A stretch of DNA of 37,203 bases from Aeromicrobium sp. (lineage in GTDB: Bacteria > Actinomycetota > Actinomycetes > Propionibacteriales > Nocardioidaceae): positions 1-37,203 of the forward strand of contig NZ_JAOPXQ010000033.1 of assembly GCF_025965075.1 (NCBI RefSeq), read 5' to 3'. Of the stretch, positions 1-37,203 are shown piece by piece. The position numbers were made by a program, and so were the translations under genes. Each line of letters begins with the position of its first letter. Within the stretch, counting starts at the first letter, position 1. The notes under the pieces are model-generated. The model was not told where the DNA came from. It worked only from the letters and a program-made list of their open reading frames with translations, and made no database searches.

Positions 1-2162
<2,162 letters not shown>

Positions 2163-2188
2163 GCGGGGCTCTTCCTCGTAGATTCCAT

Positions 2189-2755
2189 CTACCGGTTGAA
2201 CGCGCTCTGGGTCTGATCCAGTCCCACCGTGATGAGGCTCTCCACCGCGTCGGCGGCCTCCTCGACGTACGTCGCGAGGTCCTTGCGCTCGGTCGAGCTG
2301 TAGGGCTTGAGCACGAAGTCGTGCACGTCCTGGCGGCCCGGCGGGCGACCGATGCCGACGCGGACCCGGAAGTAGTCGCCGGTGTCGAGCGACTGGCGGA
2401 CGGACTTCAGCCCGTTGTGGCCGTTGTCGCCGCCGCCCCGCTTGATCCGCAGCATGCCGAAGTCGATGTCGAGCTCGTCATGGATCACGACGACGTGATC
2501 GGGCTCGACGCCGTAGAACTTCGCGAGCGTCGAGACCGGTCCACCGCTCTCGTTCATGTACGCCCGCGCGCGCCCGAGCACGACGTGCTCACCGACGAGC
2601 CGTCCCTCGACGACGTCGGCACGGCCGGACTTGTGCTTCTTGAACGATCCGCCCATCCGGGCGGCGAGCACGTCGGTCACGAGGTAGCCGACGTTGTGCC
2701 GCGTGCTGGAGTACGTCGGGCCCGGGTTGCCGAGCCCGACGATCAACCAGGTCAC
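2189..2755 (-). CDS. pth: Peptidyl-tRNA hydrolase
   Basis: This cytoplasmic enzyme cleaves the ester bond of peptidyl-tRNAs that drop off ribosomes and so recycles tRNA. The 188-residue product has usual family length and opens with MTWLIVGLGNPGPTYSSTRH. Known functional residues fall at the same numbers as in the E. coli enzyme: Asn10, catalytic His20, Asn68 (AYMNES), Asp93 (IHDELD) and Asn114 (GHNG). The GTG start overlaps the rplY stop as GTGA, which implies translational coupling. In rplY-pth-mfd all three genes serve translation or RNA polymerase quality control. Nothing is unusual in the sequence. Confidence 0.97.
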   Translation of the reverse strand: MTWLIVGLGNPGPTYSSTRHNVGYLVTDVLAARMGGSFKKHKSGRADVVEGRLVGEHVVLGRARAYMNESGGPVSTLAKFYGVEPDHVVVIHDELDIDFGMLRIKRGGGDNGHNGLKSVRQSLDTGDYFRVRVGIGRPPGRQDVHDFVLKPYSSTERKDLATYVEEAADAVESLITVGLDQTQSAFNR

Positions 2756-3417
2756 TCCGACTCGGTGCTCTCCGCGCCCTCACCCTCGGCGGCAGCCTCG
2801 GCCTCTTCGGCGTCGGTCGCGTCGTGCTCGATGCCGGCCTCGGCCTCGGCCTCGGCGAGCTCGGCCTCGACCTGGGCCTCGGTCGGCGCACCGGTGACGT
2901 TGACGATCAGGAGGTCCTCGTCGACCGCGAGCGACGCGCCCTTGGGCAGCTCGATGTCCTTCGCGAGGATCTGCGCACCCGCGTCGAGGCCCTCGATCGA
3001 GACCTCGAACGACTCGGGGATGTGGGTCGCCTCGGCCTCGATGGACACCGACGCGTTCTCGAGGATCACGAGGTTGCCGCTGATGGCGTCGCCGATGACG
3101 TTGATGCGGACGTCGACGACGACCTTCTCGCCCTTGCGGACGATCAGGAGGTCAGCGTGCTCGATGAAGCCCTTCAGCGGGTCGCGCTGGACCTGCTTGG
3201 GGATCACCAGGTGCTGGTCCGACCCGAGGTCGATCGTCAGCAGGGCGTTGGAGTTCTTGAGGGCCAGCATGAGCTGGTGACCCGGGAGCGCCACGTGGAC
3301 GGGGTCCGTGCCGTGGCCGTAGAGGACGGCGGGCACCTTGTTGTCGCGACGGATGCGGCGGGCGGCGCCCTTGCCGAACTCGGTGCGCGACTCGGCGGCG
3401 ATCTTGATCTCGGCCAT
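2752..3417 (-). CDS. rplY: 50S ribosomal protein L25 / general stress protein Ctc
   Basis: L25 binds 5S rRNA in the large ribosomal subunit; the long Ctc form is also stress-induced in other bacteria. The 221-residue product has the N-terminal L25 domain (MAEIKIAAESRTEFGKGAAR, then NKVPAVLYGHG), the C-terminal TL5/Ctc beta domain at about residues 95-185 (EGLDAGAQILAKDIELPKG), and an acidic tail rich in Glu and Ala from about residue 185. Such tails are common in actinobacterial Ctc proteins. The ATG has a strong AGGAGA six bases upstream (3424-3429). It is the first gene of rplY-pth-mfd. Its untranslated leader of about 130 bases contains perfect palindromes, described separately. Confidence 0.96.
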   Translation of the reverse strand: MAEIKIAAESRTEFGKGAARRIRRDNKVPAVLYGHGTDPVHVALPGHQLMLALKNSNALLTIDLGSDQHLVIPKQVQRDPLKGFIEHADLLIVRKGEKVVVDVRINVIGDAISGNLVILENASVSIEAEATHIPESFEVSIEGLDAGAQILAKDIELPKGASLAVDEDLLIVNVTGAPTEAQVEAELAEAEAEAGIEHDATDAEEAEAAAEGEGAESTESE

Positions 3418-3423
3418 GGGATA

Positions 3424-3429
3424 TCTCCT
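3424..3429 (-). promoter_or_regulatory. Shine-Dalgarno sequence of rplY
   Basis: AGGAGA lies six bases before the rplY ATG at 3417. It fixes this start and shows that rplY, unlike many genes here, is translated from a leadered message. Confidence 0.85.
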
Positions 3430-3477
3430 GAGGGAAGGGTGACGAACGTCGAAAGGCTGGAGTCGCCCGGCTCGGAG

Positions 3478-3532
3478 GCGCTCGACACAGCACTCCTGTG
3501 GAGCGCCCTGTCGATCACGGTCCGTACGGACC
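3478..3532 (-). promoter_or_regulatory. Structured 5' leader of rplY (candidate)
   Basis: Two self-complementary elements lie between the likely rplY promoter and its ribosome binding site. One is a perfect 14-bp palindrome, GGTCCGTACGGACC, at 3519-3532. The other is a hairpin at 3478-3507 made of a 7-bp outer stem (3477-3483 with 3501-3507), a two-base bulge, a 5-bp inner stem (3486-3490 with 3496-3500) and a 5-base loop. In the transcript both precede L25, which binds structured RNA, so autogenous control is possible. The palindrome could instead be a protein-binding site. Structure is seen; function is inferred. Confidence 0.45.
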
Positions 3533-3552
3533 CTCGCCGAGGCAACTGCCCG

Positions 3553-3558
3553 AGTCTA
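3553..3558 (-). promoter_or_regulatory. Candidate -10 element for rplY-pth-mfd
   Basis: TAGACT on the minus strand fits the actinobacterial TANNNT -10 pattern and would give a leader of about 130 bases for rplY. No convincing -35 was found. It lies about 40 bases from the divergent kinase -10 box. Confidence 0.4.
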
Positions 3559-3596
3559 TCGCAGCGGTTCCCCGGCGAGAAATCCGTGCGCTGGGA

Positions 3597-3602
3597 TACG
3601 CT
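3597..3602 (+). promoter_or_regulatory. -10 element of a leaderless promoter for the histidine kinase gene
   Basis: TACGCT ends seven bases before ATG 3610. Transcription would begin at or next to the A of the start codon, and there is no Shine-Dalgarno sequence. This supports both the start choice and leaderless translation. Confidence 0.55.
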
Positions 3603-3609
3603 GCCCGCC

Positions 3610-5352
3610 ATGAGGGCGTCCCGGTTCCGCCCGCGCGAGCCCGAGCGCACCGCGACCAGCTACGGCGACAGCGTCTTCCGTTCGCAGGCCCTGCTCGCCG
3701 GCGCCGTGGGGCTCGTCGTGTGCATCACGGTCGCCCTGTCCCCGCGCAACTTCGACGACAGTCCGCCGTTCTTCCTGGGGCTCACGATCGTCGCGTGGTC
3801 GACGATCGCGGCGGCGGTCATCCCCTGGCTCCGGTTCCCGATCCCGTGGCAGGCCGTCATCCCGCTGCTCGACATCACCGCGATCGTGGTGCTGCGCCTT
3901 GCCGCCCCCGAGAGCGGCTTCGAGATCCTGCTGATCTTCCCGGTCATCTGGCTCGCGACCTCGCTCGGCCCGGTCGGTGGCCTGCTCGGCCCGTTGTACG
4001 CCGCCGCGCTCCTGTGGGGACAGGTGAGCCTGGCCCACATCGGGATCGGCCTGGCGCAGAACACCCCGGCCGCGAGCCCCATCGCGGCGGCGAGCCTGAC
4101 CGTCGCCCTGGCCTTCGTCAGTGGCGTCGTCGGCCTGACGTCCCGGCGCGTCGCGTCCCAGCGCGTCCTGCTGCGCCGCCAGACGTCGATGCTGGAGAAG
4201 GCGCTCCACCGCGCCCGCATCCAGGAGGCGACGGTCCGCGAGGCGTTCGACGCCGTCGAGTTCGCCGTCATCGGCCTCGACCTGGACGGCAGCACCACGA
4301 CGGCCAACCGGGCGACCCGATCGCTGCTGGCCCAGCTGGGCCTGCCGGAGGACACCCCCTGGAGCCGGTTCCCGCTCTACCGGGCGGACAAGGTCACCCC
4401 GGTCCCCGCCCACGAGCTCCCCCACCTCCGGACCCTGGCCGGGGAGACGGTCGACCACGAGACGTACGTCATCGGGCACCGCACCGGCACCCGGTTCACG
4501 ATCAGCGTCAGCGCCCGGCTGCTGCACGACGAGACCGAGGGCGCCGACCGGGTCGTCCTGGTCCTGCGCGACGTGTCGGCGGAGTTCCGGGCCATCGCCG
4601 ACCGGGACGACCTCGTCACCTCGATGTCCCACGAGCTCCGGACGCCCCTGAGCTCGGTCCTGGGGTACGTCGACCTGGCGCTCGAGGTCGACGACCTCCC
4701 CGACGAGGCGCGGGCGATGCTCGACATCGCCCTGGCCAACACCCAGCGGCTCAACTCCCTCGTGACCGATCTCCTCGCCGCCCGGTCCACCAGCCCGGAG
4801 AACTCGATCCGGGTCGTCGTCGAGGACTGCGACATCTCGATGCTCGTCGCGGAGTCGATCGACGCCCAGCGCATCATCGCCTCGGAGCGGCTCATCCCGA
4901 TCACCCTCGAGGCCGACCAGCACCCCGTCCACGCCCCGGCCGACGCGTTCCGCCTGCGTCAGGTCGTCGACAACCTGCTCTCCAACGCGATCAAGTACAA
5001 CCGCGTCGGCGGCCGCATCACGGTCTCGGTCCACGACGTCGTCCGGCCCAGCGGGTCCGAGAACGTCGAGATCCGGGTCACGGACACCGGACGCGGCATG
5101 ACGATGGAGGAGCAGCAGGGGCTGTTCGAACGGTTCTACCGCGCCGAGTCGGTCCGCGGGTCGACGACGCACGGCACCGGGCTGGGCCTCAGCATCTCGC
5201 GGGAGATCGTCGTCCTGCATGGCGGCACGATCGAGGTGGCCAGCCAGCCGGACCACGGCACCGAGGTTCTCGTCTCGCTGCCCAAGGGCCGCCCGCCCGC
5301 ACCCCGCCGCCCAGCCGTCCCGACCCAGGAAGCCCGCGCCCATGGATCCTGA
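3610..5352 (+). CDS. Membrane-bound PAS-like sensor histidine kinase
   Basis: This is a sensor kinase of 580 residues that should autophosphorylate and pass phosphate to a response regulator. The first 190 or so residues hold about five hydrophobic segments, such as ALLAGAVGLVVCITVAL and ASLTVALAFVSGVVGL. A cytoplasmic coiled stretch follows, then a PAS-like region (about 215-320). The HisKA motif MSHELRTPLSSVLGY carries phospho-acceptor His341. The catalytic domain shows an N box (NLLSNAIKYN), a G1 box (VTDTGRGM) and a G2 box (HGTGLGLSI). No partner regulator is adjacent. The OmpR-type regulator at 8791-9750 is the nearest candidate, which is inference. The open frame extends far upstream, but ATG 3610 is chosen for the -10 box and because the upstream part overlaps rplY antisense. 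The stop overlaps the next start by 11 bases. Signal unknown. Confidence 0.9.
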   Translation: MRASRFRPREPERTATSYGDSVFRSQALLAGAVGLVVCITVALSPRNFDDSPPFFLGLTIVAWSTIAAAVIPWLRFPIPWQAVIPLLDITAIVVLRLAAPESGFEILLIFPVIWLATSLGPVGGLLGPLYAAALLWGQVSLAHIGIGLAQNTPAASPIAAASLTVALAFVSGVVGLTSRRVASQRVLLRRQTSMLEKALHRARIQEATVREAFDAVEFAVIGLDLDGSTTTANRATRSLLAQLGLPEDTPWSRFPLYRADKVTPVPAHELPHLRTLAGETVDHETYVIGHRTGTRFTISVSARLLHDETEGADRVVLVLRDVSAEFRAIADRDDLVTSMSHELRTPLSSVLGYVDLALEVDDLPDEARAMLDIALANTQRLNSLVTDLLAARSTSPENSIRVVVEDCDISMLVAESIDAQRIIASERLIPITLEADQHPVHAPADAFRLRQVVDNLLSNAIKYNRVGGRITVSVHDVVRPSGSENVEIRVTDTGRGMTMEEQQGLFERFYRAESVRGSTTHGTGLGLSISREIVVLHGGTIEVASQPDHGTEVLVSLPKGRPPAPRRPAVPTQEARAHGS

Positions 5353-6469
5353 CCTCCCCACCCTCCTCGCCGCGTGCGCGCTCGCGGTCGGCATCGTGAC
5401 GATCGTGTTCACGACGACCGCCGCCCTGCGGCACAACGACGAGTCCAACCGGGCCTGGGTCGCTGCCTTCGCCGGCGCCCTGTGCATGACGGGTCTGGCC
5501 GCGATCTACGGGATCGACGACGCGACCCCGCCCGTCGTCCTCGCCACGATCGACACGTCCTCGGTCTTCGCCGTCGGCGCCCTGTGGTCGGGGTGCCGGC
5601 TGCTCGACGGCCGGTCCCGGTCGCTGATCCTCCTGGTCCTGGCGGCGGCGCTGGCGGCGGCCGTCCCCGCGGTCCTCGGCGGGACGGCTCCTGACCTCGC
5701 CCTGGCCTCGGCCGTCCGACTGGGCGTGACGGGCGGCTTCGCCTGGCTGTGCGCGATCGAGCTGATGCGCGGGCCCATGCGGCGCAACCTCAACTGCCGC
5801 ATCCTGCAGCTGGCCCTGTTCGTCGTCGGCGGCTGGTTCGTCGCCGCGGCGGCGCTGTTCACCGCCGGTACCGATGACGCCGCGGGCCCCTCCCTCGCGA
5901 GCACGATCCCGGCGTTCACGGCCCTGTTCGTCGTCGCCGCGATCTGCCTCACGGCGATGCGCGTCGAGCGCACCGGCAACTGGTGGTCGATGGGCGCCGA
6001 GGCCCGCCGCCAGTCGGACCTGCCGGTCCTGGCGGCCGACTCGTTCCGCGAGGACGCCCGCGACCGCATCGACCGCGCGGACATGATGGGCCGCCACGTC
6101 GCGCTGGTCCTGGCGGAGATCAGCGACCTCGACGAGCTCAACTCGGCCTTCGGCCGCGAGGCCGGTGACGGGGCCCTGATCCACTTCACGCAGCTGCTGC
6201 GGTCCCACGTCCCCGCTTCGGCCCTGATCGGCTATCTCGGCGCGGGTCGCTTCGGGGTCCTGACCGTGTCCTCGACGACGGACGCGGCGGCGACGGTCGT
6301 GGCCGCGATCCGCACCGGGCTGGTCGACGCCACCCTCGGCGACCAGATGGAGATCCGCACCGACGCCCGGTTCGGCACGACCGGGTCCGTCGCGGTCGCC
6401 ACGACGTTCGAGGGGCTCCTGGCCGACGCGACCGCCGACCTCGATCGGGCCCGCGTCCTCGAGAACTGA
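5342..6469 (+). CDS. Membrane protein with degenerate GGDEF domain
   Basis: The product is 375 residues. About the first 215 residues contain roughly six hydrophobic segments, for example LLAACALAVGIVTIVFTTT and LALFVVGGWFVAAAALFT. The C-terminal 150 residues align by eye with a GGDEF diguanylate cyclase fold: VALVLAEISDLDELNSAFG corresponds to the usual IDLDxFKxINDxxG, and GDGALIHFTQLL follows. The signature that should read GGDEF reads GAGRF, so catalytic acidic residues are missing and cyclic di-GMP synthesis is unlikely. It may act as a GTP or protein-binding sensor, which is inference. ATG 5342 lies inside the end of the kinase gene, with AGGAA upstream, indicating coupled expression. 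It is followed after 95 bases by the glycosyltransferase gene. Confidence 0.75.
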   Translation: MDPDLPTLLAACALAVGIVTIVFTTTAALRHNDESNRAWVAAFAGALCMTGLAAIYGIDDATPPVVLATIDTSSVFAVGALWSGCRLLDGRSRSLILLVLAAALAAAVPAVLGGTAPDLALASAVRLGVTGGFAWLCAIELMRGPMRRNLNCRILQLALFVVGGWFVAAAALFTAGTDDAAGPSLASTIPAFTALFVVAAICLTAMRVERTGNWWSMGAEARRQSDLPVLAADSFREDARDRIDRADMMGRHVALVLAEISDLDELNSAFGREAGDGALIHFTQLLRSHVPASALIGYLGAGRFGVLTVSSTTDAAATVVAAIRTGLVDATLGDQMEIRTDARFGTTGSVAVATTFEGLLADATADLDRARVLEN

Positions 6470-6564
6470 GCCAATCTTGAGGTGACGTTGCGCAAAGCCT
6501 GATCCGGGCCCGCCAGGCTGTCTGCAAGGACTCGTCGGAAGTCCTGGGCAGCAAGGAGCAGCAC

Positions 6565-8016
6565 GTGAGCGACGATGGCATCGGATACGCCGATCGCACG
6601 TCCACGGTCGATCCCGGGATGGACCGCTACGCGGACCACTTCATGGCCGGCATCGAGGCACTCCCGACATACCGCTCGACGGTCGGGTGCGTGATCCCCG
6701 CGTACAACGAGGAGGATGCCATCGCCGGCGTGCTCGACTCCTTGCTCGCCCAGACCCTCCTGCCGGACGCTATCCACGTCATCGTCAACAACACGTCGGA
6801 CGCGACGGTCGAGATCGCGAGCCACTACGCCGGGCTGCACACCCGCGGCGAGGGTCGCGACGAGCAGATGACCGAGATCTTCGTCCACGACATCGGCGAG
6901 AACCCCGACAAGAAGGTCGGTGCCCTCAACTACGGCTACACCCTCGTCGAGGGGATGGACTACCTCCTGGGCGTGGACGGCGACACGACGGCCGACCCCC
7001 GCGCGATCGAGTACCTCGTCACGGAGATCCAGGACGACGAGCGGATCGGCGGCATCTCGGCGATCTACAGCATCGACGACAGCGGCCTGGACTCCGTGAT
7101 GGGCAAGTTCCTCATCGCCGGCCAGCGCGCGCAGTTCGCGGCCTTCAACATGCAGAACCTGCTGCGCGGCCGCAACATGGCGGTGCTGGGCGGGCAGTTC
7201 TCGATCTTCTCGACCGAGGCCCTGCGTCAGGTCGTCGTCCAGACCCACCAGCGCTATCCGTGGGTGCGCGACAGCGAGATCGAGGACTCCCTGCTCTCGC
7301 TGCAGATCAAGAGCGCCGGCTACCTCACCAAGATCAGCGCCCGGGCCCGCGCCAACGTCGGCGGCATGACCTCGATGCGTGCGCTCGACGCCCAGCAGGT
7401 CAAGTGGAACACCGGCGCGATCGACCTGATGTGGCCCGGCCAGCGCGGTGACACCAAGGGCCAGCCGCTGCACCCCAACCTGCGCCTGCGCTGGTTCGAG
7501 AACATCTCGATGGCCACCAACGGCTTCACCCGGCTGATCTTCTTCTTCCTGTTGATCACCTCGCTGATGCTGCACGCCTACGTCTTCGCGGCCTTGTGGC
7601 TCGTCCCGACCCTCATGGCGACGCTGCTGAACCTGCGCACGGCGCACGCGATGCACAACGCCAACCGGCGGGACTATCTCTTCGCGCTCCTGTTCGTCCC
7701 GGCCGAGCTCTACATGTGGGTACGCCTGGGGCACTTTGCCCGGTCCTGGACCAAGTTCGCCTCCAGCTCGCAGACCGACAACTGGGCCCTGCAGGCCAAG
7801 GCGGAGAGCGGCGGGGGCGGCCACGCGCACCTGTTCCCCCTCGGCGTCGTCGCGATCGTGCTGGCCGGTGCGGTGGCGATCTGGGCCCAGCTCTCCACCC
7901 GCGTGCAGTCCGACGTGCTGCTCGGCGGCTGGACCGTCCTGGGCATCATCACGATCCTCCAGACCACGTGGATGGCGATCAAGCTGCTGAAGCGCTACAA
8001 GGGGTTCAAGGCATGA
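6565..8016 (+). CDS. Processive-type family 2 glycosyltransferase, membrane polysaccharide synthase
   Basis: This 483-residue inner-membrane enzyme probably polymerises a sugar from a nucleotide-sugar donor and helps export the chain. The GT-A domain starts with VGCVIPAYNEEDAIAGVLDS (about 40-60). It has the metal-binding DGD near 138-140, an acceptor acidic motif in RDSEIEDSL near 239, and QQVKW near 278, matching the QxxRW signature of cellulose, hyaluronan and poly-GlcNAc synthases. About five hydrophobic helices follow from residue 315. No PilZ domain is seen. GTG 6565 has AAGGAG (6553-6558) six bases upstream. The stop overlaps an ATG of the next frame, so expression with the lipoprotein is likely coupled. 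A GH6 glucanase close by resembles the Streptomyces cslA-cslZ arrangement. The polymer's identity is unproven. Confidence 0.85.
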   Translation: MSDDGIGYADRTSTVDPGMDRYADHFMAGIEALPTYRSTVGCVIPAYNEEDAIAGVLDSLLAQTLLPDAIHVIVNNTSDATVEIASHYAGLHTRGEGRDEQMTEIFVHDIGENPDKKVGALNYGYTLVEGMDYLLGVDGDTTADPRAIEYLVTEIQDDERIGGISAIYSIDDSGLDSVMGKFLIAGQRAQFAAFNMQNLLRGRNMAVLGGQFSIFSTEALRQVVVQTHQRYPWVRDSEIEDSLLSLQIKSAGYLTKISARARANVGGMTSMRALDAQQVKWNTGAIDLMWPGQRGDTKGQPLHPNLRLRWFENISMATNGFTRLIFFFLLITSLMLHAYVFAALWLVPTLMATLLNLRTAHAMHNANRRDYLFALLFVPAELYMWVRLGHFARSWTKFASSSQTDNWALQAKAESGGGGHAHLFPLGVVAIVLAGAVAIWAQLSTRVQSDVLLGGWTVLGIITILQTTWMAIKLLKRYKGFKA

Positions 8017-8075
8017 GCCCCGCCCCCACTCCCCCCACCGTCCGATCCATGTCCTCGCCCGCCAGGAGCCTCCCC

Positions 8076-8786
8076 GTGCACACTCCCTCTCGCCTCCGGG
8101 TGACCGTCCTGATGACCCTGCTCGCGGCGCTGCTGCTGAGCGGCTGTGGCAGCCTCAGCGAGTTCGGCGCCAAGGAGTCCTCGACCCCCGCCACACCGAC
8201 ACCGTCACCGACGCCGACCTTCAGCTCGCAGTTCACTCGCGACGGAACGTTCCAGTCGCACGTCGACGTCGACGGGGTCGACTTCGTCTACACGATCTGG
8301 CCCACCAAGTCGACGCCCCGGACCAACCTCTGGTACCCGAAGGGCAACAAGTTCTTCTCCTTCACGTTCCAGGCCTACGACCTCGACCAGGAGCTCCGGG
8401 ACACGTTCAAGACCAAACGCAAGGTCTGGCTCGACCGCATCCGGGTGGAGTCCGAGACGACGACCGAGTCCGGTGCCGTCGAGCGGCCCTACGACCTCGA
8501 CGCCACGGCGTCCCGCGTCACGTTCGACCCGCAGCCCGTCACGAGCAAGCGCGGCATGATCATCACCTCGCCGAAGGGTGCCTTCGAGCTCCGCAACCAG
8601 AAGATCGGGACGCTGGCGATGGACACCCGCGGCCTCAACCTGATCTTCCGGGCGACGGTCCACATCCAGCGGTCGGCCGGCTCGAGGACGTACTACCGGG
8701 AGACGATCCGCCAGCGGGTCCCGATCGCGATCTTCGCGTCCGACAGCGAGACCAAGGCCGCCAAGATCCCCGTCGACGCCAACTGA
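8076..8786 (+). CDS. Secreted lipoprotein of unknown function
   Basis: From GTG 8076 the product is 236 residues with a textbook lipoprotein signal: MHTPSRLRV, a hydrophobic core, and lipobox LLSGC. A Thr/Pro-rich spacer (STPATPTPSPTPT) links it to a soluble domain of about 190 residues that I do not recognise; its predicted content is mostly beta (for example VDFVYTIWPTKS and FFSFTFQAYDL). AGGAG at 8064-8068 supports this start. An alternative ATG at 8013 overlaps the glycosyltransferase stop as ATGA and would add 21 residues. The spacer is a plausible O-mannosylation target for the Pmt enzyme encoded here. Adjacency to the synthase suggests an accessory role in polymer synthesis or export, by inference only. 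The gene converges on the regulator gene with four bases between them. Confidence 0.8.
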   Translation: MHTPSRLRVTVLMTLLAALLLSGCGSLSEFGAKESSTPATPTPSPTPTFSSQFTRDGTFQSHVDVDGVDFVYTIWPTKSTPRTNLWYPKGNKFFSFTFQAYDLDQELRDTFKTKRKVWLDRIRVESETTTESGAVERPYDLDATASRVTFDPQPVTSKRGMIITSPKGAFELRNQKIGTLAMDTRGLNLIFRATVHIQRSAGSRTYYRETIRQRVPIAIFASDSETKAAKIPVDAN

Positions 8787-8790
8787 TCCG

Positions 8791-9750
8791 TCAGGCGGCG
8801 TCGCGGTCCGAGGCGAGCCGGTAGCCGACGCCGCGGACCGTCTCGATGAAGCGCGGGGTGGACGAGGAGTCACCGATCTTCCGGCGCAGGTTGGCCATGT
8901 GGACCTCGACGGCGCGCTTGTCGGCATCGTTGACGTAGTAGGTCGTCACATAGCTCTCGCCGCGCAGGCTCAGCACCAGGTCGGCCTTGCTGCGGACGCG
9001 CCGGCCCGTGCTCATGAGCGCCGCCAGCAGGTCGAACTCGCTGCGGGTCAGCTCGACGCCGCGGCCGTCGACCTGGGTCAGCCGGGTCCCGGTGTTGAGG
9101 CGCAGGCCGCGGTGCTCGAGCCACCCGTCGCTGCTCGGCGAGGCCGTCCCGGTGGCGGCGACGGCCGGTGCCGGGGCCGGCGGAGCCTCGACGACCCCCG
9201 GGGCCGGGCGCTGCTGGGGCACGTGGTGGACGGGCTCGTGGAGCGGCTCGTGGACGGGGGCGGGCGCCAGGACGACGGGCTCCGGGGCGGCGGCGACGAG
9301 TGCCGTGGGGGCCGGGGCCGCCTGCGGGACGACACCCGTGCCCCGCTCCTCGGTCCCCCCGGCGCCGGTGCGCTCGCGCGGACGGCGCAGCATGGTCTCG
9401 ATGCGGGCCCGCAGCTCCCGGGGACGGAACGGCTTGAGGAGGTAGTCGTCGGCGCCGGAGTCGAGACCCTGGACGACGTCGATCTCGTCGGCCAGCGCCG
9501 TCAGCATGACGATGTAGGTGTTGCTGAACTCGCGGATCCGCTTGGCCGCGGCGAAGCCGTCCATGCCGGGCATCGACACGTCGAGCGTCGTGAGGATCGG
9601 ACGGTGGGTCCGGACGGCGTCGATCCCGTCGGCACCGTTGGTCGTCATGATGGTCTGAAAGCCGCTCTGGGTCAGGACGGTCTTCAGCAGATGACGGACG
9701 TCGGCATCATCTTCGATGATGACCGCAAGCTTCTCTTCTCCTGAGGACAT
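8791..9750 (-). CDS. OmpR/PhoB-type response regulator with long Ala/Pro linker
   Basis: This DNA-binding response regulator has 319 residues. The receiver domain (about 7-125) has the acidic pocket EDD, phospho-acceptor Asp57 in TLDVSMPGMDG, the conserved Thr in MLTALAD and Lys in YLLKPF. A winged-helix domain occupies about the last 105 residues (ELTRSEFDLLAAL, then VEVHMANLRRKIGD and IETVRGVGYRL). Between them is an Ala/Pro/Val-rich linker of about 80 residues, far longer than the short linkers usual in OmpR proteins. ATG 9750 is preferred over GTG 9756 because a TACGAT box ends seven bases before it. No kinase is adjacent; the orphan kinase at 3610 may be its partner. Likely targets are the neighbouring polysaccharide genes, by inference. 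Confidence 0.9.
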   Translation of the reverse strand: MSSGEEKLAVIIEDDADVRHLLKTVLTQSGFQTIMTTNGADGIDAVRTHRPILTTLDVSMPGMDGFAAAKRIREFSNTYIVMLTALADEIDVVQGLDSGADDYLLKPFRPRELRARIETMLRRPRERTGAGGTEERGTGVVPQAAPAPTALVAAAPEPVVLAPAPVHEPLHEPVHHVPQQRPAPGVVEAPPAPAPAVAATGTASPSSDGWLEHRGLRLNTGTRLTQVDGRGVELTRSEFDLLAALMSTGRRVRSKADLVLSLRGESYVTTYYVNDADKRAVEVHMANLRRKIGDSSSTPRFIETVRGVGYRLASDRDAA

Positions 9751-9757
9751 GGCCACG

Positions 9758-9763
9758 ATCGTA
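9758..9763 (-). promoter_or_regulatory. -10 element of a leaderless promoter for the response regulator gene
   Basis: TACGAT on the minus strand ends seven bases before ATG 9750. No Shine-Dalgarno sequence is visible, consistent with a leaderless message. Confidence 0.5.
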
Positions 9764-9810
9764 TCGGGGAACCAGTGTCATTCGAGGCTGAAAGAAAGCA
9801 GACCACCCGA

Positions 9811-9822
9811 GAGACGCGTCTC
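9811..9822 (-). terminator. Palindrome at the GH6 stop codon, possible weak terminator
   Basis: GAGACGCGTCTC is a perfect 12-bp palindrome covering the end of the GH6 gene. On the minus strand it is followed, after about ten bases, by a pyrimidine-rich stretch with TTTCTTTC. The stem could terminate transcription before the regulator promoter, but the T-rich run is not immediately adjacent, so this is tentative. Confidence 0.3.
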
Positions 9823-10822
9823 ACCAGCCGGCGTTGGCCGCGAGCTCGAGGGCCCGCTCGGTCCAGAACTCGCCCGCGCCCGGGCCGCCTCCGCACGTGC
9901 CGTCGCTCTCGCCCGGCGGCTTGATCCACAGGTAGGCGTCCAGGATCCCACCCGAGCCGGCGTGCGGCTCCTGGCCCAGGGCCCGATCAGTCGGGTTGCA
10001 CCACTCGCCGTTGGAGCCGGCCCCGTTGCGTCCCGTGTCGATGACGAAGTGCGCTCCCCCGACGGCCCTGCTGACCTCGGTGGCGTACGTCGTCTCGTCG
10101 GCGTCGGACTCATAGCCCGACACGTTGGTGGAGAAGCCACGCGTGCGCTCGACCCCGACCGCCTTCAGCATGGCGGCCATGTCGGACGGTTCGGTCCAGC
10201 TCGAGTGGCCGGCGTCGACGTAGACCGCCGGCCCGGCATCCACCAGCCGGTCGACGGCGCCGCCGAGCAGCCGGGTGCGCTCCTCGAGCTGGTCGCAGTC
10301 GGCCGCCGTCGCGAGGGCATCGGGCTCGAGGACCACCGCGGCGCGGTCGCCGGCCACGTCGGCGATCCTGCCGACCCAGTCGACGTACTCATCGGCCGGG
10401 AGGCCCCCGCTGGACTCACCGCCAACGCAGTCGCGGTCGGTGATCCCGTAGACCACGAGGACGGGGGTGCGCTCGGCCTGGCTGGCCGACTCGACGACAT
10501 TCATCACGAAGTCGGCGACCTCGGCGGTGGGGTGGGCCTCGGGGGTCACCCACACCGCGGTCGGCACGCCCGCGATGCGTTCGAGGACCTCGCGGTCCGG
10601 TCCCGCCGCTGCCTCGGCGGCCGTCGCCGCAGCTGATCGGGCCCACGTCGCCGGCCCCTGGGCGGCGAACGGATTGCGCTCCTGCGACGAGCCGGCGTCG
10701 ACGGACCCGGCGAGGCGTGCCGCGCCGAAGACGGCCAGGAAGATCAGGACCGGGACGATCACGAGCAGCCCGCGACGCACGGGTGATGGTGTTCCTGCAG
10801 CCCTCGTCAACGCCGTCCCCAC
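9821..10822 (-). CDS. Membrane-anchored or secreted glycoside hydrolase family 6 (glucanase)
   Basis: GH6 enzymes hydrolyse beta-1,4-glucan with inversion. This 333-residue protein has one N-terminal hydrophobic segment (LLVIVPVLIFLAVFGAARL, about 19-37), so it is secreted or anchored. Family motifs occur in order: VVYGITDRDC with Asp131, VLEPDALA with the expected catalytic acid Asp168, YVDAGHSSW with Asp203, GFSTNVSGY, FVIDTGRNG, and IKPPGESDG with Asp307. All expected acidic residues are present, so it should be active. There is no carbohydrate-binding module. GTG 10822 is the longest start; GTG 10780 just before VRRGLL is an alternative. GH6 enzymes beside cellulose-synthase-like glycosyltransferases occur in Streptomyces (CslZ with CslA), so a role in trimming or releasing the polymer made by the 6565 gene is inferred. 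Confidence 0.9.
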   Translation of the reverse strand: MGTALTRAAGTPSPVRRGLLVIVPVLIFLAVFGAARLAGSVDAGSSQERNPFAAQGPATWARSAAATAAEAAAGPDREVLERIAGVPTAVWVTPEAHPTAEVADFVMNVVESASQAERTPVLVVYGITDRDCVGGESSGGLPADEYVDWVGRIADVAGDRAAVVLEPDALATAADCDQLEERTRLLGGAVDRLVDAGPAVYVDAGHSSWTEPSDMAAMLKAVGVERTRGFSTNVSGYESDADETTYATEVSRAVGGAHFVIDTGRNGAGSNGEWCNPTDRALGQEPHAGSGGILDAYLWIKPPGESDGTCGGGPGAGEFWTERALELAANAGW

Positions 10823-10963
10823 CCTCGAAGCGCTCGCACGGGCGGCGCGGTTCCTCCTGACGAGACCATCCTACCGACGAGCGGATCCGTCAGCCCGGAA
10901 CCCGGTTGAGTCACACCACGGCCGATCTGCCCGAACCGGCGGACACGGACCCGCCGATACCGG

Positions 10964-10969
10964 TAAAAT
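10964..10969 (+). promoter_or_regulatory. Candidate -10 element for the secreted beta-sandwich protein
   Basis: TAAAAT stands out in very GC-rich DNA 53 bases before ATG 11022. No clear -35 box was found at the right spacing. The message would carry a leader of about 45 bases with the GGGAGA ribosome binding site. Confidence 0.45.
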
Positions 10970-11021
10970 AGTGCCCGCTTCCCGGGCCATTCCTGTCTGG
11001 GGTCCGAGGGAGAAAATCACC

Positions 11022-12404
11022 ATGCCGTCTCGCCAGCGCCTGCTCGCGGCCGCCCTGTCCGCCTTCCTGCTCGTCGCCACGCTGGTCGGGCTGTCGGGCC
11101 CCGCCCAGGCCGCCGATGACGAGCCGCACATCTACGGCTACGTGACCGGCAAGACCCGCGCGGACAAGAAGCACAAGGCCACGACGGTCGCCGCCTCGAC
11201 CATGACGGTCCGGCTGTTCCGGTCCGACGCCGACGACACCGGCTGGACCTACCTCCGCGAGGTCAAGGTGAAGTCCTCGGGCATCTACGACGTCGCGACC
11301 GACGGCGCAGGCCGCTACCACCTGCAGCTCGTCGACAGCCGTCCCTCGTACGACGTCGACTCCTGGGCCCGCATCCCCGACGTGCCGGTCGACGTCACCG
11401 CCGACGGGGCCGTCAAGAACGTCACCGCCAGGATCGGCGGGGCGCTGTACGGCACGATCAAGGCGGCCGGCAAGAAGGCGCCTGCGTCGCTCGTCCGGGC
11501 CATCAGCGACACCGGGCAGATCTACGAGGTCGTGACCGACCGCCAGGGCAAGTACGCCCTCGGCGGGCTGCCGCTCGACAACTATCGCGTCTACGCCTAC
11601 GACGGCAAGAAGCGCCGCGTCGGGGCGAGCAAGCTCGTCCGCGCCGTCACGTCCCTCTCGTTCCGGGGCGCCTCGTTCAACCTCAAGACCAGGCCCAGCG
11701 CCTATCGCGGCTTCCTGCGCCTGGGTGGCCGGCTGGCGACCAAGGCCGTCACGGTGACCGCGGTCAACAACCGGACCCACGAGTACTGGGTGCAGAAGAT
11801 CGAGGGCGGCGCGCTGTCCCTGCGTGGCCTCACCGCCGGCAGCTACACCCTGACCGTGCCGGACACCGGTGGCTACTTCGGCACCACGGCTCAGCTCGCG
11901 GCGGTCAAGGCCGGCCAGACCCGGTCCGTCGACGTCGACCTCTCGACCCGGGCCGGGACGTTCACCGGGACGGTCGTGGACGCCACCAGCGGCAACCCGA
12001 TCCCCAACGTCAGCATCCGGCTCAAGGACGCCAAGGGCGTGACCCAGCAGGAGCTGACGGCCTCGGCCGCGGGCACGTTCACGATCGGGGGGACGCTGCG
12101 CGCGCAGACCGGCGTGACGATCGAGATCTTCGCCTACGACAAGATCGGCGAGTACTTCTACGACGCCCGCACCTTCTCGGGGCTGTCCATCGTGGACAAC
12201 CAGACCCTCGACCTCAACACGATCAGCGGCGACACGACGACCGGCGGGGCGAAGGTCATCAAGCTCGCGCGCACGCCGTCGACACCCGCGCCGGTGACCC
12301 CGGCACCGGCCACCCGCCTGCCCACCACGACGGTGCCGGGAGTGACGACGAGCGACGTGCCGTCAGCGGACGTGCCGGCCAGCACGATGCCGTCGGGGTC
12401 GTGA
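11022..12404 (+). CDS. Secreted multi-domain beta-sandwich protein (carboxypeptidase-regulatory-like repeats)
   Basis: The product is 460 residues. It starts with a clear signal peptide, MPSRQRLLAAALSAFLLVAT onwards, cleaved after AQA near residue 31. The mature part reads as about four beta-rich modules of roughly 90-110 residues. Telltale segments are GYVTGKTRADKK, YGTIKAAGKKAPASLV, GKYALGGLPLDNYRVYAYDG, GSYTLTVPDTGGYFG and FTGTVVDATSGNPIPNVSIRL. The last is typical of carboxypeptidase-regulatory-like or Cna-B-like folds. A Pro/Thr/Ser-rich tail of about 45 residues ends the protein, with no LPxTG signal or membrane helix. GGGAGA precedes ATG 11022. Probably a surface or matrix protein, and the tail could be O-mannosylated. 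Function unknown; the link to the polysaccharide genes rests only on position. Confidence 0.75.
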   Translation: MPSRQRLLAAALSAFLLVATLVGLSGPAQAADDEPHIYGYVTGKTRADKKHKATTVAASTMTVRLFRSDADDTGWTYLREVKVKSSGIYDVATDGAGRYHLQLVDSRPSYDVDSWARIPDVPVDVTADGAVKNVTARIGGALYGTIKAAGKKAPASLVRAISDTGQIYEVVTDRQGKYALGGLPLDNYRVYAYDGKKRRVGASKLVRAVTSLSFRGASFNLKTRPSAYRGFLRLGGRLATKAVTVTAVNNRTHEYWVQKIEGGALSLRGLTAGSYTLTVPDTGGYFGTTAQLAAVKAGQTRSVDVDLSTRAGTFTGTVVDATSGNPIPNVSIRLKDAKGVTQQELTASAAGTFTIGGTLRAQTGVTIEIFAYDKIGEYFYDARTFSGLSIVDNQTLDLNTISGDTTTGGAKVIKLARTPSTPAPVTPAPATRLPTTTVPGVTTSDVPSADVPASTMPSGS

Positions 12405-12439
12405 GACCCGCCGGGAGGCGCTGACGCGGTCGCGGGACC

Positions 12440-13417
12440 TCAGGACTTGAAGAGGCTCGTGACCGAGCCCTCCTCGAACACCGCGGCGGTGGCCTGGGCC
12501 AGCAACGGGGCGATCGAGAGCACCGTGAGCTTGTCGAAGCGCTTCTCGTCCTCGATCGGGAGCGTGTTGGTCACGATGACCTCGCACGCCGTCGAGTTCT
12601 TGAGCCGGTCAACCGCCGGTCCGGAGAACACGGCGTGGGTCGCGGCGATCACGACGTCCTCGGCCCCGTCGGCCATGAGTGCCTCGGCGGCCTGGACGAT
12701 CGTGCCGCCGGTGTCGATGAGGTCGTCGACCAGGATGCAGACCCGGCCCGTGACGTCACCGACGACGCGGTTGGCCTTGGACTCGTTGGGCTTGCGCGGA
12801 TCGCGGGTCTTGTGGATGAACGCCAGCGGAGCGCCGCCGAGGGCGTTGGCCCACTGCTCGGCGACCTTGATGCGGCCGGCATCGGGCGAGACGACCGCGA
12901 GGTCCTTCTTGCCGTAGCGCTTCTTGACGTGCCGCGTCAGGATCGGCATCGCGAGCAGGTGGTCCACGGGGCCGTTGAAGAAGCCCTGGATCTGCGCGGT
13001 GTGCAGGTCGACGGTCATGAGACGGTCGGCGCCGGCGGTGAGGAACAGGTCGGCCATGAGGCGGGCCGAGATCGGCTCGCGGCCCAGGTGCTTCTTGTCC
13101 TGGCGGGCGTAGCCGTAGAACGGGAGGATCACGGTGATGCGCTTGGCCGAGGCCCGCTTGAGGGCGTCGATCATGATGAGCTGCTCCATGATCGCCTCGT
13201 TGATCGGCGCCGCGTGGCTCTGCAGCACGAAGGCGTCGCAGCCACGGACCGACTCGTCGAAGCGTACGTAGATCTCGCCGTTGGCGAAGTCGTACGCCGT
13301 CGTGGGGACGACCTCGATCTCCAGGAGGTCGGCCACCTCCTTCGCCAGCGTCGGGTGCGCACGGCCGGAGAACAACAGCATGTTGCGTGTCGGGGTCCGC
13401 TTGGACAGGCTACTCAC
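12440..13417 (-). CDS. prs: Ribose-phosphate pyrophosphokinase
   Basis: The enzyme makes PRPP from ribose 5-phosphate and ATP for nucleotide, His and Trp synthesis and, in actinobacteria, for decaprenyl-phosphate arabinose. The product is 325 residues, normal for the family. It has the flexible-loop region YARQDKKHLGREPISARL, the PRPP synthetase signature DLHTAQIQGFFNGPVDHL (about 140-157) and the PRPP-binding loop VDDLIDTGGT near 230. GTG 13417 has GGAGG six bases upstream (13424-13428) and overlaps the glmU stop by eight bases, so the longer upstream frame is not real. It follows glmU, the conserved actinobacterial order. Confidence 0.97.
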   Translation of the reverse strand: MSSLSKRTPTRNMLLFSGRAHPTLAKEVADLLEIEVVPTTAYDFANGEIYVRFDESVRGCDAFVLQSHAAPINEAIMEQLIMIDALKRASAKRITVILPFYGYARQDKKHLGREPISARLMADLFLTAGADRLMTVDLHTAQIQGFFNGPVDHLLAMPILTRHVKKRYGKKDLAVVSPDAGRIKVAEQWANALGGAPLAFIHKTRDPRKPNESKANRVVGDVTGRVCILVDDLIDTGGTIVQAAEALMADGAEDVVIAATHAVFSGPAVDRLKNSTACEVIVTNTLPIEDEKRFDKLTVLSIAPLLAQATAAVFEEGSVTSLFKS

Positions 13418-14855
13418 CGATTGCCTCCAGGGCGTCTGCTGCGGCATCGCGTGCCGCATGGGCTGAGGCGGTGTCGGGACGCTTGGCCTCGACCCACCCC
13501 TCAATGTTCCTCTGTGACCCGGCACTCACCGCCAGCGCCCCCGGCGGGACGTCCTCACGGATCGTCGCCCCGGCGCCCGTGAAGGCACCGTCCCCGACCG
13601 TCACGGGGGCGACGAACGTGTTGTTGGAGCTCGTCTTGGCGTGCCGCCCGATCGTGGACCGATTCTTGTGGACGCCGTCGTAGTTGGCGAAGATCGTGCC
13701 GGCCCCGATGTTGGCCCCCTCGCCGATGTCGGCGTCCCCGACGTACGTCAGGTGCGGCACCTTGGCGCCGGCGCCGATCACCGAGTTCTTGACCTCGACG
13801 AACGTCCCGATCTTGCCGCCCTCACCGAGGTCGGCGCCCGGACGCAGATAGGCGAACGGGCCGACCGTCGCGCCGTCGCCGATGACGGAGTCCGAGCCGT
13901 GCGTGCGGACGACGGTCGCGTCCCGCCCGACCTCGACATTGCGCAGCGTCGTGTCCGGGCCGATCGTCGCGCCGGTCGCGACGACCGTCGCGCCGAGCAG
14001 CTGCGTCCCGGGCAGGATCGTGACGTCGGCGGCGAGCGTCACGGCCGAGTCGATCCACGTCGTGGCGGGATCGACGATCGTGACGCCCTCGGCCATCCAG
14101 TGGTCGGTCAGCCGGCGGTTGAGCTCGCGACCCAGCCGCGCGAGCTGCCCGCGGTCGTTGACGCCCTCGGTCTGCCACACGTCCTCGAGCACGTGCGCGC
14201 CGACCAGGAGCCCCTCCGCGACGGCCCTGGCGACGATGTCGGTCAGGTACAGCTCGCCCTGCGCGTTGTTGGCCTCGAGGCTCGCGACGGCGCGGCCGAG
14301 GAACGCCGCGTCGACGACCAGGATGCCGCTGTTGATCTCACGCAGCGCCAGCTCCTCGGCGGAGGCGTCCTTGTGCTCACGGATCGCCGCGACGGCGTCG
14401 TCCCCGTCCCGCACGATGCGCCCGTAGCCCGTGGGGTCGTCGACCTCGGCGGACAGGATCGTGACCGAGCGGCCCGCGACGCGGTGGTCGACGAGGAGCT
14501 CCGAGAGCGTCTGCGACGACAGCAGCGGCACGTCGCCGTACGTCACGACGACGGTGCCCGCGGGCGCCGCGTCGAGCGACTCGAGCGCGACCCGTACGGC
14601 GTGGCCGGTGCCGTTCTGCTCCTCCTGGACCGCGATGACGGTCGCGGGGTCGTACGCCCTGACGGCCTCGGTGACCTGCTCGCGGTCGTGGCCCACGACG
14701 GCGACCGTCGTGCGTACGCCGGCGCCGGACACCGCGACGAGCGCGTGCTCGAGCATGCTGCGGCCGGCGATCTCGTGCAGGACCTTGGCCCGGGACGACT
14801 TCATCCGGGTGCCGGCACCCGCGGCCAGCACGATGGCTGTCACTTCCTCGCTCAA
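13410..14855 (-). CDS. glmU: Bifunctional GlmU: GlcNAc-1-P uridyltransferase / GlcN-1-P acetyltransferase
   Basis: GlmU makes UDP-GlcNAc, the precursor of peptidoglycan. The N-terminal pyrophosphorylase has LAAGAGTRMKSSRAKVLHEI (about 10-30). The C-terminal acetyltransferase from about residue 260 is a left-handed beta helix of hexapeptide repeats, with catalytic-region motifs RPGADLGEGGKIGTFVEVK and GAGTIFANYDGVHKNRS. At 481 residues the length is normal. The start is TTG at 14855: AAGGAG lies five bases upstream (14861-14866) and the protein then begins MSEEVTAIVLAAG. GTG 14843 is a weaker alternative. A tRNA-Gln gene lies 39 bases upstream on the same strand, and prs follows with overlap. 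Confidence 0.97.
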   Translation of the reverse strand: MSEEVTAIVLAAGAGTRMKSSRAKVLHEIAGRSMLEHALVAVSGAGVRTTVAVVGHDREQVTEAVRAYDPATVIAVQEEQNGTGHAVRVALESLDAAPAGTVVVTYGDVPLLSSQTLSELLVDHRVAGRSVTILSAEVDDPTGYGRIVRDGDDAVAAIREHKDASAEELALREINSGILVVDAAFLGRAVASLEANNAQGELYLTDIVARAVAEGLLVGAHVLEDVWQTEGVNDRGQLARLGRELNRRLTDHWMAEGVTIVDPATTWIDSAVTLAADVTILPGTQLLGATVVATGATIGPDTTLRNVEVGRDATVVRTHGSDSVIGDGATVGPFAYLRPGADLGEGGKIGTFVEVKNSVIGAGAKVPHLTYVGDADIGEGANIGAGTIFANYDGVHKNRSTIGRHAKTSSNNTFVAPVTVGDGAFTGAGATIREDVPPGALAVSAGSQRNIEGWVEAKRPDTASAHAARDAAADALEAIGE

Positions 14856-14860
14856 CGTGA

Positions 14861-14866
14861 CTCCTT
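14861..14866 (-). promoter_or_regulatory. Shine-Dalgarno sequence deciding the TTG start of glmU
   Basis: AAGGAG lies five bases before TTG 14855. It supports the rare TTG start over the internal GTG. Confidence 0.7.
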
Positions 14867-14894
14867 CGTCGACGGTTGCGCTGGAGCTGCTGTG

Positions 14895-14973
14895 CTCCCC
14901 GGGTAGGAGTCGAACCTACGTCGCTTGTCCGCATTCAAAGTGCGGCGGGCCCTGCCGGCAGACCAACCGGGGA
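14895..14973 (-). tRNA. tRNA-Gln (anticodon UUG)
   Basis: A cloverleaf can be drawn on the minus strand. The 7-bp acceptor stem pairs TCCCCGG with CCGGGGA. The anticodon arm is CCGCA-CTTTGAA-TGCGG, giving anticodon TTG. The T arm is GTAGG-TTCGACT-CCTAC, with discriminator G. CCA is not encoded. It is 79 bases because of a nine-base variable region, an extra base before the anticodon stem, and an unusual D arm whose loop includes GCCGGC. The D stem GGTC/GGCC pairs with one G-U. It lies just upstream of glmU, a common actinobacterial location for a Gln tRNA as I recall. The anticodon reading is firm; the D arm and variable region should be checked with a covariance model. Confidence 0.8.
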
Positions 14974-15000
14974 TTGCGCATTCCCCCAACTGGGGATTGC
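14963..15000 (-). repeat. 15-bp direct repeat of the tRNA-Gln 5' end
   Basis: CCAACCGGGGATTGC at 14963-14977 spans the 5' end of the tRNA. It recurs at 14986-15000 with one mismatch, 23 bases away. This may be a partial duplication of the tRNA or a remnant of an integration event; no integrase is nearby. Confidence 0.6.
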
Positions 15001-15019
15001 AGAAAAGACAGTACCGGAG

Positions 15020-15790
15020 TCAGGAGGCCCGGCGGGCGACGACGAAGGTCCGCAGGAACGGGAAGACCGTCCCGAAGGACCGACGCGGGTAGGCCTCACG
15101 CAGGGCATCCCGGTAGGCGAGGACGAAATCCTCGCGCAGCTCGTCGGGGAGGGCCTGGAGGTAGGGCCGGGCGCCGGTGCCCGAGACCCAGTCGAGGACG
15201 GGGTCGTCGCCGGGCAGCACGTGGGCGTACTCGGTCTCCCACAGGTCGACGTCCCAGCCGAGGTCCGCGAACAGCTCGAGCCAGGCGTAGGGGGCGGTGC
15301 CGCGGTCCGCGACGATGTCGCGGGTGTGCTCGGCGTACGGCGGCTCCGCCGCGATGTCGCGCAGCAGGGTGTGGCTGGGCGAGCCGTAGTTGCGGGGCAC
15401 CTGGAGCGCGAACGACCCGCCCTCGACGACGTGCCCGGCCAGCCGGGTCACGACCGCGAGCGGGTCGGGCACCCACTGGAGCAGCGCGTTGGACACCATC
15501 AGGTCGACCGGCCCGGAGGGGCTCCAGGTCGCGACGTCGGCGAGCTCGTACGTCACCGAGTCATCGACCGTCGAGGCGAGCGCCCGCTCGATCATCTCCG
15601 CCGACGAGTCGACCCCGTGGACCGTGGCGTCGGGCCAGCGGGACTGCAGGACGGGGGTCAGGTGGCCGGGGCCGCAGCCGAGGTCGACGATCGTCCGGGG
15701 CTCGCCCTCGACCCGGGCGACCAGGTCGACGAACGGGCGTGAGCGGTCGTCGGCGAACTGCAGGTAGCGCGTCGGGTCCCAGGTCGGCAT
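15020..15790 (-). CDS. SAM-dependent methyltransferase, trans-aconitate methyltransferase-like
   Basis: The protein is 256 residues with a Rossmann-type class I methyltransferase fold. It begins MPTWDPTRYLQFADDRSRPF, very like trans-aconitate 2-methyltransferase (Tam). Motif I is IVDLGCGPGHLTPVL (about 34-48), followed by VHGVDSSAEMIERA, the post-I acidic loop, and VSNALLQWVPDP. The Tam-like C-terminal region is present (YAEHTRDIVADRG; EYAHVLPGDDPVLDWVSGTG). Tam esterifies trans-aconitate, an inhibitor of aconitase. The start shares one base with the amidase stop (TGATG), so the two are coupled and probably under the same MarR-type control. The fold is certain; the substrate is likely but not proven. 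The long open frame above it is the amidase read in another phase. Confidence 0.88.
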   Translation of the reverse strand: MPTWDPTRYLQFADDRSRPFVDLVARVEGEPRTIVDLGCGPGHLTPVLQSRWPDATVHGVDSSAEMIERALASTVDDSVTYELADVATWSPSGPVDLMVSNALLQWVPDPLAVVTRLAGHVVEGGSFALQVPRNYGSPSHTLLRDIAAEPPYAEHTRDIVADRGTAPYAWLELFADLGWDVDLWETEYAHVLPGDDPVLDWVSGTGARPYLQALPDELREDFVLAYRDALREAYPRRSFGTVFPFLRTFVVARRAS

Positions 15791-17130
15791 CAGGCACCCA
15801 TCCGCTCGAGCTGGCCGGCCAGGGACATCAGCCGCGCGTCGTCTCCCCGGCGGCCGACGAGCTGGACCGCCAGCGGCAGCCCCGGTCGGTCCGCGCCGAC
15901 CGGCATCGAGACCGCGGGGACGCCGGCATGGTTCCACTGCGCGGTGTAGGGATAGAACGCGTTCATCGACAGCACGGTCGCGAGGCCGCCCTTGCCCTTC
16001 CAGTGCTCGACCTCGGGCGCCGGGCCCGACATGACCGGGGTCAGCAGGATGTCGACGTCGAGCGAGTCGTGCACGCGGTCGCCCCACTCCTGGCCCTTGC
16101 GCTTGGCCCACGCGACGGTGCGACGGCCGAACGGCCGGCCGAGCCGGGCGATGGCGCGGGTCCTCGCCTCGAGCCGGCTCGGGTCGGCGACGCCGTCGGC
16201 ACCGTCCCGGATCCCGGCGAGGTAGCGGATCGTGAGCGCCTTGGCCGCCACCCCGTACGGGACGTCCACCTCGACGACGGTGTGGCCCGCGGCGGCGAAC
16301 GTCTCGGCGACCGCGCCCATCGCGTCGCGGACGCGGGGGTCGAGCGGCAGCGCCTTGGTCGCCGCCGACGCGCTGAACGACAGGCCGATCCGCAGCGGGA
16401 CCGGATCGGCGGCCGCCGCCTCGACCAAGGAGCCCGGGAAGGTGCCGAACGTGTCGAGGAACAGCGCGCTGTCGACGACCCGCCGCGCCAGCCCGCCCTG
16501 CGTCGAGAGGTCGTGCCAGTCGCCGGAGCTCGGCATCGTGCCCTGGGTCGGCTTGAAGCCGACCAGGCCGCAACAGGCGGCGGGGATGCGGATCGACCCG
16601 GCACCGTCGGACGCCGTCGCGATGCCGACGGCTCCCGCGGCGACCAGCGCGGCCGAGCCGCCCGACGAGCCGCCGGTCGTGTGCGCGGGGTCGCGGGGGT
16701 TGCGGGTGACGCCCGTGAGGTCGGACTCGGTGAACCCGAAGATCGCGAGCTCGGGGAGCGTCGACTTGGCCACGATGACCATGCCGGCGGACCGCATCGC
16801 CGCGACGAGCTCGGTGTCCCGGTCGGCGACCCGGGTCGCCCCGCGGCTGCCCAGGCCCGTGACCTTCCCGGCGACGTCCAGGTCGTCCTTGACCGCGACC
16901 GGGATCCCGAGCAACGGGCCGGTCTCCCCCGCGGCGCGACGACGGTCGGCGTCGTCGGCGGCCGCCAGCGCCTCCCCGGCGAAGACCGCGACGGTGGCGT
17001 TGAGCGCGGGGTTCTCGCGCTCGATCGCGTCGAGCGTCGCCCGGGTCAGCTCCCGGGCGGTGATCGTCCCGGCGGCGAGCAGCTCGCCCTGCCGGGTGGG
17101 TCCTGCGGCGACGGCCTCGGAGAGTTCCAT
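15790..17130 (-). CDS. Amidase signature family hydrolase
   Basis: This 446-residue enzyme hydrolyses amide bonds with a Ser-cisSer-Lys triad. The expected residues are visible: Lys81 in VAVKDDLDV, cis-Ser155 in TTGGSSGGSAAL, and nucleophile Ser179 in SDGAGSIRIPA. The C-terminal ending (YPYTAQWNHAGVPAVSMPVG) is typical of stand-alone amidases. It lacks an operon with gatC and gatB, so it is not the tRNA amidotransferase subunit. The specific amide is unknown. ATG 17130 is preceded by TACGGT seven bases upstream, giving a leaderless start. Its promoter region is shared with the divergent marR gene across a 15-bp palindrome, so repression by that regulator is likely. Confidence 0.9.
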   Translation of the reverse strand: MELSEAVAAGPTRQGELLAAGTITARELTRATLDAIERENPALNATVAVFAGEALAAADDADRRRAAGETGPLLGIPVAVKDDLDVAGKVTGLGSRGATRVADRDTELVAAMRSAGMVIVAKSTLPELAIFGFTESDLTGVTRNPRDPAHTTGGSSGGSAALVAAGAVGIATASDGAGSIRIPAACCGLVGFKPTQGTMPSSGDWHDLSTQGGLARRVVDSALFLDTFGTFPGSLVEAAAADPVPLRIGLSFSASAATKALPLDPRVRDAMGAVAETFAAAGHTVVEVDVPYGVAAKALTIRYLAGIRDGADGVADPSRLEARTRAIARLGRPFGRRTVAWAKRKGQEWGDRVHDSLDVDILLTPVMSGPAPEVEHWKGKGGLATVLSMNAFYPYTAQWNHAGVPAVSMPVGADRPGLPLAVQLVGRRGDDARLMSLAGQLERMGA

Positions 17131-17137
17131 GCGCCCG

Positions 17138-17182
17138 ACCGTACAGCGAAAACAATCTCGACATCAAGAATCTTGATAGAGT
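17138..17182. promoter_or_regulatory. Divergent amidase/marR promoters with shared operator palindrome
   Basis: A perfect palindrome, ATCAAGA-A-TCTTGAT, occupies 17163-17177. Leftward, CATCAA at 17162-17167 reads TTGATG on the minus strand, a -35 box 18 bases from the amidase -10 TACGGT (17138-17143). Rightward, the palindrome touches the marR -10 TAGAGT (17177-17182). Protein bound here would cover both promoters. The sequence resembles known MarR-family operators. Confidence 0.75.
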
Positions 17183-17189
17183 CGGCGCC

Positions 17190-17678
17190 ATGGAGGACGA
17201 TGTCGATCGGCTGATCGCCGCGTGGCGCCGGGAGCGCCCCGACCTGGACGTGTCCCCCATGCACGTCCTCAGCCGGGTGACCCGGCTCGCGCTCCACCTC
17301 GACCGGGCGCGCAAGGAGGCGTTCGCCGATCACGGGCTGGAGCCGTCGGAGTTCGACGTCCTGTCGGCGCTGCGCCGCACCGGCGAGCCCTATCAGCTCT
17401 CCCCCGGCCGCCTGGTCCAGGAGACCTTGGTGACCAGCGGCACCATGACGAACCGGGTCGACCGGCTGGTCCGCAAGGGACTGGTCGAGCGCCGCCCCGA
17501 CCCGGCGGACCGTCGCGGCGTCCAGGTCCGGCTGACCCCCGAGGGCCGGGCCGCGGTCGACGGCGCGCTGGACGCCCTCATCGGCCGGGAGCGGGACCTG
17601 CTGGCGGGGCTTCCTGCCGCGGACGCCGCCGTGCTGGCCGACTCGCTGCGCACCCTGTCGCAGCCGTTCGACCACTGA
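17190..17678 (+). CDS. MarR-family transcriptional regulator
   Basis: The product is a 162-residue winged-helix regulator of the MarR family, usually a dimeric repressor released by small phenolic or similar ligands. Dimerisation helices come first (DVSPMHVLSRVTRLALHLD). They are followed by the DNA-binding region: EPSEFDVLSALRRTG, then SPGRLVQETLVTSGTMTNRVDRL with the recognition helix, then the wing GLVERRPDPADRRGVQVRLT. ATG 17190 lies seven bases after a TAGAGT box, a leaderless arrangement with no Shine-Dalgarno sequence. The palindrome at 17163-17177 overlaps its own promoter and the divergent amidase promoter, so it probably represses both. It may sense the amidase or methyltransferase substrate. 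Confidence 0.93.
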   Translation: MEDDVDRLIAAWRRERPDLDVSPMHVLSRVTRLALHLDRARKEAFADHGLEPSEFDVLSALRRTGEPYQLSPGRLVQETLVTSGTMTNRVDRLVRKGLVERRPDPADRRGVQVRLTPEGRAAVDGALDALIGRERDLLAGLPAADAAVLADSLRTLSQPFDH

Positions 17679-17727
17679 CCGGCGGCCGTCGCTCCCCCGC
17701 GTGGTCACGGCCTTGTGCTGCGGCACC

Positions 17728-17733
17728 TAGACT
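17728..17733 (+). promoter_or_regulatory. -10 element of a leaderless promoter for the ABC-F gene
   Basis: TAGACT ends six bases before GTG 17740, with no Shine-Dalgarno sequence. A leaderless message is the simplest reading. Confidence 0.5.
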
Positions 17734-17739
17734 TCTGCG

Positions 17740-19521
17740 GTGGCTCATCTCCTCGGCGTGGAACAGATCGCGCTCGACTTCCCGACCAAGACCGTCTTCG
17801 AGTCGGTGACGATCGGCATCGACGAGGGTGACCGGATCGGCATCGTCGGACGCAACGGCGATGGCAAGTCGACGCTCCTGCGGATCTTCGCCGGGCTGCT
17901 CCAGCCGGACTCCGGCCGCGTGACGACCCGCGGCGGTGTGACGATCGGGATGCTCGACCAGACCGACACGCTCGACCAGGCCGGGACGGTGGGGCATGCG
18001 ATCGTCGGCGACCTGCAGGACTACGAGTGGGCCGGCAACGCCAAGATCCGCGACGTCATCGCGGGCCTGGTCGCCGACATCCCGTGGGACGCGACGGTCG
18101 GGACGTTGAGCGGTGGCCAGCGGCGCCGGGTCGCCCTGGCGGCGCTGCTCGTCGGCGACGACGACGTCCTGTTCCTCGACGAGCCGACCAACCACCTGGA
18201 CGTCGAGGGCATCACGTGGCTCGCGGGACACCTCAAGGCGCGCTGGTCGGCCAACGCCGGCGGGCTGCTGGTCGTGACCCACGACCGGTGGTTCCTCGAC
18301 GAGGTCTGCACCGCGACGTGGGAGGTGCACGACGGGATCGTCGAGCCCTTCGAGGGCGGCTACGCGGCGTACATCCTGCAGCGCGTCGAGCGTGACCGGC
18401 ATGCCTCGGCGACCGAGTCCAAGCGGCAGAACCTGATGCGCAAGGAGCTCGCCTGGCTGCGCCGCGGGGCACCCGCGCGCACGTCCAAGCCGAAGTTCCG
18501 CATCGACGCCGCCAACGAGCTGATCGAGAACGAGCCGCCGCCGCGCGACCCCATCCAGCTCAAGCAGATGGCCACGTCCCGGCTCGGCAAGGACGTCGTC
18601 GACATCCTCGACGTCTCCGTGTCGTACGAGCACCCCGTCCTCAAGCACGTCGAGTGGCGGATCGGGCCCGGCGAGCGGACCGGCATCCTCGGCGCCAACG
18701 GGGCCGGCAAGTCGACCCTGCTGGGCCTCGTGACCGGCAAGGTCGAGCCCGACTCCGGCCGGGTCAAGAAGGGCAAGACCGTCAAGGTCGTCACGTTGAC
18801 CCAGGAGCTCGACGAGCTCAAGGACGTCGGCGACGACCGGGTCAGCGACGTCGTCGGCCGCCAGCGCACGGCATACGTCTCGGGCGGCAAGGAGATGACG
18901 CCGTCGCAGCTGCTGGAGCGGCTGGGCTTCTCCAGCGCGCAGATGTCGACCCCGGTGCGGGACCTGTCGGGCGGGCAGAAGCGCCGCCTCCAGCTGCTGC
19001 TGATCCTGCTCGACGAGCCCAACGTCCTGGTGCTCGACGAGCCGACCAACGACCTCGACACCGACATGCTGGCCGCGATGGAGGACCTGCTGGACTCGTG
19101 GCCCGGGACGCTGCTCGTGGTCTCGCACGACCGCTACCTGCTGGAGCGGATCACCGACAACCAGTACGCGATCCTCGACGGTCACCTGCGGCACCTGCCG
19201 GGCGGCGTCGACCAGTACCTCCGCCTCCGCAAGGAGCAGGACACCCCCGCGGCGTCCAACCCGAGCACCGCGGGGCACCCCAAGGCGTCGAAGCTGTCGA
19301 GCGCCGAGGAGCGCAACACCCGCAAGGAGATCGCGTCGATCGACCGCAAGATGGTCAAGCTCTCCGGGCGGATCGATGCCCTGCACGTCGAGATGGCCCA
19401 GCACGACCCCAGCGACGGCCAGGGCCTGACCCGGCTCGCCGCCGAGGTCGCCGACCTCGAGGCCCAGGTGGCCACCCACGAGGAGCGCTGGCTCGAGCTG
19501 ACCGAGCTGATGGACGCCTGA
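17740..19521 (+). CDS. ABC-F family ATPase (Uup-like, ribosome-associated)
   Basis: The protein is 593 residues with two ABC ATPase domains and no membrane helices, as in ABC-F translation factors. Domain 1 has Walker A GRNGDGKST (about 38-46), signature LSGGQRRR and Walker B LFLDEPTNHLD. Domain 2 has Walker A GANGAGKST, signature LSGGQKRR and Walker B VLVLDEPTNDLD. The linker between them (about 215-285) is the P-site tRNA-interaction motif of the family. A C-terminal helical region of about 75 residues, likely coiled coil (AEERNTRKEIASIDRKMVKL), resembles Uup. Members either rescue stalled ribosomes or protect against ribosome-binding antibiotics, and sequence reading cannot decide which. 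The start is GTG 17740. Confidence 0.92.
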   Translation: MAHLLGVEQIALDFPTKTVFESVTIGIDEGDRIGIVGRNGDGKSTLLRIFAGLLQPDSGRVTTRGGVTIGMLDQTDTLDQAGTVGHAIVGDLQDYEWAGNAKIRDVIAGLVADIPWDATVGTLSGGQRRRVALAALLVGDDDVLFLDEPTNHLDVEGITWLAGHLKARWSANAGGLLVVTHDRWFLDEVCTATWEVHDGIVEPFEGGYAAYILQRVERDRHASATESKRQNLMRKELAWLRRGAPARTSKPKFRIDAANELIENEPPPRDPIQLKQMATSRLGKDVVDILDVSVSYEHPVLKHVEWRIGPGERTGILGANGAGKSTLLGLVTGKVEPDSGRVKKGKTVKVVTLTQELDELKDVGDDRVSDVVGRQRTAYVSGGKEMTPSQLLERLGFSSAQMSTPVRDLSGGQKRRLQLLLILLDEPNVLVLDEPTNDLDTDMLAAMEDLLDSWPGTLLVVSHDRYLLERITDNQYAILDGHLRHLPGGVDQYLRLRKEQDTPAASNPSTAGHPKASKLSSAEERNTRKEIASIDRKMVKLSGRIDALHVEMAQHDPSDGQGLTRLAAEVADLEAQVATHEERWLELTELMDA

Positions 19522-19555
19522 CCCCAGCGCGGGTGGGTGTCAGGTGGTGTCGGTT

Positions 19556-19635
19556 TACCACGGTCCCTCGGCAAACCTGCTCCTACCGCAGGAAGTTTCC
19601 CCCGGGAAGAACAGGTTTGCCGAGGGACCGTGGTA
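19556..19635. repeat. Long perfect inverted repeat, 24-bp arms, 32-base loop
   Basis: The arms 19556-19579 and 19612-19635 are exact reverse complements; each contains CCACGGTCCCTCGGCAAACC or its complement. The loop contains smaller hairpin-forming parts (TCCTACCGCAGGA; TTCCCCCGGGAA). It lies 34 bases after the ABC-F stop, between convergent genes. A stem this long and perfect exceeds an ordinary terminator and has no T run. It could be a bidirectional terminator, a dispersed palindromic repeat or a miniature mobile element. No coding potential is seen here. The rest of the gap to 19810 holds only a 12-bp palindrome at 19657-19668 and nothing else that I recognise. Confidence 0.9.
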
Positions 19636-19810
19636 TTCCGTCACCGGTTCACAGCTCCCGGCATGCCGGCGTGATTCCCACACGGTGATTGCTGCGCCTT
19701 CCGGGCACGGTGTTCTCAGGTGCAGGGTCGACCCATCGAGACCGTCGTCCGTGCTGGCCGGTTCGACCAGGCTGCGGGTGGACCGACCCCACCTGGGAGA
19801 CCCGACGGCG

Positions 19811-20728
19811 TCAGCTCAGCCGGGCTCCGGGTACCGGCCCGCGGGACTGGACGACGTCGGCGCATCCCGCGGCGCTGCCGAGCGCGAAGGCGATGTCGAG
19901 GGCGTGCTGCTCGTCGGAGGCCAGGAACAACGCCGTCGGCCCGGACCCGGACAGGATTGCGCCGAGCGCGCCGGCCTCGATCCCGATCTCGAGGGTGTCC
20001 TCCAGCTCGGGGCGCAGCGACAGGGCGGCCTCGGTCAGGTCGTTGGACAGGGCCTCGCCGAGGGCCACGGCGTCACCGGCCCGCAGCGCCGCCAGGAGGG
20101 CGTCCGGCACCTGCGGATCGGCGACCGTCGACCCGGCGTTGAGCCGGTCGAACTCGGCGTAGACCGCCGCCGTCGACAGCCCTTGATGGGCCATCGCGAA
20201 GACCCAGTGGTACGACCCGCGGGCCAGCACCGGGCTGATCGTCTCGCCGCGTCCGCCGCCGACCGCGTTGCCGCCGTGCAGCAGGAACGGCACGTCGCTG
20301 CCGAGCTTGGCCGCCAGGACCTCCAGCGCCGCCCGGGACAGCCCCGTCCCCCACGCCTCGTTGCAGGCGACCAGCGCCGCGGCGGCGTCCGCCGACCCCC
20401 CGGCCATGCCACCGGCGACCGGGATGACCTTGCGGATCGCGAGGTCGACGCCGAGGTCGACGCCGGTCCGGTCCCGCAGGAGCCGGGCGGCCTTGACCGC
20501 GAGGTTGTCGTCGTCCTCGGGGACGTCGGCGGCCTCCGTCCGCGCATCGAGGTCGGCGTGGACCACGACCGTGATCTCCCCGTCCTCGCGGGCCGTCGCG
20601 CGCACCTCGTCGTGCAGGTCCACGGCCTGGTAGACCGTCGCCAGCGGGTGGTAGCCGTCGTCACGAACCGGCCCGACGCCGAGGCACAGATTGATCTTCG
20701 CGGGAACGCGGACGTTGGCGGAAGTCAC
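19811..20728 (-). CDS. ispE: 4-diphosphocytidyl-2-C-methyl-D-erythritol kinase
   Basis: IspE phosphorylates CDP-methylerythritol in the MEP pathway to isoprenoids. The 305-residue product is a GHMP kinase. It has the N-terminal substrate-binding VRVPAKINLCLGVG, GYHPLATVYQAVDL, the ATP-binding glycine-rich loop PVAGGMAGGSADAAAAL (about 135-150) and the C-terminal GAILSGSGPTALFL. GTG 20728 lies six bases after TAGGTT (20735-20740) and lacks a Shine-Dalgarno sequence, so the message is probably leaderless. It follows rsmA on the same strand in the conserved actinobacterial order, but 467 bases and a damaged small gene separate the two. Confidence 0.96.
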   Translation of the reverse strand: MTSANVRVPAKINLCLGVGPVRDDGYHPLATVYQAVDLHDEVRATAREDGEITVVVHADLDARTEAADVPEDDDNLAVKAARLLRDRTGVDLGVDLAIRKVIPVAGGMAGGSADAAAALVACNEAWGTGLSRAALEVLAAKLGSDVPFLLHGGNAVGGGRGETISPVLARGSYHWVFAMAHQGLSTAAVYAEFDRLNAGSTVADPQVPDALLAALRAGDAVALGEALSNDLTEAALSLRPELEDTLEIGIEAGALGAILSGSGPTALFLASDEQHALDIAFALGSAAGCADVVQSRGPVPGARLS

Positions 20729-20734
20729 CCGATC

Positions 20735-20740
20735 AACCTA
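20735..20740 (-). promoter_or_regulatory. -10 element of a leaderless promoter for ispE
   Basis: TAGGTT on the minus strand ends six bases before GTG 20728. This suggests ispE has its own promoter despite its place behind rsmA. Confidence 0.5.
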
Positions 20741-20790
20741 GTGGCTGGCCCGCAGCCCTTCACCGGTGCCGCCCCGCGCCGGCAACCCGG

Positions 20791-21012
20791 TCACCCGCCC
20801 GGCGTCCTGCCGTAGCGGGCCAGCACCAGCGTCTCGGCGAGCTGCGCGATCAGGTAGCCGATGACCGAGGCGAGCGTGACGACGATGATCAGCGACTACA
20901 GCTTGTCGTACTCGTAGAGGGCCAGCGAGGTGTTGACGGCCTTGCCGACGCTGTCGGTCGTGGTGAAGTACTCCGCGATCAGGGCGACGCGGATTCGACG
21001 AAACCTCGACAT
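20791..21012 (-). pseudogene. Small membrane protein gene interrupted by an in-frame TAG
   Basis: From ATG 21012 a frame of 74 codons runs to TGA at 20791-20793, broken once by TAG at 20896-20898 (codon 39). Codon use is strongly G/C at third positions on both sides. Before the stop it reads MSRFRRIRVALIAEYF and ends LALYEYDKL. After it come SLIIVVTLASVIGYLIAQL, a convincing membrane helix, and ARYGRTPGG. The continuity suggests a real protein of about 73 residues inactivated by one base change (for example from TAC, CAG or TGG), a sequencing error, or a recoded stop. I do not recognise the family. The first 38 residues alone would lack the helix. The remainder of the gap to rsmA holds the 21024-21070 inverted repeat. 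Confidence 0.55.
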
Positions 21013-21023
21013 GGGGTGTCGGC

Positions 21024-21070
21024 GGTGCAAGGGTCGCCCTAACGCTCCGGCGTAGGGCGACCGGCGCACC
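21024..21070. repeat. Inverted repeat (18-base arms, 15 matches) between rsmA and the small gene
   Basis: The arms 21024-21041 and 21053-21070 each hold a perfect 10-bp core (GGTCGCCCTA / TAGGGCGACC) plus an outer 5-bp match (GGTGC / GCACC), separated by three mismatches, around an 11-base loop. It sits about 12 bases upstream of the small interrupted gene and 126 bases beyond the rsmA stop. It could be an rsmA terminator without a T run, or an operator. Confidence 0.7.
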
Positions 21071-21195
21071 GCCCAGCTCGTAGGGGCGTACGGACGTGGG
21101 AGCTCGGCGCGGGCCTGCTGCTCGCCGGCGCCGTGACGTCGGTCGTGACGGTGCTGGGCGCGGCGCATGCCTGCCACCACGTCCCCCGGTGAGGA

Positions 21196-22113
21196 TCAGC
21201 CGACGGGCGTGAGGTGACCGGCGAGGCGGGCGAAGTCGCCGACCGTGAGCTGCTCGCCGCGGGCCTGCGGGGAGATCCCGGCGGCGACGAGGGCCTCCTC
21301 GGCGGCCGGACCCGAGCCGGCCAGCACCGACAGCGCGGCCCGCATGGTCTTGCGGCGCTGGGCGAACGCGGCATCGGCGACCGCGAACGTACGCAGGCGC
21401 AGCTCCTCGTCGCCGGGCGCCTCGCGCTGGGTCCACGCGACCAGGGCCGACTCGACGTTGGGCATGGGCCAGAAGACGTTGCGGCCGACCGACCCGGCCA
21501 GCCGCATCTCGGCGTACCAGGCGGCCTTGACGCTGGGGATCCCGTACGTCTTGGAGCCCGGGCCGGCGGCGAGCCGGTGCGCGACCTCGGACTGGACCAT
21601 GACGAGTCCCGTCCGGATCGACGGGAACCGCTCGAAGAACGTCAGGAGCACCGGCACCGACACGTTGTAGGGCAGGTTGGCCACGAGCGCCGTCGGCTCG
21701 GGGCCGGGCAGCTCGGTGACCTTCATGGCGTCGGCCACCACGAGGTCGAAGTGCGCGGTCTGGTCGGGCGCCTGCTCCGCGATGGTCTGCGGCAGCTGGC
21801 CGGCCAGGACCTCGTCGATCTCGACCGCCGTGACGTGCGAGGCCACCTCGAGCAGGCCCAGGGTCAACGACCCCAGCCCCGGCCCGATCTCGACCACGAC
21901 GTCGTCGCCCGTGATGCCGGAGGCCTTGACGATCCGGCGCACCGTGTTGGCGTCGTGCACGAAGTTCTGCCCGCGCTGCTTGGTGGGGCGGATCCCGCAG
22001 GACTCGGCGAGGCGTCGGACGTCAGCGGCTCCGAGCAGCCGAGGCTGGGTCGGGAGACCCTGCTCCGGGGAGGGTGAGGGCGTCAGTTGAACCGCGCCCC
22101 GGCACAGCCCCAC
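21196..22113 (-). CDS. rsmA: 16S rRNA (adenine1518/1519-N6) dimethyltransferase
   Basis: RsmA (KsgA) dimethylates two adjacent adenines near the 3' end of 16S rRNA as a late step of 30S assembly. Motifs appear in order: [13 protein letters not shown], motif [31 protein letters not shown], the catalytic [12 protein letters not shown], and a C-terminal helical domain ([18 protein letters not shown]). The start is uncertain. GTG 22113 gives 305 residues but lies inside the rpfB 3' end. A CTG at 22086 overlaps the rpfB stop as CTGA and would give 296 residues, close to the conserved region. No good Shine-Dalgarno sequence serves either. Translation is probably coupled to rpfB. Confidence 0.93.
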
Positions 22114-23216
22114 TGCCCCCAGCCCGAGCGGGCCTGGAGGATCTTGGCGTACTTGATCTGCACCTCGCGGCTGTTCTGGTGCGGCAGCCCCGGGCCGCCG
22201 ACGCTCTTCCACGTCGCGGCGCTGAACTGCAGACCGCCGTAGTAGCCGTTGCCGGTGTTGATCGACCAGTTGCCGCCGGACTCGCACTGCGCGATCTTGT
22301 CCCAGACCGTGTCGCCGGTGGACTCCTCGGGCGCCTTCGTCCCGTGCTTGACGATCTGCGGGCGCGGCTCGGACAGCGAGCGCGACACGATGACGATGCG
22401 CTCGCGGAGCTTCCCGTCCGCATACACGAGGGTCACCCGCTCACGGTTGCGCCCCGGCTTGCCGGCCTGCACGACGGTCTTCTCGCCCTTGATCGTCTCG
22501 GGGTCGGCCTGGACCTTGACGGTGTACCTGACCGGGACGGTCTCGGTCTTCTGGACCTTCTTGATCCGGACCACACGGAGCTTCTGGTCGGCCTTGACCA
22601 TCGACGTCACGCCGGGCTTGACCTCGTCGTCGGAGTCCAGCTTCACCCCGGCCTCGTCGAGGACGTCGTCGACCGTCGGCGCGGTCGTCGTGAGGCGCGA
22701 CTTCTTGCCGTCGGCGACGACGGTCAGCGACTTCGGCGTGCTGATGACGAGCTTCATGCCCTCGCGCGGGACGACGGCGGAGCGCTTCTTCGAGACGTAC
22801 GCGCCCGTGGGGGCGTCGACGTCGAGGCTGTCCATCGCCTGGGCGACGGTGCGGTCGTAGACCGTCCGCTCGGTGACCTTGCCGTCGACGCTGAGCGTGA
22901 CCGGCTTGGCGTACGACACCGTGATCTCGTCACCGTCGCCGATCGACGACGTCGGGGACTTGCTGACCCGGTCGATCGTGTGGACCGTGACGTCCTTCGC
23001 CTCGAGGACGTCGCCGACGGTGTCGCCGAACGTGCGGACCGTCGAGCTCTTCCCGTCGACCGTCAGGGTCACGGTGTGACTCATCGCGCCGTAGGCGACG
23101 GTCCCTCCCGCGAGCATCAGGAGGATCGCGAGATTGAGGGCTATGAGCGGAAAAGTCTTGCGGCTGCGGCGTTTTCCGTGACGGGCTGTCATGGTGCTGG
23201 TCTTGGCGTGGGGCAC
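22083..23216 (-). CDS. rpfB: Resuscitation-promoting factor RpfB-like, membrane-anchored
   Basis: Rpf proteins are lysozyme-like muralytic enzymes that help dormant actinobacteria resume growth. The 377-residue protein has one N-terminal helix ([19 protein letters not shown]) and three YabE/DUF348 repeats ([37 protein letters not shown] and [14 protein letters not shown]). A G5 domain ([21 protein letters not shown]) precedes the C-terminal Rpf domain: [20 protein letters not shown] with the catalytic Glu, then [13 protein letters not shown]. This is the RpfB architecture of mycobacteria. GTG 23216 has GAGGA five bases upstream; the open frame before it has non-coding codon use. The stop overlaps the rsmA reading frame. 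Confidence 0.95.
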
Positions 23217-23221
23217 TACAT

Positions 23222-23226
23222 TCCTC
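23222..23226 (-). promoter_or_regulatory. Shine-Dalgarno sequence of rpfB
   Basis: GAGGA lies five bases before GTG 23216 and decides this start against the in-frame ATGs upstream (near 23258) and downstream (23192). Confidence 0.65.
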
Positions 23227-23253
23227 GTACGTCGATGACTGGGCCGACTTTCC

Positions 23254-23281
23254 ACCATAGCCAGCGTCTCCCAGTCGTCAA
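23254..23281 (-). promoter_or_regulatory. Sigma-70-type promoter of rpfB
   Basis: TTGACG (23276-23281) and TATGGT (23254-23259) on the minus strand are separated by 16 bases, the best -35/-10 pair in the window. The -35 box overlaps the tatD stop codon. The message would have a leader of about 30 bases, too short for the c-di-AMP riboswitch known upstream of some rpf genes. Confidence 0.65.
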
Positions 23282-24150
23282 GTCCGTCGTGCCCAGCCTC
23301 CACCGAAGGCCCGGTCCGTGTTCGCGTCGATGTCCCGACACATGTCATCGACCGAAACGCCTGCGATTCCAGCCATGAACCGCACCGTCAACGGGATCAG
23401 GAACGAGGCGTTCGGTTGCCCACGGTGCGGCGCCGGTGTGAGGAAAGGCGCATCGGTCTCGACAAGGATACGGTCCCGCGGGGTGATGCGGAGCGCTTCG
23501 CGGAGGTTCTCCGCGTTCTTGAACGTCACGGTGCCCGCGAACGACAGGTAGGCCCCACGATCCAGGCACTCGCGGGCGAAGTCGGCGTCGCCGGAGAAGC
23601 AGTGCATCACGGTCCGGTCGGGGACACCTTCGTCGTCCAGGACGGCCAGCACGTCCGCGTGCGCGTCACGGTCGTGGATGACCAGGGTCTTGTCGTGCCG
23701 CTTCGCGATCCGGATGTGCTCGCGGAACGACGCGTGCTGCGCGTCGCGGCCGTCCTCACCGGTCCGGAAGTAGTCCAGCCCGGTCTCGCCGACCGCCCGG
23801 ACGTGCTCGCCGCTGCCGGCCAGCCGGTCGATCTCGGCCAGGGCCGACTCGAGCTCACCCAGCTCGGCCAGCCGCGGCGCCTCGTTGGGGTGCAGCGCGA
23901 CGGCCGCGACCACCGAGTCGTACGCGGCAGCGGTCTCGACAGCCCAGCGGGACCCCTCGAGGTCGCAGCCGACCTGGACGATGCGCGCGATGTTGACCGC
24001 GGCGGCGCGGTCCAGCGCCTCGTCGACCGGGATCAGCAGCCCGCCCTCGACACCCTTGGCGTACGCCCGGTGGTCGAGGTGGCAGTGGTTGTCGACGACC
24101 GGGGACGGGAGCGCCTCCGGGGCCTCGGGCCATCCGACGGTGAGGGTCAC
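23278..24150 (-). CDS. tatD: TatD family metal-dependent deoxyribonuclease
   Basis: TatD proteins are TIM-barrel metallohydrolases with DNase activity, linked to DNA repair or turnover. The 290-residue product carries the metal ligands VDNHCHLDH near the start, ETGLDYF, VIHDRDAH, MHCFSGD and the late ETDAPFLTP. The GTG at 24150 overlaps the metG stop as GTGA, so translation is coupled. The family is normally about 260-290 residues. Upstream in-frame sequence (to 24420) is metG read in another phase. The order metG-tatD-rpfB-rsmA is conserved among actinobacteria. Confidence 0.94.
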   Translation of the reverse strand: MTLTVGWPEAPEALPSPVVDNHCHLDHRAYAKGVEGGLLIPVDEALDRAAAVNIARIVQVGCDLEGSRWAVETAAAYDSVVAAVALHPNEAPRLAELGELESALAEIDRLAGSGEHVRAVGETGLDYFRTGEDGRDAQHASFREHIRIAKRHDKTLVIHDRDAHADVLAVLDDEGVPDRTVMHCFSGDADFARECLDRGAYLSFAGTVTFKNAENLREALRITPRDRILVETDAPFLTPAPHRGQPNASFLIPLTVRFMAGIAGVSVDDMCRDIDANTDRAFGGGWARRT

Positions 24151-25727
24151 TCCGCCGCGGTCTCGATGCGGGGGAACAGCGAGGCGGGCTTGGTGATCGT
24201 CGAGCCGGCCGGCAGCTGGCCCCATGCCGCGACGGCGTCGATCCGCTGGTCTGCGAGCGCGCCGAGCGCCGTCTCCGCGCCGAGAGAGTCCCACAGCACG
24301 GCGGACGACTTCGGCATGACCGGGTTGAGCAGCACCGCGAGGACCCGCAGGCCCTCGGCGGTCGTGTTGAGGATCGTGGCGAGCCGGTCGCTGTCCGGAT
24401 CCTCCTTCGCGACCTTCCACGGCGCCTGGTCCGTGATGTAGCCGTTGAGCCCGTCGACGATGCGCCAGATCGCGGCCAGCGCGTCCTGCGGGGCCACGGC
24501 CTCGATTGCCGCGTCGGCGTCGCGGACCGACTCGGCGACGATGTCGACGACCGACAGCTCGGCGTCGGTCTGCTCACCGGCGGCCGGGAGCACGCCGTCG
24601 AAGTACTTGCCGATCATCGCCGCGACGCGGGACGCCAGGTTGCCGAAGCCGTTGGCCAGCTCGGAGTGGTAGCGGGCGCTGATGTCCTCCCACGAGATCG
24701 AGCCGTCGCTGCCGAAGGTCAGCGCCCGCGCGAAGTAGTAGCGGTAGGCGTCGGAGCCGAAGGTGTCGACGATCTCGTCGGGACGGATGCCGTTGGCCTT
24801 GGACTTGCTCATCTTCTGCCCGCCGACGAGCAGCCAGCCGTGGGCGAACACCTGATGCGGGACGGACTGGCCCGCGGCCATCAGCATCGCGGGCCAGATG
24901 ACGGCGTGGAACCGGGCGATGTCCTTGCCCACGATGTGGATCGAGGCCGGCCAGATCTTCTCGAACCGGGCGTGGTCGTCGCCGTAGCCGATCGCGGTGA
25001 CGTAGTTGAGCAGCGCCTCGACCCAGACGTACATGACGTGCTCGTCGTCCCACGGCACGCCGATGCCCCAGTCGAACGTCGACCGCGAGATCGACAGGTC
25101 GCGCAGCCCGCGGGAGACGAAGGAGATGACCTCGTTGCGCGCCGACTCGGGCTGGATGAAGGTCGGGTTGGCCTCGTAGAAGTCGAGCAGCTTCTGCTGG
25201 TAGTCGCCGAGGCGGAAGAAGTAGTTCTCCTCGGTCATGTGCTCGACCCGGCTGCCGTCGAGCTTCGAGATCTTGTGGCCCTCGTCCTCGCCCTCGCCGT
25301 CCACGACGTCGTCATCGCCGACGAATTCCTCGCTGCCGACGCTGTAGAAGCCGCTGAACGAGCCCTTGTAGACCGCGTCCCGGTCGTACAGGTCCTGCCA
25401 GAACGCCTTCGAGCCGTCGAAGTGGCGCTGCTCGGTCGTGCGGATGAAGTCGTCGTTGGCGATGTCGATGGTCTTCAGGAGCGGCTTCCACTCCTCCTCG
25501 ACGAGCTTGTCGACCCACTCCTGCGGGGACACGCCGTTGGCCTCGGCCTTGCGGAGGACCTTCTGGCCGTGCTCGTCGGTGCCGGTGAGGTACCAGACGT
25601 CCTCACCGCGCTGGCGGTGCCAGCGGGTGATGATGTCGCCCATGACCGTCGTGTAGCCGTGCCCGATGTGGGGAGCGTCGTTGACGTAGTAGATGGGCGT
25701 GGTGACGTAGAACGTTTGGTCTGACAC
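24147..25727 (-). CDS. metG: Methionyl-tRNA synthetase
   Basis: The enzyme charges tRNA-Met. The 526-residue product is a class I synthetase with the HIGH motif in APHIGHGYTTVMGD, the KMSKS motif QKMSKSKANG (about 305) and GTDEHGQKV. The zinc-knuckle cysteines of the connective peptide are absent: the region reads GFYSVGSEEFVGDDD with an acidic stretch, so it belongs to the zinc-free group. The C-terminal tRNA-binding EMAP-like domain of some enzymes is also absent. GTG 25727 lies seven bases after TACGAT (25735-25740), implying a leaderless message. The stop overlaps tatD. Confidence 0.96.
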   Translation of the reverse strand: MSDQTFYVTTPIYYVNDAPHIGHGYTTVMGDIITRWHRQRGEDVWYLTGTDEHGQKVLRKAEANGVSPQEWVDKLVEEEWKPLLKTIDIANDDFIRTTEQRHFDGSKAFWQDLYDRDAVYKGSFSGFYSVGSEEFVGDDDVVDGEGEDEGHKISKLDGSRVEHMTEENYFFRLGDYQQKLLDFYEANPTFIQPESARNEVISFVSRGLRDLSISRSTFDWGIGVPWDDEHVMYVWVEALLNYVTAIGYGDDHARFEKIWPASIHIVGKDIARFHAVIWPAMLMAAGQSVPHQVFAHGWLLVGGQKMSKSKANGIRPDEIVDTFGSDAYRYYFARALTFGSDGSISWEDISARYHSELANGFGNLASRVAAMIGKYFDGVLPAAGEQTDAELSVVDIVAESVRDADAAIEAVAPQDALAAIWRIVDGLNGYITDQAPWKVAKEDPDSDRLATILNTTAEGLRVLAVLLNPVMPKSSAVLWDSLGAETALGALADQRIDAVAAWGQLPAGSTITKPASLFPRIETAAE

Positions 25728-25734
25728 GTCCCCA

Positions 25735-25740
25735 ATCGTA
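25735..25740 (-). promoter_or_regulatory. -10 element of a leaderless promoter for metG
   Basis: TACGAT on the minus strand ends seven bases before GTG 25727, with no Shine-Dalgarno sequence. It lies in the 32-base gap after rsmI, so metG need not depend on the rsmI promoter. Confidence 0.55.
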
Positions 25741-25759
25741 GTGGGGTGACTCGCAGGCC

Positions 25760-26587
25760 CTACGAGTGAGCGGCGTCGTAGACGTCCTTCTTGCGCAACC
25801 CTGTCTCACCGGCGACCTGCTCGATCGCGTCCTTGCGGCTCAGCCCGTCACCCTGACGCGCCGCGACGAGCTCGCGCAGGTCCTCGGGGGCGTACGCCCG
25901 CGCCTCCGCGACGCGGCCCCCGACGACGATCGTGACCTCGCCGCGGACTCCCTGCTCCTGCCCCGCGGCCCACTCGACGAGCTCGCCCAGTCCCCCGCGG
26001 GCGACCTCCTCGTACGTCTTGGTGAGCTCGCGGCACACCGCGGCGGGCCGGTCCGCGCCCCAGGTCTCGGCCATCGCCCGCAACGAGGCCTCCGTGCGGT
26101 GCGGCGACTCGAAGAACACCATCGTGCGTCGCTCCGTCGCGAGCTCGGTCAGCGTGCGGGTGCGCTCCCCGCCCTTGCGAGGCAGGAACCCCTCGAAGCA
26201 GAACCGGTCGACCGGCAGCCCGGACACCGCGAGCGCCGTCAGCACCGCGGACGGGCCGGGGATCGCCGTGACGGCGACGTCGGCCTCGATCGCCGCGACG
26301 ACGAGGCGGTAGCCCGGGTCGGACACGCTGGGCATCCCGGCGTCGGTGACCAGCACGATCGTCTGTCCCTCGACCAGCATCGCCGCCAGCTCGGGGGTGC
26401 GTCGCTCCTCGTTGCCCTCGAAGTACGACACGACCCGGCCGCCGATCTCCACGCCGAGGTCCCCGGCCAGCCGCTTGAGGCGCCGGGTGTCCTCCGCCGC
26501 GACGACATCGGCCGAGAGGAGGGCGTCGGCGAGGCGGCCGCTGGCGTCGGCGACCTGCCCGATCGGGGTCGCGGCGAGGATCAGCAT
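25760..26587 (-). CDS. rsmI: 16S rRNA (cytidine1402-2'-O)-methyltransferase
   Basis: RsmI methylates the 2'-O of C1402 in the ribosomal P site using SAM. The 275-residue product is a tetrapyrrole-methylase-fold enzyme. It has the N-terminal LILAATPIGQVADASGRL, AAEDTRRLKRL, SYFEGNEERRTPEL, TDAGMPSVSDPGYRLV, IPGPSAVLTALAVSGL and FEGFLPRKGGER, all characteristic of the family. ATG 26587 is preceded by AGAGGA with seven bases spacing. It is divergent from pmt with 75 bases between the starts, the same divergent arrangement as in mycobacteria from memory. Confidence 0.96.
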   Translation of the reverse strand: MLILAATPIGQVADASGRLADALLSADVVAAEDTRRLKRLAGDLGVEIGGRVVSYFEGNEERRTPELAAMLVEGQTIVLVTDAGMPSVSDPGYRLVVAAIEADVAVTAIPGPSAVLTALAVSGLPVDRFCFEGFLPRKGGERTRTLTELATERRTMVFFESPHRTEASLRAMAETWGADRPAAVCRELTKTYEEVARGGLGELVEWAAGQEQGVRGEVTIVVGGRVAEARAYAPEDLRELVAARQGDGLSRKDAIEQVAGETGLRKKDVYDAAHS

Positions 26588-26649
26588 GACCCCATCCTCT
26601 CAGCCCCGCCGTGTGGCGGTGGACGATCCACCGCCCACCGGGGACCACC

Positions 26650-26655
26650 TAGGCT
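26650..26655 (+). promoter_or_regulatory. -10 element of a leaderless promoter for pmt
   Basis: TAGGCT ends seven bases before GTG 26663. No Shine-Dalgarno sequence is present. Confidence 0.5.
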
Positions 26656-26662
26656 GGTCGGC

Positions 26663-28210
26663 GTGACGGTCCTGCAACGCATCCCCGATCGGGCGTGGGG
26701 GTGGATCGGACCCATCGGGGTCGCGCTGCTCGCGTTCGTCCTGCGGGTGTGGAACGTCGGCTACCCCAACAAGTTCGTGTTCGACGAGACCTACTACGGC
26801 AAGGACGCCTGGTCGCTGCTCCAGCACGGGTACGTCCAGGACTTCACCGACAAGGCCAACGCCAGCGTCGTCCGCGGCGACCTGGACGGGATCCTGACCG
26901 GGGAGCCGTCCTGGATCGTGCACCCCGACGGGGGCAAGTGGGTCATCGCGCTGGGCGAGTGGCTGTTCGGCTTCGACTCGTTCGGCTGGCGGATCTCCGC
27001 CGTCGTGGTCGGCGCCCTCTCGGTCCTGGTCCTGGCCCGCCTGGTCCGCCGCCTCACGGGATCGACCGTCGTGGGCTGCCTCGCGGGGCTGCTGCTGACG
27101 CTCGACGGGATGCACTTCGTGATGTCCCGGCTGGCCCTGCTCGACGTGTTCCTGGCGTTCTGGATCCTGTGCGGCGTCGCCTGCCTGGTCGCCGACCGCG
27201 ACTGGATCCGGGACCGGCTCGACCGCCGGCCCCTGGTCCGTCCGTGGCAGCTCCTGGCCGGCGTCAGCTTCGGCATGGCGTGCGCGACGAAGTGGAGCGG
27301 CGTGTACGTCCTCGCGGTCTTCGGGGTGCTCGCGGTCGCCTGGGAGGTCCTGGCCCGCCGCCGCACGCCGATCGCCGCCGCACCGGCCGAGCCGAGCCGA
27401 CCCGGCTGGGTGCGCACGACCCTGGTCGTCGGGATCCCGGCATTCGTCTCGATCGTCGTCGTCGCGGGGCTCGTCTACCTCGTCACCTGGACCGGTTTCC
27501 TGATCCACCACCAGGCGTACGAGATGCGGTTCGGCCGCGGCTACGGTGACTACTCGAAGCCGTGGGGGTCCTACGTCGACCACCCCGCAAGCGGCTTCCT
27601 GGGCCAGACCCGCGACGCGTTCCGCTCCCTGTGGCACTTCCACGTCATGACGTACGACTTCCACACCAAGGACCTCGACACCGCGACGCACCCCTACCAG
27701 TCGAGCCCGTGGGGCTGGCTCCTGCAGCTGCGCCCCGTCAGCGCCGACGCCGTCAACGACCTCCCGGCGGCCCGGTGCGGCGCCGGCTCCGGCTCGTCGT
27801 GCATGCGGGAGATCCTGATCCTCGGCAACCCGATCCTCTGGTGGACCGGGGCCGTGGCCCTCGTCGCCGCCCTGGTCACCTGGATCGCGACCCGCGACTG
27901 GCGCTGGGGCGTCCCCGTGGTCGGCGCGCTGGTCTGCTGGCTGCCGTGGTTCCTCAACGACGACCGGCCGATCTTCTCCTTCTACGCCGTGACGGTCGTC
28001 CCGTTCACGATCATCGCGATCAGTCTGGTCGCCGACGCCATGATCCGGCTGTCCCCCACCCCCGTGCTGCGCCGCATCTCCGCCGGCACGATCACGCTGT
28101 TCGTGGCCCTGGTCGCCGTGACGTTCTGGTACTTCCACCCCGTGTACGTCGACGGGCTCATCCCGTACGACTCGTGGCGTGACCGGATGTGGCTGTCCCG
28201 CTGGATCTGA
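26663..28210 (+). CDS. pmt: Protein O-mannosyltransferase (GT39)
   Basis: Actinobacterial Pmt transfers mannose from polyprenyl-phosphate mannose to Ser/Thr of proteins exported by Sec. The 515-residue polytopic protein has about ten hydrophobic segments. The catalytic acidic pair sits in the first external loop (FVFDETYYGKDAW, about 32-45). Further landmarks are SWIVHPDGGKWVIALGEWLF, LLTLDGMHFVMSRLALLDVF and SFGMACATKWSGVYVL. The C-terminal four-helix module of the family ends NDDRPIFSFYAVTVVPF and PYDSWRDRMWLSRWI. GTG 26663 follows a TAGGCT box. Likely substrates in this window are proteins with Pro/Thr-rich segments (8076, 11022 and 32791 genes). It converges on the GGDEF-EAL gene with seven bases between. 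Confidence 0.93.
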   Translation: MTVLQRIPDRAWGWIGPIGVALLAFVLRVWNVGYPNKFVFDETYYGKDAWSLLQHGYVQDFTDKANASVVRGDLDGILTGEPSWIVHPDGGKWVIALGEWLFGFDSFGWRISAVVVGALSVLVLARLVRRLTGSTVVGCLAGLLLTLDGMHFVMSRLALLDVFLAFWILCGVACLVADRDWIRDRLDRRPLVRPWQLLAGVSFGMACATKWSGVYVLAVFGVLAVAWEVLARRRTPIAAAPAEPSRPGWVRTTLVVGIPAFVSIVVVAGLVYLVTWTGFLIHHQAYEMRFGRGYGDYSKPWGSYVDHPASGFLGQTRDAFRSLWHFHVMTYDFHTKDLDTATHPYQSSPWGWLLQLRPVSADAVNDLPAARCGAGSGSSCMREILILGNPILWWTGAVALVAALVTWIATRDWRWGVPVVGALVCWLPWFLNDDRPIFSFYAVTVVPFTIIAISLVADAMIRLSPTPVLRRISAGTITLFVALVAVTFWYFHPVYVDGLIPYDSWRDRMWLSRWI

Positions 28211-28217
28211 TCGCGGG

Positions 28218-30518
28218 TCAGGCCCCGGGCGAGTCCACCCGCGGTGCGGCGATCGGGGCCAGGCCGTGCTGCCGCAGGCGCGCGACGGTCAGCTCGCGGT
28301 CGAGCGGCATGCCGTACAGATAGCCCTGGCCGTGCGTCGCCCCGGCCGCCCCGAGGACCTCGGCCTCGGACGGCTGCGTGATGCCCTCCGCCACGACCCA
28401 GAACCCCAGCTCGACCAGGAGCTCGGTGATGCGCGTGACGACCTTGGCCTGGCGCGGGTTGTCCAGGTCGATGACCAGCGAGCGGTCCAGCTTCACGGCG
28501 CTCGCCTCGGGCAGGTAGAGCGAGGCGATGTGCGCGTAGCCGGACCCGAAGTCGTCGATCGAGATCGCCACGCCGTGGGCCCCCAGACGTTCGGCGATCC
28601 GGGCGTGCGTGTCGGTCCACCGGCCGATCGAGCTCTCCGAGATCTCGATGATGGGGCGGATCCCGGACTGGGCCTCGCACTGCGCGATCCGCTCGACGAG
28701 CGGGCTCCAGGTCGCGATCTGCTCGATCTCGAGGTTGATCGCGAACTCGGTCATCTCCGGGGTGATCGACCGGCACTCGATCATCGTGGCGATGGCCTGG
28801 TCCAGCACCTGCAGCGTCAGGTCGTCGAGCAGGTTGAGCCGGATCGCGGACTCCACGATGATCGGCGGCGGGATCGAGCCGAGCTCGGGGTCGGTGTGGC
28901 GGACCAGCACCTCCATGCCCCGGATCTCGTCGACGTCGAGCCGGACGACCGGCTGGTACGCCGTGGCGAGGCGTCCGTCGACGATCGCGCGGCGCATCGT
29001 CTGGTCGATCCGCGACGCCATCTCGCCGTCGCGGGCGTGGATCGCGCGCTTGCGCTGGTACATCTGCTGGTCGGCGGCCCGGACGATGTCCTCCATGCTG
29101 TCGTCGGGGCTCGACGACATCGCCGACCCCATGCTGGCCCGGAGCCGGATCGTGTCCTCCCCGATCACGACGGGCTCGGCCACGAGCTGCTTGAGCCGCT
29201 CGCACTCGGCCGTGAGGGCGCCGTAGTCGGTGACGTCCCGGACCAGGAGCGCGAACTCGTCACCGCCGTAGCGGGTCACCGCCAGCCGGTCGCCGGTGTG
29301 GGCGAGCAGCCGCGACGCCACGACCTGGAGCGCCGTGTCGCCCGCAACGTGCCCGTAGCGGTCGTTGATCTCCTTGAAGCCGTCGAGGTCGATGAACACG
29401 ATCGCGATGGACTCCCCCGGCCGCCGGGAGGTGCTGACGCCCGCCAGCACCTCGCGGAAGTAGGTGTACGTCGACAGGCCCGTGAGGCCGTCGGTGTTGG
29501 CCCGGTCACGGAGCTCCTCGATCTGCTCGGACTCGCGGCGGGACCGGTCGGACATGTTGGCGAGCGCCTCGACGACGTTCATCTCGACCTGGGTGAAGGG
29601 CAGGTCGCCGGGCGACCGTCGGGCGACCACGAAGCGGCCGTCGACCAGCGGGACGCTGAAGTCCCACCGCGACCCCGGCTGGTCGCACACCTCGACCTGC
29701 TCGACCCGCAGGCCGCGGGCACCCCACCGCCCCAGGGTGCCGTCGATCAGCTCTCTCGGCCAGGGCATCGCCATCGCCGCGCCCGAGAGCGCCGCGACGC
29801 TGCGGTGCAGCTCCCGGTTGCGCATCAGGAGACCGACCCCGGTCGCGGCCATCCCGACGAACAGCACGACGATGCTCGGCCCGACCGGGAGCGACCGGTC
29901 GGCCTCGATCCACCGCAGGACGGACAGCAGGCAGCCGACGTAGAACACCAGGAGCCCGACCAGGAACGTCCACGTCCACCGCAGGCGCAGTCCACGGCCG
30001 TCCGCTGCGTCGGGCGCGACGTTGCGGCGGGCGAGCTCGAGCGCCGTGATGACGGCGAAGTACGTCGCGAGGCCCGTGAACACCCGGTCGTACGGCTGGT
30101 AGCCGATGTCGGTCACCTCGGCGGCCCGCACGAGCGCCGCCCCGCCGAGCACCTGGATCGCGGCGCGGAACTGGCCCCACGTCTCGTCGCGGTAGAACAC
30201 GGCATAGCTGATCGCCACGATGACGGCCCAGATCGGCAGGACCGAGGACTGGGACGTGACGTCGGAGGCGAACAGGGCCGCGGCCGACGCGCCCAGGGTC
30301 AGGTCGGTGGAGCCGCGCGAGATCGTGATCTGGGCGCGCACCGCGAGCGGCACGAGCAGGAGGGCCACGACCGAGACGACCGAGAGGTCCGGGAGACCCA
30401 GCCGCCACTGCGACGTGCGGAAGCAGATCGCGACCAGGGCGATGACCATGATGACGAGCTCGAACCGTCGCTCGGAGCGGTCGGGCGCCGCCCTCGGCGT
30501 GGATCGGAGAATGGCCAC
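28218..30518 (-). CDS. Membrane GGDEF-EAL protein (cyclic di-GMP turnover)
   Basis: GGDEF domains make and EAL domains degrade cyclic di-GMP. This 766-residue protein has about eight hydrophobic segments in the first 265 residues, then a region of about 90 residues that may be a sensor. A GGDEF domain follows with intact RYGGDEF (about 413-419), after FIDLDGFKEINDRYGH. The EAL domain reads EVLVRH instead of EALxR, but keeps the expected Asn (INLE), Glu (EISES), DDFG (about 653-656), Lys (VKLD), Glu (VAEGI) and QGYLYG, so phosphodiesterase activity is plausible. No RxxD inhibitory site precedes GGDEF. GTG 30518 lies five bases after TATCAT (30524-30529); the frame upstream of it looks non-coding. 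It is the only protein here likely to be catalytically active in cyclic di-GMP signalling. Confidence 0.88.
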   Translation of the reverse strand: MAILRSTPRAAPDRSERRFELVIMVIALVAICFRTSQWRLGLPDLSVVSVVALLLVPLAVRAQITISRGSTDLTLGASAAALFASDVTSQSSVLPIWAVIVAISYAVFYRDETWGQFRAAIQVLGGAALVRAAEVTDIGYQPYDRVFTGLATYFAVITALELARRNVAPDAADGRGLRLRWTWTFLVGLLVFYVGCLLSVLRWIEADRSLPVGPSIVVLFVGMAATGVGLLMRNRELHRSVAALSGAAMAMPWPRELIDGTLGRWGARGLRVEQVEVCDQPGSRWDFSVPLVDGRFVVARRSPGDLPFTQVEMNVVEALANMSDRSRRESEQIEELRDRANTDGLTGLSTYTYFREVLAGVSTSRRPGESIAIVFIDLDGFKEINDRYGHVAGDTALQVVASRLLAHTGDRLAVTRYGGDEFALLVRDVTDYGALTAECERLKQLVAEPVVIGEDTIRLRASMGSAMSSSPDDSMEDIVRAADQQMYQRKRAIHARDGEMASRIDQTMRRAIVDGRLATAYQPVVRLDVDEIRGMEVLVRHTDPELGSIPPPIIVESAIRLNLLDDLTLQVLDQAIATMIECRSITPEMTEFAINLEIEQIATWSPLVERIAQCEAQSGIRPIIEISESSIGRWTDTHARIAERLGAHGVAISIDDFGSGYAHIASLYLPEASAVKLDRSLVIDLDNPRQAKVVTRITELLVELGFWVVAEGITQPSEAEVLGAAGATHGQGYLYGMPLDRELTVARLRQHGLAPIAAPRVDSPGA

Positions 30519-30523
30519 GTCGA

Positions 30524-30529
30524 ATGATA
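30524..30529 (-). promoter_or_regulatory. -10 element of a leaderless promoter for the GGDEF-EAL gene
   Basis: TATCAT on the minus strand ends five bases before GTG 30518. This chooses the 766-residue start over an in-frame ATG much further upstream. Confidence 0.5.
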
Positions 30530-30686
30530 GGCCGAGCGGTGTCCAACGTCCCCGGAACCGTGATGATCCACGCCGACGGGGTACGCGTGACGGGACGCGT
30601 TCGGTTGTCCGCACGCTCACCCAGGTCACCTGCACCATCGCCGTTCGGCGGTCCATAATGGCAATTCATCGCTCCTCGGGAGGAAC

Positions 30687-31991
30687 GTGATCGTGTCTCG
30701 GCTGGCCCGGAGGTCCCAGGCCCTCCTCGCGGCCGCCCTGCTCACGGCGTCGATCCCCGTCGTGGTGTCCTCCCCCGCAGCAGCCGCCGACCCGTGCCCC
30801 GCCCCCGCGACCAGCTGTGTCGTCGTCAACATCGTCTCGACGGTCGACGGCCGGGAGACGGTCGACAAGTCGTACACCGTCACGCCCGACCAGGTCGCCG
30901 ACTGGGCCGACCTCCAGGACCCGGCCTACTACACCCGCAAGACGCCCGGCGCCAAGGAGGTACGCGGTCCCGTGGTCCCGCAGGGGCTGTCCCTGCACCA
31001 CCTGCTCGAGAGCGTGGACCCGGACGACGCCGGGCTCGGCTCGGCGGTCACGTTCTCCGAGACGCCCAACGCTGCGCATGTCCCCGCCGTGCTGTCCGAC
31101 GCCGACCTGGCCGACCCCAGCGGCAACGACTACCCGTTCGACGACAACCTGCCGCCCGCGGTCCACGTCACCGAGGACGGGATCGGCTACGTCCGGCCGC
31201 TGCGGGGCTCCCGTGACGACGTCAACGCCTCGGACATCTTCACGGTCAGCGGCGCGTTGGTCCTGACGTTCCACACGACCGGCAAGCTGCTCGAGCCGGC
31301 CGTCAAGGCCAGCGCCGGCACCGACGTCAAGACCAAGCAGAGGAACACGTTCTCGGTGACGTTCGCCAACGCGCCCGGCACCCGGATCATCTCGACGCGG
31401 TGGGACTTCGGCGACGGCAGGACCGCCGACGCGGAGAAGGCGACCCGGTCGTACGCCACAAAGGGCACCTATCCCGTCGTCGCGACGGTGCGCGGCGCCA
31501 ACGGCTCCTACGGACGTACGCCCGCCCTCGAGGTCAAGGTCGCCAAGCCGCCCACGGCGCCCAGCTCGGGCACGGGCGGCGGCACCGGCGGCGGTACTGG
31601 AGGCGGGGGCACCGGCGGAGGATTCGGTGGCGGCGGTGTGGGCGGCGGCTACGTCCCGCCGTTCGACCCGGGCGTCGGCAGCCTGCCCGGAGCGGTCCCG
31701 GACGAGGGATCGCCGCTCGACGACCAGTCCGGCCCGGTCGACGACGGCCTCCAGCAGGTCGAGGGCTACGTCCTGGCTGGCGCGGAGATCGCCCCGGGCG
31801 GCACGGTCGAGCGCATCCCCGGCACCCGGGACACGCCCGAGACGGCCGCGGCGACTCAGGCGTCCAGGCGGCGCGAGATCACGACCTGGGCGGTGGCCGC
31901 GGTCGCCGTGGTCCTGCTCCTCGGCGCGGGAGCCGCCAGTGAGACTCGATGGATCCGGACCCACCTGCGCCACCTCAGGAGACGTGCATGA
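30687..31991 (+). CDS. Exported PKD-domain protein with C-terminal membrane anchor
   Basis: The 434-residue product has a signal peptide (LLAAALLTASIPVVVSSPAA), cleaved near residue 34. An N-terminal domain of about 170 residues follows that I cannot assign firmly; GLSLHHLLESVDPDD and GIGYVRPLRGSRDDVNASD vaguely recall the molybdopterin-oxidoreductase (sulfite-oxidase) fold. A PKD domain (about 205-285) has its hallmark WDFGDG at 239-244. A Gly-rich linker spans 295-321. An extracytoplasmic stretch precedes a C-terminal helix (398-417) and a short Arg-rich cytoplasmic tail. GTG 30687 is three bases after GGAGGA; GTG 30693 has better spacing and is a real alternative. The stop overlaps the next ATG (ATGA). 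It is the first gene of a coupled trio with an ExbB-like channel, so it may be the outward arm of that complex. Role unknown. Confidence 0.75.
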   Translation: MIVSRLARRSQALLAAALLTASIPVVVSSPAAAADPCPAPATSCVVVNIVSTVDGRETVDKSYTVTPDQVADWADLQDPAYYTRKTPGAKEVRGPVVPQGLSLHHLLESVDPDDAGLGSAVTFSETPNAAHVPAVLSDADLADPSGNDYPFDDNLPPAVHVTEDGIGYVRPLRGSRDDVNASDIFTVSGALVLTFHTTGKLLEPAVKASAGTDVKTKQRNTFSVTFANAPGTRIISTRWDFGDGRTADAEKATRSYATKGTYPVVATVRGANGSYGRTPALEVKVAKPPTAPSSGTGGGTGGGTGGGGTGGGFGGGGVGGGYVPPFDPGVGSLPGAVPDEGSPLDDQSGPVDDGLQQVEGYVLAGAEIAPGGTVERIPGTRDTPETAAATQASRRREITTWAVAAVAVVLLLGAGAASETRWIRTHLRHLRRRA

Positions 31992-32794
31992 GCGACAACA
32001 TCTACGACATCATCTTCCGCGTTGCGAAGGTGCTGGAGCTCCCGGTCGTGATCTTGACGCTGCTGGCCCTCGCGGCGGTGCTGGTCGAGCTCGGGGCGTT
32101 CATCACCGAGCTCATCCGGCGTCGCAGCCGCAGATTCAGCTCGCTGGCCAGGGCCGGCGCCGCGGCGCGACGCGCGGTGGACGCCGGGCGTACGGACGAG
32201 GCGTCCGCCCTGCTGCAGAAGGTCGCGTGGAGCGCGCCGATCGGCAAGGCGTTCACGGTCCTGGTCGACGCGGTCAGCAAGCCCGGGGCTGACATCCGCA
32301 TCAACAAGCAGCTCGCGGACTTCGACTTCGGCCGCCAGGCCCGGCTCGGCCGGACCCGCCTGCTGGTGCGGATCGGCCCGGCACTGGGCCTGATGGGGAC
32401 CCTGATTCCGCTGACCCCCGCGCTCGATGGCCTGGCCCGCGGTGACGTCGACACGCTGACGGAGAACCTGCGGCTCGCGTTCAGCATCACGGTCCTGGGC
32501 ATCCTGGTCGGCGCGCTCGCGCTGCTGCTGTCGCTGGTGCGGGAACGGTTGTACGGTCAGGACTTCTCCGATCTCGAGTACGTCGCGGCGATCCTCACCG
32601 ACGACGGCTCGGCCGCGGCGTCGATCCTGCCGGACACCGCGCCGGCCCCGACGCACGTCAGCTCCGCGGTCCCGCCGCCGGCGCACACCAGCACCTCCTC
32701 GCTGGACACTCCCCCGCCGGTGGTGAGCTCGGCCGACGCCGTCCAGGTCCCGCGCCTCGCCCCACCGGACTCGACGACGGAGCGCCGCCCATGA
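31988..32794 (+). CDS. MotA/TolQ/ExbB-family proton channel protein
   Basis: TolQ/ExbB/MotA proteins form pentameric inner-membrane channels that turn ion flow into mechanical work. The 268-residue protein has three hydrophobic segments (about 17-40, 124-145 and 163-184). A cytoplasmic domain lies between the first two, and the family core GPALGLMGTLIPLTPALDGL is followed by TENLRLAFSITVLGILVGAL. A Pro/Ser/Thr-rich tail of about 55 residues ends it, predicted cytoplasmic. ATG 31988 has AGGAG six bases upstream and overlaps the preceding stop; its own stop overlaps the next start (ATGA). Its partner is the DUF2149 protein downstream, as in methanogen clusters known to me that pair the two. No tonB or ompA partner is present, as expected without an outer membrane. 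Confidence 0.88.
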   Translation: MSDNIYDIIFRVAKVLELPVVILTLLALAAVLVELGAFITELIRRRSRRFSSLARAGAAARRAVDAGRTDEASALLQKVAWSAPIGKAFTVLVDAVSKPGADIRINKQLADFDFGRQARLGRTRLLVRIGPALGLMGTLIPLTPALDGLARGDVDTLTENLRLAFSITVLGILVGALALLLSLVRERLYGQDFSDLEYVAAILTDDGSAAASILPDTAPAPTHVSSAVPPPAHTSTSSLDTPPPVVSSADAVQVPRLAPPDSTTERRP

Positions 32795-33189
32795 TCACCG
32801 TCACCCCCCGCGCCCGCATCCGGCAGGAGCACGCCGGCGACCCCCTCGACGGCCTGGTCAACATGTTCGACATCGGCATCGTGCTGGCCGTGGCGTTCCT
32901 GCTGGCCGCGCTGTCCTCGCTCGGCCTGTCCGACGCCGTCAACGACGGTGGGCTCACCAAGCCCGCGCTCGGCGAGGTCACGATCAAGCCCGGCGAGACG
33001 CTCGAGGACGTCCCGGACGAGGGCGTCAAGACCGTGGGTCGGGGCACCCCGGTGGGCACGGTCTACCGCCTCGCGGACGGCCGGCTGGTCTACGTCACCG
33101 GCGGCGGCTCGGCCACCCCCCAGGCACCCACGCCGACCCCCACGCCGGGGACGACCGGGACCCCGTCGGTCCCGACCCCGACACCCTGA
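32791..33189 (+). CDS. DUF2149 family, ExbD/TolR-like single-helix protein
   Basis: This 132-residue protein has a short cytoplasmic N-terminus and one helix (about 25-45). An exported domain (ALGEVTIKPGETLEDVPDE, then GTPVGTVYRLADGRLVYVTG) precedes a Pro/Thr tail (TPTPTPGTTGTPSVPTPTP). Asp27, in NMFDIGIVLAVAFLL, sits at the start of the helix, just where ExbD and TolR have their essential proton-carrying Asp. I assign it to DUF2149 from overall pattern and from its place beside a TolQ/ExbB-like gene. The start overlaps the previous stop (ATGA). Together the two should form a stator or motor unit. The tail is outside the membrane and may be O-mannosylated or cross the cell wall. Confidence 0.75.
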   Translation: MITVTPRARIRQEHAGDPLDGLVNMFDIGIVLAVAFLLAALSSLGLSDAVNDGGLTKPALGEVTIKPGETLEDVPDEGVKTVGRGTPVGTVYRLADGRLVYVTGGGSATPQAPTPTPTPGTTGTPSVPTPTP

Positions 33190-33202
33190 CCCGGACGGTC
33201 AG
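33186..33202. terminator. Small hairpin across two convergent stop codons
   Basis: CTGACC-CGGAC-GGTCAG is a perfect 6-bp inverted repeat with a 5-base loop, containing the DUF2149 stop and the tetR stop. It may act as a weak bidirectional terminator; there is no T run. Confidence 0.35.
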
Positions 33203-33795
33203 CCTCGGGCGCCCTTGAGCGCCAGCCCGACGACCCAGGCGATCTCGTCGGCGGCCGCGGCCGGGGCCTTCGACGGTCGGGTGATCGCCGACAGCACGAG
33301 CCGCACGGCGAGCTCGACCATGACCTCGAGCTCGGCGTCGGTCAGGGGCGTCGGCGGGTAGAGCTCGACGACGTTCTGCTTGACCACGGCGACCGAGCCC
33401 TCGACGATCTCGCCGGACTCGGTCGTCAGGATCCGCAGGAAGTCGATGTCGTGCTCGTCGGGCAGCGAGCCGACGATCGTGCGGACCAGCAGGCTGCGCT
33501 CCCCCATGTCCAGGACGCCCTCGCACGCCGAGCGCAGGCCTGCGATGATCTCGGTCTCGCCCTGCATGCGTTCGCGCACGACGTCGAGGAATCGCTCCAG
33601 CTCGCGCATCGCGAGGTGGGACGCCAGGCCGTGCTTGGTGCCGAACTCGTTGTAGACGGTCTGCCGACTCACGCCCGCCCCGGCCGCGACGCCCGACATC
33701 GTGACTGACGACCAGCCACTGGCCTCGATCATGGCCTGCGCGGCGTCGAGGAGGCGCACCCTCACGGGTGCCGCGCCGGGAGCGCCGACGGTCAT
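33199..33795 (-). CDS. TetR-family regulator of the alkane hydroxylase operon
   Basis: The product is a 198-residue TetR-type repressor with an N-terminal helix-turn-helix: LLDAAQAMIEASGWSSVTMS, then GVSRQTVYNEFGTKHGLASHL. The ligand-binding C-terminal domain is variable. The ATG at 33795 overlaps the reductase stop (ATGA), so it is the last cistron of alkB-rubA1-rubA2-rubB-tetR. The same position is seen for alkU/alkX regulators in Rhodococcus, Gordonia and Dietzia, where the repressor is released by fatty acids or related products. The inverted repeat at the alkB promoter is its likely operator, giving a feedback loop. The upstream extension of this frame lies in the reductase gene and is not coding. 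Confidence 0.92.
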   Translation of the reverse strand: MTVGAPGAAPVRVRLLDAAQAMIEASGWSSVTMSGVAAGAGVSRQTVYNEFGTKHGLASHLAMRELERFLDVVRERMQGETEIIAGLRSACEGVLDMGERSLLVRTIVGSLPDEHDIDFLRILTTESGEIVEGSVAVVKQNVVELYPPTPLTDAELEVMVELAVRLVLSAITRPSKAPAAAADEIAWVVGLALKGARG

Positions 33796-34985
33796 GACTC
33801 GTCCTCGAGCACGTCGGCCAGGCGCTCCTGCGCCCCGATCCACGCCCGGGCGGTGCGGATCTCGCGGGGCCGGCCGATCGAGACGGCACCGCGGATCACG
33901 CCGTCGTCGAGGAGATACGCCGTGAAGTCCCGGTCGTCCAGCGAGCCGCGGACGACCATCTCGTGCGAAGCCTGCGGCCAGCCGGTGACCTGCAGCGTCG
34001 AGCCGTACTGGTCGGACCAGCACCACGGGACCTCCACGAACGGATCGTCCCCGCCGGCCATGACCTTGCCGACCGCGGTGCCGTGGTTCTGCGCGCCCTG
34101 CCAGTGCTCGACCCGGTGGCGACCGCCCAGGACGCCGTTGGGTTGGTTGGCGACGTCACCCGCGGCGAAGACACCTGGTGCGGACGTGCGCCCGAGGGCG
34201 TCGACGACGATCCCGCCGCCCTCGGCGGGGGACGCGATCTCGAGACCGGCCTCCGCGGCGAGCTCGACGTTCGGCTCCATCCCGACGGCGACGACGACCA
34301 CGGGGGCCGACCACGTGCGCCCGTCGACCGCGCGCACGACCGTCTCGCCATCCACGTCGGTGATCGAGGAGACCATGACGCCGGTGTGCAGATCGGTGCC
34401 GGCCTGCTTGTGCAGGTCGACGTACATGTCGCCGAGCCGCGGCGGCAACAGGCGCGGCAACGGCTGGGACGCCGTCTCCAGCAGCGTGACCTCGCAGCCG
34501 AGCTCGCGCGCGCTGGCGGCGATCTCCGAGCCGATCAGGCCTGCGCCGACGACCACGATCCTGGTGCCAGCGGCCAGCTCGCCGTGCAGTCGGGGGACGT
34601 CGGCGAGACCGCGCAGCGTACGGACTCCGGAGGCGCCCCACGGGCTGCGGGCCCGTCCCCCGGTCGCGAGGAGCAGGTGGTCGTACAGGATGCCCTCGTC
34701 GGGGCCGAGCCGGACGGCGCGTGCAGCGGTGTCGATCGAGAGCACGTGCTGGCCCGTGCGCAGGGTGATGTCCTGGGCGTCGAACCACTCGGCCTTCTTG
34801 ATGCGGATCTCGTCGGCGGTCTTGTCGCCGCGGATGATCTCCTTCGACACCGGGGGTCGCCGGTAGGGCAGCTCCGGGTCGTCACCGATCAGGTCGATGG
34901 CGCCCTCGTAGCCGGCCGAGCGCAGCGCGGCGGCCGCGCTGACGCCGGCGATCCCGGTCCCGACGATGACGGTGCGATGCGTCAT
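33792..34985 (-). CDS. rubB: Rubredoxin reductase, NAD(P)H- and FAD-dependent
   Basis: This flavoprotein moves electrons from NAD(P)H to rubredoxin, which reduces AlkB. The 397-residue protein has the FAD dinucleotide fold (VIVGTGIAGVSAAAALRS, about 5-22), YRRPPVSKEII, the NAD(P)H-binding fold (VVVGAGLIGSEIAASA, about 143-158), the second FAD motif FAAGDVA and the C-terminal reductase domain. ATG 34985 is four bases after the rubA2 stop; the stop overlaps tetR. It resembles ferredoxin reductases of oxygenase systems, but the neighbours make rubredoxin the partner. Confidence 0.93.
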   Translation of the reverse strand: MTHRTVIVGTGIAGVSAAAALRSAGYEGAIDLIGDDPELPYRRPPVSKEIIRGDKTADEIRIKKAEWFDAQDITLRTGQHVLSIDTAARAVRLGPDEGILYDHLLLATGGRARSPWGASGVRTLRGLADVPRLHGELAAGTRIVVVGAGLIGSEIAASARELGCEVTLLETASQPLPRLLPPRLGDMYVDLHKQAGTDLHTGVMVSSITDVDGETVVRAVDGRTWSAPVVVVAVGMEPNVELAAEAGLEIASPAEGGGIVVDALGRTSAPGVFAAGDVANQPNGVLGGRHRVEHWQGAQNHGTAVGKVMAGGDDPFVEVPWCWSDQYGSTLQVTGWPQASHEMVVRGSLDDRDFTAYLLDDGVIRGAVSIGRPREIRTARAWIGAQERLADVLEDES

Positions 34986-34989
34986 CGGA

Positions 34990-35154
34990 TCAGAGCTCGA
35001 CCATCACGAAGTCGGCCTTGGCCGCGCCGCAGTCGGGGCACGTCCAGTCGTCGGGGATGTCCTCCCACTTGGTCCCGGCCGGGATGTCCTCCTCGAGCCA
35101 GCCCTCGGCCTCGTCGTAGATGAACCCGCACTGCTGGCATTCCCAACGCTTCAT
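34990..35154 (-). CDS. rubA2: Rubredoxin, canonical (AlkG2-type)
   Basis: The product is a 54-residue iron protein with one Fe bound by four Cys: [12 protein letters not shown] and [13 protein letters not shown]. Length and both CxxCG knuckles are canonical. In alk operons with two rubredoxins, this type is the one generally able to pass electrons to AlkB. ATG 35154 overlaps the rubA1 stop (ATGA). Confidence 0.95.
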
Positions 35155-35381
35155 GAATCTCCTCGATGGCGTGTCTCGGCGGCGATGATGTTGCCGTCCT
35201 GGTCGTTGCGCTCGAACTCCGCGACCGGGACGAAGTCCACCTGCTCCCGGACGCCGCAGTCCGGGCAGGTCCAGTCGGGGTCGATGTCGGCGAACGCGGT
35301 GCCGGCGGGCCATCCCTCGCGGGGGTTGCCCGGCTCCTCGTCGTACATGTACTCGCAGTTGGGGCAGACGAACTGGCTCAT
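35151..35381 (-). CDS. rubA1: Rubredoxin, variant (AlkG1-type)
   Basis: The 76-residue protein has four Cys ligands, [20 protein letters not shown] and [14 protein letters not shown]. The first knuckle is CxxCE rather than CxxCG, and there is a C-terminal extension of about 20 polar residues ([20 protein letters not shown]). Such AlkG1-type rubredoxins accompany AlkB widely, but those tested could not replace the electron-transfer type, so the role is unclear. ATG 35381 overlaps the alkB stop (ATGA). Confidence 0.92.
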
Positions 35382-36568
35382 GCGGCGACCCCGTACTTCC
35401 GGGCGTAGCGCTTGGCCATCCGCGGGTGCACGTTGGCCCGCGACAGGTCGCCGTCGTAGTGGTCCACGACCTTGCGGTCCATGACGCCCCGCCAGATCTG
35501 CGGCACCCAGCTCAGCACGATCATGCCCGCGTAGCCCGTGGGAAGGACCGGCGCCTGCTTGAAGTCGCGCAGCGCCTGGTAGCGGCGGGTCGGGTTGGCG
35601 TGGTGGTCGCTGTGCCGCTGCAGGTGGTAGAGCAGGACGTTGGTGCCGATGTTGTTGGAGTTCCAGCTGTGGCTGGGGTTGACCCGCTCGTAGCGGCCGG
35701 ACTCCAGCTTCTGGCGCTTCATGCCGTAGTGCTCGAGGTAGTTGACCGACTCCAGCAGCCAGATGCCGGCGATCGCCTGGAGCACGAGGTAGGGGAAGAT
35801 CTGCCAACCGAAGGCGATCATCAGGCCGCCCCACAGGACGATCGAGAACGCCCAGGCGTTGAGCACATCGTTCTTGACCGACCAGTGCGAGGTCTTGAGA
35901 CGGGCGAAGCGCTTCTTCTCCAGCTCCCACGCGCTCTTGAGGCTGCCGGTCACGGTCCGCGGCATGAACTCCCAGACCGTCTCGCCGAGGCGTCCGCTGG
36001 CCGGGTCCTCCGGCGTCGCGACACGGACGTGGTGGCCGCGGTTGTGCTCGATGAAGAAGTGGCCGTAGAACGTCTGCGCGAGCGCGGCGCGGGCGAACCA
36101 GCGCTCGTACTCCTCCTTCTTGTGGCCCAGCTCGTGCGCCGTGTTGATGCCGATGCCGGCGACCATGCCGAGGCCGAGGGCCAGGCCGATCTTCTGCGCC
36201 ACGGTCATCGGGTCCTCGATGCCCGGGAGGGTGCCGCCACCCAGCAGGTAGGCGCCCCAGATCAGGCCGGTGACCTGCAGCGGGATGAACGCGTAGGTGA
36301 TCCAGCGGTAGTAGCGGTCGTCCTCGAGCTGCTCCAGGATCTCCTCCGGCGGGTTCTCGCTGTCGCGGCCGACGACCAGGTCGACGATCGGGATGATGAC
36401 GAAGACGAAGAACGGCCCGAAGTACCACGCGAGCGTCGAGTCGGTGAGCGAGTAGAGCCCCCACATGGCGACCGGGACCAGCGGCACGATGGCCCCGATG
36501 ATCCACAGGTAGCGCTTCCTGTCACGCCATTGGATGGCCGTCCCGTCGACGGTTGCTTCAATCGTCAT
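35378..36568 (-). CDS. alkB: Alkane 1-monooxygenase, membrane di-iron
   Basis: AlkB hydroxylates terminal methyl groups of medium-chain alkanes using O2 and rubredoxin electrons. The 396-residue protein has about six hydrophobic helices and all His motifs of the family: HELGHKK (145-151), EHNRGHH (174-180), NYLEHYG (276-282) and LQRHSDHH (316-323). ATG 36568 has AAGGAGG (36575-36581) six bases upstream, so the longer frame to 36619 is wrong. It is the first gene of a five-gene operon with overlapping stops and starts. Expression should depend on the promoter and operator at 36601-36638. Confidence 0.97.
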
Positions 36569-36574
36569 GGTGCT

Positions 36575-36581
36575 CCTCCTT
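36575..36581 (-). promoter_or_regulatory. Shine-Dalgarno sequence of alkB
   Basis: AAGGAGG lies six bases before ATG 36568. It is among the strongest ribosome binding sites in the window, fitting an inducible, highly expressed operon. Confidence 0.85.
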
Positions 36582-36600
36582 GTGCGCCTTGGGAGCGGCG

Positions 36601-36638
36601 CTTTACACAAAGGTAGCAAATGTAAAGTTGGGTGGCAA
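36601..36638 (-). promoter_or_regulatory. alkB promoter with overlapping operator palindrome
   Basis: On the minus strand TTGCCA (36633-36638) and TACCTT (36610-36615) form a -35/-10 pair with 17 bases between. A perfect 7-bp inverted repeat (CTTTACA ... TGTAAAG, arms 36601-36607 and 36621-36627, 13 bases apart) brackets the -10 box. Its A/T-rich composition stands out from surrounding DNA. The TetR protein of the operon is the likely ligand. Confidence 0.7.
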
Positions 36639-36650
36639 GGGAGGGGTGGG

Positions 36651-37203
36651 CTATCCGACGAGCTGGACCGTCTGGCAATCGATCTTCCCGTGGACCCTCA
36701 CGTCGGTCTGGGCGATCTTCACGCCGAGCAGGCTGAAGACGGGATAAAGGAGAGTGGACAGCAACGTGTTGACCGGTCCATTGACCAGCGGCAACACGAT
36801 GCCGCTCACGATGGCATTCAGCAGCGGCGCCAGGAGGGCGCCGAGCAAATCCCCCAGAAGACTGCCTGAGAGAAGGGAGACCGTGGTGTCCTTGACCTGC
36901 AGATTGAGGACGTTGGACGTCGCGGACACAGATTGAGACGGAATCGACGTGCCGCTTGAGGACGCCGCGAACGTGAGATCGGTAGGCCCACCTTGGCCGG
37001 CCGTAGCACCGATTTGAGCCTTGACCGCCAGCAGCTTGTTGCCCAAGAGCAACTTGAGTGCCGCGACGGTCACCGGTCCCAGCAGCGGGAGGTCGTCCCA
37101 ATTGGCGAGGTTGAGACTCAGGAGTGCGAGGTGATCGGGGGTTGACGGACCGTAGACCGACGCCAGACCGGTCTTGGCACGGATCACGGCCTTGCTGGGA
37201 GCG
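36651..37203 (-). CDS. C-terminal part of an unrecognised, probably exported protein (cut by right edge)
   Basis: The frame is open from the right edge to TAG at 36651, at least 184 residues; the start lies outside. It reads VIRAKTGLASVYGPSTPDHL, then ANWDDLPLLGPVTVAALKLL. A Ser/Thr-rich beta-like region (DLTFAASSSGTSIPSQSVSA) leads to a long hydrophobic Leu-rich stretch (SLLSGSLLGDLLGALLAPLL), ending TDVRVHGKIDCQTVQLVG. The hydrophobic part has many Gly, Pro and Asn residues and may be amphipathic rather than membrane-spanning. The ending resembles C-termini of some actinobacterial TadG-like pilus or surface proteins, which is only an impression. Codon use is slightly less GC-rich than in neighbours. 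Its stop is only 12 bases from the alkB -35 box, so transcription from this gene could read into alkB. Confidence 0.6.
   Translation of the reverse strand, partial: APSKAVIRAKTGLASVYGPSTPDHLALLSLNLANWDDLPLLGPVTVAALKLLLGNKLLAVKAQIGATAGQGGPTDLTFAASSSGTSIPSQSVSATSNVLNLQVKDTTVSLLSGSLLGDLLGALLAPLLNAIVSGIVLPLVNGPVNTLLSTLLYPVFSLLGVKIAQTDVRVHGKIDCQTVQLVG

Follow-up and report, generated by a model that had tools for sequence, protein, structure and literature searches.

A three-gene operon on the + strand, spanning positions 30687–33189 of a 37,203-nucleotide stretch of an Aeromicrobium-type genome (the window, meaning the whole stretch that was analysed), encodes a PKD protein, an ExbB-like channel protein and a DUF2149 protein, and in relatives this trio repeatedly lies beside importers of metal compounds or metal cofactors. 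Because the trio sits inside metal-compound uptake operons of these relatives, a contribution to nutrient capture is probable, and we propose, giving the idea an even chance of being correct, that the trio provides a proton-driven ExbB/ExbD-like unit that, with neither TonB nor an outer membrane, operates an anchored surface protein for the uptake of metals or cofactors. The context in relatives, with Tup genes near the trio and Fec, ECF, anchored-repeat or CobN genes near other copies, is new here; in the literature searched, which left most subscription journals outside its scope, we found neither a description of an actinobacterial PKD–ExbB–DUF2149 trio nor an experiment on one.

Architecture of the trio

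Both gene junctions are ATGA overlaps, read from the sequence, and the genes lie exactly where the initial annotation, which had described a coupled PKD/ExbB/DUF2149 trio with two such overlaps, had placed them:

30678–30683, + strand: GGGAGG, ribosome-binding-site-like, preceding the GTG start of the PKD gene (read directly)
30687–31991, + strand: gene for the PKD protein, exported and C-terminally anchored, 434 aa, GTG start (Pfam, hydropathy, structure model)
30816–31274, + strand: N-terminal alpha/beta domain, residues 44–196 (structure model; no Pfam family)
31296–31544, + strand: PKD domain, residues 204–286 (Pfam, VIA-align)
31551–31850, + strand: linker rich in Gly and Pro, for the most part disordered according to the structure model (pLDDT)
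31878–31934, + strand: C-terminal membrane helix, then basic tail (hydropathy, model)
31988–32794, + strand: gene for the ExbB/TolQ/MotA-family channel protein, 268 aa (Pfam, hhalign; three hydrophobic segments by hydropathy)
32399–32401, + strand: codon of Thr138, the position of ExbB Thr148, conserved in 61 of 63 copies
32489–32491, + strand: codon of Thr168, the position of ExbB Thr181, conserved in 62 of 63 copies
32791–33189, + strand: gene for the DUF2149 protein, 132 aa, Pro/Thr-rich tail (Pfam, model; one membrane helix by hydropathy)
32869–32871, + strand: codon of Asp27, aligned with ExbD Asp25 (profile alignment)

The product of the middle gene had been described as a TolQ/ExbB/MotA-type channel, an assignment that was borne out by a Pfam MotA_ExbB (PF01618) score of 31.1 bits, above the cut-off of 22.9, and by hhalign, which aligned the ExbB-like profile with the Gram-negative ExbB/TolQ profile at 95.5% probability, a score reached by 0 of 60 column-shuffled targets (a lenient control). 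Thr138 and Thr168 occupy the positions of ExbB T148 and T181, which we take to be the pore-lining threonines.

The third product matches DUF2149 (PF09919) at 56.5 bits (cut-off 27.1) and has a single hydrophobic segment at residues 28–46. Its Asp27 aligns with ExbD Asp25, in agreement with the earlier placing of this residue at the relay-Asp position of ExbD/TolR, and the alignment score was reached by 0 of 60 shuffles, column shuffling being a lenient control. Asp27 is kept in 52 of the 56 DUF2149 copies found with the seed model, a set that leaves more distant copies in loci L038–L041 and L045–L047 outside the count; the figure derives from these copies and not from the 30-row alignment, which carries Asp27 in all rows and omitted four loci without it. 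In the four exceptional copies Asp27 is replaced by Y, T or V, and all four have squalene-cyclase-like partners. The structural likeness to ExbD/TolR that had been anticipated stood in part: a match was obtained, limited to the 21 columns of the membrane segment, whereas no ExbD or TolR was present among the PDB matches of the DUF2149 profile up to E 10, and the ExbD Pfam family (PF02472) gave no match in the protein up to E 10. The DUF2149 model, a weak one with a mean pLDDT of 68.5, contains just a short helix and hairpin 89–103 outside the membrane helix, and no recognisable ExbD periplasmic domain was found in it.

Hydropathy and the structure model likewise agree with the previous description of the PKD protein as exported, with a C-terminal helix and a basic tail: a signal-like segment covers residues 13–31, and a single C-terminal segment (398–416) is followed by the basic tail. 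The model is confident over approximately residues 40–290, falls mostly below a pLDDT of 50 over 306–391, and is helical over 389–433. The PKD domain (Pfam PKD_4 score 53.9, cut-off 27) resembles PKD domains of collagenases and of one archaeal S-layer protein in VIA-align, with a Z of 13.6 and an rmsd of 1.8 over 86 aligned residues for the collagenase PKD domain 4jrw; the list is filled by such PKD-domain matches and is uninformative on other folds for residues 44–196. The N-terminal domain, for which no Pfam family was found in 28 members, may remotely resemble the fold of the molybdenum domain of sulfite oxidase, though lacking its Cys ligand. Foldseek matched the domain to SorT with an E of 3.7e-6 but a low TM (0.20/0.23), and hhalign against the sulfite-oxidase fold returned a probability of 23.4% in one run and of 4.7% in a second, the score of the latter being reached by 0 of 60 column shuffles (a lenient control). 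A PDB search with the domain profile gave chance-level matches only, with sulfite:cytochrome c oxidoreductase among them at E 0.96. The Cys that is presumably the molybdenum ligand in sulfite-oxidase-type enzymes is invariant in 12 of 12 PF00174 rows and absent at the aligned place of the PKD protein, whose only Cys residues, 37 and 44, lie where the N-terminal domain begins.

Co-occurrence and importer neighbourhoods

A PKD gene that fails to co-occur with the other two genes in related genomes had been named beforehand as one result that would refute the proposal, and this result was not obtained: tblastn located the complete trio in 11 of 11 DUF2149-bearing family relatives. DUF2149 is present in 12 of the 149 family genomes searched, and with this joint occurrence the trio is not a product of chance. 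Of the 63 collected ExbB loci, 28 have the PKD gene immediately upstream of ExbB, among them every one of the 15 that come from the family of Aeromicrobium sp. itself; at the remaining loci the partner is squalene-cyclase-like or HmuT-like, or no partner was recognised. With respect to these counts, the PKD–ExbB pair of L042 lies outside the 26 counted (its ExbB start is mis-bounded), L048–L050 (DUF2149 below cut-off) and L041 and L140 (no seed-model match) were left out, and L051, L053 and L054 were not counted again, being taken as genomes already included.

Within the genus, the trio is patchy (10 of 37 genomes, taken as part of the 149-genome sample) and is gained and lost as a unit; at each of the four Aeromicrobium loci without it that were examined, the whole block is missing from its slot, which extends from a PMT mannosyltransferase gene to tetR, rubredoxin reductase and alkB genes. 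A link to these adjoining alkane-oxidation genes was rejected, since they persist in all four loci lacking the trio, loci that were picked for having AlkB (29 of 49 genus genomes). A contig profile scan with the single sequence P0003 recovered five loci, all from Aeromicrobium; an alignment would reach further. No plasmid copies of DUF2149 were found, and PADLOC gave no match to anti-phage defence.

In six genomes from two actinobacterial classes the ExbB set is located with TupABC-like (tungstate/molybdate) importer genes, in the order TupA–PKD–ExbB–DUF2149–TupB–TupC in L013, L023, L116, L117 and L109, the last of which has two TupB-like genes, and as TupA–PKD–ExbB at a contig edge in L099. 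We know of no Tup system that includes an ExbB, DUF2149 or PKD protein, and the interleaving at the five complete loci sets them apart from the TupABC/WtpABC tungstate–molybdate ABC importers in that respect. The best NCBIfam match of the SBPs in L013, L023 and L099 is TupA, at 55.8 to 91.3 against an equivalog cut-off of 400, and that of the L023 permease is TupB, at 121.7 against 320; these assignments are well below the equivalog cut-offs, and the TupA-like proteins are divergent. Other PKD trios adjoin FecB/FecCD (L118 and L122) or an anchored-repeat ABC importer (L133), and further ExbB copies adjoin ECF-type importers or CobN. In total, Tup, Fec, ECF, anchored-repeat or CobN genes lie no more than 6 kb away in 21 of the 63 ExbB loci, and none of the sought importer families or CobN was found within 6 kb in 42. 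An HtaA-like identity at L122 and L139 was not confirmed on re-examination.

Partner candidates in Aeromicrobium itself were rejected. A search of the Aeromicrobium sp. genome (~92% complete) revealed no TupA-like protein that would make TupABC the partner there, a difference from known Tup systems, and the TupA-like profile gave no match in the trio-bearing Aeromicrobium genomes searched. The choice_anch_M anchored-repeat surface proteins occur in 0 of 10 trio genomes versus 4 of 27 others, and genomes with the trio less often have the HtaA heme-binding domain (3 of 10 versus 21 of 27 trio-less genomes; Fisher p 0.017, uncorrected for phylogeny).

Putative mechanism and alternatives

In the mechanism that we favor, protons (or another ion) would drive a unit that does its work with neither TonB nor an outer membrane, the latter being absent from this actinobacterium by virtue of its lineage. 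The ring of the channel would consist of the ExbB-like protein, with DUF2149 as the inner helix that relays ions via Asp27, while the PKD protein would constitute the extracytoplasmic part, comprising an N-terminal sensing or binding domain, a PKD stalk, a long flexible linker and a C-terminal helix as its hold. Ion flow may then move or reset the anchored PKD protein, which would capture a metal compound or metal cofactor that is in short supply and pass it on to an importer. How ions are conducted, how the unit assembles and how it couples to the PKD protein are inferred, as are the substrates and their delivery. Counting against this mechanism are the failure to find any sought importer family within 6 kb of the 12 Aeromicrobium trio loci, the presence of the PKD partner at fewer than half of the ExbB loci, and the limited likeness of DUF2149 to ExbD. 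Consistent with the earlier observation that no TonB gene is nearby, a scan of the ten genes that neighbour the trio in the window found no TonB/Tol gene.

Alternatively, the trio could be a proton-driven envelope or cell-wall machine akin to Tol-Pal or MotAB, with the PKD protein binding wall or surface polymers, the linker spanning the wall and the importer context incidental. ExbB/TolQ/MotA family membership and a PKD domain resembling ones from collagenases and from an archaeal S-layer protein would fit such a machine, as would the finding that no sought importer lies within 6 kb of the trio at the 12 Aeromicrobium loci or in L042, L043, L104, L110, L115, L130 and L131. We nevertheless consider it unlikely: no OmpA/MotB-type or TonB/TolA domain was found in the trio or the ten scanned neighbours, and both the repeated insertion inside tupABC-like operons, unexpected for a general envelope function, and the patchy presence in the genus argue against it. 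Of the original interpretation as a whole, the conserved coupled trio, the ExbB-type channel, the place of Asp27 and the lack of neighbouring TonB/Tol genes were retained, and the likeness to ExbD in part only.

An ion-flux or metal-status signalling complex, in which the N-terminal domain of the PKD protein would sense an extracellular ligand and gate the channel, thereby regulating transport or expression, appears less probable still. The possible sulfite-oxidase-fold likeness of that domain, the MerR-TOBE regulator that adjoins the tup-linked copy in L023 and the copies missing Asp27 are in keeping with signalling, but none of the three proteins has a Pfam match to a signalling output domain, and the conserved pore threonines together with the gene starts overlapping with ExbB suggest a stoichiometric motor. 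True membership of the Hmu heme-iron systems (HmuTUV without HmuS), with a role in heme or tetrapyrrole handling, is improbable even beside these, for although HmuU and HmuV are an ExbB-like and a DUF2149 protein, CobN-like, HmuT-like, ExbB and DUF2149 genes stand together in the actinobacterial relatives L038–L040, and the Aeromicrobium sp. genome has CobN on a separate contig (C136), no CobN or HmuT-like gene was found within 6 kb of any PKD-type trio and, within Aeromicrobium, HtaA is rarer alongside the trio.

Relation to known motors and wider reading

ExbB/ExbD-type motors are understood as reaching the outer membrane or, in MotAB, as turning the flagellum. With the 5:2 motors ExbB–ExbD and TolQ–TolR the trio has in common an ExbB-family channel with both pore Thr residues and a partner that has a single membrane helix and carries Asp where ExbD has Asp25; it differs in that DUF2149 is not Pfam ExbD, that no TonB/TolA was found among the scanned neighbours, and that a PKD protein is present instead. 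The Bacteroidota hmu heme operon holds the same ExbB-like and DUF2149 pair (HmuU/HmuV), adjacent and within an uptake operon, together with HmuY, the outer-membrane receptor HmuR, HmuS and HmuT and without a PKD protein, whereas the Aeromicrobium trio has no outer membrane to serve and no HmuS/CobN or HmuT was found within 6 kb of it. In published work, HmuUV is assumed to power HmuR with TonB (PMC10100974), HmuTUV is already presumed to move heme across the inner membrane (PMC13227078), and a review considers ExbBD a Gram-negative property, leaving open how orthologues work in Gram-positives lacking ExbD (PMC9389320).

A broader reading, which we regard as possible though rather doubtful, is that ExbB–DUF2149 represents the missing counterpart of ExbB–ExbD in bacteria that lack an outer membrane: a proton-driven module of general use, energising anchored surface capture proteins (of the PKD, squalene-cyclase-like and CobN types) that feed metal and metal-cofactor ABC and ECF importers. 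In Bacteroidota, HmuUV would then act on partners of their own in the inner membrane and not through TonB. We did not find a motor principle shared by ExbB–DUF2149 and HmuUV proposed in the literature searched. A conserved pair of this kind in monoderm actinobacteria, coupled to an anchored surface protein and recurrent in importer operons, would mean that the proton-motive force also serves nutrient capture outside the membrane where no outer membrane exists. It also offers a testable reading of HmuT/U/V in the heme operon of gut Bacteroidota, for which the sources cited describe the roles as unclear or presumed, and a concrete hypothesis for DUF2149.

The coupled operon and its two motor-like products

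The initial annotation had proposed a coupled PKD/ExbB-like/DUF2149 operon, and the gene coordinates, ATGA junctions and Pfam matches, together with retention of the trio in relatives, confirm an arrangement beyond chance:

30687-31991, + strand, PKD protein gene (Pfam PKD_4/PKD, above cut-off)
31988-32794, + strand, ExbB-like gene (Pfam MotA_ExbB, above cut-off)
32791-33189, + strand, DUF2149 gene (Pfam DUF2149, above cut-off)

Both junctions, PKD/ExbB and ExbB/DUF2149, are ATGA overlaps in the window sequence, and [AGT]TGA was found at 21 of 26 PKD-ExbB junctions (those within 200 bases) and 44 of 56 ExbB-DUF2149 junctions among the loci compared. Of the ten neighbouring genes scanned, four lie on one flank (MetG, RsmI, a PMT-family mannosyltransferase and a GGDEF-EAL protein). 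The six on the opposite flank encode TetR, a rubredoxin-reductase-type flavoprotein, two rubredoxins, a fatty-acid-desaturase-family protein (presumably an AlkB) and, at 36651-37202 and running to the window end, a protein without a Pfam match. None of the ten belongs to a TonB, Tol, OmpA or flagellar family, and within this set the noted absence of TonB, OmpA and flagellar genes holds. The GGDEF-EAL gene (28218-30656) is divergent from the trio and adjoins it at just three of ten Aeromicrobium trio loci compared (the window, L018 and L020); it is therefore placed outside the unit.

Assignment of the second gene to the TolQ/ExbB/MotA channel family, made originally from sequence, was upheld by Pfam and by profile comparison, in which a profile of 24 ExbB-like sequences matched an ExbB/TolQ-type profile (seven sequences, from Gram-negatives and a cyanobacterium) at 95.5% probability over 182 columns, with the reversed target and 60 column-shuffled targets, the latter a lenient control, all scoring lower. 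The residues at the ExbB Thr148 and Thr181 positions are Thr138, conserved in 61 of 63 copies, and Thr168, conserved in 62 of 63, and three hydrophobic segments are consistent with ExbB topology.

For the DUF2149 protein, the proposed equivalence of Asp27 to the ExbD aspartate stood: the membrane segment placed Asp27 on Asp25 against one ExbD sequence (19.3%) and, over 21 columns, against eight ExbD/TolR sequences (36.9%; 32.3% in a re-run, whose score was reached by 0 of 60 shuffles). The seed model recovered 56 DUF2149 copies; all have Asp17 and Asn24, and 52 have Asp27, the exceptions being L112, L113, L114 and L119 (Val, Thr, Tyr and Tyr), which all have squalene-cyclase-like partners and are possibly passive motor versions or the result of assembly error. 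L102, L107 and L108 also have such a partner, yet are not among the exceptions. Three results speak against placing the protein in ExbD: Pfam gave no match to PF02472 (ExbD), no ExbD/TolR appeared among the PDB profile matches up to E 10, and the weak structural model (mean pLDDT 68.5) shows, outside the membrane helix, just one short helix and a hairpin. The likeness to ExbD is thus limited to the membrane part, and we claim no ExbD membership. The earlier reading of the trio as an ion-driven machine is supported in part, by the ExbB-type channel and the Asp27 alignment, but not by any ExbD likeness outside the membrane part; the force-bearing contact with the cell wall that it proposed is hypothetical.

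The PKD protein

The PKD protein model is confident over about residues 40-290 and includes the PKD domain (residues 204-286), followed by a disordered linker and the C-terminal helix with basic tail that had been described from sequence and was seen in both model and hydropathy. Residues 44-196 matched no Pfam family in 28 homologues scanned. Foldseek returned SorT sulfite dehydrogenase (E 3.7e-6) and sulfite oxidase (5.1e-5) amid PKD structures, with low overall TM-scores, and hhalign of this N-terminal domain against 12 actinobacterial PF00174 sequences gave 23.4% probability, then 4.7% in a re-run that still scored above all 60 shuffles. The invariant Cys of those 12 sequences is missing at the aligned place in the window protein. 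With low to moderate confidence, residues 44-196 are a possible remote, cofactor-less relative of the sulfite-oxidase-type fold.

Distribution and operon context in relatives

Of 149 genomes of the family Nocardioidaceae, 12 gave a DUF2149 match: the window's own, nine further members of its genus and two from a second genus, g5. DUF2149 also occurs in 46 of 299 genomes of another class of the phylum, that of genome G528; the five named records holding relatives of the window's DUF2149 protein are all Aeromicrobium. As had been anticipated for related genomes, the PKD gene accompanies the other two, tblastn locating all three together at loci of 11 of 11 relatives. The PKD N-terminal domain as query recovered 11 of the 149 genomes, namely the ten DUF2149-bearing genus members and G018, in which TupA, PKD and ExbB genes lie at a contig start with no DUF2149 seen there; the two g5 genomes do have a PKD protein, but its N-terminal domain has diverged beyond the reach of this query. 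Four Aeromicrobium loci lacking the trio (L199-L202) were selected for their AlkB; in them PMT and TetR genes border a slot, 47 to 1391 bases long between aligned ends, that holds none of the three genes. The trio is absent from this slot as a block, and its genes are therefore gained and lost together. A tie to the alkB neighbourhood was rejected, since these loci have AlkB, PMT and TetR around the slot.

The operon context in relatives is the main new evidence. The order TupA-like substrate-binding protein, PKD, ExbB, DUF2149, TupB-like permease and TupC-like ATPase occurs at L013 and L023 (g5) and at L109, L116 and L117 (G528 class), with an extra TupB-like gene 3' of the ATPase at L109. 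TupA was the best NCBIfam model of the binding proteins at L013, L023 and L099 (80.8, 91.3 and 55.8 bits; cut-off 400), and the L023 permease matched best an ABC_perm1 subfamily (154.2; cut-off 100) and then TupB (121.7; cut-off 320); downstream at L023 comes a MerR-TOBE protein scoring 51.9 bits for Mop, slightly below its cut-off of 55. The TupA and TupB scores lie below cut-off, and these are thus divergent Tup-like importers, for which we infer tungstate, molybdate or another substrate. A TupA-like protein occurs in four family genomes, three of which have all or some of the trio genes, in adjacent positions (hypergeometric 0.002, with 13 of 149 genomes having the trio or part, not corrected for relatedness); in the fourth, G003 (L100), Tup-like genes occur but no trio. 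Elsewhere, PKD trios adjoin FecB/FecCD genes (L118, L122) or, at L133, an ABC importer of the anchored-repeat kind, whose ATPase scored 359.4 bits for TIGR03771 (cut-off 268.8).

Within 6 kb of the 63 ExbB loci we counted TupA at 6, FecB or FecCD at 6, ECF S and T components at 5, CobN with an HmuT-like gene at 3 and anchored-repeat surface proteins at 1, so that 21 loci had the importer or CobN genes sought and 42 did not; loci with an ABC ATPase alone were left out of the 21, and these are sample counts rather than rates, the loci being drawn from genomes with matches and some ended by contig edges. A PKD gene lies directly upstream of ExbB at 28 of the 63, and a squalene-cyclase-like gene occupies that position at 13, with 2 more having it about 5 kb upstream.

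None of the sought importer families lay within 6 kb of the 12 Aeromicrobium trio loci, and a profile search found no TupA-like protein in trio-bearing Aeromicrobium genomes. Two candidate partners, choice_anch_M and HtaA, were rejected because they do not accompany the trio, HtaA heme-binding domains being rarer in Aeromicrobium genomes that have it, 3 of 10, compared with 21 of 27 of those lacking it (p 0.017, uncorrected for relatedness). These searches therefore identified no partner in the window's lineage, where the trio's substrate may differ from that in relatives.

A proposed role in metal or cofactor capture

In Bacteroidota-type hmuYRSTUV, raised at low iron, a MotA/TolQ/ExbB protein stands at U and a DUF2149 protein at V (PMC10434189), and DUF2149 is linked to TolQ in methanogens (PMC9425974). 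HmuU/HmuV are termed ExbB/ExbD-like with TonB coupling assumed (PMC10100974), HmuT function is called unclear (PMC12583661), HmuV is said to have no homology to any known family, with HmuTUV presumed to carry heme across the inner membrane (PMC13227078), and a review of 5:2 motors does not settle in what way Ton orthologues would function in Gram-positives that have no ExbD (PMC9389320). The portions of the DUF2149, Hmu and ExbB motor literature available contained no description of an actinobacterial trio or a Tup link. The best-supported mechanism, to which we give roughly even chances, is that the trio would form an ExbB/ExbD-like unit that works without TonB and serves a surface-anchored protein in capturing metals or cofactors.

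Among actinobacterial loci outside the window's class (L038-L041), L038-L040 carry CobN-like, HmuT-like, ExbB and DUF2149 genes, with chelatase-ATPase-like genes at L040 and FeoA/FeoB-like genes at L038 and L041 read by eye; these loci would represent a heme or tetrapyrrole system of Hmu type beyond the Bacteroidota. At L103 (9552-14510), L105, L111, L137 and L138, ExbB-DUF2149 genes occur with a squalene-cyclase-like (alpha/alpha toroid) protein and an ECF transporter (S, T and ATPase), joined at L137 by a DUF4430 lipoprotein. We take these loci to resemble transcobalamin-type B12 binding and, if that likeness is true, the ExbB-DUF2149/ECF loci would be a Gram-positive B12 capture system.
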